The notes under the pieces were generated by a model. That model saw only the letters and a list, made by a program, of their open reading frames with translations. It was not told the DNA's origin and searched no databases. The position numbers and the translations under genes are program-made. 64,000 nucleotides of DNA from contig QHCD01000012.1 in assembly GCA_003244255.1 (NCBI GenBank), forward strand, positions 1-64,000. Direction: 5' to 3'. Shown here one piece after another: positions 1 through 64,000 of the stretch. Each line of letters starts with the position of its first letter. Position 1 is the first letter of the stretch. The stretch is from Pseudonocardiales bacterium (GTDB lineage Bacteria; Actinomycetota; Actinomycetes; Mycobacteriales; QHCD01).

Positions 1-68
1 CGGCGCCCACGTCGTCGGGCAGCGGTCACCAGCCCGGCGCGCCGGTGAAGGGCCGGGACTGCCGATGA
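1..68 (+). CDS. 3' end of an upstream gene, probably a PP2C-type Ser/Thr phosphatase (PstP)
   Basis: Only the last 21 codons are present. The open frame ends in TGA at 66-68, and that stop overlaps the ATG of rodA in an ATGA junction. The visible tail is Gly/Pro/Ser-rich and ends in KGRDCR, which fits an extracellular C-terminal tail. In Mycobacterium and related genera the gene directly before rodA is pstP, the phosphatase that opposes PknA and PknB. The identification here is therefore positional; no catalytic sequence lies inside the window. Confidence 0.5.
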   Translation, partial: APTSSGSGHQPGAPVKGRDCR

Positions 69-1495
69 CCGTCACCGGAGCGCACTCAAGCCGCCTGCCG
101 CGCACCGGACGGGTCGGCGCGCCCAAACGTCGCGGCGTCGAACTGATACTGCTGGTCTTCGCCACCGTCGTCGTCGCCGCCGCCGATGCCATCGTCGAGG
201 TGACCGTCAACAACCACATCTCCAGCGACATCGCCGCGCACGCGGCCGCGTTCGCCGCGGTGTGGGGTGTCGCGCACCTCGTCGTACGTCGGGTGGCGCC
301 CTATGCCGACCCGGTCCTGCTGCCATGCGTCGCCGTGTTGAACGGCCTTGGGCTGGTGCTGATCCACCGCCTCGACCTCGCGGCACAGAGCAAGGCCCGC
401 TCGTTCGGAAACCCCGTCCCCTCGCCGAATGCCAACCTGCAGATCGTCTGGATGTGCATCGGGCTGGTGTTGTTCGTCGCCGTGCTCGTCGTCATCAGGG
501 ACCACAAGGCGCTGGCCCGCTATTCCTACAGCCTGGCACTCGCCGGGCTGATCCTGCTCGCGCTGCCCGGCGTCCTGCCCGCGAGCTTCAGTGAGGTCAA
601 CGGCGCGCGCATCTGGATCCGCGTCGGCGGTTTCTCCATCCAGCCAGGCGAATTCGCGAAGCTCGCGCTGATGGTCTTCTTCGCAAGCTACCTCGTGGCC
701 AAGCGCGATGTGCTGTCGCTGGCCGGGCGCAGGGTGCTCGGCCTCGACCTTCCCCGTGGCCGCGACCTCGGCCCGGTGTTGCTCGCCTGGGCCGCGAGCC
801 TGCTGATCCTGCTGCGCGAGAACGACCTCGGGAGCTCGCTGCTGTTCTTCGGCATCTTCGTCGTGATGCTCTACATCGCGACGGAGCGAACATCCTGGCT
901 GATCATCGGCTCCGGCCTCTTCGTCGCCGGATCGTTCCTGGCCTACTCCGTGATCACCCACGTGCAGAGCCGGGTCGACGTGTGGCTGCATCCGTTCCGT
1001 TACGAGCAGACCAGCGGGTACCAGCTGGTGCAGGCGCTGTTCGGTCTGGGCAACGGCGGCCTGTTCGGCACCGGACTCGGCGGTGGCCGGCCCGACATGG
1101 TGCCGCTGGCGGCGAGCGATTTCATCGTGTCCTCGGCCGGCGAGGAGCTCGGCCTGTTCGGGCTGGCCGCGATCATTGTGATCTACGGCCTCATCGTCAT
1201 GCGCGGGTTCCGGGTGGGCCTGTCCGCAACCGACTCGTTCGGCACCCTGCTCGCCGCGGGCCTCGCGTTCTCCCTGGGGCTGCAGGTCTTCATCATCGTC
1301 GGCGGCGTCACCCGGCTGATCCCGCTGACCGGACTGACGACGCCGTACCTCTCCTATGGCGGATCGTCGCTGGTCGCGAACCTGGCCCTGCTCGCCCTGC
1401 TGTTACGGATCTCCGATGCCGGCCGGCGACCGCCCGATCCGGCCCGCACGCCGTTGTCGCTCACCGATGCGCACACCGAGGTGGTGGCGCCGTGA
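65..1495 (+). CDS. rodA: RodA/FtsW-family peptidoglycan glycosyltransferase
   Basis: A polytopic membrane protein of 476 residues of the SEDS family. These proteins polymerise lipid II into glycan strands and work with a class B penicillin-binding protein. About ten hydrophobic segments are visible. SEDS landmarks include GARIWIRVGGFSIQPGEFAK near residue 179 and LIPLTGLTTPYLSYGGSSL near residue 417. The start ATG overlaps the stop of the preceding phosphatase gene, and its own TGA overlaps the GTG of pbpA. The five genes from the phosphatase to pknB thus look translationally coupled. Length and position match rodA of other actinomycetes. A sister FtsW role is unlikely because ftsW lies in the dcw cluster, not here. 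Confidence 0.95.
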   Translation: MTVTGAHSSRLPRTGRVGAPKRRGVELILLVFATVVVAAADAIVEVTVNNHISSDIAAHAAAFAAVWGVAHLVVRRVAPYADPVLLPCVAVLNGLGLVLIHRLDLAAQSKARSFGNPVPSPNANLQIVWMCIGLVLFVAVLVVIRDHKALARYSYSLALAGLILLALPGVLPASFSEVNGARIWIRVGGFSIQPGEFAKLALMVFFASYLVAKRDVLSLAGRRVLGLDLPRGRDLGPVLLAWAASLLILLRENDLGSSLLFFGIFVVMLYIATERTSWLIIGSGLFVAGSFLAYSVITHVQSRVDVWLHPFRYEQTSGYQLVQALFGLGNGGLFGTGLGGGRPDMVPLAASDFIVSSAGEELGLFGLAAIIVIYGLIVMRGFRVGLSATDSFGTLLAAGLAFSLGLQVFIIVGGVTRLIPLTGLTTPYLSYGGSSLVANLALLALLLRISDAGRRPPDPARTPLSLTDAHTEVVAP

Positions 1496-2952
1496 ACCGC
1501 CCGGTGCGCCGCGTCGTCGTGGCCGTGATGATCCTGTTCGTCGCGCTGCTCGGGAACATCACCTACGTGCAGTTCGTGCAGACCGGCTCGCTGCGAGCGA
1601 ATCCGGACAACCAGCGGGTGGTGATCGCGGCCTACGACCACCCGCGCGGGCTGATCATCGCCGACGGCACGGCGATCGCGACCTCGGTTGCAACCAAGGA
1701 CCGGCTTAAGTACCAGCGCAGGTATCCCGAGGGCCCGATCTTCGCGCCGGTCACCGGCTTCGACTCGCTGTACAACGCCACCGGGATCGACGGCGTCGAA
1801 GACAACCTGCTCGCAGGGACCGACTCCCGGCTGACCCTGTCGAAGATCTCCGACATCTTCACCGGCCGGCGGCCCAAGGGCGGCAACGTCGTCGTCACCA
1901 TCTCCCGCCGTGCGCAGGAGACGGCGTACAAGGCCATGGCCAAGCAGACCGGCGCCGTCGTCGCCCTCGATCCGCGCACCGGCGGCATCCTGGCGCTGGT
2001 CAGCACCCCGAGCTACGACCCGAACCTGCTCTCCGGTCACGACAGTTCGCAGACCAACAAGGTCTACAACGCACTGGACAAGAGGCCGACGCAGCCGCTG
2101 CTCGACCGCGCGATCTCGCAGACCTATCCGCCCGGCTCGACCTTCAAGACCGTCGTCACCGCCGCGGCGCTGAAGGCCGGATACACACCGCAGACCCGGG
2201 TGCCGTCGCCGGACGGATACCAGTTGCCGCAGTCCTCGCACGTGCTGCACAACTTCGGCGGCGAGAGCTGCGGCGACGGGAAGACCGACACCCTCATCGA
2301 CGCACTCACTATCTCCTGCAACACGGCGTACGCCGGGCTCGGCGTGAAGCTCGGCGCGAAGGCGCTCAAGGCGCAGGCAGCGGCGTACGGCATCAACGAC
2401 CGCGGCTTCCGGATGCCGCTGCGAGTGGCGGCGAGCAGCGCCGGCACGATCCCGAACGATGCCCAGCTCGCCGAATCGTCGATCGGCCAGCAGGACGTGC
2501 GGATCACCCCGCTGCAGGGCGCGATGATCGCCGCGGCGGTCGCCAACGGCGGCGTGCTGATGAAGCCGTACCTGATCAAGCAGGAGCAGGCGCCGGACCT
2601 CACCGTGCTGTCCACCACCGAGCCGCGGGTGATGGGCACGGCGATGTCGCCGGCCGTCGCCGCCGACCTGACGACGATGATGCAGAGCGTCGTCGACAAC
2701 GGGACGGGCAAGCCGGCGCGGATTCCCGGCGTCAAGGTGGCCGGCAAGACGGGAACGGCCGACAACGCGCCGGGCAAAGCACCGCATGCGTGGTTCATCG
2801 GCTTCGCCCCTGCCGACCATCCGACGGTCGCGGTGGCGGTGCTGATCGAGCACGGTGGGGTGAACGGCAACGAGACCACCGGCGGCGAGGCGGCCGGCCC
2901 GATTGCGAAGGCCGTGATGCACGCGATCCTGGCCCAGCAGGCCGGGCACTGA
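1492..2952 (+). CDS. pbpA: Penicillin-binding protein 2 type transpeptidase, partner of RodA
   Basis: Class B penicillin-binding protein of 486 residues that cross-links peptidoglycan outside the membrane. A short cytoplasmic N-terminus is followed by a signal anchor at about residues 8-28, a dimerisation-type region, and a transpeptidase domain. All three active-site motifs are present: S216-T-F-K (catalytic serine and lysine), S275-C-N, and K419-T-G. The GTG at 1492 was chosen because it overlaps the rodA stop and places the anchor right at the N-terminus; the frame is open much further upstream but that part is an alternate reading of rodA. The stop TGA shares its last base with the ATG of pknA. 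Pairing with RodA directs lateral or polar wall growth. Confidence 0.94.
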   Translation: MNRPVRRVVVAVMILFVALLGNITYVQFVQTGSLRANPDNQRVVIAAYDHPRGLIIADGTAIATSVATKDRLKYQRRYPEGPIFAPVTGFDSLYNATGIDGVEDNLLAGTDSRLTLSKISDIFTGRRPKGGNVVVTISRRAQETAYKAMAKQTGAVVALDPRTGGILALVSTPSYDPNLLSGHDSSQTNKVYNALDKRPTQPLLDRAISQTYPPGSTFKTVVTAAALKAGYTPQTRVPSPDGYQLPQSSHVLHNFGGESCGDGKTDTLIDALTISCNTAYAGLGVKLGAKALKAQAAAYGINDRGFRMPLRVAASSAGTIPNDAQLAESSIGQQDVRITPLQGAMIAAAVANGGVLMKPYLIKQEQAPDLTVLSTTEPRVMGTAMSPAVAADLTTMMQSVVDNGTGKPARIPGVKVAGKTGTADNAPGKAPHAWFIGFAPADHPTVAVAVLIEHGGVNGNETTGGEAAGPIAKAVMHAILAQQAGH

Positions 2953-4529
2953 TGAGCGGGCTGTCCACCCACTCGGTGCTCGCAGGTCGCTACCGGCTGA
3001 CCCGGCGGATCGCGATCGGCGGCATGGGCGAGGTCTGGCGGGCCGAGGACGAGCAGCTGCACCGGGTGGTCGCGGTCAAGGTGCTGAAGACCGAGTTCTC
3101 CAGCGATCCGACGTTCATCGACCGGTTCCGCGCGGAAGCCCGGACGACCGCGCTGCTCTCCCATCCCGGCATCGCCCGCGCTCTGGACTACGGCGAGACC
3201 GCCGACCCCGACCTGCCGACGGCGTACCTCGTGATGGAGCTCGTCGAAGGCGAGCCGCTCTCGGCCGTCCTGGTCCACGGCCCGCTGCCGGTCGGCCGGA
3301 CTCTCGACATCATCGAGCAGGCGGCGACCGCGATGCATGCCGCCCACGAGATTGGGCTGGTGCACCGCGACATCAAGCCCGGCAACCTGATCATGACGCC
3401 GGAAGGCCGGGTCAAGATCACCGATTTCGGTGTCGCGCGGGTGGCGTTCTCGGTACCACTCACCCAGCACGGCATGGTCGTCGGGACGGCGCAGTACTTC
3501 CCGCCGGAGCAGGCGGCGGGCGGCACCGTCGGTCCGGCGAGCGATGTCTACTCCCTCGGCGTCGTCGCCTACGAATGCCTCGCCGGGCACGTGCCGTTCA
3601 ACGCCGACAACCCGCTCGCGGTCGCGATGATGCAGATCCGCAATCCGCCGCCACCGTTGCCGCCGCACGTTTCCGGTCCGGTTCGGGCGATGGTGCAGCG
3701 GGCGCTGGCCAAGGACCCCGCGATGCGCTTCGCCACCGGCGCGGCGTTCGCGGCCGCAGTACGAGACGTGCGAGCCGGCCGCTACCCGCCGCCACCGCAG
3801 CCGCGGATGACGCCGGCAGGCACTCACCCGGCAGGCTCTCACCCGGTACGCACTGCGACGCCGGCCGGCCAGCCGATGCTCCCGGGAACGTCCGGGCGAC
3901 GCACGCTCCCGGGAACGTCCGGGCGGCGCACGCTCCCGGGAACGTCCGGGCGACACACGCTCCCGGGAACGTCCGGGCGACGCACGCTCCCGGGAGCGTC
4001 CGGGCGGCGCAGTGCCGCCCTGCTCGGTGCCGCCGGCCTGGTCGTCGCGGCGACCGGTGCGACCATCGCGGTCGTGCTGCTGCACGGCTCGGGCGATGGC
4101 AGCACGCAGACGCAGCGGCCTGGCAGCCCGGCGTCGTCAGCCGTCAGGTCTTCAGGCGTCAGGTCCTCAGGCGTCGGGGCCACCGCGCCCGGACACAGCG
4201 AGCCCGCCCCCACGGCGGACGGCCGGCAAGCGGTCGTCGATCCCGAGCGCCTCATCGGCCGGCCCGTCGGCGACGTCGTCGCGCGGCTGCGTTCAGAACA
4301 CCTGCGCGCGCAGGTTACCTACGTTCGCAGCGGCGCCCCAGCCGGTAGCGTGACAGCGGTGCGCCTCGCCTCCGGAGCTCCGATCGAGCGGCGGACGATG
4401 CTGCCCTGGGGCACCTCGGTCGAGGTCGTCGCCGAGCCCGAGCGGGGATCGACGCCGCACAGCGCCGTTGGCGACGCTGCGAAGATCTGCTGGCCCCGGC
4501 CGAGCCTGACCATCGGGGTCCGCTCATGA
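2952..4529 (+). CDS. pknA: Serine/threonine protein kinase, PknA-like, with one extracellular PASTA-like domain
   Basis: Membrane kinase of 525 residues. The kinase domain (about 14-275) is complete: glycine loop GGMGEVW, catalytic lysine K43, HRDIKPGN with D140, and DFG at 158-160. A Pro/Arg-rich juxtamembrane region follows, carrying five copies of a nine-residue repeat (310-354), then a transmembrane helix near 357-378 and an extracellular tail. The tail ends in one PASTA-like unit beginning around DPERLIGRPVGDV. Mycobacterial PknA lacks PASTA domains, so this tail is somewhat different. The ATG overlaps the pbpA stop by one base and the stop overlaps the pknB start. Known PknA substrates are cell-division and wall-synthesis proteins; that role is inferred from family and context. 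Confidence 0.93.
   Translation: MSGLSTHSVLAGRYRLTRRIAIGGMGEVWRAEDEQLHRVVAVKVLKTEFSSDPTFIDRFRAEARTTALLSHPGIARALDYGETADPDLPTAYLVMELVEGEPLSAVLVHGPLPVGRTLDIIEQAATAMHAAHEIGLVHRDIKPGNLIMTPEGRVKITDFGVARVAFSVPLTQHGMVVGTAQYFPPEQAAGGTVGPASDVYSLGVVAYECLAGHVPFNADNPLAVAMMQIRNPPPPLPPHVSGPVRAMVQRALAKDPAMRFATGAAFAAAVRDVRAGRYPPPPQPRMTPAGTHPAGSHPVRTATPAGQPMLPGTSGRRTLPGTSGRRTLPGTSGRHTLPGTSGRRTLPGASGRRSAALLGAAGLVVAATGATIAVVLLHGSGDGSTQTQRPGSPASSAVRSSGVRSSGVGATAPGHSEPAPTADGRQAVVDPERLIGRPVGDVVARLRSEHLRAQVTYVRSGAPAGSVTAVRLASGAPIERRTMLPWGTSVEVVAEPERGSTPHSAVGDAAKICWPRPSLTIGVRS
3879..4013 (+). repeat. Five in-frame 27-bp tandem repeats inside pknA
   Basis: Five consecutive 27-bp units encode LPGTSGRRT or close variants (one RHT, one final ASGRRS). 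The units differ by only a few bases, so the array is recent or kept uniform by recombination. It lies between the kinase domain and the transmembrane helix, on the cytoplasmic side, and makes this linker strongly basic with repeated Thr/Ser residues. Confidence 0.93.
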
Positions 4530-6436
4530 CCGGGCCCCCCGCACCCCCCTCAGGGCCGGCAGGCCCCGGGGGCGGCCGCGTCCTCGGTGGCCGGTACGAG
4601 GTCGGTGACGTCCTCGGGCACGGCGGCATGGCCGAGGTGCACCGTGGCCGCGACGTGCGGCTTGGCCGGATCGTCGCGATCAAGGTGCTGCGCGCCGACC
4701 TCGCCCGCGACCCCGCCTTCCAGGTCCGGTTCCGGCGGGAGGCGCAGGCCGCGGCGTCGCTGAACTACCCGGCGATCGTGTCGGTCTATGACACCGGCGA
4801 GGACACCGGCGGGGACACTGGTGGGGACACCAGCGCGCCAGGACAGCCGACGCCGTACATCGTCATGGAGTACGTCGAGGGCCGGACGCTGCGGGAGATC
4901 CTCAAGGCCGAAGGTCCGCTGCAGCCGCGGCGGGCGGCCGAGGTGACCGCGGAGGTCTGCGGCGCGCTGGACTTCAGCCACCGGCACGGCATCATCCATC
5001 GCGACGTCAAGCCCGGGAACGTGATGATCACGCGGACCGGCGCGGTGAAGGTGATGGATTTCGGCATCGCGCGCGCCATTACCGACAGCGCCGCGACGAT
5101 GACCGCTACCGCGCAGGTGATCGGGACGGCACAGTACCTGTCGCCGGAGCAGGCTCGCGGCGAGACGGTCGACGCCCGCTCCGACGTCTACTCGACCGGC
5201 TGCATGCTGTACGAGTTGCTCGCCGGCGGGCCGCCGTTCACCGGTGACTCGCCGGTCGCCGTCGCCTACCAGCATGTGCGGGAGGACCCGGCACCGCCGA
5301 GCACCCGCAACCGCGACGTGCCGCCGGCGCTCGATGCGATCGTGCTCAAGGCGATGGCGAAGAACCCGGTCAACCGTTACCAGAGCGCGGCGGAGATGAG
5401 GGCCGACCTCCAACGCGCTGGCGCCGGCCAACCGGTCGCGGCCGAGCCGGTGATGACGGCGGCCGAGCGCACCAGCGTGATGGGTGCCCGTACCGGGGTG
5501 GCTGCGGCGGCGGCCGCCCGGCAGACGTCCGGCGAGGACCTGGAGGCGCAGCGGCGTCGTCGTCGTAACCGCGCGATCGGCTTCGGCGCGCTCGCCGCCG
5601 CGGTCGTTGCGGTGTTCGTCGTCGCCGCGCTGCTGCTGCCGAAAGCGCTCTCCAGCCACGACGCCCCGAAGAGCATCAACGTGACGGTGCCCAGCCTGGT
5701 CGGGCTCACCCAGCAGCAGGCGCAGCAGCAGTTGCAGGCCAAGGGTCTCGTGCTGGGTCAGGTGGGCAGGAAGCCGTCGGGCCAGCCGAAGGGCAAGGTC
5801 ACGGGCCAGGACCCGGCGGCGGACACCACCACCCCCAAGGGCCAGAGCGTCGACATCACCGTCAGCACCGGCCCGACCCAGACCCAGGTGCCAGAGCTGG
5901 TCGGGCTGACCCTGGACAAGGCGAAGACCCAGCTCAACCAGGCACAGCTCAAGCTCTCCGGCAATCCCATCGCGCAGAACAGCAAGCAGGCCGCAGGCAC
6001 GGTACTGACCTCGTCCCCGCCGGCGGGCACCCCCGAGCCGCTCGGCGCGCTGGTGACGCTCACGGTCTCGAACGGCAGGCAGACCGTGCCGCAGGTAATC
6101 GGGCTGGCCGAAAGCGCCGCCCGCGCGAAGTTGATCGCTGCCGGCTTCAACAACATGACCGTGACGCCGCAGCAGACCGCTGCCGCGCCGCCGGGCCAGG
6201 TTCTCCAGCAGAACCCCGAGGCCGGGACGACGCAGCCGACCAACACGAAGATCGCGCTCACCGTCGCCGCTGCGCCGCCGTCGAGCTCCCCACCGTCCAG
6301 CTCGCCTGCGCCGTCGCCTTCGCCTTCGCCCTCGCCTTCGCCGTCGCCCTCGCCTTCGCCCTCGCCGTCACCGTCGTCCTCGGCGAGTTTGATCAGCCCG
6401 TCGCCGTCGAAGTCCCACGGGCACGGGCACCACTAA
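4526..6436 (+). CDS. pknB: Serine/threonine protein kinase PknB with three PASTA domains
   Basis: Receptor-type kinase of 636 residues. Kinase domain: residues about 24-297, with GHGGMAEVH, K53, HRDVKPGN (D160) and DFG (178-180). The activation loop carries the TMTATAQVIGTAQYLSPEQ type sequence with phosphorylatable threonines. A transmembrane helix lies near 349-371. Three extracellular PASTA repeats (about 385-452, 453-517, 518-585) should sense muropeptides or lipid II. The tail after 586 is a Pro-Ser repeat ending in a His/Gly stretch. Two oddities: an acidic DTGG-type repeat insert at 89-102 within the N-lobe, and the long PSPS tail. The ATGA overlap with pknA indicates coupled translation. 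Likely substrates in this window are the MurJ-linked pseudokinase and CwlM, by analogy with mycobacteria. Confidence 0.96.
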   Translation: MTGPPAPPSGPAGPGGGRVLGGRYEVGDVLGHGGMAEVHRGRDVRLGRIVAIKVLRADLARDPAFQVRFRREAQAAASLNYPAIVSVYDTGEDTGGDTGGDTSAPGQPTPYIVMEYVEGRTLREILKAEGPLQPRRAAEVTAEVCGALDFSHRHGIIHRDVKPGNVMITRTGAVKVMDFGIARAITDSAATMTATAQVIGTAQYLSPEQARGETVDARSDVYSTGCMLYELLAGGPPFTGDSPVAVAYQHVREDPAPPSTRNRDVPPALDAIVLKAMAKNPVNRYQSAAEMRADLQRAGAGQPVAAEPVMTAAERTSVMGARTGVAAAAAARQTSGEDLEAQRRRRRNRAIGFGALAAAVVAVFVVAALLLPKALSSHDAPKSINVTVPSLVGLTQQQAQQQLQAKGLVLGQVGRKPSGQPKGKVTGQDPAADTTTPKGQSVDITVSTGPTQTQVPELVGLTLDKAKTQLNQAQLKLSGNPIAQNSKQAAGTVLTSSPPAGTPEPLGALVTLTVSNGRQTVPQVIGLAESAARAKLIAAGFNNMTVTPQQTAAAPPGQVLQQNPEAGTTQPTNTKIALTVAAAPPSSSPPSSSPAPSPSPSPSPSPSPSPSPSPSPSSSASLISPSPSKSHGHGHH

Positions 6437-7145
6437 ACGGCCGAGCGTCGGCGGCGAGTCGCTCCGCGAGCCCCGCCGAGAGCCGCCGCGCCGCGGCCAG
6501 GTCCACCGGCAGGGCCGCGGCGGCCAGCCACCGGGCCAGCATCACGTGCCCGCCGTCGGTGAGTACCGACTCGGGATGGAACTGCACCCCCCACATGGGC
6601 AGGCCGCGGTGCCGAATGCCCATCACGACACCAGATGACGTGCGCGCGGTCACCTCCAGGTCGGGCGGCAGGCTCGATTCGACGACCGCCAGCGAGTGGT
6701 ACCGCGTCGCGGTGAACGGCGAGGGCAGGTCGACGAACAGTCCGGCGCCGTCGTGCTCGATCGCGCTGGTCTTGCCGTGCAGGAGCTCCGGCGCGCGCTC
6801 GACCAGCCCGCCATAGGCCACGGCGATCGCTTGATGCCCAAGGCAGACGCCGAGCACAGGCAGCCGACGCTCGCCACACGCCGCCACCATCGCCACGCTC
6901 ACCCCGGCCCGCTCGGGCACACCGGGCCCCGGACTGACCAGGACGGCGTCCACCCCGAGGCCGTCGAGCTCCTCGACGCCCACGGCGTCGTTCCTGCGCA
7001 CGACGCACACCGCGCCGAGCTGCGCGAGGTACTGCACGAGGTTGTAGACGAAGCTGTCGTAGTTGTCGACGACCAGCACCCTCGGCCGGGCGCGAACCTC
7101 GGATCCCTCGGGAGGAGCCGGCAGCGTCGAGGAGGCGCTGCTCAC
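6393..7145 (-). CDS. pabA: Glutamine amidotransferase, anthranilate/aminodeoxychorismate synthase component II
   Basis: Class I glutamine amidotransferase of 250 residues that supplies ammonia to a chorismate-using partner for folate or tryptophan synthesis. Visible motifs are VDNYDSFVYNLVQYL at the N-terminus, the nucleophile in LGVCLGHQAIA, and HPES near the C-terminus. The GTG start at 7145 overlaps the stop of the small membrane protein gene upstream (GTGA). Homologues at this position next to pknB are usually annotated trpG or pabA; sequence alone does not decide between the two pathways. The 3' end overlaps the convergent pknB by 44 bp, which is unusual and could mean the Arg/Gly/Thr-rich C-terminal tail is read into the complementary strand of the PknB tail. 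Confidence 0.9.
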   Translation of the reverse strand: MSSASSTLPAPPEGSEVRARPRVLVVDNYDSFVYNLVQYLAQLGAVCVVRRNDAVGVEELDGLGVDAVLVSPGPGVPERAGVSVAMVAACGERRLPVLGVCLGHQAIAVAYGGLVERAPELLHGKTSAIEHDGAGLFVDLPSPFTATRYHSLAVVESSLPPDLEVTARTSSGVVMGIRHRGLPMWGVQFHPESVLTDGGHVMLARWLAAAALPVDLAAARRLSAGLAERLAADARPFSGARARGTSTATG

Positions 7146-7300
7146 TGGCCCACCGTGACCCTGTTCAGCGGCAGCATCGGCTCCAGCCACGGGAAGATCA
7201 CCAGGTACAGCAGGGCTACGGCGACGACGACGAGGACGGCACAGCCGGCGAGCTTCGCCGACGTGTTGCCGGGCAGGGTGCGCCAGATCCAGCCGTACAT
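7142..7300 (-). CDS. Small single-pass membrane protein (52 residues) between sortase and pabA
   Basis: The protein begins MYGWIWRTLPGN, has one strong hydrophobic helix at about residues 18-37, and ends PLNRVTVGQ. The charge pattern puts the N-terminus inside the cell. Start is an ATG five bases after the sortase stop, and the TGA overlaps the pabA GTG start by four bases, so it sits tightly inside a three-gene unit srtE, this gene, pabA. Similar tiny proteins occur at the same place in other actinomycete genomes. The overlaps on both sides and the clean transmembrane pattern support it as a real gene. Function is unknown; an accessory role for the sortase is only a guess. Confidence 0.8.
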   Translation of the reverse strand: MYGWIWRTLPGNTSAKLAGCAVLVVVAVALLYLVIFPWLEPMLPLNRVTVGQ

Positions 7301-7305
7301 GGCCC

Positions 7306-8097
7306 TTACCCTGCCGGTCGCAAGGCGGGCGGATCACCGGCGGAGCGCGGGTACGGCACGCCGGCGAGCAGCCCGTGGACGATCATGCGATGGCTGGCCG
7401 AGAACTTCGGGTGGCAGGTGGTGAGGGTGATCATCCGCATGGTGGGTCGCTGGCCGGGATGATCGGGCACCGGGTCGAGCACCTCGCTGTCGGTCGACGA
7501 CACGATCTCCCGACCCGGGATGCCGTCGGGTGTGTTCGCGGTGAAGCTGCCGGTCGCCGCGTCGCCGAGCACGCGGTAGGTGTACCAGAAGTCCTTCGTC
7601 TCGATCACGATGGCGTCGCCTGGCAGCAGCTTGTCCAGATCGAGGAACGGAGAGCCCTTGCTCACCCGGTGACCGGCGATCGCGACGTTGCCCACGGCGC
7701 CGGGCAACGGCGAGTCGACGTAATGGCCGGGGCCGTCGTTGAGCTGGGCCTCGCCGGTGCCCTGCACGATCGTCCGGGCGTAGTCCAGCCCGAACCTCGG
7801 GATCCGGATGATCGCGATGCCGGTGCCGAGCGGCACCTGGCGCACCGATTCACCCGGCAGCGGCTGCCCGCCCGGCCCGGGGGAAGCGGGCCCGCTGGGA
7901 GAGCCGGACGGCCGCACGAGCGGATCGTCGCCCTCGGACCACTGCTTCTCCAGCTTCGTGGTGAGCCGGTGCTGCGTGCGGGCATTGAGCACGTCGGTGA
8001 ACCACAGCTCGTAGCCGATGAACAGCAACACGACGACACCCAGGGTGATCAGGATCTGGCCGATGCCCCGCACCGTCGTGCGCACGGCGTTCGGCAT
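7306..8097 (-). CDS. srtE: Class E sortase
   Basis: Membrane-anchored transpeptidase of 263 residues that attaches secreted proteins to the cell wall. An N-terminal signal anchor at about 11-30 is followed by a Pro/Gly/Ser linker (61-85) and the sortase beta-barrel. The catalytic triad is visible: H143 in AGHR, C228 in TLTTCHP, and R237 in SHRMIV. Class E enzymes prefer an LAXTG-type sorting signal. The gene is the first of a minus-strand unit with the small membrane protein and pabA, and it is divergent from crgA. In the related mycobacterial order a membrane protein lies here instead. Confidence 0.93.
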   Translation of the reverse strand: MPNAVRTTVRGIGQILITLGVVVLLFIGYELWFTDVLNARTQHRLTTKLEKQWSEGDDPLVRPSGSPSGPASPGPGGQPLPGESVRQVPLGTGIAIIRIPRFGLDYARTIVQGTGEAQLNDGPGHYVDSPLPGAVGNVAIAGHRVSKGSPFLDLDKLLPGDAIVIETKDFWYTYRVLGDAATGSFTANTPDGIPGREIVSSTDSEVLDPVPDHPGQRPTMRMITLTTCHPKFSASHRMIVHGLLAGVPYPRSAGDPPALRPAG

Positions 8098-8202
8098 GGG
8101 TCTCTCCGGGGACTGCGGGCGGGTGGCCGACGTACGGCGGCCGTGCTACGGCGAAGTGCCGTCGTCGTCTACGCTAACCCGCACACCCCAGGGAGGAGTG
8201 CC

Positions 8203-8469
8203 GTGCCGAAATCTCGGGTCCGTAAGAAGGCGGCCTACACGCCGCCGAGCAATGTGCTGCCGTCGGCGGCGACCCGAGAGAAGCGGAAGGCACCGAGCCC
8301 GACCTGGTACGTCGTGCTGATGGTGGCCGTGCTGCTGGTCGGGCTCATCTACATCGTGATCAACTACCTGAGCCCGCTGCCTGGGACCGCGGGGCTGGGC
8401 AATTGGAACCTCGCGATCGGGTTCGCGCTGATCGTGCTCGGCCTGGTGATGGCGGTCCGCTGGCGCTGA
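8203..8469 (+). CDS. crgA: Cell division protein CrgA
   Basis: Small membrane protein of 88 residues with two transmembrane helices (about 34-54 and 67-84) after a basic cytoplasmic N-terminus PKSRVRKKAAYTPP. CrgA helps recruit FtsI, FtsQ and other divisome parts and times septum formation in actinomycetes. The GTG at 8203 was chosen because a GGGAGGAG ribosome site lies five bases upstream (8191-8198) and because the encoded N-terminus matches the family; the longer open frame upstream is the antisense of srtE. It is divergent from srtE and convergent with the rhomboid gene. Confidence 0.95.
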   Translation: MPKSRVRKKAAYTPPSNVLPSAATREKRKAPSPTWYVVLMVAVLLVGLIYIVINYLSPLPGTAGLGNWNLAIGFALIVLGLVMAVRWR

Positions 8470-8523
8470 CCCAGCTGCGCCCTTCGGCGGCCGAACGACA
8501 CGAGTGTGATTCATCCCCAGGTG

Positions 8524-8542
8524 TTATCCACATTGTGGATGA
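8524..8542. promoter_or_regulatory. Palindromic pair of DnaA-box-like sequences
   Basis: TTATCCACA at 8524-8532 is identical to the classical DnaA-box consensus. It is followed at once by TTGTGGATGA, which reads on the other strand as a near-box TCATCCACA. The two form an inverted repeat (ATCCACA, one base, TGTGGAT), too tight to fold as a terminator hairpin. It lies in the 96-bp gap between the convergent crgA and rhomboid genes, about 14 kb from oriC. DnaA binding is inferred from the sequence match only. Confidence 0.5.
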
Positions 8543-8565
8543 GCCACCACGCTGGATGAGCGGGC

Positions 8566-9432
8566 TTAGCGCAGCACGCCGGCCCGGTAGACCGTCAACG
8601 CGGCCAGCACCCCGAGGATCAACCCCACCCCGAGGATCTGGTACTGCAGCCGCTGCGCCTTCGGGGCGTACATCAGGACGGCGGCGCACAGCCCGCCGGC
8701 AACCAGACCGCCCAGGTGCCCGAGCCAGGAGATGTCCGGTATCCGGAACGTGATGTAGATGTTGATTACGATCGTCGGCAGCAGCGCCCGCATGTCCAGG
8801 CCGAGCTTGCGGCAGACGACGATGAGCGCGCCGAAGAGACCCACGATGGCGCCCGAAGCGCCGGCGACGTTGTTGATCGGGTTGCCGAACACGAACACGG
8901 CCACCGCTCCGCCGAGCGCGCCGACCAGGTAGATCGCGGTGTAGCGCGCGGCCCCGAACAGCCTCTCCAGCGGCGGCCCGAGCAGTGCCAGCGACACCAT
9001 GTTCAGCACCAGGTGCACGAGCCCGAAGTGCAGGAAGGCCGAGCCCAGGAACCGCCAGTACTCCTGGTGCTCGGCCACGATGATCGGGCTGAGTACCAGC
9101 CGGCTGAACAGCCGGGAGGCGTAGTTGTGCTGCACGCCGCCGGGCGAGGTGACGGCGGTAATGACGAAGACTGCGACGTTCAGCGCGCCCAGCACGAGCG
9201 TGACCAGGCCGGCCCGTTCGGCGATCTGGCCGCCGTAGGGCAGTGTCGGCGCCCGGGCGGCGCCCTTGGCGACGCAGTCGGGGCACTGGAAACCGACCGG
9301 CGCCGAACGCAGGCAGTCCGGGCAGATCGGGCGTTCGCAGCGAACGCAGCTGACGGCCGTTTCGCGGTCGGGGTGGCGGTAGCAGCGCGGTGAGATGTTC
9401 CACTCGTTCGCTGCCGCGGGCTGCGGGTTCAT
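8566..9432 (-). CDS. Rhomboid family intramembrane serine protease with N-terminal zinc ribbon
   Basis: Protein of 288 residues. The first 55 residues hold five cysteines in CYRH, CVRC, CPDC and CPDC-like spacing, a B-box/zinc-ribbon type module common in actinobacterial rhomboids. The membrane domain has about six helices. The rhomboid dyad is present: S193 in GASGAIVG and H239 in GHLGG; H135, H140 and N144 sit in the conserved helix 2 region. Such enzymes cleave substrates within the membrane. Next to ppiA and crgA, this is a usual place for the gene. Physiological substrates cannot be read from the sequence. Confidence 0.93.
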   Translation of the reverse strand: MNPQPAAANEWNISPRCYRHPDRETAVSCVRCERPICPDCLRSAPVGFQCPDCVAKGAARAPTLPYGGQIAERAGLVTLVLGALNVAVFVITAVTSPGGVQHNYASRLFSRLVLSPIIVAEHQEYWRFLGSAFLHFGLVHLVLNMVSLALLGPPLERLFGAARYTAIYLVGALGGAVAVFVFGNPINNVAGASGAIVGLFGALIVVCRKLGLDMRALLPTIVINIYITFRIPDISWLGHLGGLVAGGLCAAVLMYAPKAQRLQYQILGVGLILGVLAALTVYRAGVLR

Positions 9433-9474
9433 CCCGCAGCCCGCAGGTGTCGAGGCCGGTGATTCGCCGGCGGA

Positions 9475-10017
9475 TCAGCCGGCCGGCTCACGGCGTTCGA
9501 TGCTGACCGAATCGACGGTGACGTCGGTCGCGGGCCGGTCATTGCGCCCGGTGGGTGCCGCCGCGATGGCGTCGACGACGGCCCGGCTCTCGTCGTCGGC
9601 CACCTCGCCGAAGATGGTGTGCTTACCGGTGAGCCAGGCGCTCGGGGCGACGGTGATGAAGAACTGCGAGCCGTTGGTGCCCGGGCCGGCGTTGGCCATC
9701 GCGAGCAGGTACGGCCGGTCGAACGCGAGATCGGGATGGATCTCGTCGCCGAACTTGTATCCGGGACCGCCGGTGCCGTTCCCGAGCGGGTCACCGCCCT
9801 GGATCATGAAGCCCTTGATCACGCGGTGGAAGACCGTGCCGTCGTAGAGCCGGCCGGTGGTCTTCGTCCGGGTCGTCGGGTCGGTCCACTCCCGCTCGCC
9901 CTCGGCGAGTTCGGTGAAGTTCCGCACGGTCTTGGGCGTGTGGTCACCGAACAGCCGGAGCCTGATCTCACCCGCGCTCGTGTGCAACGTTGCGAGCTGC
10001 TCGATAGCCACCGGCAT
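9475..10017 (-). CDS. ppiA: Cyclophilin-type peptidyl-prolyl cis-trans isomerase
   Basis: Single-domain cytoplasmic cyclophilin of 180 residues that accelerates proline isomerisation during folding. The signature region FHRVIKGFMIQGGDPLGNGT and the GTNGSQFFIT strand are intact, including the catalytic Arg and the Phe/Gln/Phe substrate pocket residues. The ATG at 10017 was chosen because AGAGAGGA lies at the right distance upstream and the encoded start MPVAIEQLATLHTSAGEIRL matches the family; upstream frame sequence is not family-like. The gene is divergent from the CwsA-like gene, as ppiA is from cwsA in mycobacteria. Confidence 0.94.
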   Translation of the reverse strand: MPVAIEQLATLHTSAGEIRLRLFGDHTPKTVRNFTELAEGEREWTDPTTRTKTTGRLYDGTVFHRVIKGFMIQGGDPLGNGTGGPGYKFGDEIHPDLAFDRPYLLAMANAGPGTNGSQFFITVAPSAWLTGKHTIFGEVADDESRAVVDAIAAAPTGRNDRPATDVTVDSVSIERREPAG

Positions 10018-10374
10018 CGATTCCTCTCTCATCTGCGCGACGGACCGATGCCCGTACTGGGGATCGCGCTGGGGATACGGTGTCGGATGACGGCCGCATC
10101 CCGCGAATCGTCTCATGCACGACGACGGTGGTACCTCGCGCCGTGGAGCGGCCCCGTAGAGATCGACGCAGCCGGCGCCGAGCGACGCGTAGGCACTTCT
10201 CGAAGAGGGTACGCACTTGACTCGGACCCATTCGAGTACCGTCGCCCGCTGGATTCGGCTACGGCGACGGCATCGGTGGCTGCGCCGTCACCGGCGGCGA
10301 TAGAGTCGGCGTTCCGCCGGGCAGCGAACCCGCGGTGCGGCAGGGATCGATGGCGCGATCAAGGAGGCAGCAGG
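10018..10374. other. Divergent intergenic region, ppiA / CwsA-like gene
   Basis: 357 bp without a supported gene. It must hold the promoters for both divergent genes. A TTGACT at 10216-10221 could be a -35 element for the rightward gene, but no convincing -10 lies at the right spacing. The AAGGAGG at 10361-10367 is the ribosome site of the rightward gene. No repeat or RNA gene is visible. Confidence 0.4.
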
Positions 10375-11052
10375 ATGAGGAAGTCCGGCCTGAGGCGGCG
10401 CGTGCGACCGGTGGCCCGCAACGTCGGCGGTACGGCCAGCGATCTTGCATCCAACGTGCGCAACCGGGCCGCGCCAGCGGCGTCGTCAGCCGCGTCCTCG
10501 GTGGTCGAGACGGTGCGGGGTCGTGCGTTGCCGGCCGCCGCGGCCCTTGTCGACGCCGCCCGCGAGAAGGCGGTACCGGCGCTCGAGGCCGCGAAGGACC
10601 GCGCAGCTCCGGTGGTGGGATCGGCCCGGGACCGTGCTGTGCCCGTCCTCGAGGCGGCTCGGGACCGCGCAGCTCCGGTCGCCGGTGCGGTACGCCGCCG
10701 AGCGGCGCCGCCCGCAAGCGCCGCCGCCGAGACGGTGCGCCACCATGCCGGTGACCTGGCGCATGAGATCGCCCGGAGCGCGGCGCTGGGCGCGCACCAG
10801 GTCGACCGGAGGGTCGATCGCAAGGAGGCGAAGCGGCGCATGAAGGCGATCGCGCGCGCGGCCCAGGGCAAGAAGGCTCGCCGCTGGCCGTTTGTGCTCG
10901 GCGGGGTCGTCGTCGGCGTCGGCGCGACGCTCGCGGGCGTCGCGAGCGGTCTGGTCCGCCGCGACGACGACTCGCTGATTGCGCTGGGCCGGCCCAGGGA
11001 GGACAACCACGGGCGCTGGGATTCCGCGGAGGCCGACGCCGCCGACCGGTGA
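10375..11052 (+). CDS. Ala/Arg-rich protein with C-terminal membrane helix; candidate CwsA homologue
   Basis: Protein of 225 residues. The N-terminal 140 residues are Ala/Arg-rich with repeated elements of the form ARDRAVPVLEAARDRAAPV, likely helical. A basic stretch KEAKRRMKAIARAAQGKKARR precedes one transmembrane helix at about 169-190 and a short RRDDDS-type tail. The ATG at 10375 has AAGGAGG eight bases upstream. Mycobacterial CwsA (Rv0008c), a division and polarity protein, has the same plan: helical N-part, basic motif, one C-terminal helix followed by paired arginines, and it is also divergent from ppiA and near gyrA. Position and architecture suggest the same family; overall identity looks low, so the call is tentative. 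Confidence 0.6.
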   Translation: MRKSGLRRRVRPVARNVGGTASDLASNVRNRAAPAASSAASSVVETVRGRALPAAAALVDAAREKAVPALEAAKDRAAPVVGSARDRAVPVLEAARDRAAPVAGAVRRRAAPPASAAAETVRHHAGDLAHEIARSAALGAHQVDRRVDRKEAKRRMKAIARAAQGKKARRWPFVLGGVVVGVGATLAGVASGLVRRDDDSLIALGRPREDNHGRWDSAEADAADR

Positions 11053-11103
11053 CGCCGCCGACCAGCCGTCGGTACGACGACCCGAGTCCGCGGTGCGGCC
11101 CGG

Positions 11104-11706
11104 TCAGAGGCCGATCAGGCTCTGCCGGGCCAGTTCGGTGGCCTCGAGCGAGCTCTGCTGGTTGATGACGATGACGACGACGAGCGTGCCCCGGCTGACC
11201 GCGAGCAGCGCGCCACCGTTGGTTATCCGCACGGCACCGCCGTCAGCGAGCCGCACCGGGTTCGCCGGTCTGCCGACGGCCGTGAGTACAGCCGGCCGCG
11301 CGAGCGCCGCGGTCGCAACGTGCACAGCCGTGACCTGCGCGGCGACGCCGCCGTCGGGTCGGTAGAACGTGCATTTCGGCGGTGCCGCCGAGGTAGCCGT
11401 CGTGCGGGCGAGGTGCTGGCCGATGCTGTCCATCACGAACGGCGTGGGCAGGTACGGACACGCGGCATCCCGCACCGTCGTCCCGGTCGGTGTCGGCAAC
11501 GCCACGCTGGTCGGCGCACTCCCGGTTCGCGATGTCGCCGGCGTCGTCACTGCGGACGGCGTCGTCACCGGCGGGCTTCCCGGCGTCGTCACCGCGGACG
11601 AGGGCGTCACCGCGGACGACGGCGGACTAGCGGCATCGGAGGACGGCGGCGCGGGCGGCGAACGGTGACAGCCGGACACCGCGACCATCAGCGCGGCAGT
11701 GAGCAC
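11104..11706 (-). CDS. Putative secreted lipoprotein, DUF2020-like
   Basis: Protein of 200 residues. The N-terminus is a lipoprotein signal: a hydrophobic run followed by VAVSGC, with Cys13 as the probable lipidated residue. A Pro/Ser/Thr-rich spacer (14-72) follows. The folded part starts at CPYLPTPFVMDSIGQ and has a second Cys in KCTFYRPDGG, a pattern similar to DUF2020 proteins of Corynebacterium and Mycobacterium, which start with CPYL and have a C-F-Y motif. Function is unknown. The start codon was accepted because it gives a complete lipobox; it lies on the strand opposite the CwsA-like gene and is followed closely upstream by the Lsr2-like gene. Confidence 0.7.
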   Translation of the reverse strand: MLTAALMVAVSGCHRSPPAPPSSDAASPPSSAVTPSSAVTTPGSPPVTTPSAVTTPATSRTGSAPTSVALPTPTGTTVRDAACPYLPTPFVMDSIGQHLARTTATSAAPPKCTFYRPDGGVAAQVTAVHVATAALARPAVLTAVGRPANPVRLADGGAVRITNGGALLAVSRGTLVVVIVINQQSSLEATELARQSLIGL

Positions 11707-11725
11707 CGCCCCGGTAGCGAGACGG

Positions 11726-12124
11726 TCAGGACGCCGTAGCCGTGTAGCCGTCGAGAATCTCCTTCGAGAGCCGGCCTCTGTCCTTTACCTCGAAGCCATT
11801 CTCGCGGGCCCAAGCGCGGACCACATCTGGCGAGGGCCCGGCGAGACCCCGGCGGCGGGGAGTGGCACGGGTGCGCGTGGACTTGCGGGCGCGCGCCGCC
11901 TGCGTCGCCTTGCGCGGTCGCCGGGTTGCGCGGGTCGCTGGTCCGCGTCGTGCCGTGGTCGGCAGCAGGCCCGCCAGTGCAACGTTCAAGGCGTCCAGGT
12001 GTTCCTGGCATACGTCGACCTGTGCGGTGCGACCGCCGGTCTCGACCCGCACTTGCGCGATCGCGGGTACGAACCTTCCTTCGCGGTCGTCGATATCGCA
12101 GACACTCACAGCCCGCTTGGCCAC
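11726..12124 (-). CDS. Lsr2-like nucleoid-associated protein
   Basis: Protein of 132 residues. The C-terminal part RAWARENGFEVKDRGRLSKE matches the Lsr2 DNA-binding domain, which inserts an RGR-type hook into the minor groove of AT-rich DNA; here the hook is DRGR. A basic linker rich in Arg/Thr/Lys (62-96) precedes it. The N-terminal domain keeps the strand pattern of the Lsr2 dimerisation region but carries two cysteines, VSVCDIDD and VDVCQEH, absent from classical Lsr2. The GTG at 12124 follows GAGGAG at good spacing. The protein probably silences or compacts DNA. It may be a paralogue of a main Lsr2 encoded elsewhere. Confidence 0.85.
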   Translation of the reverse strand: MAKRAVSVCDIDDREGRFVPAIAQVRVETGGRTAQVDVCQEHLDALNVALAGLLPTTARRGPATRATRRPRKATQAARARKSTRTRATPRRRGLAGPSPDVVRAWARENGFEVKDRGRLSKEILDGYTATAS

Positions 12125-12608
12125 GGTTGGATCTCCTCTTCGGCTTGACAACGGAATTTCTGTTAGCGGGTCATCGCCGGCGGTGGCGATGTGCGTTGGC
12201 GACCACTTGGTCAGACGATCGGGCGTTCGTTCGTCGGATGCGATTGTGCCAGTTCGGGCAGCGCTAGTCCACGAGCCGAGCCGGAACATATGAACCATAC
12301 CAATAGCCAGCGCGAGCCTCTGCCGGCCGCGTTCGTGTCTTCGATGGGACATGCGCTGGCCATGGACTCTGCACCAGTGGTGCTGCTAAAGGGATGTGAG
12401 CCGGTCCTAACGAGGTGGACATGCCACTGCCCAGGCGCGGCCGGTCCTATTCGATTCGAGCAATACCGGGAATTCGCCCGACGAGAGCGCTGCGCTGACG
12501 GCGGAGTGAATGCCGCCGTCATCCCTGGCCGGAGGCGCGTCTCGTGCGCTCTGACGTTCGAGCTTCATCGCGGCGTTCAGGAGATAGTACAACCACGGCG
12601 GGACGCGG
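12125..12608. other. Intergenic region upstream of the Lsr2-like gene
   Basis: 484 bp with no gene that can be supported. Short open frames on both strands lack family resemblance, and one runs into the antisense of tRNA-Ala. The base composition looks a little less GC-rich than the neighbouring genes. It must contain the promoter of the Lsr2-like gene and the 3' flank of tRNA-Ala. Confidence 0.4.
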
Positions 12609-12681
12609 TGGAGACGAAGGGACTCGAACCCTCAACCCCCGCCTTGCAAAGGCGGTGCTCTGCCAGTTGAGCTACGTCCCC
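12609..12681 (-). tRNA. tRNA-Ala (anticodon TGC)
   Basis: On the minus strand the sequence folds into a full cloverleaf of 73 bases. The acceptor stem GGGGACG pairs with CGTCTCC (one G-T pair), discriminator A. The D-arm is GCTCAACTGGCAGAGC. The anticodon loop is TTTGCAA with anticodon TGC, inside the stem CCGCC/GGCGG. The T-arm has GGTTCGAGTCC. CCA is not encoded. Pairing with tRNA-Ile beside gyrA is the usual actinomycete arrangement. Confidence 0.97.
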
Positions 12682-12706
12682 GGGCCAGGCTGGAGGCGGT
12701 AGGGGA

Positions 12707-12829
12707 TCAGCGTCCGTCGGTCGACGTCGCCTCGCGCCAGAGGTCTGCCTCCGAGCGTGCGGCCCGCCGCTTGCGCGCTGCCCGCGCGCCGGCTCCGGCC
12801 GCGATCAATAACACGATCAGCTTCTTCAT
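12707..12829 (-). CDS. DLW-39 family small protein
   Basis: A 40-residue protein beginning MKKLIVLLIAAGAGA, then a basic ARKRRAARSEA segment, and ending DLWREATSTDGR. The DLW-(K/R)EATS ending defines the DLW-39 family of small actinobacterial proteins found next to the tRNA-Ile/tRNA-Ala pair by gyrA. The ATG follows AAGGAGTCGCCC, a strong ribosome site. The hydrophobic N-terminus suggests membrane association. The function of the family is unknown. It lies between the two tRNA genes on the same strand. Confidence 0.88.
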   Translation of the reverse strand: MKKLIVLLIAAGAGARAARKRRAARSEADLWREATSTDGR

Positions 12830-12874
12830 GGGCGACTCCTTCGGCGGAAATCCTGACTGGCGAAACACTCGCTG

Positions 12875-12948
12875 TGGGCCTGGGAGGACTTGAACCTCCG
12901 GCCTCATCCTTATCAGGGATGCGCTCTAACCGACTGAGCTACAGGCCC
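12875..12948 (-). tRNA. tRNA-Ile (anticodon GAT)
   Basis: Minus-strand cloverleaf of 74 bases. Acceptor stem GGGCCTG pairs with CAGGCCC, discriminator A. D-arm GCTCAGTCGGTTAGAGC. Anticodon loop CTGATAA gives anticodon GAT within the stem CATCC/GGATG. T-arm carries GGTTCAAGTCC. CCA is not encoded. Confidence 0.97.
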
Positions 12949-13068
12949 ATGCGCGGACCAACGCCTCGACCGTCGCAGCGTGAGACGTTACCGCACACCT
13001 GCAGGTTCGCCGTACCCAGATCCACTTGCGTCTACCCGAACCCGGTGGGATTCACCGGGCCCAAGCCG

Positions 13069-13824
13069 TTAGTCGTGCTCGGACAGGGTCACCTCGAGGC
13101 CACCGACCATGTCGGCACACAGGTTGTAGATGAACGACCCGATCGTGGCGAGCGCAGTGAACAGCACGACGTTGACGACGCCCACCACGGCGGCGGCGCC
13201 GAGCACGATCTGCGGCGTGATGATCCGGACCGAGCTGCCGTTGATCTCATCCACGGTCTTGTTCAGCTTGCCGAAGACACCCATCCCGTCCAGGACGCCG
13301 TACAGCAAGCCGACGGCAACCATCCACACGACGAACAGGGCGATGGCGAGAACCAGGGAGAACTTCAGCATCGACCACGGATCGATGTTGCGCAGCTGCA
13401 GCCGTGCGCGGCGCGGCGCGCGAGGCGGCCGCGTCCCTACCGTCGAGGGCGCCGCCCGCCGCGGAGCACCGCTCGCCGGATCGGCGGCCGCGACCGCCGG
13501 CTGCCCGTGCCGACGGGACGCTGGCACCGTCGACACCGCGCCGCCCTCTGCACCGGTCGGTTCCCGGCCGCCGGCCTTGGCGGATTGCTCCGGCGTGGCG
13601 CGAGGGTGCCGATTCCACCATGCAGTCTCATGGGCAGTCTCATGGGCAGTCTCATGGGCAGTCTCGTGGGCGCCACCCTGCGACGCCCGCTCACGGGGGA
13701 TGCCCTCCGCGGACCCGGTCTCGCCGACCGTTCCGTGCGCTGCCGGACCAATCTGCTCAGGCGGCGGCGGATCCGACGGGACGACCCGTCCGGCGGCCAG
13801 CCCGCTGTTGCGGGGATTGGTCAC
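13069..13824 (-). CDS. DUF3566 membrane protein encoded next to gyrA
   Basis: Protein of 251 residues. The first 145 are Pro/Ala/Thr-rich and probably disordered, with four tandem HETA units. The C-terminal 105 residues form the DUF3566 domain: a motif RLQLRNIDPWSMLKFSLVLA leads into two transmembrane helices separated by the FGKLNKTVDEI loop, ending in VGGLEVTLSE. The GTG at 13824 has GGAGG six bases upstream. The family is encoded directly after gyrA across actinomycetes (Rv0007 in M. tuberculosis). Its role is not known; conserved placement and membrane topology suggest an envelope or division link. Confidence 0.9.
   Translation of the reverse strand: MTNPRNSGLAAGRVVPSDPPPPEQIGPAAHGTVGETGSAEGIPRERASQGGAHETAHETAHETAHETAWWNRHPRATPEQSAKAGGREPTGAEGGAVSTVPASRRHGQPAVAAADPASGAPRRAAPSTVGTRPPRAPRRARLQLRNIDPWSMLKFSLVLAIALFVVWMVAVGLLYGVLDGMGVFGKLNKTVDEINGSSVRIITPQIVLGAAAVVGVVNVVLFTALATIGSFIYNLCADMVGGLEVTLSEHD
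13622..13669 (-). repeat. Four 12-bp tandem repeats in the DUF3566 gene
   Basis: Four units of GCAGTCTCATGG (the last with one change) encode repeated HETA in the disordered N-terminal part of the protein. All copies are in frame, so copy-number change would alter only linker length. Confidence 0.9.
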
Positions 13825-13926
13825 GACACCTCCCTATCGGGCCAGCCTGGGGCACCGACGGCACCCGGCTGGCGCGGCGGCATGCTCGCTCCGGGCGTGT
13901 GGTCACCGGAGGCGATCATCGGGCGA

Positions 13927-16428
<2,502 letters not shown>

Positions 16429-16459
16429 GGTCTACCTTCCACTGATCGGCGGAGCCTGC

Positions 16460-19348
<2,889 letters not shown>

Positions 19349-19359
<11 letters not shown>

Positions 19360-20449
19360 GATCCACTTTCCCGGCGGCGACTTCGAATCGGACGCCCCGC
19401 AGCAGCGCCGGCACGTCGTCGCTCACGGCGGCCGTCACCAAGGTCTGCGTCGCCGCCGCGGCCAGCTCCGCGAGCCGGTCGCGCCGGGCGGTGTCGAGCT
19501 CGGCGAACACGTCGTCGAGCATCAACACCGGTTCGACGCCGTCGCTGCGCAGCAGGTCGTAGGAGGCGAGCCGTAGCGCGAGGGCCATCGACCACGACTC
19601 GCCGTGGCTCGCATACCCGCGGGACGGCAGATCGCCGATCGAGAGCGCCAGATCGTCTCGGTGCGGGCCGACCAGCGTCACGCCGCGCTCGAGTTCGCGC
19701 GCCCGCGCGGCAGCCAGCGCACCGGCGAGCGCGTGCGCCGGATCCACGCCGGTGAGTTCCAGCGCGGTCTCGTACGCGACCCGCGCCGGGCCATCCTGCC
19801 CTGACACCCGGTCGTAGGCCGCCCGAACGTAGGGCGCCAGCGCGTCGGTGAGCGCCAGCCGCCCCGCCACGAGCTCGGCGCCGTACTGCACCAGGTGCCC
19901 GTCCCAAACGTCGAGCGTGGACAGGTCCGCCCCGCGTCGGGTGCCGGCCGACCTCAGCAGGGCGTTGCGCTGCCGGAGCACCCGGTCGTAGTCGGCCTTG
20001 ACGCCGGCGTAGCGAGGCGCCCGCGCCACCAGGACCTCGTCGATGAACCGGCGGCGCTCACTCGGGTCCCCGCGCACGATCGCCAGATCCTCCGGCGCGA
20101 ACAGCACCGCCCGCAACGCGCCGAGCACATCACGCACCTTGGCCACCGGCACCCGGTTCAGCCGGGCTCGATTCGCGCGCCCGGCCGTGATCTCCAGTTC
20201 CACCAGCAGTTCCCGGCCGTCGTGACCGAGCGCGGCCCGGATGACCGCCCGCTCCGCGCCGTGGCGGATCAGCGGTGCGGTCGACGCGACCCGGTGACTG
20301 CCGAGGGTCGCGACGTAGAACAGCGCCTCGAGCAGGTTGGTCTTTCCCTGTCCGTTGGCGCCGACGAAGACGGTCGCGCCCGGTTCCAGCGCCACCTCGG
20401 CGGCCGGGTAGTTGCGGAAGTCGGCCAGCGACAGCGCCCGGACGTACAC
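19349..20449 (-). CDS. recF: DNA repair and recombination protein RecF
   Basis: SMC-like ATPase of 366 residues that acts with RecO and RecR to load RecA on gapped DNA. Walker A is GANGQGKTN (30-38), the signature motif is around [11 protein letters not shown], and Walker B is [13 protein letters not shown], all intact. The N-terminus [20 protein letters not shown] is typical. GTG start. The gene lies between gnd and the DciA-like gene in the dnaN-gnd-recF order seen in many actinomycetes. Confidence 0.96.
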
Positions 20450-20482
20450 GCCGTCGCAACGATCCGTCGGACCTGGCGAGGA

Positions 20483-21388
20483 TCAGGCGATCGGGATGTC
20501 GGCGCCGGCGCCGGCCCGGCCCACCGGGTGGCCGCCGAACTGGTTGCGCAGGGCCGCGACGACCCGCATCGCCGGCGAGTCCTGCTGCCGGGAGTTGAAC
20601 CGGGCGAACAGCGCCGAGCTGATCACCGGCAGCGGCACGGCGTTGTCGATCGCTGCCTCGACCGTCCACCGGCCCTCGCCCGAGTCCTGCGCGTACCCGC
20701 GCAGCTGGGACAGATCCGGGTCGGCGTCCAGGGCGCGGACCAGCAGGTCGAGCAGCCACGAGCGGATCACGGTTCCCTGCGTCCAGCTCCTGATGGCATC
20801 CGGAACGTTGTGCACGAGCGGTGACGCCGCGAGCAGCTCGTAGCCTTCTCCGTAGGCCTGCATGAGGCCGTACTCGATGCCGTTGTGCACCATTTTCACG
20901 AAGTGCCCGGCACCGACCGGCCCGGCGTGCACGAAACCGGCGTCGCCCTCGGGTTTGAGGGTGTCGAACGCCGGCTGCACGAGCGCCACATGTGCATCAG
21001 CGCCGCCGCACATCAGTGCATAGCCCTCGGTCCGGCCCCACACGCCGCCGGAGACGCCGCAGTCGACGAACCCGATCCCCTTCTTCGCAAGCTCGTCGGC
21101 GTGCGTCTGGTCGTCGGTGTACTTGCTGTTGCCGCCGTCGACGATCACATCACCGGAGTCGAGCAGCTCACCGAGCCTCGCGACCGTCTGGCTCGTCGGT
21201 TCACCGGCGGGAACCATGACCCACACCACCCGCGGCGCGGCCAGCGCCTCGACGAGTTCGGTAAGGCTCGCGACGTCGCGCATTGAGTCCTCGGCCCGGT
21301 CATAGCCGACGACGACGTGACCGCCCTGGCGGAGCCGCTCGGCCATGTTGGCGCCCATCTTGCCCAAGCCGATCAGTCCAAGCTTCAC
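20483..21388 (-). CDS. gnd: 6-phosphogluconate dehydrogenase, decarboxylating, short form
   Basis: Enzyme of 301 residues, oxidising 6-phosphogluconate to ribulose 5-phosphate in the pentose phosphate pathway. The dinucleotide-binding start is GLIGLGKMGANMAERL. Substrate-binding motifs are IVDGGNSKYTDD, DCGVSGGVWG and HFVKMVHNGIEYG, with the catalytic Lys in VKMVHNG. It is the short form (about 300 residues, versus 470 in E. coli) that actinomycetes carry between dnaN and recF. It starts with GTG 77 bp after dnaN. Cofactor choice cannot be decided with certainty from the visible motif. Confidence 0.95.
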   Translation of the reverse strand: MKLGLIGLGKMGANMAERLRQGGHVVVGYDRAEDSMRDVASLTELVEALAAPRVVWVMVPAGEPTSQTVARLGELLDSGDVIVDGGNSKYTDDQTHADELAKKGIGFVDCGVSGGVWGRTEGYALMCGGADAHVALVQPAFDTLKPEGDAGFVHAGPVGAGHFVKMVHNGIEYGLMQAYGEGYELLAASPLVHNVPDAIRSWTQGTVIRSWLLDLLVRALDADPDLSQLRGYAQDSGEGRWTVEAAIDNAVPLPVISSALFARFNSRQQDSPAMRVVAALRNQFGGHPVGRAGAGADIPIA

Positions 21389-21465
21389 GTTGCCTCCGCC
21401 CAGTCATAGCACCGCGGCAGCGGTTCCGCGGTGCGTTCTTCCGCTAGCTCGATAGGTGTGCCCGC

Positions 21466-22614
21466 TCAGCCTGGCATCCGGACCGGCTGGACCAGATACC
21501 GGTAGTCCGGCACGCCGCCCGCAGCATCGTCGGCGCCGGCTGTACCCCCGCCGGCTGACAGGACCGCCGGCTTCAGCGGTGTCGTCAAGGCGATCCGCGC
21601 GGTGTCACCGGTTATCGATGTGACGCCGTCGAGCAGGAACGTGGGGTTGAACGCGATCGTCATGGGCTCGCCGTCGTAGACCACTTCGACGCGTTCCTCT
21701 GCGCGGCCACTATCATCGCCGCCGGCCGTGAGGGTGACGCCGCCGGTTTCGAACTGCAGCCGCACCGGCGTTCCCCGGTCGGCGAGCAGGGACACCCGCT
21801 TGGCGGCTTCCACGAACGCGCCGACCGGTAGCTCCCCGGTGCCGGTGAACTCCACCGGCCACAGCGACTGGTAAGACGGGAACTGAGCATCGAGCAGTCG
21901 GGTGGTCAGACGGCGGTCGACGGCGGCGAAACCGATCAGCCCCTCACCGGCACCGCTACCGGACAGCGCGATCGTGACGTCGTCGGCGCCGCCCACCAGA
22001 GTCTTTGCGGCCTCCTGCAGGGTGCGTGCCGGAACCAGCACGGCGGCGCTGCTGCCCGGGCCCTCGGGCTTCCAGGTCAACGTGCGCACGGCGAGCCGGT
22101 ACCGGTCGGTCGCAGCCAGCGTGATGCGCTCGCCGTCGATCTCCATCCGGACGCCGGTGAGCATGGGCAGTGTGTCGTCCCGGCCGGCAGCAACGGCCAC
22201 CTGGCCAACCGCGGTCGCGAACGCGTCAGCACGTACCGTGCCCGCCGTCGTCGGCATGTCCGGCAGGCTTGGATAGTCCTCCACGGGCATTGTCGGCAGG
22301 GTGAAGGTCGCGTTGCCACAGCGCAGGGACAGTTGTGGGCCGTCGACGGCGATCTCCACCGGGTGCGGAGGCAACGAGCGGGTGATGTCAGCGAGCAGTC
22401 GGCCGCTGACCAGGCTCCGCCCGGAACTGACCGCGTGCACAGCCAGCGTGACCTGCGCCGACACCTCGTAGTCGAAGCCCGCGACCGAGAGTGAGCTGTC
22501 CTCGACGGTCAGCAGCAGGCCGCCCAGCACCGGCATCGGCGGCCTGTTCGGTAGCGCCCGAGCGGTCCAGGCCACGGCGTCGGCGAGCAGGTCCCGCTCG
22601 ACCCTGAATTTCAT
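21466..22614 (-). CDS. dnaN: DNA polymerase III sliding clamp (beta subunit)
   Basis: Protein of 382 residues, built of three similar domains that form the dimeric ring around DNA. It starts MKFRVERDLLADAVAW and ends YRYLVQPVRMPG, the typical C-terminus that lies at the ligand-binding pocket. The length is normal. A short Gly/Ala-rich insert near the end (AGGGTAGADDAAGG) lies in a loop of domain III. Placed downstream of dnaA with oriC between them. Confidence 0.96.
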   Translation of the reverse strand: MKFRVERDLLADAVAWTARALPNRPPMPVLGGLLLTVEDSSLSVAGFDYEVSAQVTLAVHAVSSGRSLVSGRLLADITRSLPPHPVEIAVDGPQLSLRCGNATFTLPTMPVEDYPSLPDMPTTAGTVRADAFATAVGQVAVAAGRDDTLPMLTGVRMEIDGERITLAATDRYRLAVRTLTWKPEGPGSSAAVLVPARTLQEAAKTLVGGADDVTIALSGSGAGEGLIGFAAVDRRLTTRLLDAQFPSYQSLWPVEFTGTGELPVGAFVEAAKRVSLLADRGTPVRLQFETGGVTLTAGGDDSGRAEERVEVVYDGEPMTIAFNPTFLLDGVTSITGDTARIALTTPLKPAVLSAGGGTAGADDAAGGVPDYRYLVQPVRMPG

Positions 22615-23011
22615 CGGAGCACCTCGCGGGATGGGACCGGCTGCCAGCCGACCCGTAGCCGGGCCGGGTCATCCCCAGGCCGGGGCGTTGGTGATGAGTA
22701 CTGCCGAGTCATTGCAGGGAGAACTTCCGTTGTCGTCGTCGGTGCTGTGGATATCGTGGAGAACCGGCGTTTATGCAGGTCCGGCGGCGCGGCGCGATGT
22801 GGACAGGTTGGGGGCATCACTAGCCCGAACGGGTGTGCTGATGTGGAGCATGCATGAGCGGATGGTAACCACAAGGTGTCGTCGACAGCTGTCCACAGGT
22901 TTGTCCCCAAGCTGTGCACGGCCGACTGGTTGCGGAGCGTGAACGCGACCGCGGCCCGGCCGAAGCCGACTTGAGCCCGGCCACCGCCACCGAGGTCGCC
23001 TCGCCGGATCG
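22615..23011. promoter_or_regulatory. Probable replication origin (oriC) between dnaN and dnaA
   Basis: 397-bp gene-free region in the standard actinomycete oriC position. DnaA-box-like nonamers: ATATCCACA (minus, 22746-22754), CTGTCCACA (minus, 22798-22806), TGCTCCACA (minus, 22842-22850), CTGTCCACA (plus, 22889-22897) and TTGTCCCCA (plus, 22901-22909). The last two are almost adjacent and in opposite orientation to the first three. Short AT-richer patches occur near 22745-22775 and 22840-22875. There is no long AT-rich unwinding element, as is usual in high-GC actinobacteria. The dnaN promoter must also be here. Confidence 0.8.
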
Positions 23012-24733
23012 TCACTGCCTGGCTCGCTGCTTGATCCGGATACTCAGTTCGGAGACCTGGTTGAAGATCGAACGTCGGTCGCTCATCAGGGCCCGGATCT
23101 TGCGATCGGCGTGCATCACGGTGGTGTGGTCGCGACCGCCGAAAGTCTGGCCGATCTTGGGCAGCGAGAGGTCGGTCAGCTCACGACACAGGTACATCGC
23201 AATCTGCCGTGCCGTGACCAGCACCCGGCTGCGCGAGGCTCCGCATAGCTCGTCCACGGTCACACCGAAGTAGTCGGCAGTGGCCAGCATGATCGTCGCC
23301 GCGTTGATCTGTGGCTGCTCGGACTCGGGGAGCAGGTCCTTTAACACCAGCTCAGCCAGGGCGAGCTCGACCATGCTTCGGTTCAGGCTCGCGAACGCGG
23401 CCACCCGAATCAGCGCGCCTTCTAGCTCGCGAATGTTGCTCTGGATTTTGCTGGCGATGAACTCCAGGACATCCGGCGGGACGTCGAGCCGTTCCTGTGC
23501 GGCCTTCTTGCCGAGGATCGCGATCCGGGTCTCCAGGTCCGGAGTCCGGACATCGGTGATCAGGCCCCATTCGAAGCGGGTGCGCAGCCGGTCCTCCAGC
23601 GTGACGAGCTGCTTGGGTGGACGGTCGGAGGAGATCGCGATCTGCTTATTGGTGTTATGCAGGGTGTTGAAGGTGTGAAAGAACTCTTCCTGGGTGCGTT
23701 CGGCGCGTTCCAGGAATTGGATGTCGTCGATCAGCAGGATGTCGTTGTCGCGGTAGCGACGCTGAAATGCCTGCATCTTGTCATCGCGCAGTGAGTTGAT
23801 GAAGTCGTTGGTGAATTCCTCGGAGGAGACGTAGCGCACCCGCGTTGTCGGGTAGAGGCTGCGTGCGTAGTGGCCGATGGCGTGCAAGAGGTGAGTCTTG
23901 CCCAGTCCGGAGTCGCCGTAGATAAACAGCGGGTTGTAGGCGTTGGCTGGAGCCTCGGCGACGGCGAAGGCTGCAGCGTGCGCAAACCGGTTGCTGCTGC
24001 CGATGACAAAGGTGTCGAACTGGTACTTCGGGTTGAGGCGTGCGCTCTCCCGGCCGGTGGCAGCCGAGCTGTGACCGGAGATCGGGCCGTCGTTGCGGGC
24101 CGGACCGTTGGTGGATGCCTGGCTGGTGCCGGGGCGGTGACCGGGTGCCGAACCGGAGCTGGTGCGTCCGGTGGGGTCGGGCGCGGCCATGGCCCAGCGG
24201 TCGCCCGTTCTGCTCGCGCCGGGCCGCAGGTCGATCGGCGGCGGGTCACGATCTGCGGCCATCGACAGGTCCGGTTTACTCGCGCCGGGTGTGGTGTTTG
24301 CCGCGACGCTGTCGTCTCGGTTGGGCTCCACCGTGACGGCGACACCGACCGTGCGCCGTAGGCCGTCGGCCAGCGAGGTGGCGATGGGGCCGTGCAGCCG
24401 GGTTTCGAGCACGGACTTGACGAAGCTCGTCGGTGCGGCGAGCAGGACGGTGTCCCCCACCAGGCCGAGCGGCCGGGTCAATCGGAGCCAGGCGCGGTCC
24501 TGCTGGCTGAGTTCGGCGCCGCCGAGGCCGTCGATGGCGTGCGCCCAGATAGCGTCGAGGTCGGTCTCCGTCGCTTCGCCGGAGGTCCGGTCAGCCAGCT
24601 GACCCGCTGGGCTGGGCTGACCTGCCGGGCTGGGCTGACCGGCATTGGGCTGGCCGGGGCTGGGCTGACCTGCCGGGCTGGGCTGGCCGGGGCTGGGCTG
24701 ACCGGCATTGGGCTGGGCTGCGTCCTCTGCCAC
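23012..24733 (-). CDS. dnaA: Chromosomal replication initiator DnaA
   Basis: Protein of 573 residues that binds DnaA boxes and opens oriC. Domain I (about 58-135) begins [11 protein letters not shown]; a long disordered domain II (about 136-235) follows; domain III carries Walker [10 protein letters not shown] (273-281) and Walker B LLIDDIQF; domain IV carries the DNA-binding signature [14 protein letters not shown]. An extra N-terminal segment of about 45 residues is made of imperfect [11 protein letters not shown] repeats, unlike most DnaA proteins. The ATG at 24733 is the natural start of the open frame; a start after the repeat would also give a complete domain I, so the repeat may be untranslated in part. 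Confidence 0.97.
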
Positions 24734-25251
24734 GCAGCCTCCTCAGCCTGCCGGGCCGGATGTCGACCGCGTCCGTCCACAGCAGTGTCCACAACCTGTG
24801 AACGCAGGAACGGCTCTGTGGTGCCGCATCCCGAGCGGATCGCGACGGCGGGGGCCGTCCCAACCAGCTGTACCGGTCCCGAACGCTAACAGCGTTCTCG
24901 CGTTGTCCACAACCGCCCGCAGGGGGTTGCGCGCGGAACGCGGGGGTGTCGGCCGGAGCGGGTGTGGCTTTGGCGTTGTGGGCGCCCCCCGGGGGCGGTT
25001 CAACCGCTACGGTTAGCTTGCTGGCTGTGGAGATCCGGGCCACGACAGCGGGCGGCCGGCCCGGGTCCGTGCATCGTCTCGACCCCGGCGTCGCAGCGTC
25101 CAGCCGCACCGTCCGGCGCCTACACTGGTCAGACACCCGGGTCGTATCCTTGGGGGCGGGCGGTGATTTGCCTAACGGCGTCGTGACTCGCAGCTCGTGC
25201 TGTTTCCCCGACCGGTTCACCCACCTGGGCCCGCGACATGGAGATCCCACC
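24734..25251. promoter_or_regulatory. dnaA-rpmH divergent region with DnaA boxes
   Basis: 518 bp between the divergent dnaA and rpmH genes, with no gene. DnaA-box-like nonamers on the plus strand are CCGTCCACA (24773-24781), GTGTCCACA (24785-24793) and TTGTCCACA (24903-24911); the last equals the actinobacterial consensus. They sit in the expected dnaA promoter area, so DnaA probably controls its own gene. TACACT at 25121-25126 could be a -10 for rpmH. The rest holds nothing recognisable. Confidence 0.65.
24881..24897. promoter_or_regulatory. Inverted repeat next to the strongest DnaA box upstream of dnaA
   Basis: GAACGCT and AGCGTTC form a perfect 7-bp inverted repeat around AAC, five bases before the TTGTCCACA box. 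The location, about 150 bases upstream of dnaA, suits an operator or a promoter element. The protein that would bind is unknown. Confidence 0.4.
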
Positions 25252-25389
25252 GTGAGCAAGCGCACGTACCAACCCAACAATCGTCGGCGAGCCCGCACCC
25301 ACGGCTTTCGGCTCCGCATGCGCACGCGTGCTGGCCGCGCCGTGCTCGCCCGCAGGCGGCACAAGCGCCGCGGCGTCATCTCCGCCTGA
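25252..25389 (+). CDS. rpmH: 50S ribosomal protein L34
   Basis: Protein of 45 residues: [20 protein letters not shown] and onwards to a basic end, matching the L34 family nearly throughout. GTG start, preceded by a GGAG-containing leader. It is the first gene of the rpmH, rnpA, yidD, yidC, jag, rsmG, parA, parB series, which runs rightward from the origin. Confidence 0.97.
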
Positions 25390-25405
25390 TCGAGCTCGCG
25401 CCCGA

Positions 25406-25861
25406 ATGCTGCCCGCCTCCGTTCGTTTGCGAAAGAGCGATGATTTCGACCGGATTGTCCGGACCGGCCATCGAGCCGGCCGGCCGACTCTCGTCGTGCA
25501 CGCGCTGGCGGCGACCGAGGTGCGGCCCGGGCCGCCGGTGGCCCGGAGCGGCCCCGGTGGCGCAGGCACCCAGGTCGGTTTTGTCGTCGGCCGCGACGTC
25601 GGCGGGTCGGTGCAGCGACACCGGGTGGCCCGACGGCTGCGTCACCTGATGCGAGCGCGCTGGGCGGACCTGCCGGCCGGAGCCGGAGTCGTCGTGCGGG
25701 CGCTCCCGCTGGCCGCGGCCGCGTCGACCGGCACGCTCGGCCGCGATCTGGACGCCGCACTGAATCGCGCCGGGGCTCGCATCGCCCGATCCTCCGCCGG
25801 CCGGGCGCCGCGCCGCCCGGCCGGTCAGGTCAGCACCGGCGTCGAGCCCGGTGGGTCCTGA
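25406..25861 (+). CDS. rnpA: Ribonuclease P protein component
   Basis: Protein of 151 residues that binds the RNase P RNA and helps process tRNA 5' ends. It starts [21 protein letters not shown], and the RNA-binding RNR-type motif appears as [16 protein letters not shown], a slightly variant version (Q-R-H-R rather than K-R-N-R). A Pro/Gly-rich segment near 40-56 and a tail after 120 lengthen it relative to the usual 115-125 residues. The ATG at 25406 is 16 bp after rpmH. The stop TGA shares one base with the yidD ATG. Confidence 0.93.
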
Positions 25862-26238
25862 TGCGATCCCTGCTGTTGGCCGGGTTGCGGTTCTACCGCC
25901 GGTGGATAGCGCCGATGCTGCCACCGTCCTGCCGGTTCACGCCGTCGTGCAGCGAATACGCCATGACGGCGGTGTCGCGGTTCGGCGCGCTGCATGGATC
26001 CTGGCTGGCGGCGCGCCGGCTGTTGCGCTGCCATCCCTATCACCGCGGCGGCGACGATCCGGTACCTGATCTGCCCGGTCGGCAGGGTCGGCAGGGTCGA
26101 GACGGTCGACGGGGTCGGCACGGTCGTAACAGGTTCGCTCGCTGGCGCCGCCGGACGCCGGCGCGCCGGCGGATCGCGGCCGCCCCGGTCGCTGTCGGCG
26201 CGTCGATCACCGGAGGTCAGCCATGCCGCACCCGCTGA
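25861..26238 (+). CDS. yidD: Membrane protein insertion efficiency factor YidD
   Basis: Protein of 125 residues. The conserved part (1-65) contains [29 protein letters not shown] and RRLLRCHPY, with the three conserved cysteines. After residue 70 the sequence is an Arg/Gly-rich tail ([13 protein letters not shown]) not found in most YidD proteins. The start overlaps the rnpA stop, and the 3' end overlaps the yidC start by 16 bp. YidD is thought to help YidC insert membrane proteins. Confidence 0.92.
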
Positions 26239-27395
26239 ACTGGCTGTACTACCTGATCTCCAAGGTCCTGCTGTTCTGGCATTGGCTGTTCTCGCAGTTC
26301 CTGGACGCGAACGGCGGCTGGTCGTGGGCGCTCGCGATCGGCTTTCTGGTGATCACGATTCGCGTCATCCTGTTCCCGCTGTTCGTCAAGCAGTACCACT
26401 CGATGCGGGCGATGCAGACCCTGCAGCCCCAAGTCGCTGCCCTTAAGAAGAAGCACGCGAACGACCGGCAGGCACAGGCTCAGGCGATGATGGCGCTGCA
26501 GAAGGAGGCCGGCGTTAACCCACTCGGCGGCTGCCTGCCACTGGTCGTCCAGGCCCCGGTCTTCATTTCGCTTTACCACGTGCTGCGGCGACTGCGTCCC
26601 GGCGCATCCGCTCTGTACGGCTGGAGCGACGGGCAGACCAAGAGCGCCATCGACGCGAAGTTCTTCGGTGCACCTATCCCGGCGTCGTTCCGCAGTACGG
26701 ACGCCTTCTTGCGCGCACTGCATGCGAGCCCTGGCTCGACCCGATTCGTCATCGCGATCCTGCTCCTGGTCTCCTGCGTCGCCACCTTTGCGACGCAGTG
26801 GCAGAACTACTCACGCAACAAGGACAACCTGGACGGCCAGCAGGCGATGATCCAGCGGTTGATGTTGGTGGTCATCCCGATCGGTCTCGCGTTCTCGGGG
26901 CTGGTCTTCGGCCTGCCGCTCGGTGTGCTGCTGTACTGGTTGACGAACAACCTTTGGACGATGGGCCAGCAGTTCTACATGCTCACCCGGGTCACCGCGA
27001 AGCTGGACGCGGCCGCGGCGGCGACGCCCCCGCCGGCGGCACCGCCGGCGCCTAAACCCGGTGCCCGCCCGGTCCGCGACAACCGCGGCCGGATCGTGAG
27101 CACGCGGCCATCGCTCGCGACACCCACCGGTGATGCGCCAGACAGCCGCCCACCGCCCAGGTGGGGACCGAGGACAGCGCGCACTGGGCGCGACAAAACG
27201 CCAGATACCGGCCGTAACCAGACGCCTGACCCGGGGGCGGCGCCGGAGCCGCCGGCCTCGCCACCGCCACCCGCAACGCCGTCGGGCGACGGATCCAGGC
27301 CAGCGAACAAGCCGCCGCCCGGCACCCGGCCGGCTGTAGCCACCGGGAAACAGCGCTCTCGCCCCGCGGCTAAGCGCAAGAAGAAGCGTCGATGA
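26223..27395 (+). CDS. yidC: Membrane protein insertase YidC
   Basis: Protein of 390 residues of the short, Gram-positive type without the large periplasmic domain. Five or so transmembrane helices are visible, including [20 protein letters not shown] with the conserved Arg of the hydrophilic groove. The cytoplasmic hairpin [20 protein letters not shown] is clear. The C-terminal 120 residues are Pro/Arg-rich and end in a basic [15 protein letters not shown] tail, which could contact the ribosome. The ATG lies within the end of yidD; translation is probably coupled. Confidence 0.96.
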
Positions 27396-27419
27396 GACCG
27401 CAGAGCCAGTGGAGCCCCA

Positions 27420-28064
27420 GTGTCTGACCCGACTAGCCATTCGAGCGAATCCGCCGCAACGATCGGTGCGGGTGCCGGCGACGTCACCGGCGGTGCTGTC
27501 GCCGGCGACGTCACCGCCGGTGCTGTGCCGGGCGAGCAGCCTGCTGCCACGGGCAGTGCGCCCGATGGGCCCGACGGCAGACCCGAGGGCCGCGGCCAGG
27601 GGCTGCTTGTCCGGGAGGGCGACATCGCCGGCGACTACCTCGAGCGGCTGCTCGATATCGCCGACTTCGACGGTGACATCGACCTTGATGTCGAGAACGA
27701 ACGTGCCGTGGTGGCGATCGTGGGCGGCGTCGATGAGCTCAAGGCGCTGGTCGGGCCAAACGGCGCCACCCTGGACGCACTACAGGAGCTGACCCGGCTC
27801 GCGGTTCAGCAGCAGACCGGAGTGCGGAGCCGGCTGATGCTCGACATCGCGGGCCACCGGCAGGGGCGCCGTGCCGAGCTCGCCGCGCTGGCCCGGCGGA
27901 CCGCGCAGGCTGTCCTCGCCGACGGCGCGGCTGCGCGGCTGGCGCCGATGAACGCGTTCGAACGCAAGGTCGTTCACGACGTCGTCAACGACATGGCCGG
28001 CGTGACCAGCGAGTCGGAGGGCGTCGATCCCGACCGCCGCGTCGTCATCTCGGCGGAGCACTGA
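27420..28064 (+). CDS. jag: Jag/KhpB family RNA-binding protein
   Basis: Protein of 214 residues with KH and R3H domains. The first 60 residues are Gly/Ala-rich and disordered. The KH domain (about 70-145) shows LVGPNGATLDALQELTRLAV, with GPNG in place of the usual GxxG loop. The R3H domain shows NAFERKVVHDVVNDMAGV followed by RRVVI. The start is GTG at 27420 after a CCAGTGGAGCCC leader, 24 bp after yidC. In other bacteria this protein pairs with KhpA and affects mRNAs for division and wall synthesis. Confidence 0.92.
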   Translation: MSDPTSHSSESAATIGAGAGDVTGGAVAGDVTAGAVPGEQPAATGSAPDGPDGRPEGRGQGLLVREGDIAGDYLERLLDIADFDGDIDLDVENERAVVAIVGGVDELKALVGPNGATLDALQELTRLAVQQQTGVRSRLMLDIAGHRQGRRAELAALARRTAQAVLADGAAARLAPMNAFERKVVHDVVNDMAGVTSESEGVDPDRRVVISAEH

Positions 28065-28119
28065 GCTGGGCGTTCCGGCGCCGCCGGCGGCCGGTCCGAT
28101 AGCGGGGCCGCAGCTGCCG

Positions 28120-28716
28120 GTGCTGCAGCGGTTTGCCGACCTCCTGGTGGACCGGGCGATTCCCGGCGGTCTGCTCGGTCCACGGGAAGCCTCGACGATC
28201 TGGGACCGCCATCTGCTCAACTGCGCCGTGCTGACCGAACTCATCCCCGCCGGCTCGGTGCTGATCGATGTAGGCAGCGGCGCAGGGCTGCCCGGGTTGG
28301 TACTTGCGCTGATAGACCCGACGCTGCGAGTGGCGCTGGTGGAGCCGATGGCGCGTCGGGCTGACTTTCTTTCCGCGGCGGTGAACGAACTCGGCTGCCC
28401 GGACCGGGTCGACGTCATCCGCGGACGAGTCCCGGAGGTATTGGTAGATCCGGGCCTGGCTCCGGCCGCGGTGGTGACGGCGCGGGCCGTCGCGCCGCTC
28501 GAGCGGCTAGTGCGGCTGGCGCTCCCCACCGTCGCCGCGGGCGGGCGGCTGCTGGCGATCAAGGGCGCGGGTGCGTCGGGTGAACTAGCGACGGCCCGGG
28601 CGACGCTGCGTGAACTCGGTGCGCAGGGATGGTCGATTCTGTCGTGTGGTCGTGGCAGGCTGAACCCGCCGACGACGGTGATCGAGATCGTCGCGTCCCG
28701 TCCAGATTGGGAGTAG
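28120..28716 (+). CDS. rsmG: 16S rRNA (guanine-N7)-methyltransferase G
   Basis: Protein of about 198 residues that methylates G527 (E. coli numbering) of 16S rRNA with S-adenosylmethionine. Motif I is LIDVGSGAGLPGL; the PMARRADFL and VTARAVAPL regions are also typical. The start is uncertain. The frame is open upstream to the jag stop and the residues encoded there (GVPAPPAAGPIAGPQLPVLQ) resemble the start of other RsmG proteins, yet no ATG or GTG lies there; a CTG at 28066 or another rare start is possible. The 3' end is four bases from parA. Loss of this gene in other species gives low-level streptomycin resistance. Confidence 0.93.
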   Translation: MLQRFADLLVDRAIPGGLLGPREASTIWDRHLLNCAVLTELIPAGSVLIDVGSGAGLPGLVLALIDPTLRVALVEPMARRADFLSAAVNELGCPDRVDVIRGRVPEVLVDPGLAPAAVVTARAVAPLERLVRLALPTVAAGGRLLAIKGAGASGELATARATLRELGAQGWSILSCGRGRLNPPTTVIEIVASRPDWE

Positions 28717-28719
28717 CGG

Positions 28720-30063
28720 ATGACGAGCGACCGGACGGCGTCAGCGCTGGGCTGGGTGGCGGAGACCGCTCCGACGCCGCTCGCCGGCCGGCGGACGGCT
28801 GCCGGCCGGCCCGACGCCGCGCTGGGCTGGCCCGCTCCGTCTCCAGTTCGTGTCGGTGTTTCACGTGAAACGTCCGTTGGCGGCCCGGTCGCGCATGCGC
28901 CGGCGGATGATGCCGCGAAGACAGTTGCGACGCCACGGCCGCCGGCCGCCGCCGTGGGGTCCGGAGGCCGGCTGGCTGCCCCGACGGCCACCTACCAGCG
29001 GAGCGGCTCTCCAATGGTGCATGGAGTCGTCGGCGTTTCACGTGAAACATGGGCGCCACCCGCCGAACCGCCAGGCGCCGCTGTTTCACGTGAAACCGGC
29101 CCGGCGACCGAACCGGACTACCCGCCGCCGCCCTCGAGGCGGGTGATGTGCATCGCGAACCAGAAGGGCGGCGTCGGAAAGACGACGACTGCCGTCAACC
29201 TGTCGGTCGCCCTGGCTCGGCACGGCCTGAAGGTGCTGGTCATCGACCTTGATCCCCAGGGCAATGCCAGCACCGGACTCGGCGTCGACCATCACGCCGG
29301 CGTGCCGTCGATCTACGACGTCCTGATCAACGGCCAGAGCATCGTCGAGGTCGCCGTCACCTCGGCCGCTTCGCCGAACCTGCGCTGCACCCCAGCCACC
29401 ATTGACCTCGCCGGGGCCGAGATCGAGCTGGTGTCGGTGGTGGCGCGCGAGTCGCGGCTGCGGAAGGCCGTCGCCGCGTATGACAGCCCGGTCGACTACG
29501 TGCTGATCGACTGCCCGCCCTCGCTGGGCCTGCTGACCGTGAACGCGTTAGTGGCAGCGGCGGAGGTGCTGATCCCGATCCAGTGCGAGTACTACGCGCT
29601 GGAGGGTCTCGGACAGCTGCTGAGCAGCATCGAGCTGGTCACCGCCCACCTGAACGAAGCGCTGCGGGTGACGACGGTGCTGCTCACGATGTACGACGCC
29701 CGGACCAGGCTCGCCGACCAGGTGGCCGGGGAGATCAGAGAGCATTTCGGGGACACGGTACTGCGGGCGGTCGTCCCGCGGAGCGTGCGGGTGTCCGAGG
29801 CGCCAGGGTTCGGGCAGTCGGTGGTGACTTACGATCCGACGTCCCGCGGAGCGCGTAGCTATCTGGCCGCGGCGGCAGAACTCGCTGAGCGCGGCGCGCA
29901 CGGTTTCGGCCCGACCAGCACCGACACTGGTGACCAAGCGCCGGCCGGCGTCGGCGTCGACCACAGCGCGGCGACCGACAGCGCGGCGACCGACAGCGCG
30001 GCGACCGACAGCGCGGCGACCGACAGCGCGGCGACCGACAGCGGGGCAGCAAGCCGCCACTAG
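28720..30063 (+). CDS. parA: Chromosome partitioning ATPase ParA with parS-encoding N-terminal extension
   Basis: Protein of 447 residues. The ATPase core starts near residue 140: [18 protein letters not shown] holds the deviant Walker A (149-156), followed by [11 protein letters not shown] and the [11 protein letters not shown] region. The N-terminal 138 residues are disordered and contain VSRET three times, because three parS sites lie in the coding sequence in the same frame. The C-terminal tail has five DSAAT-type units. The ATG is four bases after rsmG with GGAG upstream. ParA moves or anchors origin regions through ParB-parS. An alternative start near codon 140 would give a standard-length ParA, so the extension may be only partly translated. 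Confidence 0.95.
28857..28872. promoter_or_regulatory. parS site 1
   Basis: TGTTTCACGTGAAACG matches the bacterial parS consensus at 15 of 16 positions and has a perfect GTTTCACGTGAAAC core. It is a ParB loading site. Lies in parA, encoding VSRET. Confidence 0.95.
29034..29049. promoter_or_regulatory. parS site 2
   Basis: CGTTTCACGTGAAACA, 15 of 16 match to the consensus with a perfect 14-bp core. It is in the same reading frame of parA as the others and also encodes VSRET. Confidence 0.95.
29082..29097. promoter_or_regulatory. parS site 3
   Basis: TGTTTCACGTGAAACC, 15 of 16 match to the consensus with a perfect 14-bp core. It begins 48 bp after site 2, a whole number of codons, and again encodes VSRET. 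Confidence 0.95.
29965..30039 (+). repeat. Five 15-bp tandem repeats at the 3' end of parA
   Basis: AGCGCGGCGACCGAC is repeated five times without change and encodes SAATD. The array forms an acidic, flexible ParA tail beyond the ATPase fold. Perfect identity suggests recent expansion. Confidence 0.93.
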
Positions 30064-30078
30064 TGTCCCGTGGACACT
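30062..30078. promoter_or_regulatory. Inverted repeat directly after parA
   Basis: AGTGTCC and GGACACT form a perfect 7-bp inverted repeat around CGT, starting within the parA stop codon. It could be an RNA hairpin between parA and parB or an operator. No T-run follows, so it is not a typical intrinsic terminator. The half-site GTCC/GGAC recurs in the palindromes at the end of parB. Confidence 0.45.
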
Positions 30079-30145
30079 CGACGGCTCGACACTCGACCGC
30101 ACGACGGCGACGGCGAGCAGCGCCGTCCGGCAGAGGGAGATCGCG

Positions 30146-31237
30146 ATGGCACCGGTACGGCGCGGCGGCCTCGGCAAGGGTCTAGGCGCACTCATCCCCA
30201 GCAGCGGGTCGAACCCGGCCGGTGTCGCCATCGATGCGATCCTGGGCGATCGCGCCTCCGCTGACGCGGCCGGCCGGGGCGCACACCCGGTCCCCGGGGC
30301 GTCGTTCGAAGAGATCGCCGTGGACCGGATCGGGCCGAACGCTCGCCAGCCTCGCCAGCAGTTCGACGAGGACTCGCTCGCCGAACTGGCCGCGTCGATC
30401 GGCGCCGTCGGCCTGCTGCAGCCGATCGTGGTCCGGCCCCGCAGCGACGGCTACGAGCTGGTGATGGGCGAACGGCGCTGGCGAGCCGCCCGACAGGCCG
30501 GTCTGGCCACCGTCCCGGCGATCGTGCGCGATACCGGCGACGACGCGATGCTGCGGGACGCCCTGCTGGAGAACCTGCATCGCCAGCAGCTCAACCCCCT
30601 GGAGGAAGCGGCGGCCTACCAGCAATTGCTGGCAGAGTTCGGCGCGACGCACGAGCAACTGGCCGGGCGGATCGGACGCAGCCGGTCCCAGATCACCAAC
30701 ACCATCCGGCTGATGAACCTGCCGGCCGCCGTGCAGCGACGGGTCGCCGCCGGGATCCTGTCCGCTGGCCACGCGCGGGCCCTGCTCTCCCTCGAGGACA
30801 GCGACGCCCAGGACGAGCTGGCCGGGCGGATTGTCGCCGAGGGGCTCTCCGTGCGGGCCACCGAGGAGCTGGTTGCACTCGGTGCCGGCACCGGACAGCC
30901 GCCGGCCCGGCGCTCGCGCCGTCCTCGGCTCACCTCGCCCGCGCTGGCTCACCTCGCCGAGAGTCTCTCCGACGTCTTCGATACGCGCGTCAAGGTGGAG
31001 TTCGGCCGCCGCAAGGGCCAGCTGGTGGTCGAGTTCGCCACGATCGACGATCTGGAGCGGATCATCGGTCTGATGTCGCCGGCCGTCGCCGGCCGTGCCC
31101 GCGAGGCGAGCGGAGCCGGACTGTCCATAGTGGATGGTGAGCCCCATTCCCTGCATTCGTCCACTGTGGACAGTGGCGGGGACGTGTCCACTGTGGACGG
31201 TGCAGATCCGACGGCAGATAAGGGATCTGCGCTCTAG
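30146..31237 (+). CDS. parB: Chromosome partitioning protein ParB
   Basis: CTPase and DNA-binding protein of 363 residues that loads at parS and spreads as a clamp. The N-terminus [14 protein letters not shown] is the usual ParA-contacting motif. The CTP-binding domain shows [17 protein letters not shown] and [16 protein letters not shown]; the HTH domain includes [18 protein letters not shown]. The dimerisation domain is at 265-330. The ATG at 30146 follows AGAGGGAGA. The C-terminal 40 residues are extra and are encoded by DNA with palindromic GTCCAC/GTGGAC motifs. The TAG stop lies in a CTAG shared with the stop of the convergent ddl gene. Confidence 0.96.
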
Positions 31238-31249
31238 TCCACTGTGGAC
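31123..31249. repeat. Cluster of GTCCACTGTGGAC palindromes at the parB-ddl junction
   Basis: The 13-bp palindrome GTCCACTGTGGAC occurs exactly at 31159-31171, 31186-31198 and 31237-31249, with a degenerate copy GTCCATAGTGGAT at 31123-31135. The first three lie in the last codons of parB, and the fourth spans the shared stop codons and the end of ddl. The half-sites contain the core of a DnaA box (GTCCAC). Function unknown. Confidence 0.75.
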
Positions 31250-32235
31250 ACTTGCTGCGAACGCCGGGCGGCATCGCGGAGCATTCGTGCCGTCAGGGCG
31301 CCGAGGTCAAGGCTGGCGGCGGCCACGGACATCGGCATCAGGCTGGTGTCTGTCAGGCCCGGCGAAACGTTCACCTCGAGGAACACCGGTGTGCCGTCCG
31401 GCGCCACGATGATGTCGACGCGCGACAGGTCGCGCAGGGCCAGCGTCTCGTGGGCACGCACGGCGGCGGCCATCAGCCGCTCCGTGGTGGTGGCGTCCAG
31501 CCGAGCCGGCGTGTGATACGTGGTCATGCCTTGCGTGTACCGCGCCGCGTAGTCGAAGACACCGTCGTTTGGCGCGATCTCGACGGCGGGCAGGGCACGT
31601 GGGCCGTCGCCGTCGTCGATCACCGTAACGGCGACCTCGATGCCGTCGATGTAGCGCTCGATGAGAACGGTGGACGCGTAGGCGAAGCAGCCGACCATGG
31701 CGGCCGGCAGGTCCTCGGCGTCGGCGACCCTGATGGCGCCGAGCGCCGATCCGCCCTGGGCCGGTTTGAGCATCAGCGGCAGGCCGATGCGCTCGACGAT
31801 GCGGTCCAGCACCGCCGCGGCGCCGAGCTCGCGGAACGTGGTGTCCGGCAGCGCAACCCAGTCGGCCGTGCCGATCCCGGCGGCCCGGCACAGCGCCTTC
31901 GCGGTCGGTTTGTCCCACGATATCCGGCTTGCGGCGGCGCTGGCGCCGACATAGGGGACGCCGGCGAGTTCCAGCACGCCGCGTAGCGCGCCGTCCTCGC
32001 CGGCCGCGCCGTGCAGGGCGATGAGCACGGCGGCTGGACGGTCGGCGTCGAGCCGGGCCAACAGAGTGTCGTCGGGGTCCAGCAGGGTCGCCTCGCAGCC
32101 GGCCGCGTGCAGGGCGGCGACGATGCGTCGGCCGGATCGCAGCGAGATGTCCCGCTCGTAGGACAGGCCACCGGCCAGCACCACCACCGGCCGGCCGGCC
32201 GCGGCCTCCGCGCCGGTCGCCGCGTACCCCGTCAC
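31234..32235 (-). CDS. D-alanine--D-alanine ligase family ATP-grasp protein
   Basis: Protein of 333 residues. The N-terminal domain has [15 protein letters not shown] and [20 protein letters not shown]; the ATP-grasp part shows [14 protein letters not shown], and the C-terminal [20 protein letters not shown] and GLTDTSLMP hold the Mg-binding Glu/Asn. These match Ddl, which makes the D-Ala-D-Ala dipeptide of the wall precursor. It is possibly a second Ddl, since actinomycetes often carry a main ddl elsewhere. GTG start 11 bp after the aminotransferase stop, so the two are one unit. The 3' end overlaps parB by four bases (CTAG). Confidence 0.88.
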
Positions 32236-32245
32236 GGTGTGGCCG

Positions 32246-33553
32246 TCACGGTATGGCCGGCCCGGGCACCTCGCCGCGGTGGGTCTGCCGGCCGTCTGAC
32301 CGTGCGGTGCCGGCGCGGTGGAAGGTCGCGGCGAGCTCACGCTCATCCTCGAGCACGGCGGCGAGGCGGCGGACACCCTCCCGGATCTCCGCCGGCGGCG
32401 GGAAGCAGTAGGCGAGCCGCATCGCATCGCGACCGGACCCGTCGGCGTAGAACCCGGTGCCGGGGACGTAGGCGACCCGCTGCCCGATCGCCCGGGGTTG
32501 CATGAGCTTCGTATCGACGCCGTCGGGGGCGGTGAGCCAGACGTAGAAGCCGCCGCCAGGCCGGGTCCACCGGCAGCCCCGCGGCATCAGCGCGTCAAGT
32601 GCGTCGAGCATCGCGTCGCGCCGCTCGCGGTAGGCCTCGCGGAACACCTTGATCTGCTCCTGCCAGGCCATCGCCTCGAGATAGCGCACGACGGCGAGCT
32701 GGGTCAGCGCCGGCGGGCAGAGGATCTGCGCCTCGGTGAGCAGCACCAGCTTCTCCCGGACGGCCGGCGGCGCCAGCACCCAGCCGACCCGAAGGCCGGC
32801 GGCGAACGTCTTCGAGAACGAGCCGAGGTAGGCGACGTTCCGTCCGCCCGCGAGGGAGTGCAGCGCCGGCAGCGGTTCGTGGTCGAATCCCAGCAGGCCG
32901 TACGGGTTGTCCTCGACGACGAGGACGCCGTAGCGCTGCGCAAGTTCCACGACTTCTTGCCGCCGGGACGCCGCCAGTGTCACGCCGGCGGGGTTGTGGA
33001 AATTCGGCACCGTGTAGAGCAGCTTCGCCCGGCGACCGGAAGCGGCCAGCCGGCCGAGCGCCTCCCGCAGCGCCTCGGGCTGCAGTCCGTTGTCGTCGAG
33101 CGGCACGTGTACGACGTCGGCCTGGGCGGCCGCGAAGGCGCCCAGCGCTCCCACGTACGTCGGGCCCTCGGCGATGACCACGTCGCCGGGATCGATGAAC
33201 AGCCGGGCCAGCAGGTCCAGTGCCTGCTGGGAGCCGACGGTCACCAGCACGTCGTCGGGCGTGCCGCGGACGCCCTCGACCGCCATCACGTCGCAGATCC
33301 GTTCGCGCAGGACGGGGTCGCCCTGGCCGCTGCCGTACTGCAGTGCCTGCGCGCCGTGCTCGGCGATGAGTTCGCCCACGATGGCGGCCACCTCGTCCAG
33401 TGGCAGCGCGGACACGTACGGCGCGCCGCCGGCGAGCGACACGACCTCGGGTCGGTTGGCGACCGCGAAGAGAGCCCGGATCTCCGAGACGATGAGTCCC
33501 CGCGCGCGCCCGGCGTACAGATCGACGTAGGGGTCGAGGCTGTCGCCGCTCAC
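32246..33553 (-). CDS. PLP-dependent aminotransferase, class I/II fold
   Basis: Protein of 435 residues related to 2-aminoadipate/aromatic aminotransferases. The cofactor lysine is in LGSFSKTFAAGLRVGW; other landmarks are YGSGQGDPVLRERIC, VVEDNPYGLL and LLYTVPNFHNPAG. It lacks the GntR-type DNA-binding domain of MocR regulators, so it should be an enzyme. The substrate cannot be fixed from the sequence. It is upstream of the ddl-like gene on the same strand and divergent from the GNAT gene. The combination may serve D-amino acid or amino-acid precursor supply, which is speculation. Confidence 0.88.
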   Translation of the reverse strand: MSGDSLDPYVDLYAGRARGLIVSEIRALFAVANRPEVVSLAGGAPYVSALPLDEVAAIVGELIAEHGAQALQYGSGQGDPVLRERICDVMAVEGVRGTPDDVLVTVGSQQALDLLARLFIDPGDVVIAEGPTYVGALGAFAAAQADVVHVPLDDNGLQPEALREALGRLAASGRRAKLLYTVPNFHNPAGVTLAASRRQEVVELAQRYGVLVVEDNPYGLLGFDHEPLPALHSLAGGRNVAYLGSFSKTFAAGLRVGWVLAPPAVREKLVLLTEAQILCPPALTQLAVVRYLEAMAWQEQIKVFREAYRERRDAMLDALDALMPRGCRWTRPGGGFYVWLTAPDGVDTKLMQPRAIGQRVAYVPGTGFYADGSGRDAMRLAYCFPPPAEIREGVRRLAAVLEDERELAATFHRAGTARSDGRQTHRGEVPGPAIP

Positions 33554-33675
33554 GCAGCGAAAGTCTACCCATCAGCAACTGGCGGGGCGGAACGTGCCGG
33601 GCGGCCTGGCATCGATTGCCGTCGTAGCATCGATTCCAACTATGGGCCGCGGCAGCGGTGGGCAGGGGGTGTGGT

Positions 33676-34290
33676 GTGGCGCGGCGGCTGGCCAGCATCA
33701 CCCTGGACAACCTTGACGAGCTGCCGCACCGGTGCCGCCGGTGTGTGTTCTGGGAGCTCGAGCCGGCGAGCCGGGAGCGGACCGTTGGTGCCGACGCTTC
33801 GGTTGCCAAGGAGGCGTGGATCTCCGCAGTCCTGCTCGAATGGGGCAGTTGCGGGCGGATCGTTTACGTCGACGGCGTCGGCGCGGGTTACGTGCTCTAC
33901 GCGCCGCCCGGGTACGTCCCGCGGTCGGTCGCGTTTCCGTCCAGCCCGGTCAGCCCGGACGCGGTCTTGCTGATGACGGCGCTGATCCGGCCGGAGTTCG
34001 CCGGCGGCGGGCTCGGTCGGGTGCTGGTGCAGACGGTGGCGAAGGACCTGATCGAGCGCGGCGTCAGGGCGATCGAGGCCTTTGGTGACACGCGCTGGTC
34101 CGGGCCCAGTTGCGTGCTGCCGACCGATTACCTGCGCGCGGTCGGCTTCAAGACGGTGCGCCCGCACCAGCGGTTTCCGCGACTGCGCCTGGAGCTAAAG
34201 AACACGGTGTCCTGGCGGGAGGACGTGGAGTCGGCGCTGGAGCGGCTGCTCGCCGGCATGACGCCGGATGTAGCGCTGCGCCCGGCGTGA
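33676..34290 (+). CDS. GNAT family N-acetyltransferase
   Basis: Protein of 204 residues. The acetyl-CoA site is seen in ALIRPEFAGGGLGRVLVQTV, a good GNAT motif A, followed by AFGDTRWSGPSCVLPTDYL and VGFKTVRPHQRFPRLRLEL. The N-terminus has a CRRCVFWELEP segment with a cysteine pair common to this subgroup. Chosen start is GTG 33676, which has CAGGGGG upstream. In mycobacteria a protein of this type (Rv3916c) lies between parB and cwlM. Substrate unknown. Confidence 0.85.
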   Translation: MARRLASITLDNLDELPHRCRRCVFWELEPASRERTVGADASVAKEAWISAVLLEWGSCGRIVYVDGVGAGYVLYAPPGYVPRSVAFPSSPVSPDAVLLMTALIRPEFAGGGLGRVLVQTVAKDLIERGVRAIEAFGDTRWSGPSCVLPTDYLRAVGFKTVRPHQRFPRLRLELKNTVSWREDVESALERLLAGMTPDVALRPA

Positions 34291-34306
34291 CGGCGGGCAT
34301 CGGCGA

Positions 34307-34474
34307 CTAGTGGTCTGTCTGGGATATGACCTGGTGGCGCCTGTGGCGCCCAGGCGGCGCCTCGCCGCGTTGTCGTCGTCGGCCATAGCCACGGCTATGA
34401 CCTCCTCCTCCGCCTTGCGATGCATCCCCCTGGATCACCACATCCGCCGCCGCATATCCCAGACAGACCACTAG
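34307..34474. mobile_element. 168-bp element with perfect 22-bp terminal inverted repeats (MITE-like)
   Basis: CTAGTGGTCTGTCTGGGATATG (first 20 bases and two more) at 34307-34328 is repeated exactly in inverted form at 34453-34474. The centre holds a second hairpin, CATAGCC/GGCTATG at 34384-34399, and several GGCGCC palindromes, but no coding capacity. This is the design of a non-autonomous miniature element. The right end supplies the TAG stop of cwlM through its outermost CTAG. A very large bidirectional terminator between convergent genes is the alternative. No transposase that could mobilise it is in the window. Confidence 0.7.
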
Positions 34475-35598
34475 CAGATCACCCGGTAGGTGCCGGTGGG
34501 TGGGTCGACGTCGGCGGGCAGGTAGAGCCGCTGCACGGCCACGAGCACGGCCTCGGCCAGCAGGTCGCGGAAGCCGGGGTCGGCGAGCCGGCGGCGGTCG
34601 CCGTCGTGGGAGAGATAGCCGGCCTCCAGCCGGATCGCGGGCATCCGCGTCAGCCGGAGCAGCTCCCATGTCTTCGCGTGGGTGCGGCCGTCGGTGAGCC
34701 CGCTGCGGGCGACCACCTCGCGCTGTACCAACCCGGCGAGCTGCTCGCCGACCGTCGACGTGACGCCGTTTCCGGTCCCGAAGTGGTAGGTGGACGCGCC
34801 CTCGGCTCGCGGTGAGGGCGCGTGATCGACGTGCAGGGAGATCAGCAGATCGGCACCGATGGCGTTGGCGAACCGCGCGCGGTCGCCGTCGGCGGGATTG
34901 TTGTGCAGCCCGCGGGTGAGTTCGGCGGTGACGCCGGCCGCGGCGAGCCGGCCCTGCAGCCGGTTGGCGAGATCCCAGGTCAGCACCGCCTCGATGAGCG
35001 ACTCGGCGCGGTGGCCGGTGTCGCCGCCGCCGTGGCCGGGGTCGACGACGACGCGCTTGCCCAGCAGCTGCGGTCCCGCGGTCGCAAGCGCTGTGGTCTC
35101 TCGCAGCAGCTGCGGCCGGCCGCCGGTGACCTTGCGGCCCAGCTGGCGCAGCGCACGCATCGTTGCCGGGCCACAGGTGCCGTCGTCGGCGAGGCCGTAG
35201 TCGCGCTGGAAGCCGCGCAGGGCCAGCTCGGTCTGCCGGCCGAACACGCCGTCGGCCCGGCCGGCGTCGTAGCCGAGTTCGAGCAGCCGAGTCTGCAGAG
35301 CGCCCACGTCGTCGCCCACCGCGGCGTGGCCGGCGGAGTAGCCGAGCACCCGATCTCCGAGCTGCCAGCGCGCAGCGGTCAGCGCCCGGTAGGTCTCCTG
35401 TCCGACCAGCCCGTCGACCGTGAGTCCACGCTGCTGCTGGAAGGTGCGCACCGCGAGCTCGCAGCTGCCGTCGTAGCAGTCGCCCGGGCTGCTGGTATCG
35501 GCCCTGTCGCTGGGGTAGCGGAGCAGTCCGAGCGCGACCAGGGCGGCGCGGACGTCGGCAACGGCGGGCCCGGCGTCACCCTGACCGAACGGCTGCAT
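34471..35598 (-). CDS. cwlM: CwlM-like N-acetylmuramoyl-L-alanine amidase domain protein
   Basis: Protein of 375 residues without a signal peptide. Two peptidoglycan-binding domains (about 8-70 and 92-150) precede an Amidase_3 domain (about 185-365). Zinc ligands seem preserved: DPGHGG, the Glu in AESLIEAVLTW, and the His in LISLHVDH; the catalytic Glu is in IRLEAGYLSH. In mycobacteria CwlM is cytoplasmic, phosphorylated by PknB, and activates MurA rather than cutting the wall. Lack of a signal peptide and gene position next to trxA-trxB and murJ support that regulator role here. The stop codon lies inside the end of the adjoining inverted-repeat element. Confidence 0.9.
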   Translation of the reverse strand: MQPFGQGDAGPAVADVRAALVALGLLRYPSDRADTSSPGDCYDGSCELAVRTFQQQRGLTVDGLVGQETYRALTAARWQLGDRVLGYSAGHAAVGDDVGALQTRLLELGYDAGRADGVFGRQTELALRGFQRDYGLADDGTCGPATMRALRQLGRKVTGGRPQLLRETTALATAGPQLLGKRVVVDPGHGGGDTGHRAESLIEAVLTWDLANRLQGRLAAAGVTAELTRGLHNNPADGDRARFANAIGADLLISLHVDHAPSPRAEGASTYHFGTGNGVTSTVGEQLAGLVQREVVARSGLTDGRTHAKTWELLRLTRMPAIRLEAGYLSHDGDRRRLADPGFRDLLAEAVLVAVQRLYLPADVDPPTGTYRVIC

Positions 35599-35694
35599 GG
35601 CGATTGTGCGGTCGATGCCGGCAGCTGGCGGGCGGTGTCCGGATGTGGTTGCGGACGGGCGAGGTTCTCGCGCCGGGGCGCGTCGCCCGTCGGG

Positions 35695-36033
35695 TCACAG
35701 GAAGTCGGCCAGTTCTTGCAGCAGCGCCGCCTTCGGCTTGGCGCCGACGATCGACTTGACGACCTTGCCGCCGGAGAAGACCGCCATGGTCGGTATCGAC
35801 ATCACCTGATAGTCACGGGAGACCTGGGGATTCTCGTCGATGTTGAGCTTGGCGAGGGTCAGCTTCTCGGCGTGCTCGCTGGCGATCTCCTCCAGCACGG
35901 GGGCGACCATCTTGCACGGCGTGCACCATTCGGCCCAGAAGTCCACGATCACGGGCTTGTCACTCTGCAGGACGTCCGTGGCGAACGTGTCGTCGGTGAC
36001 GATCTTGGTGGCGTTGGCGGTGGGCTGGCCCAT
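35695..36033 (-). CDS. trxA: Thioredoxin
   Basis: Protein of 112 residues with the standard fold: VIVDFWAEWCTPCKMVAPVL holds the active site C37-T-P-C40. The usual bacterial active site is CGPC; CTPC is an accepted variant that may change the redox potential. The cis-proline is in IPTM. ATG at 36033 was picked because AAGGAGCACAC precedes it; upstream sequence is repetitive. It is the reduced partner of the thioredoxin reductase just upstream on the same strand. Confidence 0.95.
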   Translation of the reverse strand: MGQPTANATKIVTDDTFATDVLQSDKPVIVDFWAEWCTPCKMVAPVLEEIASEHAEKLTLAKLNIDENPQVSRDYQVMSIPTMAVFSGGKVVKSIVGAKPKAALLQELADFL

Positions 36034-36049
36034 GTGTGCTCCTTCGGGT

Positions 36050-36111
36050 GGTGGCGGTGTCTGACGGTGGCGGTGTCTGACGGTGGCGGTGTCTGACGGT
36101 GGCGGTGTGAC
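36050..36111. repeat. 16-bp tandem repeats between trxB and trxA
   Basis: GGTGGCGGTGTCTGAC is present three times in full (36050-36097) plus a shortened fourth copy. The array fills almost the whole gap between the two thioredoxin genes, right before the trxA ribosome site. It has no obvious coding role. Confidence 0.92.
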
Positions 36112-36116
36112 GGCGA

Positions 36117-37109
36117 TCAGCCGCCGGCCGCAGCGGTGGCGGGTTCGTCGGCAGCCGCGTGAGCGGCCAGCCAACGTTCGGCGTCGAGCGCCGCCGCACA
36201 TCCGGAACCGGCTGCGGTGATCGCCTGACGGTAGGTGTGGTCGACGACGTCGCCACTGGCGAAGACACCGTCGATGTTGGTACGGGTCGACGGCGAGTCG
36301 ACGCGGACGTATCCAGCGTCGTCGAGCTCGAGCTGGCCGCGGACCAGCTCGGTGCGCGGCTCGTGTCCGATCGCCACGAACATGCCATCGACGTCAAGCG
36401 TCGATTCCGCGCCGGTGACGAGGTCGCGCAGCCGCAGGCCGGTGACCGAGTCCGCACCCAGGACGTCGAGTACCTCACTGTTCCATACGAATGAGATCTT
36501 GTCGTTCGCGAACGCGCGCTCTTGCATGATCTTGCTGGCCCGCAGGGCATCCCGGCGATGGACGACGGTCACCGACGATGCAAATCGGGTCAGGAACGTC
36601 GCCTCCTCCATCGCGGAGTCGCCACCGCCGATGACGGCGATGTCGCGGTCGCGGAAGAAGAAGCCATCGCAGGTCGCGCAGGCCGACACGCCGTGCCCGA
36701 GCAGCCGGCCCTCGTTGGGCAGGCCGAGGTAGCGGTACGCGGATCCGGTGGCGACGACGACGGTGCGGGCGCGGTAGGTCTGACCTCCCGCGACGACGGT
36801 CTTGACCGCGTCCGACAGGTCCATCTCGGTCGCGTCGGCGGTGACCATCTGGGCGCCGAATCGTTCGGCCTGGGTGCGCATCTGTTCCATCAGCTCGGGG
36901 CCCATGACCGCCGCGGCGAAGCCGGGGAAGTTCTCCACCTCGGTGGTGGTCATCAGGGCGCCGCCGTACTGCGTGCCTTCGATCATCACCGGGGAGAGGT
37001 CGGCCCGCGCCGTGTAGAGGGCAGCTGTGTATCCCGCCGGGCCGGACCCGACGATGATGACGTTACGGACCGCGTCGGCCGCGTCGTGGCCTGCTTCCGC
37101 GCTGGTCAC
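36117..37109 (-). CDS. trxB: Thioredoxin-disulfide reductase
   Basis: FAD enzyme of 330 residues that uses NADPH to reduce thioredoxin. The FAD motif is [18 protein letters not shown], the redox pair is C144-A-T-C147 in ACATCDG, and the NADPH motif is [20 protein letters not shown]. The C-terminus has [23 protein letters not shown] at 37109 was chosen since GGTGAGG precedes it. A longer frame begins at 37148. Part of the trxB-trxA pair next to sigM, as in mycobacteria. Confidence 0.96.
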
Positions 37110-37139
37110 GCAGTACCTCACCTTTCCTGCCGGCTGCCC

Positions 37140-37175
37140 GGGGGACAACCCGTTGCCTTGTCAGGGGGGACAACC
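37140..37175. promoter_or_regulatory. Direct repeats of GGGGGACAACC upstream of trxB
   Basis: GGGGGACAACC at 37140-37150 and again at 37165-37175 lie 31-66 bases before the trxB start. Read on the gene's strand they are two GGTTGTCCCCC boxes spaced 25 bases apart, about two and a half turns of the helix. They could bind a regulator of the thioredoxin genes. No known site is recognised. Confidence 0.4.
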
Positions 37176-37210
37176 GATCCTACGGTTCCCCCATTCCGGC
37201 GCGCGGACGG

Positions 37211-38065
37211 TCAGGACGAGCCGCGAACCGTCAGCCGGGCCAGCGGTCTGCTCGGCGCCTCGGAGCAGGTGGCGGGCACCACATAGGCATCCACCATGCC
37301 CGGCGTCGCGCTCCGGAACGCGATCACGTAGGCGGCCACCGGGTTCGGGCCGCTGCCGAAGGTGATCCGGCGCACCGCGATCGGGGTGTGGCCCGCACCG
37401 AGCAGCCCGCTCGCGCAGGCCGCGATACCGGGCGAGACACCGTTCGTCGTCAGGTTGCCGGACAGGATGCTCGGGAGCAGCTGCTTCAGCGCGGTCGAGT
37501 CGCGCACGGCCGGCAGCTCGACGCCGGTGTGCGGGGTCAGCGTGCCTCGCGGCTTGGACGAGTGGAGTGTCAGCCCCGGCAGGTGGGCGGCGGGCTGCTT
37601 CGCGACCGGGTTCGGGCCGTTGCCACCCGACAACGCGACGATGCCGGCGACCACGCCGCCGGCGACGATGACGGCCGCTGCCGCAGCCGCGGACAGGGCC
37701 CGAAATCGGTGCGCCCGCCGCCGGCGTGCGTCGTCGAGGCTCACCACCGGAGCAGCACCGCTCGACGGCATCCGCCCGATCTGGATCCACTCGGTCTCGC
37801 GGGCCTGGCTCTCCGCCCGAAGCGCCGCGGTCAGCCGGTCGGCGACGGCGTCGGGCAGGTCCGGCGCGGGCAGGCCGGCCAGCCGGCGACGCAGATCGGC
37901 GTAGGCGTGCAGCGTGGGCTGGCAGCGGGCACAGGAATCGGTGTGCCGGCGCATCGCGGCGGCGATCTGGGGTGCGTAGAGTTCGGCGTCGAGGGCCGCG
38001 AGCGTCTCGACGGTCGGGTGTCCGCCGGCATCGACGACGGGGTCGAACCCGTCGTCGAGGGTCAT
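37211..38065 (-). CDS. Membrane anti-sigma factor for SigM (zinc-type N-terminus)
   Basis: Protein of 284 residues. The N-terminal part has H-x3-C-x2-C (HTDSCARC), typical of zinc-binding anti-sigma domains, with a preceding His/Asp-rich start. A transmembrane helix is at about 125-148, followed by an extracellular part of 135 residues, with two cysteines in ACASGLL and PATCSEA. It is directly downstream of sigM with a 23-bp gap, which supports that it holds SigM at the membrane. The equivalent in mycobacteria is RsmA/RsmM. The signal it senses is unknown. Confidence 0.87.
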   Translation of the reverse strand: MTLDDGFDPVVDAGGHPTVETLAALDAELYAPQIAAAMRRHTDSCARCQPTLHAYADLRRRLAGLPAPDLPDAVADRLTAALRAESQARETEWIQIGRMPSSGAAPVVSLDDARRRRAHRFRALSAAAAAAVIVAGGVVAGIVALSGGNGPNPVAKQPAAHLPGLTLHSSKPRGTLTPHTGVELPAVRDSTALKQLLPSILSGNLTTNGVSPGIAACASGLLGAGHTPIAVRRITFGSGPNPVAAYVIAFRSATPGMVDAYVVPATCSEAPSRPLARLTVRGSS

Positions 38066-38088
38066 CGCGCCTCCCCAATCCGTGCCAT

Positions 38089-38676
38089 CTACGGTGCGAC
38101 GGCCGTAGAGCCGTCGGAGTTCCGCAGCTGGCCGAGAAGAATCGCGAGCCGGGCCCGACCGCGGGCGCAGCGGCTCTTGATGGTGCCCTCGGCGACGCCG
38201 AGGGTCGCGGCGCTCTCGGCAACGGAGTAGCCCTGGATGTCGACCAGGACGATGGCCGCGCGCTGCTCGGGGGGCAGTTCGGCCAGTGCGGCCGTCACCG
38301 CCAGCGCCGTGTCCCGCTCCCCCATCTCGTCCCGCGCGTCGGCGGGCTCACCGGGACCCTCGTCGGCCAGGGCGACGGTCGGGCGCGCCCTGCGCCGACG
38401 AATCCGGTCCAGGCAGGCGTTGACGACGATGCGGTGCAGCCAAGTGGTCACCGCCGATTCGGCCCGGAACGACCCGGCCGCACGGAACGCGGAGATCAGG
38501 GCGTCCTGCAGTGCATCGGCCGCGTCGTCTGGATCGCGCATGGTGCGCAGGGCGACCGCCCACAGTCGGTCCCGGTGCCGCTTTACCAGGGTCTCGAAGG
38601 CGTAGGCGTCGCCGGCGACGTGCGCTCGCAGGAGTTCGGCGTCGGTCGGCTCGTGGCCGTCGTCACCGATGCTCAC
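38089..38676 (-). CDS. sigM: ECF RNA polymerase sigma factor SigM
   Basis: Protein of 195 residues with region 2 (LVKRHRDRLWAVALRT, DPDDAADALQDALISAFR and WLHRIVVNACLDRIRRRR) and region 4 (LPPEQRAAIVLVDIQGYSV, LGVAEGTIKSRCARGRARL). Two domains with a short linker, as in other ECF factors. GTG start. Genes around (murJ, DUF6049, trxB, trxA, cwlM) match the mycobacterial sigM neighbourhood. SigM in mycobacteria responds to late-growth and surface signals; targets here are not known. Confidence 0.93.
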   Translation of the reverse strand: MSIGDDGHEPTDAELLRAHVAGDAYAFETLVKRHRDRLWAVALRTMRDPDDAADALQDALISAFRAAGSFRAESAVTTWLHRIVVNACLDRIRRRRARPTVALADEGPGEPADARDEMGERDTALAVTAALAELPPEQRAAIVLVDIQGYSVAESAATLGVAEGTIKSRCARGRARLAILLGQLRNSDGSTAVAP

Positions 38677-38737
38677 GACGGTTCACGATAGTCCGACCCG
38701 CTGCCCGGCGGGCCCGAGCCGGCCGGGCCGGCGGTGC

Positions 38738-40276
38738 TCAGCCGCTGAAGCTGACTTCGGACAGCGCGGCCTGGAACTGCCCGTCCGGCTGCGGTACGAG
38801 GGCGCTGATCCAGACCACGACGAAGCGGGCGGTGACCGGCTTGGCGAGGGTGAGCACCGTCGAGCCGGACACCGGAGTCGGGGGGGTCACCGCGGTGTAG
38901 CCGGCGAGCCCGTCGGCCGCCACGTCCGAGGTGAGCACCTGCACGGTGATGCCCGGCGTCGGAGTGGTGATGTGGATCGCCCGGATGGGCGCTGCGATGG
39001 CGAGATCGAACCGCAGGCCGGCGCCTGGCTTGAGGTTGCCGAACGTGGCGAAACCGCGATATTCCAGGGTGTGCCATGCGGTGTTCGGATTGCCGTCGAA
39101 CGCGTTACCGACCTCGGGCGGGTTCTCGTGGCCGGGCGGGCTGTGGTAGGGGTCGAAGACGGTCGCACCGTCGATGCGCAGCGGAACCGAGGCGGCGCGG
39201 TTGGGCGTCTTCGGCGCGGGTCTGGTCGGCGGCGTCGTCGTCGTGGTCCTCTGCTTGGCCGACGGCGTGGTCCGGGTTTGCGCCGGGGTGATGTTCGTCA
39301 CCAGCGACGTGCGGGCGTGCCCGCCCGACGAGCTCGCCATCGACGTCAACATCCGGGAGAGCAGCAAAACGACGGCGACCACAGCGATCGCGCCGAGGGC
39401 GATCACGCCGAGCGTCGCGACCCGGTGGCGCCTCGGCGGCGGCGGTCCGGCCGGCAACGGCGCGACCGGCTGGCTGTCGTCGAACGGGAGCAGGTCCACC
39501 AAGCCGCACCGCTCGGCGAGCACGGTGGCGAGTGTGTCGACGGTGCGAAGCGCGCCCGGCCCAGCGCCCTGCATCGCGCGCATGGCCAGGGTGGATAGGT
39601 CGGTGGGTACGCCGGCCAGCAGTTGGCGCGGGCTGCACAACCGGCCGCTCCTGGTGGGCGCGCCGGGCAGACCGCCAGCACCGTCGCCGAGTGGCCACCG
39701 GCCGCTGAGCGCGGCGTAGAGGACCGCGCCGAGGCCGCGGATGTCGGCCCGTGCGCTGGGATCGGCGGCGCCCAGGTGCAACACGGCCACGGGGCCGCCG
39801 GGGGTGAGCATGATGCGATCCGCCCGCAGTCCCCCGACGACCGCGCCGGCATGGTGGGCATCCGCGACGCCGGCCGCGAGCTCGCGGACAATGGCGGCGG
39901 CGATGTCGGGATCCAGTGCGCCGTCGCGGAGCACCTCGGCGAGGGTCGGGCCGTCGGGCCAGCCGGAGACCGCGTAGCAGCAGCCTGGCGCCTCGACGAC
40001 GTCGAGCACCCGGGCTAGAGCGGGATGACCGACGGCACCGGCGGCCAGCGACCGGTCCAGGAAGCCGCGCGCCGCGTCGCCTCCAGGCCGGTGGATGTCG
40101 AGTCGGACCGGGCGTTGCAGCACGGTGTCCTCGGCGACCCATGCCGTCGCCTGTCGATCCTGGAGCCCGGAGAGCATCCGGGTTAGCCGGTATCGGCCGC
40201 CGATCATCCCGCCGGGCCGGTCGGACGCTGGGACCGCAGGGGGCGCGGTCGCATCACGCGCCGTATCCGTGCTCAT
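38738..40276 (-). CDS. Membrane pseudokinase with C-terminal discoidin-like domain, MurJ partner
   Basis: Protein of 512 residues. The N-terminal part has a protein-kinase fold without catalytic residues: the lysine of the VAVK position is replaced (RPVRLDIHR), the HRD motif is replaced by GGLRADRIM, and DFG by HLGAA. A transmembrane helix lies near 300-322. The extracellular end (about 365-510) resembles a galactose-binding/discoidin fold, with NAFDGNPNTAWHTLEYRGF. In M. tuberculosis both domains are fused to the MviN flippase and the pseudokinase is phosphorylated by PknB to bind FhaA. Here it is a separate gene just downstream of murJ. ATG at 40276 follows GGGGAA; ATG 40351 is an alternative. 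Confidence 0.88.
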   Translation of the reverse strand: MSTDTARDATAPPAVPASDRPGGMIGGRYRLTRMLSGLQDRQATAWVAEDTVLQRPVRLDIHRPGGDAARGFLDRSLAAGAVGHPALARVLDVVEAPGCCYAVSGWPDGPTLAEVLRDGALDPDIAAAIVRELAAGVADAHHAGAVVGGLRADRIMLTPGGPVAVLHLGAADPSARADIRGLGAVLYAALSGRWPLGDGAGGLPGAPTRSGRLCSPRQLLAGVPTDLSTLAMRAMQGAGPGALRTVDTLATVLAERCGLVDLLPFDDSQPVAPLPAGPPPPRRHRVATLGVIALGAIAVVAVVLLLSRMLTSMASSSGGHARTSLVTNITPAQTRTTPSAKQRTTTTTPPTRPAPKTPNRAASVPLRIDGATVFDPYHSPPGHENPPEVGNAFDGNPNTAWHTLEYRGFATFGNLKPGAGLRFDLAIAAPIRAIHITTPTPGITVQVLTSDVAADGLAGYTAVTPPTPVSGSTVLTLAKPVTARFVVVWISALVPQPDGQFQAALSEVSFSG

Positions 40277-40430
40277 CGCGTTCCCCGATATCGCCGTTAT
40301 CGCCGGTGCGGTGTCATCGCCGGGCTCTCGCCGCGGTCCCGTACCGAGCATGACGCCTGTCGGCGGGGTGGCGTTGCCCGGGCGGGGCGATCTCGGCGTG
40401 TCGCCCGGCGTGTCGCGGCGGGCAGCACCG

Positions 40431-42158
40431 TCAGCCGGCGGGCCGGCGGCGCAGCGATCCGACGACGTCGCGGAGCTCCGCGACCCGTAGCCGCAGCGCC
40501 ACGAAGAGCATGACCGCGCCGCCGAGAACGCTGCCGAGGACGAGCGCGATAGCTGCGCCTTCGAACTGGGCGCCGAAGGCACGCTCGACCACGGCTCGGA
40601 TGCCATAGGCGACCCCGCCCCCCGCGGCCGAAGCGAGGACCAGCCGGATCGTCGTGCGCAACACCCGGCCGCTCTGCAGGGCGCCGAACCGGCCGCGCAG
40701 CAGCACTTCCCCCAGCAGCACACCGGGCACGAACGACAGGCTGTTGACGAATGCCAGCCCCGCGACGACGTGATCGGGCGCGACAACGTGCGGAACGGCG
40801 AGGCAGAGCGCGATTCGCACCACGACCATGACCGCGTTGATCACCGTGGGCGTGCGGGCGTCCTTGATGGCGTAGAACGCGCGCAGCTGGAGCAGCGTGA
40901 TCGCATATGGCAGCAGGCCGAACGCCGCCCACGCGAGCGCGATGCCGGTCCCGTATGCCGCCTCCGGCGCGGCCCGGCCGTGCGCGAAGATCACCGTCGT
41001 CAGGGCGGGGCCGAGCGCGATGTAGGCGGCGGTGACCGGCACCAGTGCAACCGCGGTGAGCCGGGCGCCGAGGGATAGGTCGGCGACGACGGCGCGGGTA
41101 TTGCCGGCCGCGGCGGCGCGGCTCATCCGCGGCAGCAGGGTGGTGAGCAGCGCCACGCCCGCGATGCCGTACGGCACCTGGAAGAGCAGGCTCTGGTTGG
41201 TGTAGACCGCGTAGCCGATGCCGGAATGGTGCCCGGCGGCAAGGGATAACCGGGTGATCACCAGGTAGCCGATCGCGCTAGTGAGCACGTAGCCGAGCAC
41301 CCACAGCCCGAGCGTGCCGATCTCGCCCATGCCGGTGCCGCGCACGTCGAGCCGCCACTTCCAGCGAAAGCCGACCCTGCGCGCGGCCGGTATCAGCACC
41401 GCGGCCTGCACCACGATGCCGAGGGTGGTGCCGATTCCGAGCACCAGCATCTGTGCGGTCGTGATCGTCGCGACGTTCAATGTGTGCGGCCCGGGCATCA
41501 CGAAGAACACGACCGCCGTCGCGACGACGACGCCGTTGTTCAGCACCGGCGCCCAGGCCGGGGCGCCGTAGACGCCGCGGGTGTTCAGGATTGCGCCGAG
41601 CATCGCCCCGATTCCGTAGAACACGATCTCGATCAGCAGCAGCCGCGCCAGGATGTTCGCGACCCGGATCTGGTTCGGGTCGTGCAGCACTCCGTAGAGC
41701 GAGGTGAGCGCCGGCGCCAGCAGAACCGCGGCGGCGGTGACCACGAGCAGCAGCAGGGTCGAGACGGACATGAGCCGTTGGGCGTAGGCCTCGCCGCCGT
41801 CGCTGTCGTTGTGCTGGGCGTGCACGAGCAGCGGAACGATGATCGAGGTCAGCAGGGCGCCGAGCAGCAGCTCGTAGACGATGTTCGGCAGCGTGTTCGC
41901 CGTCGCATAGGCGTCGCCGATCCCGCCGAGTCCGATGGCTGCCGTGATCGCGATGGTGCGGATGAAGCCGGTGATGCGCGACGCGGCGCTTCCGATCGCG
42001 ACGATGCGGCTGGAGTGCAGCAGGCTGGGCTCGATATCCGGTGGCGATCCGGCGGGTGCCGCGTGCCGGGGGCTGCTTCGCGACTCGACGATCCGATACG
42101 TCGCCGTGACGTCGTGCAGATGCCGGGGGCGGGGCGCATCCGGAGGCCGGCCGGTCAC
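40431..42158 (-). CDS. murJ: Lipid II flippase MurJ (MviN)
   Basis: Protein of 575 residues with about fourteen transmembrane helices. The first helix region SSRIVAIGSAASRITGFIRT and the motif GDAYATANTLPNIVYELLLG are typical of MurJ; the conserved Arg in TM1 is present. It moves lipid II across the membrane for wall synthesis. The GTG start overlaps the stop of the DUF6049 gene (GTGA). The 155-bp gap to the pseudokinase gene shows that the fused mycobacterial form has been split or was never fused. Confidence 0.94.
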   Translation of the reverse strand: MTGRPPDAPRPRHLHDVTATYRIVESRSSPRHAAPAGSPPDIEPSLLHSSRIVAIGSAASRITGFIRTIAITAAIGLGGIGDAYATANTLPNIVYELLLGALLTSIIVPLLVHAQHNDSDGGEAYAQRLMSVSTLLLLVVTAAAVLLAPALTSLYGVLHDPNQIRVANILARLLLIEIVFYGIGAMLGAILNTRGVYGAPAWAPVLNNGVVVATAVVFFVMPGPHTLNVATITTAQMLVLGIGTTLGIVVQAAVLIPAARRVGFRWKWRLDVRGTGMGEIGTLGLWVLGYVLTSAIGYLVITRLSLAAGHHSGIGYAVYTNQSLLFQVPYGIAGVALLTTLLPRMSRAAAAGNTRAVVADLSLGARLTAVALVPVTAAYIALGPALTTVIFAHGRAAPEAAYGTGIALAWAAFGLLPYAITLLQLRAFYAIKDARTPTVINAVMVVVRIALCLAVPHVVAPDHVVAGLAFVNSLSFVPGVLLGEVLLRGRFGALQSGRVLRTTIRLVLASAAGGGVAYGIRAVVERAFGAQFEGAAIALVLGSVLGGAVMLFVALRLRVAELRDVVGSLRRRPAG

Positions 42159-44284
42159 GACGGTGGGCTCCCGGGGGCGCCCGAGGTCGCAGGTGCGCTC
42201 GAGGTCGCGGGGGCGCTGGGGCGCGGCCGCAGCCTTCGGTAGAGCCGGCGGATGACCAGCACGAACAGCAGGGTGAGCGCGCCGAAGGTGATGCCGAGTG
42301 CGACCCGGCCGTAGGCCGTGCTCCGCACCTGGACGTCGACGACGGGCCCGAGCTGCGTTCCGCCGGGCGTCGAGAGCCGCACGCTGACGCCGAACACGCC
42401 GGAGCGCTCCACGGACGCCGGCACCTTGATCGTGGGCCGGCCATGCGCCGGAATCACATAGCTGCTCGCCGGATGCACCCGGAAGCCAGCCGTTCCTCGT
42501 GCGGTGATGTTGATGCGCACCGTGATGGCGGAATCGAGGGTGTTCTCAACCGTCACGACGAGCGGGCTGCCCGACGACGCCAGGCTGTAGGTGCCCTGCG
42601 CGGGCTGGACGATGAAGACCTGCTCGGTGAGCGCCCTGATCCGGTTCGACACCTCGGAGCGGAACGCGTCGGCACCCGCCGGGTCCGTACGCCAGCTCGC
42701 CGAGCTCGCCGACAGCAGCGTGTCATAGGCCGGTGCGAGTGTGGCCTCGACGGCGTTGTTGTCCAGGGCACCGGCGAAGTCGGTAAGGGCGTGCGCGGCC
42801 GCCGCGAGCTCCTCGGTGACCGACGAGGGCAGTTCGGCCGATCCCGACGACCGCGGGTACACCAGCGGGCCGGCGTCCACCGGCGGCGAGTCGATCAACG
42901 AGTTGATCGGTTCGGTCTGGGCCCACGGCACCGTGGCGCTGATCCGGACCATCGCGGCCAGCCGATCCCCGGGATCGAACCTCGGCGCGGGCGCGACGAG
43001 CACGGTTTGCGAGGCGGTCCCCGGCGATGCCGCGATCGCGGCGAGCTCGGCGGCGAACCGCTGCTCGTTCAACCGGAAACCGCCGGTGTACACCGGGCGG
43101 ATCAGCGTGTCGAGGGTGGCGTCGGTGATCAACGCCTCGGTGTTCGTGTTCAGCCCCCGCAGCGCGGCGACCGGCGTCGGGGACGGCGCGCCGTCTCGCA
43201 GCGCGTCCGGCGCGAGGATGATGCCCGCGAACTGTTCGGGTGCCAGCGCATAGAGCGTGGCGGCATCGAGCTCGCCGCCGGGCGGCCAGGCGATCCGGGC
43301 GGCATCGGTGACGCCGAGATTGCTTGCCAGCACGGCACCGCCACGGGCGAAGGCCCGCCCGATCTCGTCGCTCAGCCCGGCGCGCCGCAACGCGACGATG
43401 TCGGGGTTGCCGTATGGCAGGGCCAGCACCGTCACGCCCGGCCGGGCGATGAGTGCCCGTAACAGCCCGAGCCACGCGGAGGCGTTGGTCCGGCCGGCCG
43501 CGATGGCGGCGCGGCTGGTCGGGCGCCGCACCCGGTAGGCGTGGTCGGGGGCGGCCATCGTCGCGGCGGCCACCACCAGGTTCGGGTCGATCGGCACCAG
43601 CAGCGGCACATCCGCTGGCGCGTCCAGCGCGGAGCGCACCACTCGGTAGAGGCGACCCGTCGGCCCGAACGACGTCGCCAGCGAGTTGTCGGTGAAGTCA
43701 CCGGAGAGCAGCTGCCGGGGCTGGTCGACGACGGGCCACATCCAGCTCACCCGTACCGGCGCCCTTGGCCGGATCGGGAAGAACGGCAGATAGGTGTGCA
43801 TCTCGCCCACCCGGGCGGAGGAACCGTCGGCCTGCACGGCGTTGATATTGACCAGCAGCGGATAGACGCCGGCGGTGGACAGGCCCAGGCGCTTCGCCCC
43901 GCAGGCGGTGGAGAACGGCCGCGTCTGGTGCGGCGCCAGGGCGGGCCCGAGTGAGTGGAAGTCACAGATGCCGACCGAGTCCAGTGGCGGCCTTGCGTCG
44001 GCGCGCGCGAGCGCCGCCCGGCTGCGCAGTGGCTGGCCGGCCTGCAGCCGGAGGATCGGCTCGGTGAGCGTCTGGTTCGTTGTGTTTGTGATCAGGCCGG
44101 ACATCCGGACGGTGGTATTCCGCGTGATCACGGTTGGGCTCAGCCCGGTAACGGCGATGCGCACCTGCGCCGACGTGGGCGTGAGCGCCGGGACGGCGCC
44201 GGCTGGCGGCGGCGACAGGAGCGCCACCAGCACCGCGATGACTCCCGCACCGCCGAGGCCGCTAGCGAGCCGGCGGGCGTTCAT
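42155..44284 (-). CDS. DUF6049 secreted/membrane protein encoded upstream of murJ
   Basis: Protein of 709 residues. An N-terminal signal peptide (about 1-30, ending in PPPAGAVPA) precedes a large extracellular part, with Ig-like segments at the start (RIAVTGLSPTVITRNTTVRM) and near the end (VTVENTLDSAITVRINITAR), and one C-terminal transmembrane helix (about 665-685) with a basic tail. In mycobacteria the homologue is Rv3909, always before mviN. Function unknown, though constant linkage suggests a role in lipid II handling or wall synthesis. ATG 44284 was chosen because the signal peptide starts there. Confidence 0.88.
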   Translation of the reverse strand: MNARRLASGLGGAGVIAVLVALLSPPPAGAVPALTPTSAQVRIAVTGLSPTVITRNTTVRMSGLITNTTNQTLTEPILRLQAGQPLRSRAALARADARPPLDSVGICDFHSLGPALAPHQTRPFSTACGAKRLGLSTAGVYPLLVNINAVQADGSSARVGEMHTYLPFFPIRPRAPVRVSWMWPVVDQPRQLLSGDFTDNSLATSFGPTGRLYRVVRSALDAPADVPLLVPIDPNLVVAAATMAAPDHAYRVRRPTSRAAIAAGRTNASAWLGLLRALIARPGVTVLALPYGNPDIVALRRAGLSDEIGRAFARGGAVLASNLGVTDAARIAWPPGGELDAATLYALAPEQFAGIILAPDALRDGAPSPTPVAALRGLNTNTEALITDATLDTLIRPVYTGGFRLNEQRFAAELAAIAASPGTASQTVLVAPAPRFDPGDRLAAMVRISATVPWAQTEPINSLIDSPPVDAGPLVYPRSSGSAELPSSVTEELAAAAHALTDFAGALDNNAVEATLAPAYDTLLSASSASWRTDPAGADAFRSEVSNRIRALTEQVFIVQPAQGTYSLASSGSPLVVTVENTLDSAITVRINITARGTAGFRVHPASSYVIPAHGRPTIKVPASVERSGVFGVSVRLSTPGGTQLGPVVDVQVRSTAYGRVALGITFGALTLLFVLVIRRLYRRLRPRPSAPATSSAPATSGAPGSPPS

Positions 44285-44360
44285 GCCGCCTCGCCGGGAA
44301 CGAGTGGCTCGGCGGGCGCTGATGCCGCCTCGCCGGGAACGAGTGGCTCGGTGGGCGCTC
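44283..44360. repeat. 39-bp tandem duplication at the Nudix/DUF6049 junction
   Basis: Two copies of a 39-bp sequence starting ATGCCGCCTCGCCGGGAACG differ at only two or so bases. The copies fill the gap between the end of the Nudix gene and the start of the DUF6049 gene. The first contains the DUF6049 start codon (minus strand) and the second reaches into the Nudix stop codon. Confidence 0.92.
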
Positions 44361-44823
44361 ACGCGGTGTCGGCGAGCAGCCGCAGTGCCTCCGACGCGAG
44401 CTCCCGCTCGTCCTCGTAGGCGAGCCGGCCGGTCATGTCGTCGAGCGGCACCCACGCGACCGCGGCGACCTCGACGTCGTCGACGGAGAGCTCGCCGCCG
44501 GTCGCGCTCATCAGGAAGTGGTGCACGGTCTTGTGGATTCGCTGGCCGCCCGCGACGAACCAGAAGTCGATGTCGCCGAGCGGTTCGAGCACCGATCCGG
44601 TGATCCCGGTCTCTTCGCGCACCTCGCGGATCGCCGCCTGCTCGGCGGTCTCGCCGGGCTCGATGTGGCCCTTCGGCAGCGACCACAGCATCCGGCCACG
44701 CCGATCGTGCCGGCCGATCAGCACGCCGTGCGCTGACCCGCCGACGGTGGTGACGACCAGACCGCCGGCGGACGTCTCCGCCACGGTGCGCAACCGTGGT
44801 CGGCGCGCACGGGTGCCAGCCAT
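44359..44823 (-). CDS. Nudix hydrolase (MutT4-like)
   Basis: Protein of 154 residues. The full Nudix box is present: [20 protein letters not shown] followed by TGI, with all metal-binding glutamates. The N-terminal [13 protein letters not shown] leads into the first strand. In mycobacteria this place holds mutT4 (Rv3908). The substrate may be an oxidised nucleotide or another nucleoside diphosphate compound. ATG 44823 was preferred as the first Met giving a normal-length enzyme; the frame is open further upstream but without family match. Divergent from pcnA. Confidence 0.9.
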
Positions 44824-44980
44824 CCCTCGATCGTAAACGCCGCTCCGGTGCCGGACCCTCGTCGCGACTCGCCGCGTCGGGATCTGCCAGTCTGCTGGCG
44901 CCCGCGCGAAGTCCTTGCATCGGTCCGGGAGGCGGCTGTCGCTGAGCGCGACTCCGACACCGCGATTAGGCTCTGCGGTC

Positions 44981-46450
44981 GTGTCCAGCGAGCTGTCGAC
45001 GGCGCAACAGCGGGCGGTCGCCGAGCTGTTCCGGGTGGCGCCGGTCGCCGACGACCTCGGCCGCAGGTTCGCCCGGGCCGGGCACGAGCTGCACCTGGTC
45101 GGCGGTTCGGTCCGCGATGCCCTGCTCGGTCGGCTGGGCGCGGATCTGGACTTCGCCACGGACGCGAAACCGGATGCCGTCCTCGCGATCGCCGCCGGCT
45201 GGGCGGAGTCGGTCTGGACCACCGGCATCGACTTCGGCACGGTCGGGATGGCACGCCGCGGATTCCGGCTGGAGGTCACGACCTACCGCGCCGACCGCTA
45301 CGACCGGGTCAGCCGCAACCCGACGGTGACCTACGGCAGCTCGCTCGACGATGACCTGCGCCGCCGCGACTTCGCCGTCAACGCGATGGCGATATCGGTG
45401 CCGGACCACCGGTGGAGCGATCCGTACGGCGGGCTGACCGACCTGCTCGAGCGCCGGCTGCGCACTCCCGGCGCGGCGGCGGATTCCTTCGCCGACGACC
45501 CGTTGCGGATGCTGCGCACCGCACGGTTCGTCTCGACGCTGGGCTTCGTGCCGGCGCCCGACGTCCTGGCGGCGACTCGGGAGATGGCCGTTTCGATCGC
45601 TCGCATCACGGCCGAGCGGGTACAGGCCGAGCTGAGCAAGCTGCTGCTCGGCAACCAGCCGCGGGCCGGGCTGGCGTTGCTGGTAGAGACCGGGCTCGCC
45701 GATTACGTGCTGCCCGAGTTGCCGGCGTTGCGGATGGAGATCGACGAGCACCACCAGCACAAGGACGTCTACGCGCACAGCCTCATCGTGCTCGAGCAGG
45801 CGATCAGCCTGGAGGCCGACGGCCCGGACCTGGTGCTTCGGCTGGCCGCGATCCTGCACGACATCGGCAAGCCCGCGACCCGTCGGCACGAGCCCGACGG
45901 TGGGGTGTCGTTTCATCACCACGAGGTGGTGGGCGCGAAGCTGGCCCGCCGCCGGCTGCGCGAGCTGAGGTACCCGCGCGAGGTGGTCGACGACGTCGCC
46001 CAGCTGGTCTTACTGCACCTGCGGTTCCACGGGTTCGGCCGCGGCGAGTGGACCGACTCGGCCGTGCGCCGGTACGTGACCGACGCGGGTGACCTGCTGC
46101 CCCGGTTGCACAAGCTGGTGCGCTCGGACTGCACCACCCGTAACCGTGCCCGCGCCGAGGAGCTGCGGCGGAACTACGCCGAGCTCGAGCGGCGCATCGC
46201 GGTGCTGCGCGAGCGGGAGGAGCTGGACCGGATCCGACCCGATCTCGACGGCAACCAGATCATGGAGCTGCTCGCGATCGCGCCCGGCCCCGACGTCGGC
46301 GCGGCGTACAAGCATCTGCTGGCGGTGCGGATGGACCGTGGTCCGCTGCCCCATGTCGAGGTCGTGGCCGAACTGCGCCGCTGGGCCGCCGAGCAGGGCG
46401 TAGGCCGGCAGCGAGGCGATGCGGCTACCGGCGACGGACCGGCGCGATGA
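44981..46450 (+). CDS. pcnA: CCA tRNA nucleotidyltransferase
   Basis: Protein of 489 residues that adds or repairs the CCA end of tRNAs; needed since tRNAs here do not encode CCA. The nucleotidyltransferase motif is [20 protein letters not shown] with the catalytic DxD-type acids. The RNA-binding part includes [11 protein letters not shown] and [13 protein letters not shown]-terminal HD domain is visible ([10 protein letters not shown], then HHHE), which could give phosphatase activity. GTG 44981 was chosen as the start. The stop overlaps the EEP gene by four bases (ATGA). Confidence 0.94.
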
Positions 46451-47271
46451 CCCAGCCGGTGCTGACCGCACTGACCTACAACCTGAAGTACGCGAGCGAC
46501 CACCCGCCGCACGCCTGGCCGGCGCGCCGCGGGCTGGTGGCCGAGCTGCTGCGTGAGCAGCGCGCCGACGTCGTCGCCACCCAGGAGGGCCTGTACGGGC
46601 AGCTGCGCGACGTCGCCGCAGACACCGGTTACGACTGGGTCGGGCTCGGCCGCGACGGCGGCAGCGCGGGCGAGCACTGCGCGATCCTCTACGACCGCGC
46701 GGTGCTCGATCCCGAGTCCTTCGACCACTTCTGGCTCTCGGCGACACCGGCGTGGGTGGGTTCGCGAACGCCGTGGTGGGGCAACCGTGACGTGCGGATC
46801 GCAACCTGGGTGCGATTCCGGGTCCGGGCCACCGGGGGCGCGCTGGTGTGGCTGAACACCCATCTGGACAACAACTCCGGCGTCGCGCGCAGACGCGGGG
46901 CGATGCTGATCGCGCGGCGGCTGCGCCGGTTCGACCGCACCGTTCCGCTGGTGGTGTCCGGCGACTTCAACTGCGCGCCGACCGACGACCCGCATCGGAT
47001 CCTGATCGAGCGCGCCGGCCTGGCCGACGCGTGGGACGTCTCGAGCGCGCCACCGCCGGTGACCGGCACGTACGGCGGCTGGGCCGCACCTGCCGCTGAC
47101 GGCGGCCGCATCGATTGGGTGCTGGTGCGGGGACCACTGTCGGTGCTCGACGCCGGGATCTGCGACTACCACCGCGCCGACCTCGGCGCCGACGGCTGGC
47201 CGTCTGACCACGTGGCCGTGCGGGTCAGCCTGGCACTTCCGCCCGGACCGGTCGGCGCGAACGGGTCGTGA
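46447..47271 (+). CDS. Endonuclease/exonuclease/phosphatase (EEP) family hydrolase
   Basis: Protein of 274 residues with the EEP fold landmarks: TYNLKYASD at the start, VVATQEGLY with the metal-binding Glu, WLNTHLDNNSGVARRRGAML, VVSGDFNCAPTDDPH, and a terminal SDHVAVRV with the catalytic Asp-His pair. No signal peptide, so cytoplasmic. Substrate could be DNA, a phospholipid headgroup or an inositol phosphate; the sequence does not tell. Translationally coupled to pcnA (ATGA) and overlapping the convergent MFS gene by 47 bp. Confidence 0.88.
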   Translation: MTQPVLTALTYNLKYASDHPPHAWPARRGLVAELLREQRADVVATQEGLYGQLRDVAADTGYDWVGLGRDGGSAGEHCAILYDRAVLDPESFDHFWLSATPAWVGSRTPWWGNRDVRIATWVRFRVRATGGALVWLNTHLDNNSGVARRRGAMLIARRLRRFDRTVPLVVSGDFNCAPTDDPHRILIERAGLADAWDVSSAPPPVTGTYGGWAAPAADGGRIDWVLVRGPLSVLDAGICDYHRADLGADGWPSDHVAVRVSLALPPGPVGANGS

Positions 47272-48589
47272 CGGCCCCGAAGCACGCGGCGGTCAGCAGG
47301 TAGCCGGTGCTCATCGCGAACACGACCGCCGGGGATCGGCCGGTGTCGGGCAGGGCGGCCGCGGCGATCAACGCGGCGGCGACGAACGTGACGTTGAACA
47401 GGGTGTCGTAGACGGAGAACACGCGACCACGGAAGCCGTCGTCGACGTGTTCCTGCACGGTCGTGTCGACGCAGATCTTCACCCCCTGCGCGGCGAGGCC
47501 GAGCAGGAACGCGCCCGGCAGCAGCGCCTGCATCGTGAACGGCAGTCCGAACGCGAGCTGCGCGATCCCGGCGCCGGCGAGCAGCACGACCATCCAGGCC
47601 GGCTTACCGATCCGGCGGCTCATCGCCGGGGTGACGAGCGCCGCGAGCAGAGAGCCGACGGCGCCGACGACCACCGCCTGGCCAGCCCCGGCGAGACCGG
47701 CGCGGAACGCCCCGTGGCCGTGGAAGTAGTTGCGGTACAACAGCAGGGTCATGATCGTGAGGACGCCGTAGCACAGCCGGTGCGCGCCGATCGCCGCCAG
47801 CGCGTACGCGGCCGGCCGGCGGCCGGCGACGTGCCGCGCTCCGGCGACGAAACCGCGCAGCACCTCACCAGCGCTCTCCCGGCGAACCCGTTCGGTGTCG
47901 TCAGGCCCCAGCTGGCCGCGGTGGAACCCGCGGGCGGCGATCGCCGAGCCGCCGTAGCCGATCGCCGCCGACGCCGCGATCACGGCATAGCTGTGATCAC
48001 CGGATCCGACGGCGGTGCGGATCAGCACGGCGACGCCGGCACCGATCGTCGTCGCCCCGGTGCCGAACGTGGTCGAGAACGCGTTCGCCGTCACCAGCTG
48101 GTCGTCGCGGACGACGTGGGGCAGTGCGGCGGAGAGCCCGGACAGGAAGAACCGGTTGACCGAGATCGTCACCAGCGCGCTCGCATAGAACGCCGGCCCG
48201 GACAGACCGCCGGCGATCTCGCCCGCGACGATCACGACCAGCACGGACCGGATCACGTTGGCGAACGTCAGGATCTGGCGCCGGCTCCAGCGGTCGAGCA
48301 CGATGCCGGCGAACGGTCCGACGAAGGAGTAGGGGAGCAGCAGGACGGCGAACCCGGCCGCGACCGCCGTCGGGTCGGTGGCGTGATCTGGGTTGAACAG
48401 CACCGCGCCCGCGAGGCTCACCTGAAAGACGCCGTCGGCGCACTGGCTCGCGATCCGGGTCGCGAACAGCCGGCGGAAGTCGCGCCGGACCAGGATGGAC
48501 CGCAGGTGTGCCCGCCGGTCAGACCGCGCGCTCGCGGCCGGGTCGACCCGGCCGAGTCCGGCGCACGCGTCGTCGGCCGCCGAGTTCAC
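47225..48589 (-). CDS. MFS transporter, 12-helix type
   Basis: Protein of 454 residues with about twelve transmembrane helices after a cytoplasmic N-terminus RRDFRRLFATRIASQCADG. The first-loop motif appears as GIVLDRWSRRQIL, a typical MFS motif A. The family contains exporters of unknown substrates in actinomycetes (Rv0037c-like). It ends in an overlap with the EEP gene on the opposite strand, and is divergent from the YqgE gene, where Rv0037c and Rv0038 are also adjacent. Confidence 0.88.
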   Translation of the reverse strand: MNSAADDACAGLGRVDPAASARSDRRAHLRSILVRRDFRRLFATRIASQCADGVFQVSLAGAVLFNPDHATDPTAVAAGFAVLLLPYSFVGPFAGIVLDRWSRRQILTFANVIRSVLVVIVAGEIAGGLSGPAFYASALVTISVNRFFLSGLSAALPHVVRDDQLVTANAFSTTFGTGATTIGAGVAVLIRTAVGSGDHSYAVIAASAAIGYGGSAIAARGFHRGQLGPDDTERVRRESAGEVLRGFVAGARHVAGRRPAAYALAAIGAHRLCYGVLTIMTLLLYRNYFHGHGAFRAGLAGAGQAVVVGAVGSLLAALVTPAMSRRIGKPAWMVVLLAGAGIAQLAFGLPFTMQALLPGAFLLGLAAQGVKICVDTTVQEHVDDGFRGRVFSVYDTLFNVTFVAAALIAAAALPDTGRSPAVVFAMSTGYLLTAACFGAVTTRSRRPVRAEVPG

Positions 48590-48669
48590 CGCGCCAGGTT
48601 ACGACGCCACGACCGGGCGAGCCGCTCGCGGCTAGCAGCGGGGCGAGCATGCGGGAGGATCGCATCACC

Positions 48670-49344
48670 ATGTGCGCCGCCGAACCTCCCGGACCCCCCG
48701 AGCCGGCCGAGCCGGCCGAGCCGGCCGAGCCGGCCGAGCCGGCCGAGCCCGCCGAGCCGCTGCCGCCGCCGTTGCCGGCGCCCGGTACCGGTCCCGAGCT
48801 CGCCCGCGGCGCGCTGCTCGTCGCCTCGCCGACCCTGCGCGACCCGAATTTCGCCCGCACGGTCGTCTACGTCATCGAGCACAGCGCGGACGGCACGACC
48901 GGTGTGGTGCTCAACCGGCAGGGCGTCGTCGACCTGGACGACGTGCTGCCCGCATGGTCGGCCTACGCGACCGGATCCCGGCAGCTGTTCTCCGGCGGGC
49001 CGGTCGAGGCGACGGCAGCGCTGTGCCTCGCACAGGCGCGCGACGGCGCGAATCCGGCCGGCTGGCGGGCCGTCACGGACGGCATCGGCATCGTCGATCT
49101 CGATGCCGACCCCGTCGTGCTTGCCCCCGACATCACGGGCCTTCGGGTGTTCGCCGGCTACGCCGGCTGGGAGGCGGAACAGCTGGCGCTCGAGCTGATG
49201 GCGGGCGCGTGGTTCGTCGTGCCGGGCCGGCCAGGCGACGTCTTCGCCGCGCCGAACGCCGACCTGTGGCAGATCGTGCTGGCCCGTCAGGGTCCGCCGC
49301 TGGCGATGCTGACGACGTATCCCACCGACCTGCGACGGAACTGA
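48670..49344 (+). CDS. YqgE/AlgH family protein (UPF0301)
   Basis: Protein of 224 residues. The conserved domain begins LARGALLVASPTLRDPNFAR and includes VVYVIEHSADGTTGVVLNR, LFSGGPVE, LRVFAGYAGWEAEQLALEL and a C-terminal VLARQGPPLAMLTTYP. The N-terminus has an added Pro/Glu/Ala repeat of about 30 residues. The ATG 48670 gives the full repeat; an ATG at 48649 is also in frame. Structure of the family is known, but not its molecular job. The place next to the MFS gene matches Rv0038. Confidence 0.92.
   Translation: MCAAEPPGPPEPAEPAEPAEPAEPAEPAEPLPPPLPAPGTGPELARGALLVASPTLRDPNFARTVVYVIEHSADGTTGVVLNRQGVVDLDDVLPAWSAYATGSRQLFSGGPVEATAALCLAQARDGANPAGWRAVTDGIGIVDLDADPVVLAPDITGLRVFAGYAGWEAEQLALELMAGAWFVVPGRPGDVFAAPNADLWQIVLARQGPPLAMLTTYPTDLRRN
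48700..48753 (+). repeat. Six 9-bp repeats in the yqgE N-terminus
   Basis: GAGCCGGCC is repeated six times with one change, encoding EPA. This is a simple coding minisatellite that makes a stiff acidic extension before the conserved domain. Confidence 0.92.
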
Positions 49345-49381
49345 CCGTTGTCAGCCTCGGCGTCGGTAATCGACCCGACCG

Positions 49382-50461
49382 TCAACCAGCAGGTCGTGAT
49401 CCGGCCGGCCCGCCGTCCAGCCTCACCAGCGCGACCGCTTCGGCCGCCTCCTCGGTGGTCGTGCCTTGCGCGTCGGCGTGGGTGAAGATCTCGGTGAGCG
49501 TGGTGCCGATGCCGGCCAGCCGATCGGCCAGCGTGGCGTCGCTCCAGCCGAGCAGCTCGAGCCCGATCAGGTGCAGCGCCCCGCCGGCGTTGATCACGAA
49601 ATCGGGGGCGTAGAGAATCCCGGCCGCCCGCAGCCGCGCGGCATCGGCCGGGGTGGCGAGCTGGTTGTTCGCGGCGCCGGCGACGATCCGGCAGCGCAGC
49701 TGCGGGATCGTCTCGGCGCAGAGCACGGCGCCCGTCGCGCAGGGCGCGTAGACGTCGCAGTCGGTGTCGACGACGGCGCCGGCCGGCACCGCCATGACGC
49801 CGAAGCGCTGCTGGAGGTCGGCGACCCGCTCGCCGTCGAGGTCGGAGACGGCCACCCGTGCGCCGTCCTTGACCAGCAGCTCGACCAGCTCCCCGCCGAC
49901 CCCACCGACACCCTGCACCAGCACGGTCCGGTCGGTGAGCTCGGCCGATCCGGCGGCGTGTGCGACCGCCGCGCGGATGCCGTGCCAGACGCCGACCGCG
50001 GTGTCGGGTCCGCTGCTGCCGCGGCCGCCGTTGCCCGAGCTGCGGCCGAACGCGTAGGCGGTTCGCTCGCCGATGACGTCCATGTCCGGACCGTTGGTGT
50101 TCATGTCCGGCCCGGTGCGGTAGGTGCCCCGCAGCATCTCGACCAGGTCGCCGTAGCGGTGCAGCAAGTCCTGCCGGTCGGCGCCGACGGGCAGCTCTGG
50201 TACCGCCAGTACCGCCTTCCCGCCGCCGGTCGGCAGGCCCGCGACCGCACACTTGAAGGTCATCCCCGCCGCCAGCCGCATCGCGTCGGAGAGCCCGTCG
50301 GCCGGTGTGTCGTAGACCCGCATCCGGGTGCCGCCACAGGCCGGGCCGAGCCGGGTGCTGTGCACACCGATGAACATCCAGGCGCCGTGCTCCGCGTCGT
50401 AGTGCGACACCACGCCCTCGCCGTCCCAGCCGGCGATGAGCTCCTCGATCGAGGACGTCAT
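49382..50461 (-). CDS. Glu/Leu/Phe/Val dehydrogenase family enzyme (leucine/valine type)
   Basis: Protein of 359 residues that should oxidatively deaminate branched-chain or aromatic amino acids with NAD. The substrate-binding part is LGPACGGTRMRVYD and LPTGGGKAVLAV, with the catalytic lysine in GGGKAV. MNTNGPDMDVIGERT lines the active site. The nucleotide-binding motif is VLVQGVGGVGGELVELL. ATG 50461 was chosen since GAGG precedes it and residues from 1 match the family; the frame also runs upstream into the palindromic repeat. It could feed branched-chain fatty acid synthesis. Confidence 0.88.
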   Translation of the reverse strand: MTSSIEELIAGWDGEGVVSHYDAEHGAWMFIGVHSTRLGPACGGTRMRVYDTPADGLSDAMRLAAGMTFKCAVAGLPTGGGKAVLAVPELPVGADRQDLLHRYGDLVEMLRGTYRTGPDMNTNGPDMDVIGERTAYAFGRSSGNGGRGSSGPDTAVGVWHGIRAAVAHAAGSAELTDRTVLVQGVGGVGGELVELLVKDGARVAVSDLDGERVADLQQRFGVMAVPAGAVVDTDCDVYAPCATGAVLCAETIPQLRCRIVAGAANNQLATPADAARLRAAGILYAPDFVINAGGALHLIGLELLGWSDATLADRLAGIGTTLTEIFTHADAQGTTTEEAAEAVALVRLDGGPAGSRPAG

Positions 50462-50533
50462 TGACCTCACCTCGCGTTGGCACGCTATCTGCCGGGACCG
50501 GTATGACGACGGCCGGATAGCCGCTCCAGACTT

Positions 50534-50595
50534 GTTGATCATGCGCTTTCGGGACGCTTTTCCGGCGTGTCGCGTCCCGAAAGCGCATGATCAAC
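50534..50595. repeat. Palindromic dispersed repeat, copy 1
   Basis: A perfect 24-bp inverted repeat (GTTGATCATGCGCTTTCGGG plus ACGC, 50534-50557, and its complement 50572-50595) encloses a 14-base loop. A near-identical copy lies at 53841-53908. The right arm contains the stop codon of the adjoining MFS gene. It would form a very stable RNA hairpin, so it may also end transcription. The shape and dispersal suit a REP- or MITE-like element. Confidence 0.85.
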
Positions 50596-51811
50596 AGCTG
50601 GCGGTCCCCCGGACCGGCGTCGCCCTGCCGACGTCGGTGTGCAGCCGGGAACGGAACAGCCACGCCACCGACGTCGCCACCAGCCCGCAGGCCACCGACG
50701 TGAGCAGGGCGCGGTGGCCGCCCGCGGCATCGACCACCACACCGCTCACCGACGAACCGATCGCGACGCCGACGCCGATGGCGGTGATCACCCAGGAGAA
50801 ACCCTCGGTCAGCGCCCCCGGCGGAACCAGCGCTTCGACCAACCCCATGCCGGCGATGATCGAGGGCGAGATCGCCAGGCCCGCGACCAACGCCGTGCCG
50901 GCCAGTACCGGGATCGACGGCGCCAGCATGATCGGCACCGTGCCGAGGAAGAGCCCGGCCACGGCGATCGAGAACCGCCGGTGCAGCGGCGCCCGCCAGT
51001 GCATGGAGCCGTACACGACGCTGGCGATCAGGCTGCCGAGTGCGAACACGCCGAGCACGACGCCGGCGAGGCCGCGGTGACCGTGCTCTTGGGCGAAGCC
51101 GACGACGGCGACGTCCATCGTGCCGAAGATCCCGCCGACGGCGACGAACGTCGCCACCAGCACCCGGAGGCCGGGCACGCGGATCGCGGCCGGATGCGCG
51201 TCGGTGCTGTGCCGTGACGGCGGCGGCTCGGTGGACCGCTGCAGCGCGAGCGCCATGCCGCCGATCATCGCCAGCCCGGCGGCGGTGACGACGCCGCCGG
51301 CCGGCCAGACCTGGGTCGCCAGCACGGTGGCGATCACCGGGCCGACGACGAACACCACCTCGTCCAGCCCCGACTCCAGCGCGAACGCCGTGTTCAGTTC
51401 CGGGGTGCCGCCGACCAACCGCACCCAGCGGGCCCGCACCATGGAGCCGATCTGCGGCACGGCCAGCCCCGCGACGATCGCCGGTGGGAAGAACGTCCAC
51501 GTCGGTGCGTGGTGCAGCACGGCCACCACCGTGCCCGCGACACCTGCGCCGAAGAGCAGCAGCGACGGCGGCAGCAGCCGGTGCTGGCCGAACCGGTCGG
51601 CCAGCCGCCCGGTCGGCGGTGCTCCGATCGACGTCGCGATGGCAATGGTCGCCGTAAGAGCGCCGCCGACGGCGTAGGACCCGCCCGACGTCGTGACAAG
51701 CAGCAGCGCGCCGAGGCCGAGCATCGACAGCGGGAACCGGCCGACCAACCCGGCCGTGACGAATCCGAACGCGCCGCGCCGGGAGAGCACGCTGCGGTAC
51801 GGCGATAACAC
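50591..51811 (-). CDS. MFS transporter
   Basis: Protein of 406 residues with about twelve transmembrane helices. The motif GRLADRFGQHRLL is the first-loop MFS signature; GSMVRARWVRLVGG lies in the next loop. The start GTG 51811 was chosen because GAGG precedes it and the N-terminus LSPYRSVLSRRGAFGFVTAG is as expected; sequence upstream in frame is not transporter-like. The last residues and the stop codon come from the palindromic repeat, so the C-terminus may have been changed by that element. Substrate unknown. Confidence 0.88.
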   Translation of the reverse strand: MLSPYRSVLSRRGAFGFVTAGLVGRFPLSMLGLGALLLVTTSGGSYAVGGALTATIAIATSIGAPPTGRLADRFGQHRLLPPSLLLFGAGVAGTVVAVLHHAPTWTFFPPAIVAGLAVPQIGSMVRARWVRLVGGTPELNTAFALESGLDEVVFVVGPVIATVLATQVWPAGGVVTAAGLAMIGGMALALQRSTEPPPSRHSTDAHPAAIRVPGLRVLVATFVAVGGIFGTMDVAVVGFAQEHGHRGLAGVVLGVFALGSLIASVVYGSMHWRAPLHRRFSIAVAGLFLGTVPIMLAPSIPVLAGTALVAGLAISPSIIAGMGLVEALVPPGALTEGFSWVITAIGVGVAIGSSVSGVVVDAAGGHRALLTSVACGLVATSVAWLFRSRLHTDVGRATPVRGTASC

Positions 51812-51915
51812 GGGACGACCTCGGATCGGCGGTGAGCGGTCGAGTGAATCCGATGGCAGTGAATCAGGTTCTGCCCCGGGTGGCGCCCGGATTCTCTTGG
51901 CGTCGGTCGGGAAGC

Positions 51916-53382
51916 TCAGCCGGGCAGCAGCCGGGAGGTGAAAACGAAAACCACAGCCACCAGGATTTGTACGCCGAGGACCATCGCCAGCGCATGGGCC
52001 ATGCCCATCCCGCCGGGACCGGCCTCGGCGAGGAACAGCGTGCCCAAGGTGGCGACCCCGAGCGCCAGCGCGGCTTGCTGCGTGGTCACCAGCACGCCGC
52101 TGCCGATACCGGCCCGCTCGGCCGGGACGCCGCCGAGCACGACCCGGAACAGCGGGCTCATGATCAGGCCCTGCCCGAACCCGGCGACGATCATGCCGGG
52201 CGCGAGCGACCACGGGCCGACGTCGGGCCAGCGCTGCAGGACCGTGGCGGCGAGCACGGCGAGACCGACCGCCTGCAGCACGGCACCGGCCATCAGCACG
52301 CTGCGGCCGTAGCGGGCCAGCAGCCGGGTCGTGAGCAGGGAGGCGATGAAGAACGCGACGGCGAGCGGCACCAGGGTCAGGCCCGAGGCGAGCGGGCCGA
52401 GGTGAGCGCCGTCCTGCAGGCCGACCGCGGTGACGAACATGAAACCGCCGAATCCGGCGAAGAACGGCGCACCGGCGATCAGCCCGTTGCGCATGCTCGG
52501 TAGCGCGATCAGCGACGGCGGCAGCAGCGGCACGCCGCCAGCACGCTCCAGCCTCCGCTCGGCTCCGATGAGCATGGCGGCGGCGACCGGCGTCGCCACG
52601 AGCATCGCCCAGGTCCAGGCCGGCCAGCGAAGCGAGCGACCCTCCATCAACGGCACCAGCAGGCAGAGCAGGGTGACGCCGAGTAGCACGGTGCCGCGCA
52701 GGTCGACCGGCACCGGCGTGTGTGCCCTGGTCGCGGGCAGGTGCCGCAGGGCCAGCACGATCCCGACGACGCCGATCGGCACGTTCACCAGGAAGATCGG
52801 CCGCCAGCTGGCTCCGGCGATATCGGCCGAGACCAGCACGCCACCGGCCAGCTGTCCGATGGCACTGGCGATGCCCGCGGTCGCGCCGTAGAGGCCGATC
52901 GCGCGGGAGCGGGCCTGGCCGGTGGTCGACGCCTGGATGGTGGCAAGCACCTGCGGCACCATCATCGCTGCCGCGGCGCCCTGGGCCGCGCGCATGATCA
53001 CCAGGGTCAGGGCGGTCGGTGCGATGCCGCAGAGCAGTGACGTCACCGTGAAGGCCGCCATGCCGGCGATGAACAGCCGGCGGCGACCGAAGGAATCACC
53101 GAGCCGGCCGCCGAGCACCAGCAACAGCGCGTAGGCGATGCCGTAGGCAGCGACGACCAGCTCGACCGTGGCCGCCGAGGCGTGCAGGTCGGCGTCGATC
53201 GTGGGCAGAGCGACGTTGACGATGAAGAAATCGGCCATGGACAGGAAGGCGCCCATCAGCACCGTGATCAGCCCGACCGTGCTGATGCCGGTGGCTACCG
53301 CGTCGGCGGGACCTCGGCTGACCGGGCCGAGGAGGGGCACGCCGTCGACAGCTGGCCCACCGGAGAGGAGCTGCGTAGTCAT
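51916..53382 (-). CDS. MFS transporter, DHA2 (14-helix drug:H+ antiporter) type
   Basis: Protein of 488 residues with about fourteen transmembrane helices. The signature FFIVNVALPTIDADLHAS, GGRLGDSFGRRRLF (motif A) and VPQVLATIQASTTGQARSRA, SWRPIFLVNVPIG are typical of EmrB/QacA-like exporters in actinomycetes. ATG 53382 was chosen as the first Met of the conserved reading. It is divergent from the truncated HTH regulator gene, the usual pairing of exporter and regulator. Likely to export drugs or small hydrophobic compounds. Confidence 0.92.
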   Translation of the reverse strand: MTTQLLSGGPAVDGVPLLGPVSRGPADAVATGISTVGLITVLMGAFLSMADFFIVNVALPTIDADLHASAATVELVVAAYGIAYALLLVLGGRLGDSFGRRRLFIAGMAAFTVTSLLCGIAPTALTLVIMRAAQGAAAAMMVPQVLATIQASTTGQARSRAIGLYGATAGIASAIGQLAGGVLVSADIAGASWRPIFLVNVPIGVVGIVLALRHLPATRAHTPVPVDLRGTVLLGVTLLCLLVPLMEGRSLRWPAWTWAMLVATPVAAAMLIGAERRLERAGGVPLLPPSLIALPSMRNGLIAGAPFFAGFGGFMFVTAVGLQDGAHLGPLASGLTLVPLAVAFFIASLLTTRLLARYGRSVLMAGAVLQAVGLAVLAATVLQRWPDVGPWSLAPGMIVAGFGQGLIMSPLFRVVLGGVPAERAGIGSGVLVTTQQAALALGVATLGTLFLAEAGPGGMGMAHALAMVLGVQILVAVVFVFTSRLLPG

Positions 53383-53483
53383 GCCAACGACGATGCGCGC
53401 ACAAGTAGCCTGGTACCAGAGCGTAGTTATCCGGGTATCAGGGCCACCTGGCACCCGGGTGGCTCACGGGGCATCATGAGCTC
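53383..53483. promoter_or_regulatory. Divergent exporter/regulator promoter region
   Basis: 101 bp between the DHA2 exporter and HTH regulator genes. CTGGTACCAG at 53411-53420 is a perfect 10-bp palindrome placed as an operator would be, and CCGGGTAT/CACCCGG-type inverted sequence follows at 53440-53459. If the regulator controls the exporter, these are the first sites to consider. Confidence 0.4.
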
Positions 53484-53900
53484 ATGACGACGGTCGACAC
53501 ACCGGCGCGCACCGAAGCACCGGCCGGCACGGGCGCACTGGCGCGTACCGACGCACCGGCCGGCAGCGCCGTACCCGGCGGCCGGCGCACCGCCGAGGCG
53601 TTGCGGCGGGCCGAGCTCGGCGCGTTCCTGCGTAGCCGCCGGGAGCGGATCACCCCGGCCGACGTCGGGCTGCCGGCGATCGGTCGGCGTCGTACGCCCG
53701 GGCTACGCCGCGAGGAGGTCGCGCAGGTCGCCGGCGTCGGCGTCACCTGGTACACCTGGCTGGAGCAGGGCAGGGACATCACCGTGTCAGATCAGGTCCT
53801 CGACGCCGTCGGTCCCGACGCCGTCCCGACGCCCCCCGGCGTTGTTGATCATGCGCTTTCGGGACGCTCTTGCGGCGTGTCGCGTCCCGAAAGCGCATGA
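53484..53900 (+). pseudogene. Truncated HTH (XRE/MmyB-type) transcriptional regulator
   Basis: The frame of 138 residues contains the N-terminal HTH domain of MmyB-type regulators: LGAFLRSRRERITPADVGLP, GRRRTPGLRREEVAQVAGVG, and TWYTWLEQGRD. In full-length relatives (about 260-290 residues) the sequence goes on from VLDAV into a ligand-binding domain. Here it breaks off right after DQVLDAVG, followed by about 12 unrelated residues and then a palindromic repeat that supplies the last 20 residues and the stop. The effector domain is lost. The HTH part might still bind DNA. The break is likely due to deletion or insertion at the repeat. Confidence 0.8.
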
Positions 53901-53908
53901 TCAACAAC
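53841..53908. repeat. Palindromic dispersed repeat, copy 2
   Basis: Perfect 27-bp inverted repeat (53841-53867 with 53882-53908) around a 14-base loop. The inner 24 bp of each arm are identical to copy 1 at 50534-50595, and the loops share GGCGTGTC. It lies across the broken 3' end of the HTH regulator gene, 33 bp before the gpmA stop. Confidence 0.87.
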
Positions 53909-53941
53909 TTTCGAACGCTTGATGCGCTGCCGTGCCGACGG

Positions 53942-54688
53942 TCAGCGGCCCTGGTTCTTGACCGCCTCGATGGCCGCGGCCGCCGCTTCGGGATCGAGGT
54001 AACGCCCGCCCTGGGCAACCGGCCGCATGTCGGCGTCGAGCTCGTACAGCAGCGGGATGCCGGTCGGGATGTTCAGCCCGACGACGGCGTCCTCGTCGAG
54101 CCCGTCCAGGTGCTTCACCAACGCGCGCAGCGAGTTTCCGTGCGCGACCACAAACACCGTCTTGCCGACCCGCAGCTGCGGCACGATCGAGTCGTACCAG
54201 TAGGGCAGCAGCCGCGCGACGACGTCGGCGAGGCACTCGGTCTGCGGGCGCGCCTCGGGCGGCAGATCGGCGTAGGCGGGATGGCCGTACTGGGAGTTCG
54301 CTGCCCCCGGGGGCAGCGGCGGCGGCGGCGCGTCGTAGGAGCGGCGCCAGCGCATGAACTGCTCGTCGCCGTACTCCTTGCGGATCGCAACCTTGTCCTT
54401 GCCCTGCAGCGCGCCGTAGTGCCGCTCGTTGAGGCGCCAGCTGCGGTGCACCGGCAGCCAGAGCCGGTCCATCTCGTCCAGGGCAAGCTGCGCGGTTCGG
54501 ATCGCGCGGCGCAGCACCGAGGTGTGCACCACGTCTGGCTGCAGGCCGGCGTCTCGGATCAGCGTTCCGCCACGGCGGGCCTCGTCCTCGCCGCTGGCGG
54601 AGAGATCGACGTCGACCCAGCCGCTGAACAGGTTCTCGCGGTTCCATTCGCTCTCGCCGTGGCGCAGCAACAGCAGCGTGCTCGGCAT
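53942..54688 (-). CDS. gpmA: 2,3-bisphosphoglycerate-dependent phosphoglycerate mutase
   Basis: Glycolytic enzyme of 248 residues interconverting 3- and 2-phosphoglycerate. The phosphohistidine motif is [19 protein letters not shown] and the second catalytic His is in [23 protein letters not shown] and the C-terminal [12 protein letters not shown] complete the family pattern. The order gpmA, ybjN, mshA on the minus strand is conserved in actinomycetes (Rv0489, Rv0487, Rv0486). Confidence 0.96.
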
Positions 54689-54741
54689 CCGGCCAGCCTT
54701 CCAGATGCGCGCGATCAGCCTGCAGCGCGGTCACGACGCTG

Positions 54742-55251
54742 TCACTGCCCAGCGGGATCGGCGAACCGAGCGAACGCAGCCAGGTTCGCCACCGACTCGC
54801 CGCGGTCGATGCGCCAGGCCCATTCCCGGCGGATCGACGACGCGAACCCGATCTCCAGCAGCGTGTTGAAGGTGTCGTCGGCGTAGGTCAGTACCGAGCC
54901 GAGCAGCCGGTCGATCTCGGCGGCCGTGACCGAATGCAGCGGCGCCCGGCCGACGAGGAACACGTCGCCCGCGGCGTCGATGCTCCACGCGACGCCGTAC
55001 ATTCGCCCGTTGCGGCGCAGCAGGAAGTCATGGAGCCGCTCGCGATTCTCGTCGGGACGGCGCATGACGAACGCCTCGACCAGCAGCGAATGCTCACCCG
55101 CGACCAGCCAGCACATCGTCGCGAGCTTTCGGCTTCCTGGCAGCGTGACCAGGAACGCGCCCTCGCTCGGCCGCTTGTAGTCCAGCCCGCCGTCATCCAA
55201 GGCCGCGGCGATGATCGCGTCCAACTCCGCACGGGTCAAGGTCCCGGTCAT
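54742..55251 (-). CDS. YbjN domain-containing protein
   Basis: Protein of 169 residues. The YbjN fold is indicated by KLATMCWLVAGEHSLLVEAF, FVMRRPDENRERLHDFLLRR, GVAWSIDAAGDVFLVGRAPL and VLTYADDTFNTLLEIGF. In the type III chaperone-like family. Its ATG shares one base with the mshA stop (TGATG), which indicates coupling. Role unknown; the linkage with mycothiol synthesis is conserved. Confidence 0.9.
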   Translation of the reverse strand: MTGTLTRAELDAIIAAALDDGGLDYKRPSEGAFLVTLPGSRKLATMCWLVAGEHSLLVEAFVMRRPDENRERLHDFLLRRNGRMYGVAWSIDAAGDVFLVGRAPLHSVTAAEIDRLLGSVLTYADDTFNTLLEIGFASSIRREWAWRIDRGESVANLAAFARFADPAGQ

Positions 55252-56489
55252 CAGGCGGCCGCCGAACCGCAGCGCGCGTGCCGATAGCTGGCGAGCAGAC
55301 CGTCCACAGTGGACTCCCAGGAGAACCCGGCCGCGTGTGCCAGCGCGCCGGCACGCAACGACGGCCGCAGCCCGGGCTCGGTGAGCAGCCGCCGCACGGC
55401 GTCGGCGACGAGACTGGGCTCCGGGCGAGCGACGAGCAGACCGGAGCGCCCGTCGCGCACGGCGCTGGCGAGGCCGTCGACGTCGGTCCCGACCACCGGC
55501 GTCCCGCAGGCCTGCGCCTCGACCGCTGCCAGGCCGAAGGATTCGCTCCGGCTCGGCATCACCAGCACGTCGGCGGCGCGGTAGACGTCGGCGAGCTGGG
55601 CCGGCGGCATCGGGGGCAGGAACCGCACGACGTCGGCCAGCCCAAGATCGGCCGCGAGCCGGCGCAGCGCGCCGCGCGGATACGACGCGCCGCTGCGGCC
55701 GCCGACGATCAGCACGGCGAGCTCGGGGATCCGCCCGTGCAGCAGGGCCGCCGCCCGGATGACGACGTCGGGGCCCTTGTGCGGCTGCAGCCGGCCGACG
55801 AACGCGAGCAGCGCGGCGTCCGGTGCGACCTCCAGCACCGCGCGCGCCGCGGCGGGGTCCCCAGCGGTGAACGTCGACAGGTCGACGCCCGGTGGTACGA
55901 CGTCGACAGCGGCCGGATCGGCGCCGTACCGACCGACGAGCTCGGCCGCCTCCGCGTGTGTCGCTGCCACCAGTCGCTCGGCCGTCGCCACGATCCGCTG
56001 CTCGGCGTTCAGGCGCGCGACGCTCTCCGCCCGCTCGTCGGCGGCCCGGCGGGCGTTCTTCACGGCGGCGAGAGTGTGCCCGGAGAACACCATCGGTACC
56101 CCGGCGAGTTCGCAGAGCCGGCGCCCGAGCAGGCCGGAGGACCAGTAGTGGGCGTGCACGACGTCGTAATCGGCCTCCACCGCGAGCCGGGCGGCGACCG
56201 GCTCCAGCAGCGCCGCCACGTCCGCGTCCGGCGTAGCGGCAAGTCCGGGTACCGGAACGTGCCGCACCCGCACCCCTGGCGCGAACGGCGTGAGCCTCGA
56301 CCAGCCGTCGGGAACGCAGGTGACGATCTCGACCGCGATGCCGCGGCGGGCCAGCCGCCGCGCGGTCTCGACGACGTAGACATTCAGACCGCCGGCGTTA
56401 CCGCCACCGGGCTGGTGGAGCGGCGAGGTGTGGACCGACAGCACACCCAACCGGGCCGGCAGCACCGTCGCGGGGGGATCGGCCGACAC
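55251..56489 (-). CDS. mshA: D-inositol-3-phosphate glycosyltransferase, first step of mycothiol synthesis
   Basis: GT4-family enzyme of 412 residues that joins N-acetylglucosamine from the UDP-sugar to 1L-inositol 1-phosphate. The donor/acceptor part has HTSPLHQPGGGNAGGLNVYV and VHAHYWSSGLLGRRL; the E-x7-E motif is PSRSESFGLAAVEAQACGTP. GTG 56489 was chosen as GGAGG lies six bases ahead and the encoded N-terminus matches the family. Upstream frame to 56744 is not family-like. It shows that the organism makes mycothiol. Near its 3' end (55302-55314) it carries one GTCCACAGTGGAC palindrome. Confidence 0.94.
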   Translation of the reverse strand: MSADPPATVLPARLGVLSVHTSPLHQPGGGNAGGLNVYVVETARRLARRGIAVEIVTCVPDGWSRLTPFAPGVRVRHVPVPGLAATPDADVAALLEPVAARLAVEADYDVVHAHYWSSGLLGRRLCELAGVPMVFSGHTLAAVKNARRAADERAESVARLNAEQRIVATAERLVAATHAEAAELVGRYGADPAAVDVVPPGVDLSTFTAGDPAAARAVLEVAPDAALLAFVGRLQPHKGPDVVIRAAALLHGRIPELAVLIVGGRSGASYPRGALRRLAADLGLADVVRFLPPMPPAQLADVYRAADVLVMPSRSESFGLAAVEAQACGTPVVGTDVDGLASAVRDGRSGLLVARPEPSLVADAVRRLLTEPGLRPSLRAGALAHAAGFSWESTVDGLLASYRHARCGSAAA

Positions 56490-56701
56490 GCACACCTCCA
56501 GCCCAGATCGGGATGCACACGCGCGCGGGCCGGGCCGACCCACGTCGCGGCAACACCACCGCGGCCGGAATCCTGCCCGCGGCACCCAGATCGGTGTCAC
56601 CAGCGCCGCCGACGCCGGCCAACGGAACGGACGAATGGGCCACGGCATCCCTTCTGGGTGCGTATGCCACGGCGCCCTGCCCGCGCGCGCCTGCAGGTCG
56701 G

Positions 56702-57340
56702 ATGAGTGATCATGTCGTCTCCTGGGCCGCGTCGGACGAGCCACGATTCGAGCTGGCCGAGGTGCTGCTGCACCTGGGCACGCTCTCGGCTCGGGGCACG
56801 ATGCTGGTCGGCGGCGATGACCCGTACCGCGTGGACTATCGGCTCGACACCGGTCCGCGCTTCATCACCAAGCGGCTGATGGTGCAGGCATCGGGGCGGA
56901 CGTGGGAACGCAGCCTGCGGCTGCGCCGCGATGCCGACGGCGAGTGGTCGATCCGCCGGACCGCCGAGGCGGGCGACGACGCACCGCTCGCCGGCGCCGA
57001 CGAGCTCGCCGACGCGCTGGATTGCGACCTGCGATTCTCGCCGCTCACCAACACCATGCCGATGCTGCGCCACCGCCTCACCCACGACTTCGGCCTGGGG
57101 CCACGCGCGGTGTGCACGGCACTGGTACTGCTGCCCTCGCTCGCCGTCGTCCGCAGCGACCAGGCCTACGAACACCGGCGGACCACGCCCTACGGCGCGG
57201 TGGTCTCGCACCTGGCTGGCGGGCTCGCCGCCGACGTCGTCGTCAGCACCGACGGGTTCGTCAGCGACTACCCCGGTGTCGCTCGTCGAGTCGGGCCGCC
57301 CGCCCCGGAGCGGACCGCCTCCGGCGGGCTGTTGCACTGA
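56702..57340 (+). CDS. Putative glycolipid-binding protein (DUF1089-like)
   Basis: Protein of 212 residues without a signal peptide. The family pattern is seen in GTMLVGGDDPYRVDYRLDTG, TWERSLRLRRDADGEWSIRR, DLRFSPLTNTMPMLRH, and the late YEHRRTTPYGAVVSH. Members have a beta-barrel fold thought to bind glycolipid, based on structural similarity to the LolA/LppX group. ATG 56702 is the start that gives the family N-terminus. It is convergent with murB and divergent from mshA. Role not established. Confidence 0.82.
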   Translation: MSDHVVSWAASDEPRFELAEVLLHLGTLSARGTMLVGGDDPYRVDYRLDTGPRFITKRLMVQASGRTWERSLRLRRDADGEWSIRRTAEAGDDAPLAGADELADALDCDLRFSPLTNTMPMLRHRLTHDFGLGPRAVCTALVLLPSLAVVRSDQAYEHRRTTPYGAVVSHLAGGLAADVVVSTDGFVSDYPGVARRVGPPAPERTASGGLLH

Positions 57341-57349
57341 GCGGTCGCG

Positions 57350-58399
57350 TCACAGCGTCACTCCGACCAGTCGCGGCTCGGGATACAACTGGACGCCGAA
57401 TCGATCGATCACGCCGTCGCGGACGACCCGGGCCAGCCCGATGATCTCGGCCGTGCTGGCGCCGCCTCTGTTGGTCACCGCCAGCGTGTGCTTGCCCGAG
57501 ACGGCCGCAGCGCCGAGGGCGTAGCCGCGGTGAAAGCCGGCGCGCTCGATCAGCCACGCCGCCGAGAGCTTGCGGCCGCCGGACTCCGGCCAGTGCGGAT
57601 AGCTGGAGTCGGCGTCGAGCCTGTTTTCGAACGCCGCGACGTCGGCCGCGCCGAGGATCGGGTTGGTGAAGAACGATCCCGCGCTCCAGGTGTCGTGATC
57701 GCTGGCGTCGAGCACCATGCCCTTCGCGCGGCGCAACGACAGCACGGCGTCGCGCGCCTCGGCAACCGACACGCGATCCCCGACGTCGACGCCGAGCGCC
57801 CGCGCCAGCTCGGCGTAGGCAACGGGAGCAGCGCTTCGATCACGAACCAGCGAGAACCGCACCCGCAGCACCACGTAGCGATCGGTGTGCTTGAAAATGC
57901 TTGTGCGATAGCCGAATCCGCATTCCGGCGCGGCGAGGTCCCGCACCTCGGACGCCGAGCGGTCCCATACGCGGACCGTCTCGATGACGCTCGCCACTTC
58001 CTGCCCGTAGGCGCTGACGTTCTGCACCGGTGTGGCACCGCTGAGACCAGGAATGCCTGCCAGGCACTCGATTCCGGAGAGCCCGTCGTCAACGCAGCGT
58101 GCCACCAGCTCGTCCCACGGTTCACCCGCCGCCACGTCGAGAGCGGCCCGGTCCGCCCCCGTCACGGTCACAGTCACGCCGCGAGAGCGCACGAGGACGG
58201 CCGTGCCGCGCCATCCGTCGTCGGCGACGACGAGGTTGCTGCCGCCGCCGACCAGCAGAACCGGCGTGCCGTCGGCGTCGGCCGACCGCACGGCCTTGAC
58301 GACCGCGTCGTCGTCGGGAGCGGTGACCACCCGGTCGGCCGGACCGCCCAAGCGAAGGGTCGTGAGAGCGGCCAGTGTGCCCGCCCGTCCACGACCCAC
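57350..58399 (-). CDS. murB: UDP-N-acetylmuramate dehydrogenase
   Basis: FAD enzyme of 349 residues that reduces UDP-GlcNAc-enolpyruvate to UDP-MurNAc in wall precursor synthesis. Motifs: TTLRLGGPADRVV, VLLVGGGSNLVVADDGW, CLAGIPGLSGATPVQNVSAY, CGFGYRTSIFK, and the catalytic Ser in WSAGSFFTNPIL. It is of type I/actinomycete length. GTG start. In mycobacteria murB (Rv0482) also lies near mshA. Confidence 0.95.
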   Translation of the reverse strand: MGRGRAGTLAALTTLRLGGPADRVVTAPDDDAVVKAVRSADADGTPVLLVGGGSNLVVADDGWRGTAVLVRSRGVTVTVTGADRAALDVAAGEPWDELVARCVDDGLSGIECLAGIPGLSGATPVQNVSAYGQEVASVIETVRVWDRSASEVRDLAAPECGFGYRTSIFKHTDRYVVLRVRFSLVRDRSAAPVAYAELARALGVDVGDRVSVAEARDAVLSLRRAKGMVLDASDHDTWSAGSFFTNPILGAADVAAFENRLDADSSYPHWPESGGRKLSAAWLIERAGFHRGYALGAAAVSGKHTLAVTNRGGASTAEIIGLARVVRDGVIDRFGVQLYPEPRLVGVTL

Positions 58400-58423
58400 G
58401 GCCGCAACGGTATCGACCCCGGA

Positions 58424-59202
58424 TCAGACCCGCAGGTAGCCCATGATCGTGCCGCCGCTGCGGCGGTGCGTCACGACCTCCGTGCTGCCCGGTCCGGAGT
58501 TGCCTTCGATGGTGTTCACCGAACCGTCTCCGTTGTTCCTGGTGACGATCCCGGTGTGGTCGGACACGCCGTCGCCGTTCCAGTCGTAGAAGATGACGTC
58601 GCCCTCGTGGGCGCCGGTCACACCGGAATGCCACATGTGGTGGGACTTGGCGTAGCTGACGCCGTCGGGGCAGTACTGGTAGCCGTGCGCGTCCTGGATC
58701 CGGGGAAGTGGATGGTGCGCCTTGGCGAACACCCAGGAGACGAACCGGCCGCACCACGGCTCGGACAGGTCGTGCTTGTCGTACCAGTAGCCGTACTTCG
58801 TCAGGTTGTCGCCGTGCTCCTTGTACCGATCTGGGTGCGCGCGAGCTTGACGATCTCCTTGCGGGACAGGCCCGATAGGTGGTGGCCGGGTTGTACCGGC
58901 TGGTGGTCCGCCCTGTGGTCACCGACCGTCCCACTGTCGTCGACGTTGCGCCGAGAGCCCGGATCCAGCAGCGCCTTGGCCGTCCGCGCGTCGACGTGGC
59001 CGGTCCGCGGCAGCCCGTGCTTGTGCTGGAAGGCGCGCAGCTCGTGCTCGGTGTCGTGATCGAATGTGCGTCCGAACTTCCGCACCCGAAAACCGGGCGC
59101 GGCCAGGCGTTTCTGCAGGATCGCGACGTCGGTACCCGTACTCCCCCGGTGCAGGCCCCGTTCTCCGACCGAGCCGCTGTGGCCGCGCCCGTCCTTGCCC
59201 AC
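58424..59202 (-). pseudogene. Frameshifted peptidoglycan-binding/CHAP amidase protein
   Basis: Two halves of one protein lie in different frames. The upstream half (58801-59202) encodes a peptidoglycan-binding domain with TDVAILQKRLAAPGFRVRKF and HELRAFQHKHGLP, then LSRKEIVKLARTQIG, the start of a CHAP domain. After that the frame closes at 58801. From about 58825 the next frame continues YKEHGDNLTKYGYWYDKHDL, PWCGRFVSWVFAKAHHPL (catalytic Cys), SDHTGIVTRNNGDGSVNTIE (catalytic His) and ends at 58424. One base is missing near 58826-58828. No signal peptide is visible at the chosen GTG. Either a true inactivating mutation or a sequencing error. Confidence 0.8.
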
Positions 59203-59341
59203 CGTGAGCGCCGCGGCGTCGACGGCGGTGCCAGCCGGTCTGTCGGCGAGTCGGGACGTTCCGCACCGGTTTGCGTTTCAGGGCATTTGTACTACGCAGA
59301 CTGTCCTGGGGCAAATGCGCTGATCGGGAGAATTTGGCCGG

Positions 59342-59863
59342 CTAACCGTCGAGCGCGGCGCGGAACGCGCCCTCCGCGGCGTCACTGACGACGACGAACC
59401 GCACCTCGTCGACGGCTTCCTCAAGGGCCGGCTCGACGCTACGCACGGCCTCGACGCCGAGCCGCGCGGCGGAGTCCATCGGCCACCGGTAGGCACCGGT
59501 CGAGATCGCGGGGAAGGCGATCGTGCGGGCCCCGACCCCGGCCGCGACGCGCAGCGATTCGGTGTAGCAGGCGCGAAGCAACGGCGCGCGGCGGTCGGTC
59601 CCGTCCCACACCGGGCCGACGGTGTGGATCACCCATCGAGCCGGCAGCTCCCCCGCCTCGGTCACCGCCGCCCGGCCGGCCGGCAGCCCGTCGGGGTGGG
59701 TCGTCTGGCGCAGCTGCCGGCACGCCGCGAGGATGGCCGGGCCGCCCGCTCGGTGGATGGCGCCGTCGACACCCCCGCCGCCGAGCAGCGAGGAGTTTGC
59801 CGCGTTGACGATCGCGTCCGCGCGCTCGCGGGTGAGGTCACCGCGGATCAGGCGGAGCCGCAT
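59342..59863 (-). CDS. Macrodomain protein, probable O-acetyl-ADP-ribose deacetylase
   Basis: Protein of 173 residues of the YmdB/MacroD type. Key motifs are DAIVNAANSSLLGGGGVDGA for ADP-ribose binding with the catalytic Asn/Asp, VIHTVGPVW, and AFPAISTGAYRWP. It likely removes ADP-ribose from proteins or O-acetyl-ADP-ribose. ATG 59863 was chosen as it gives the typical start RLRLIRGDLTRERAD. Single gene between the frameshifted CHAP gene and the DUF2516 gene. Confidence 0.92.
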   Translation of the reverse strand: MRLRLIRGDLTRERADAIVNAANSSLLGGGGVDGAIHRAGGPAILAACRQLRQTTHPDGLPAGRAAVTEAGELPARWVIHTVGPVWDGTDRRAPLLRACYTESLRVAAGVGARTIAFPAISTGAYRWPMDSAARLGVEAVRSVEPALEEAVDEVRFVVVSDAAEGAFRAALDG

Positions 59864-59939
59864 CTGATCACCGCACCCCGTTTGGGTTATTGATCCACGC
59901 CGCGGTGGCAGCCAGCCGGTCAATACAGGAGGACACCCG

Positions 59940-60224
59940 CTACCAGCGGTTGCCGCCGCCTTGCACCTCGCGCACCGCGGGCCGCACGTCCACCAGGTAG
60001 ACGATCGCCGCGATCACGCCAGCGATCCCGAACCCCAGCACGCCGAACAGGTACGTGACGAAGGCCGCGATGATGGTGATGGCGAGCCACGCCGGCTTGG
60101 TCAGCTTGCCGGCGGCGACGAATCCCGCCGTCGGCCGGACCACGCAGTCGACGATGGCCCAGAGCTCCAGACCGAGGCAGCCATACCCCACGACGGCGAG
60201 CAGCGCGTGTGTCGGAGTTCCCAT
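59940..60224 (-). CDS. DUF2516 family membrane protein
   Basis: Protein of 94 residues with three hydrophobic helices (about 7-25, 42-62, 64-82) and a short polar end DVRPAVREVQGGGNRW. Conserved features are DCVVRP between the first two helices and LTKPAW before the second. The pattern suits the DUF2516 family of actinobacteria (Rv0476 in M. tuberculosis, next to hbhA). ATG 60224 is the first Met of the conserved part. Function unknown. Confidence 0.88.
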   Translation of the reverse strand: MGTPTHALLAVVGYGCLGLELWAIVDCVVRPTAGFVAAGKLTKPAWLAITIIAAFVTYLFGVLGFGIAGVIAAIVYLVDVRPAVREVQGGGNRW

Positions 60225-60297
60225 GTCGATCAGGGTACGACGTGATCGTTGCGACCGGCTGGGCGCGGCGGTCGGCCTACTCGGCGCCGGGCAAGTA

Positions 60298-60309
60298 CTA
60301 CCGTGGTAG
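60298..60309. promoter_or_regulatory. Inverted repeat ahead of the mazEF pair
   Basis: CTACC and GGTAG are separated by GT, ten bases before the antitoxin start. TAGCAT at 60307-60312 is a possible -10, which would leave a transcript with almost no leader; no ribosome site is seen before the ATG. The inverted repeat overlaps this promoter and is a good candidate for the autoregulatory operator. Confidence 0.5.
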
Positions 60310-60318
60310 CATTTTGGT

Positions 60319-60549
60319 ATGAAGTTGAGCGTGAGCCTGCGGGACGAGGACGTGGCGATCCTCGACGAGTTCACCCGCACGTCGGGTCTGCCGTCCAGGT
60401 CGGCGGCGGTCCAACACGCGATCCGCCTCCTGCGCTTGCCTGATCTGGAAGACGATTACGCCGCGGCGTGGTCGGAGTGGGAAGCCTCCGGCGAGCAAGC
60501 GGCGTGGGACACCACGGCGGCCGACGGGCTGACCGATGTTGCGCGGTGA
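60319..60549 (+). CDS. MazE-type antitoxin, ribbon-helix-helix
   Basis: Protein of 76 residues. The N-terminus [20 protein letters not shown] and [14 protein letters not shown] is a ribbon-helix-helix DNA-binding domain; the C-terminal 30 residues are acidic and Trp-containing, the usual toxin-wrapping part. The stop overlaps the toxin gene by 14 bp, typical of toxin-antitoxin pairs. It should neutralise the toxin and repress the operon. Confidence 0.88.
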
Positions 60550-60883
60550 GATCCGCCTGGCCGACCTCGACCCGGTCCGTGACAGCGAGGCCAACAAGAG
60601 GCGACCGGCCGTGATCGTGAGCAATGATCGCGCCAATGCGACCGCGGATCGCCTCGGTCGCGGCGTGGTCTCAGTGGTCCCGGTGACGAGCAACGTGTCT
60701 CGAATCTTCCCGTTTCAGACGCTGTTGGCCGCCGAGGCCACCGGTTTGCGTCGCGACTCGAAGGCTCAAGCGGAGCAGATCCGTTCGGTATCGGTGCAAC
60801 GATTGGGTCCGATGCTGGGCCGCGTGCCCTCCGATGTGATGGCCGAGCTCGATGACGCACTGCGCATCCACCTTCAGCTGTAG
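60536..60883 (+). CDS. MazF-type mRNA interferase toxin
   Basis: Protein of 115 residues with the PemK/MazF fold: [38 protein letters not shown], and [16 protein letters not shown]. Residue R in the first strand (GEIRLADL) and T in PVTSN are the probable catalytic pair, so it looks intact. It would cut mRNA at a short sequence when free of the antitoxin. Confidence 0.9.
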
Positions 60884-60979
60884 CGACGGCAGCGGCCAAC
60901 ACGCAATGCTCTCGGCCGGCCGCCGTGTCGACGACCGTCTCGATCAGCGCGGCGCCGCGTGGCGTGCCATCTTTGGACC

Positions 60980-61456
60980 ATGCAGACGGTGTATCAGGCT
61001 GCGGGCAGTGCCGACGGTTTGCTGCGCCTGGCGCGCGCATGGCATGCCAGGGTGATGGCGGACGAGGTGGTCAGCCACGCGTTCAGCCACGGATTCCATC
61101 CCGAGCACAGCCATCGGCTCGCCGCCTATTGGGCCGAGGCACTCGGTGGCCCGACGACCTATTCAGACTCCTACGGTGACGAGACCTCAGTGGTGCGGAT
61201 GCACAGCGGCAACGGTCCGCACGAGGAGATGGACCGTCGAGCGATCGCCTGCTTCGATCAGGCGCTGGACGACGTCGGCATCGCCTGCGACGACCGGCTC
61301 CGACAGGTGCTGCACAACTACTTCGCGTGGGCGACCACCACCACGATGTCCCGATACCACGAGTCCGCAGACGACGTCCCCGACGGACTGCGCATCCCGC
61401 AATGGTCGTGGGACGGGCTCGTCAGTGGGATGGCTCCTGACGACTCGTCAGGCTGA
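60980..61456 (+). CDS. glbO: Group II truncated hemoglobin (GlbO-like)
   Basis: Protein of 158 residues. The sequence QTVYQAAGSADGLLRLARAW, HAFSHGFHPEHSHRLAAYWA, MHSGNGPHEEMDRRAIACFD and NYFAWATTTTMSRYHE matches the trHbO class, which binds O2 tightly and may handle reactive oxygen or nitrogen species. Proximal and distal side residues of this class appear kept. ATG 60980 was chosen because the family starts MQTVY; an in-frame GTG lies seven codons before. Confidence 0.93.
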   Translation: MQTVYQAAGSADGLLRLARAWHARVMADEVVSHAFSHGFHPEHSHRLAAYWAEALGGPTTYSDSYGDETSVVRMHSGNGPHEEMDRRAIACFDQALDDVGIACDDRLRQVLHNYFAWATTTTMSRYHESADDVPDGLRIPQWSWDGLVSGMAPDDSSG

Positions 61457-61522
61457 CGTTCGTCATGTGCGGCGTCGTAGACGATCAAGTCGCGGTCGTG
61501 GGGGCGAGATGGGTCGAGCGGT

Positions 61523-61810
61523 CTAGGGACCGACGGTGAGACGCACCGCGACGTCGTCGCCGTCCTCCAGGTCTTCCGCACCGCGCACGCTGTCCTTGAC
61601 CGGGACGAGGTAGCGCCCGTCCTTCGGGAACAGCGAGGTCGTCCACTCGGTGTTGCCAACGCGAATCGTCGCGGGGATCACGCCCCATCCGTAGCTCACC
61701 TCCGCCGACACGGCCTTCAGCTGGCGGCACTCGTCCTCCGGCACGGTGACGAAATAGAACGGCGCCGGTCCTCGCCAGTACCACAGGACCCCGCTGAACT
61801 CGAAGGTCAC
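61523..61810 (-). CDS. DUF1905 domain protein
   Basis: Protein of 95 residues made of one DUF1905 domain: FSGVLWYWRGPAPFYFVTVP, VSYGWGVIPATIRVGNTEWT, SLFPKDGRYLVPVKDSVR and a final DGDDVAVRLTV. The domain is often fused to a YdeI-like part, which is missing here. Its start overlaps the end of a short upstream frame (ATGA). The function is unknown. Confidence 0.88.
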   Translation of the reverse strand: MTFEFSGVLWYWRGPAPFYFVTVPEDECRQLKAVSAEVSYGWGVIPATIRVGNTEWTTSLFPKDGRYLVPVKDSVRGAEDLEDGDDVAVRLTVGP

Positions 61811-62010
61811 GCGATCACCGTCCGTCTTCGGACCCGTGCGCGGACGCGCTCTGCGAGCTGTGCGACTTCAGCGCACATCTTGCTCCGCTCCGGGTAACAC
61901 CGATCGAGCTCCGTTTCGACCAGGGGTACGACATCCACCTCGTTGATGATCACTTTGTAGTGGATCTCTCCGCTGATCTGCACCGCGACGAGCTCGACGC
62001 CCCGCAGCAC
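61807..62010 (-). CDS. Short hypothetical protein upstream of the DUF1905 gene
   Basis: A 67-residue frame: VELVAVQISGEIHYKVIINE is a plausible beta-strand segment, then VDVVPLVETELDRCYPER, then a basic helix AEVAQLAERVRARVRRR. No family is recognised. Support comes from the four-base ATGA overlap with the DUF1905 gene and a non-random composition. In an alternative frame, codons from 62056 would give MTELHVTQMRG, so the real start might be there if a base is missing. Treat as tentative. Confidence 0.45.
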   Translation of the reverse strand: MLRGVELVAVQISGEIHYKVIINEVDVVPLVETELDRCYPERSKMCAEVAQLAERVRARVRRRTVIA

Positions 62011-62292
62011 GGCTCCATTGAGGGCCGCGCATCTGGGTGACGTGTAGCTCAGTCACTTGCGCACCGTAACGCCGACTCCGGAAACCTGACGTCCGGAATC
62101 CGGTTGCCCGGCGCGTTCGCGTGCGTCACAGCTCGGTCGACCTGCAGCGGCGTCCGGGCGAACTACCAGTGGATCGCGGCTAGGGTCGCGTCGTGTCGCG
62201 GCTCTTCGACAACTCGCTCTACGAAGGCAGCGCCGAGCACGGCTCCGCCGCCAGGGATGAGACTCGCTCCGTTGCTTAGTGGACCCCCGGGC

Positions 62293-62763
62293 TCAGCGAC
62301 CGCTGCGCGTGCGCGCCGCCGTGGTGCGCTTCGACGCTGCGCGGGTTGCAGTGCTGCGCTTCGCCGTCGCCTTAGGCGCCGCGGCCGTTCGCGCGCCGGC
62401 CGCCTGCTTCCGACCCGCGGGGTCAGCCGGACCGCCAGTGGTGTGCGTCGACCAGGACTCGACCAGCCGCTCGCCTCGGCGAGCCCAGTCGGCGTAGCGG
62501 TCGGCATACCGGTTCCGCGCAAGCGTCGCCTGCCGGTCGCAGACTTCGATGCTGCCGCGCGCCAGCCGGCGGGCCTGGCCGACGGCGCGCTCGGCGGCGA
62601 GGTCGCCGGCTCCGACCAACGCGTGCACCGGGGCCGGGGCGGCGGCGAGCAACGACCGGCCGCGAGCGATCGCGGTCTCGCCCAGCGCCCGGACGTCGGC
62701 CGGGAGCACCGACAGTGATTCAGCGAGCTGGCCGGGCAGCGGAACGGCGCGTGGCATCGTCAT
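62293..62763 (-). CDS. HbhA-like (heparin-binding hemagglutinin type) Lys/Ala/Arg-rich protein
   Basis: Protein of 156 residues. A helical, Ala/Leu-rich first part (VRALGETAIARGRSLLAAAP, APVHALVGAGDLAAERAV) contains coiled-coil-like spacing; the last 45 residues are Ala/Lys/Arg/Thr-rich with no acidic residues. HbhA of mycobacteria has a similar plan, and the preceding HTH gene and the DUF2516 gene are its neighbours there (Rv0474-Rv0476). Identity is low, so the call rests on position and composition. Five bp after the HTH gene. Confidence 0.7.
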   Translation of the reverse strand: MTMPRAVPLPGQLAESLSVLPADVRALGETAIARGRSLLAAAPAPVHALVGAGDLAAERAVGQARRLARGSIEVCDRQATLARNRYADRYADWARRGERLVESWSTHTTGGPADPAGRKQAAGARTAAAPKATAKRSTATRAASKRTTAARTRSGR

Positions 62764-62768
62764 GTCTC

Positions 62769-63197
62769 CTAGGTCGTGGGGGCGTCCGTGGCCCGGGCGT
62801 CAGTCGCCCAGGGGCCGGTGGCCGGGGCGTCGGATCCCCCGAGCGAGTGAGTGCGCTGACGGCACAGCGACTCGTAGATCTCGAGCAGCGCGTTCTTCTG
62901 CCGCTCGGTCAGCACGGGGTCGGCCAGGATGGCGGCCGCCGTGTCGGCGTGCGCGGCCCGATCGTCCAGCAGGCCCGCATGCTGATAGAGGGTCTCGGCC
63001 GAGAGCCGCAGTCCGGCCGCCAGCTGTTGCAGGATCTCGGCCGACGGCTTGCGCAACCCGCGCTCGACCTGGCTGAGGTACGGATTGCTGATTCCGGCCG
63101 TCTTGGCGAGATTTCGAAGCGACACGCGCGCAGCGAGCCGCTGTTCGCGGATGAAGCTGCCAATGTCGGGTACAGACAGTCCGGGCACGTGCACCAC
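62769..63197 (-). CDS. HTH (XRE family) transcriptional regulator
   Basis: Protein of 142 residues. The helix-turn-helix is clear: IGSFIREQRLAARVSLRNLA, KTAGISNPYLSQVERGLRKP. A C-terminal helix-rich part (AAAILADPVLTERQKNALLE) follows, and the end is a short repeat of ATDA type. It corresponds to Rv0474, next to hbhA, and could regulate its own unit. GTG start chosen; a second GTG one codon later is equally possible. Confidence 0.9.
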   Translation of the reverse strand: MVHVPGLSVPDIGSFIREQRLAARVSLRNLAKTAGISNPYLSQVERGLRKPSAEILQQLAAGLRLSAETLYQHAGLLDDRAAHADTAAAILADPVLTERQKNALLEIYESLCRQRTHSLGGSDAPATGPWATDARATDAPTT

Positions 63198-63311
63198 GGT
63201 AGCTCCGGCCGCTAGCTATTGCAAACGCTCTGCTAGCGGCCGGGTGACCACAGCTCAGGTACCGGTGTCACCCGCAGTCCACGCACGCCTTCGTCCCCCA
63301 CGGAGGGCCTG

Positions 63312-63854
63312 ATGTCAGCGCCGGTGATCGTAGTGGAGTACGACACGCTGTGGCCGTTGCTGTTCGCGGAGATCCGTGATCGCCTCGCCGCTGCGTTCGG
63401 TTCGCTCGCCCAGCACATCGAGCACATCGGGAGCACGTCGGTACCCGACCTGCCCGGCAAGCCGATCATCGACATCTACGTCGTCGTTGCCGACCGATCC
63501 GACGTGCCGTTGGCGATCGACCGGCTGGCTGAACTCGGGTACGACCACGAAGGTCAGCTCGGCGTGCCGGGCCGGGAGGCATTCCGAACTCCGGCCGGAG
63601 CGCCGCCGCATCACCTCTACGTCTGCCCGGCCGACTGCGCGGACCTGGACCGGGTACTCACCTTCCGCGATCAGCTGCGCGCCGACGGCAGGCTGGCCGA
63701 GCGTTACGCCGAACTCAAACTCAAGCTCGCCGCCCGGCACCGCGACGACCGGCTCGCCTACAACGCCGGCAAAACGGCGTTCGTCGACTCGGTGGTGGCT
63801 GCGGCGTGGTCGAGGCGCACCGAGCAGGTCCGCCGCCCGGCCCTGCCGGCCTGA
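63312..63854 (+). CDS. GrpB family protein (UPF0157)
   Basis: Protein of 180 residues with the family's VEYDTLWPLLFAEIRDRLAA, HIEHIGSTSVPDLPGKPIID and the HHLYVCPADCADLDR region. The fold belongs to the nucleotidyltransferase superfamily (GSTSV motif). Some members are fused to CoA kinases; this one stands alone. ATG 63312 follows CGGAGGG. Cellular role unknown. Confidence 0.9.
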   Translation: MSAPVIVVEYDTLWPLLFAEIRDRLAAAFGSLAQHIEHIGSTSVPDLPGKPIIDIYVVVADRSDVPLAIDRLAELGYDHEGQLGVPGREAFRTPAGAPPHHLYVCPADCADLDRVLTFRDQLRADGRLAERYAELKLKLAARHRDDRLAYNAGKTAFVDSVVAAAWSRRTEQVRRPALPA

Positions 63855-63946
63855 ACACAGCGCCGCCTGAACACAGCGCCGCCTGAACACAGCGCCGCCT
63901 GAATACAGCGCCGCCTGAACACAGCGCCGCCTGAACACAGCGCAGG
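63851..63946 (+). repeat. 16-bp tandem repeat array after the GrpB gene
   Basis: CTGAACACAGCGCCGC is repeated six times (two imperfect, the last ending AGG). The array begins at the GrpB stop codon: the first TGA of the repeat is that stop. It is followed by another partial unit. No gene is seen from here to the window end. Confidence 0.92.
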
Positions 63947-64000
63947 CCTGAACAGCGCGCAACGAAGCCTCAGCGACTGCGCCGACGAAGCCGGCCCGTG

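Follow-up and report, generated by a model that had tools for sequence, protein, structure and literature searches.

A ppiA-divergent gene of a Pseudonocardiales bacterium as a predicted member of a class-wide, locus-bound membrane protein family that includes DUF5324 and probably CwsA

The gene at positions 10375 to 11052 (forward strand) of the window, that is, of the whole stretch of 64,000 nucleotides analysed here, is, as judged from profile searches and gene order, a member of a class-wide and hardly described family that is bound to one locus, divergent from ppiA. By the same searches, DUF5324 (PF17258) is clearly a branch of this family, a relationship that the preliminary description of the gene, in which only CwsA was considered, had overlooked, and CwsA (PF10814) is probably another branch. 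The common position, the architecture, the profile relationship and an 11-residue repeat were established by computation. We hold it rather probable that a membrane-anchored family extends over the Actinomycetia at the locus gyrA-tRNA-[gene]/ppiA-rhomboid-crgA, with CwsA and DUF5324/SCO3857/NshA as diverged branches and with a putative polar or septal role exerted together with CrgA and DivIVA. In polar-growing actinobacteria, the conversion of a completed septum into a growing pole is still an open question; CwsA belongs to a small number of proteins described as contacting both CrgA (division) and Wag31 (pole).

Coding sequence and gene neighbourhood

As read from the sequence, the window gene starts with the ATG at 10375, ends with the stop codon at 11050 to 11052 and encodes 225 amino acids; the ATG lies 7 bases downstream of a Shine-Dalgarno sequence (AAGGAGG, 10361 to 10367, forward strand). 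An intergenic region of about 357 bp (10018 to 10374) separates the gene from the divergent ppiA, which encodes a cyclophilin (9475 to 10017, reverse strand; PF00160, E = 2.8e-43; the start at 10017 is the likely one by our own reading), and ppiA is followed on this side by a rhomboid protease gene (8566 to 9432, reverse strand; PF01694, E = 1.6e-29) and crgA (8206 to 8469, forward strand, start approximate; PF06781, E = 7.6e-27). As the preliminary description had it, crgA is three genes off; rhomboid and ppiA lie in between. On the far side, the gene directly adjoins a DUF2020 gene (11104 to 11706, reverse strand; PF09449, E = 1.6e-12), and then come, all on the reverse strand, an Lsr2-like gene between the window gene and the tRNAs (11726 to 12124; Lsr2 DNA-binding domain, E = 7.7e-12), tRNA-Ala (12607 to 12681), tRNA-Ile (12874 to 12948), a DUF3566 gene (ORF extent, 13069 to 13824; PF12089, E = 3.4e-42) and gyrA (ORF extent, 13927 to 16428), with gyrB beyond. 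A relative in G001, a genome of the same GTDB family, is 43% identical over residues 32 to 197 (E = 8.7e-19); since it occupies the same place in its locus, we regard the window gene as real. In profile searches, a DivIVA protein was found encoded in the window's own genome and CrgA in the window itself. Note that an ORF at 8716 to 9393 (forward strand) with a weak PH-like match was dropped as antisense to the rhomboid gene. As a separate observation, the dimerisation domain of the Lsr2-like gene product was matched with an E of just 0.035, below the cut-off; the gene may possibly encode a divergent nucleoid protein beside the division locus.

Architecture of the protein

The window protein carries 37 K/R against 15 D/E before a single strongly hydrophobic helix, assigned as the transmembrane helix from the sequence and an AlphaFold2 model (residues 173 to 191; 10891 to 10947). 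This is preceded by a basic stretch ending in KKARRWP (residues 148 to 172; 10816 to 10890) and followed by a short tail (10948 to 11049) starting with GLVRRDDD, which is presumably outside according to the positive-inside rule. The basic stretch, the one C-terminal membrane helix and the Arg pair soon past it, on which the comparison with CwsA was in part built, are all present. A point absent from the preliminary description is an 11-residue repeat at residues 47 to 119 (10513 to 10731), with prolines at exactly 68, 79, 90, 101 and 112 and with the units AVPALEAAKDR / AAPVVGSARDR / AVPVLEAARDR / AAPVAGAVRRR. At lag 11 the identity lay 5.2 sd, and at lag 22 it lay 6.8 sd, above that of 500 shuffles, with no shuffle coming up to either value, and among the angles tried the hydrophobic moment was maximal at 98.2 degrees per residue, which corresponds to an 11/3 helix (18 of 1,000 shuffles reached it). 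In the AlphaFold2 model, long helices were predicted at residues 10 to 109 (covering most of the repeat) and 114 to 166 (a second predicted cytoplasmic helix; 10714 to 10872), together with 172 to 193 and a short one at 217 to 224, with modest confidence (mean pLDDT, 66; pTM, 0.33).

Helical 11-/22-residue repeats with regular prolines are the repeat form of the apolipoproteins of the A-I type (PF01442), and the window protein was matched by the apolipoprotein A1/A4/E model over residues 28 to 138 (E = 3.2e-6; 27.4 of 90 bits, below the cut-off). This match and ATP-synthase-b-like ones were rejected as matches of repeat or composition, and the likeness to apolipoproteins probably reflects an analogous type of repeat and not a shared ancestry.

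When 139 family members (see below) were tested for the repeat, the best lag was 11 in 61 and 22 in 13; the z values were 1.8 to 4.9 at all 12 Streptomyces loci and -1.6 to 2.5 in CwsA, where the repeat is weak or absent. Of 149 members, with duplicates counted, 135 had an arm with a net charge of +5 or more, and 107 had a neutral or acidic tail.

Direct searches with models of known families

Neither PF10814 (CwsA) nor PF17258 (DUF5324) matched the window protein at E up to 10, no NCBIfam family was recognised within the same limit, and an HMM built from mycobacterial CwsA only scored it at -8.4 bits; no family could be assigned from the combined searches of Pfam, NCBIfam, PDB sequences and plasmids. 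Comparison with an alignment of 14 CwsA sequences revealed that the N-terminal LTPRERLxRGL..GPVDVTRG segment of CwsA is missing. Because the window protein gave negative results in two defining tests of PF10814, the gene was not filed as CwsA. Taken alone, these negatives would count against the CwsA reading of the preliminary description.

Recruitment and distribution of the ppiA-divergent family

To the 140 ppiA regions that were hand-chosen from the matches in genomes of the order, class and phylum, 80 named ppiA loci were added, and all six-frame ORFs of at least 70 amino acids from the ppiA loci and from earlier PF10814 and PF17258 loci (13,870 in total) served as the search set for an iterated HMM search seeded with the window protein alone. 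Round 2 brought in Streptomyces DUF5324 and round 3 mycobacterial CwsA (E of about 1e-6), and the search converged at 155 of the 13,870 ORFs, with essentially one gene per locus, divergent from ppiA. The converged set recovered 143 of 149 curated members that had been picked beforehand by architecture, the missed ones being L035, L039, L040 (CwsA), L108, L119 and L178. Among the 12 non-curated ORFs, 11 came from loci overlooked by the picking and represent the family gene in full or in part, and the remaining one lies antisense to the window gene. As for the curation, the rule-based choice of the divergent ORF took wrong frames at some loci, and on visual inspection 28 of 127 picks were removed, including one duplicate of the window; five of the 28 were restored (family gene with the membrane helix mis-placed), and two named ones were dropped; the unsupervised search added nine loci overlooked by the rule or the pruning.

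After removal of duplicates and with the six search-missed members included, the family gene was present at 147 of 204 loci in which ppiA is accompanied by rhomboid or crgA, and at 1 of 49 in which it is not (253 distinct loci). Named examples come from Streptomyces, Arthrobacter, Curtobacterium, Kribbella, Quadrisphaera, Glycomyces, Oerskovia, Brachybacterium, Nesterenkonia, Thermobifida and Mycobacterium. The gene was not recognised in the other 57 of the 204 loci; L109, L110 and L111 (all of genus g41), as well as many loci from the families f2, f3, f4 and f40, are of this kind, having ppiA with rhomboid or crgA, and the pattern of loss could be compared with the growth mode. At L105, L221 and L291, the gene is split across two frames or broken off, either by sequencing error or by true decay. 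Of the 148 class genomes searched, 30 gave a PF17258 match, and ppiA adjoined in 29 of the 30 loci fetched.

For whole-genome searches, a profile (A1) was built from 57 members with the window, Mycobacterium and Streptomyces rows left out; with Pfam, 17 of these members matched PF17258, 13 the apolipoprotein model, two PF10814 and one LEA_4. Searched against 24 genomes, A1 gave the window gene as its top match in the window's own genome (E = 4.2e-17). The ppiA-divergent gene was the top match of the genome in 10 of 10 Streptomyces genomes, and in 13 mycobacteria cwsA was first in seven, second in two, fifth in one and not listed in three. A match at E up to 1e-4 was obtained in 105 of 148 genomes of the class. 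When the best match had E < 1e-8, it was divergent to ppiA in 78 of 82 genomes (31 of these 82 supplied rows of A1 by our own count; in the other 51, 47 lay at ppiA); weaker best matches were mostly elsewhere (3 of 23 at ppiA). Among 149 genomes of the phylum, 33 had a match, of which 24 were in other classes and weak (best E = 9.8e-9). Two best matches of the family profile, G033:C1:4749740-4750048 and G243:C1:1750348-1750788, lie away from ppiA and are possibly paralogues, relocated copies or chance matches.

The family membership was also examined by leave-group-out scoring, with 100 shuffles per protein in which arm, basic stretch, membrane helix and tail were shuffled separately. The window protein scored 59.4 bits (shuffle maximum, 6.9; n = 100), its relative at L081 51.7 bits (shuffle maximum, 14.4) and the proteins of the 12 Streptomyces loci 52.2 to 73.0 bits (shuffles, at most 18.6). 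The 14 CwsA sequences scored 8.1 to 32.4 bits, nine of them above all of their own shuffles; the scores of the remaining five were reached by 1, 2, 12, 5 and 2 of 100 shuffles.

Relationship to CwsA and DUF5324

PF10814 matched in 13 genomes of one genus in the same order, and in 13 of 13 ppiA was divergent and CrgA within reach, with DUF3566 and gyrA also present at several of the loci. The genus was read as Mycobacterium, by inference, because the locus of Mycobacterium sp. IS-1264 (L298) carries the same protein. Since these loci share their neighbours with the window gene, its position closely matches that of cwsA (Rv0008c/MSMEG_0023), in place and orientation beside ppiA, crgA, DUF3566 and gyrA, and the gene order pointed out in the preliminary description is borne out. 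CwsA also resembles the window protein in having a basic cytoplasmic part, one C-terminal membrane helix and RR beyond it; however, it is shorter, has a conserved N-terminal LTPRERLxRGLxYTAxGPVDVTRG and shows no clear 11-residue repeat.

The profile of CwsA was compared with that of the rest of the family by hhalign, and a score of 45.6 (probability, 93%) was obtained over 32 columns comprising the basic stretch and the membrane helix, whereas none of 150 architecture-preserving column permutations exceeded 32.7. The reversed profile scored 23.0, and the profiles of CrgA, DUF3566, rhomboid and PknB, taken as unrelated membrane families, scored 13.9 to 31.3. A CwsA-only HMM scored at least 12 bits in 17 of 135 other members and in 3 of 2,694 shuffles. 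We read these comparisons as showing a relationship between the membrane-proximal block of CwsA and the family that goes further than shared composition; the N-terminal part of CwsA is not recognisably related to it at the sequence level. The homology proposed in the preliminary description is thus supported by an indirect path, by way of the class-wide locus family and its match to the CwsA profile in a profile-profile comparison, as suggested there, but not through the CwsA models themselves, which missed the window protein, nor through the N-terminal motif. The further suggestion that the family is much wider than thought gains support, indirectly, from its class-wide occurrence at one locus.

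A PF10814 match elsewhere in the window's own genome (L044; G000:C11:12065-12373; 32 bits) was over the cut-off and yet rejected as a false positive; it runs from the last part of a sigma-factor-like gene into the membrane-coding start of the next one, which encodes a basic protein with a single membrane helix (names by our own reading). Therefore, basic-membrane matches alone were not used as evidence, and CwsA annotations made from PF10814 alone deserve caution.

DUF5324 shares with the window protein the place, the 11-residue repeats and the order of ALRG, basic stretch and membrane helix; its tail runs KWWDKQANPDWLVEPP, and that of the window protein RRDDD. SCO3857 of S. coelicolor, an NshA-like protein of spore maturation which we take to have been filed so far as a nosiheptide resistance regulator, and NshA of S. 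actuosus are counted with DUF5324, SCO3857 on the grounds of its position and length and not of its sequence; the DUF5324 proteins at L051 and L053 have 233 amino acids, the same length as SCO3857. According to the excerpt of PMC5069765 cited here, SCO3857 has 233 amino acids, shares 80.7% identity with NshA, lies divergent to the PPIase gene SCO3856 and has a predicted site for the dormancy regulator OsdR upstream. In that of PMC3878966, its expression is reported to need whiA and whiH, and its deletion to reduce the heat resistance of spores, with colonies of normal appearance. Among the open-licence literature, no paper joining CwsA with DUF5324, SCO3857 or NshA was found.

Possible function and alternative explanations

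Rv3852 of M. tuberculosis, which we take to lie away from the ppiA/crgA locus, is by description like the window protein in being basic with a C-terminal membrane helix. It is reported as a membrane-anchored nucleoid protein that binds Wag31 (excerpt of PMC8233713). CwsA is reported to be at the poles and the septum, to bind CrgA and Wag31 and to be required for the placement of Wag31, and its deletion to alter growth, shape and Wag31 placement (excerpts of PMC3989709 and PMC8233713). By analogy, the most likely function of the window protein would be that of a polar or septal membrane scaffold acting with CrgA and DivIVA. We consider a CwsA-like mode of action the likeliest reading, at about an even chance or a little better. 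The basic N-terminal arm would be cytoplasmic and form an 11/3 amphipathic helix, kinked at the regular prolines, which may rest along acidic inner-membrane lipid, with the C-terminal helix as the putative membrane anchor. Arm and anchor together would put the protein where CrgA and DivIVA/Wag31 act, at the septum and the new poles, and it might there help to seat the DivIVA-led machinery of wall synthesis, as reported for CwsA in mycobacteria.

Positional replacement would explain the same data if the window gene and DUF5324 formed one family and CwsA were an unrelated protein in the same slot with a convergent basic-membrane end. The restriction of the similarity to the 32 columns around the membrane helix, the N-terminal motif and lack of clear repeats in CwsA, the -8.4 bits of the CwsA HMM and the firing of PF10814 on unrelated basic-membrane proteins are all compatible with it. 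Nevertheless, CwsA shares place and orientation with the family gene and was recruited in round 3, its hhalign score beats all permutations and all four unrelated families, and cwsA tops 7 of 13 mycobacterial genomes with a profile that lacks mycobacterial rows; we regard replacement as unlikely. It is likewise improbable that the protein binds the nucleoid, with a basic Ala-rich arm tying origin-proximal DNA to the membrane, as described for Rv3852, in place of a role in wall synthesis. The excess of K/R in the arm, the charge of most family members, the Lsr2-like gene nearby and the reported binding of Wag31 by Rv3852 (PMC8233713) would suit this, but the strict 11-residue, proline-punctuated amphipathic pattern fits lipid surfaces better than DNA, and no DNA-binding family of Pfam or NCBIfam matched the window protein.

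Somewhat unlikely, in our estimate, is a protein of envelope or membrane stress, whose LEA- or apolipoprotein-like helices would guard or remodel the membrane in spores or dormant cells, the division locus being incidental. The phenotype of the SCO3857 deletion (PMC3878966), the predicted OsdR site (PMC5069765) and the weak apolipoprotein and LEA_4 matches (13 and 1 of the 57 members) point in this direction; against it, numerous lineages that do not sporulate, among them Arthrobacter, Curtobacterium and Oerskovia, have kept the gene beside crgA, and the deletion of CwsA affects growth, shape and Wag31 placement (PMC3989709, PMC8233713).

If the scaffold reading is carried further, CwsA may tentatively be seen not as a mycobacterial invention but as a branch, reduced in length, of a polar/septal protein that is ancient in actinomycetes; a membrane-anchored, apolipoprotein-like, proline-punctuated amphipathic belt might sense where the membrane of septa and poles is curved or acidic and hand the CrgA-marked division site to DivIVA, as SCO3857 might in Streptomyces. 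This extended version is possible, though we think it rather less probable than its opposite. A 2013 review states, in the excerpt cited, that S. coelicolor has no obvious CwsA-like protein (PMC4255298); if SCO3857 and the window gene are relatives of CwsA, this argument falls, CwsA, DUF5324 and NshA merge into one family, and the CrgA-CwsA-DivIVA model becomes testable in non-pathogenic, genetically easy hosts. In one paper, a protein of Corynebacterium pseudotuberculosis is annotated as CwsA (excerpt of PMC7456259).
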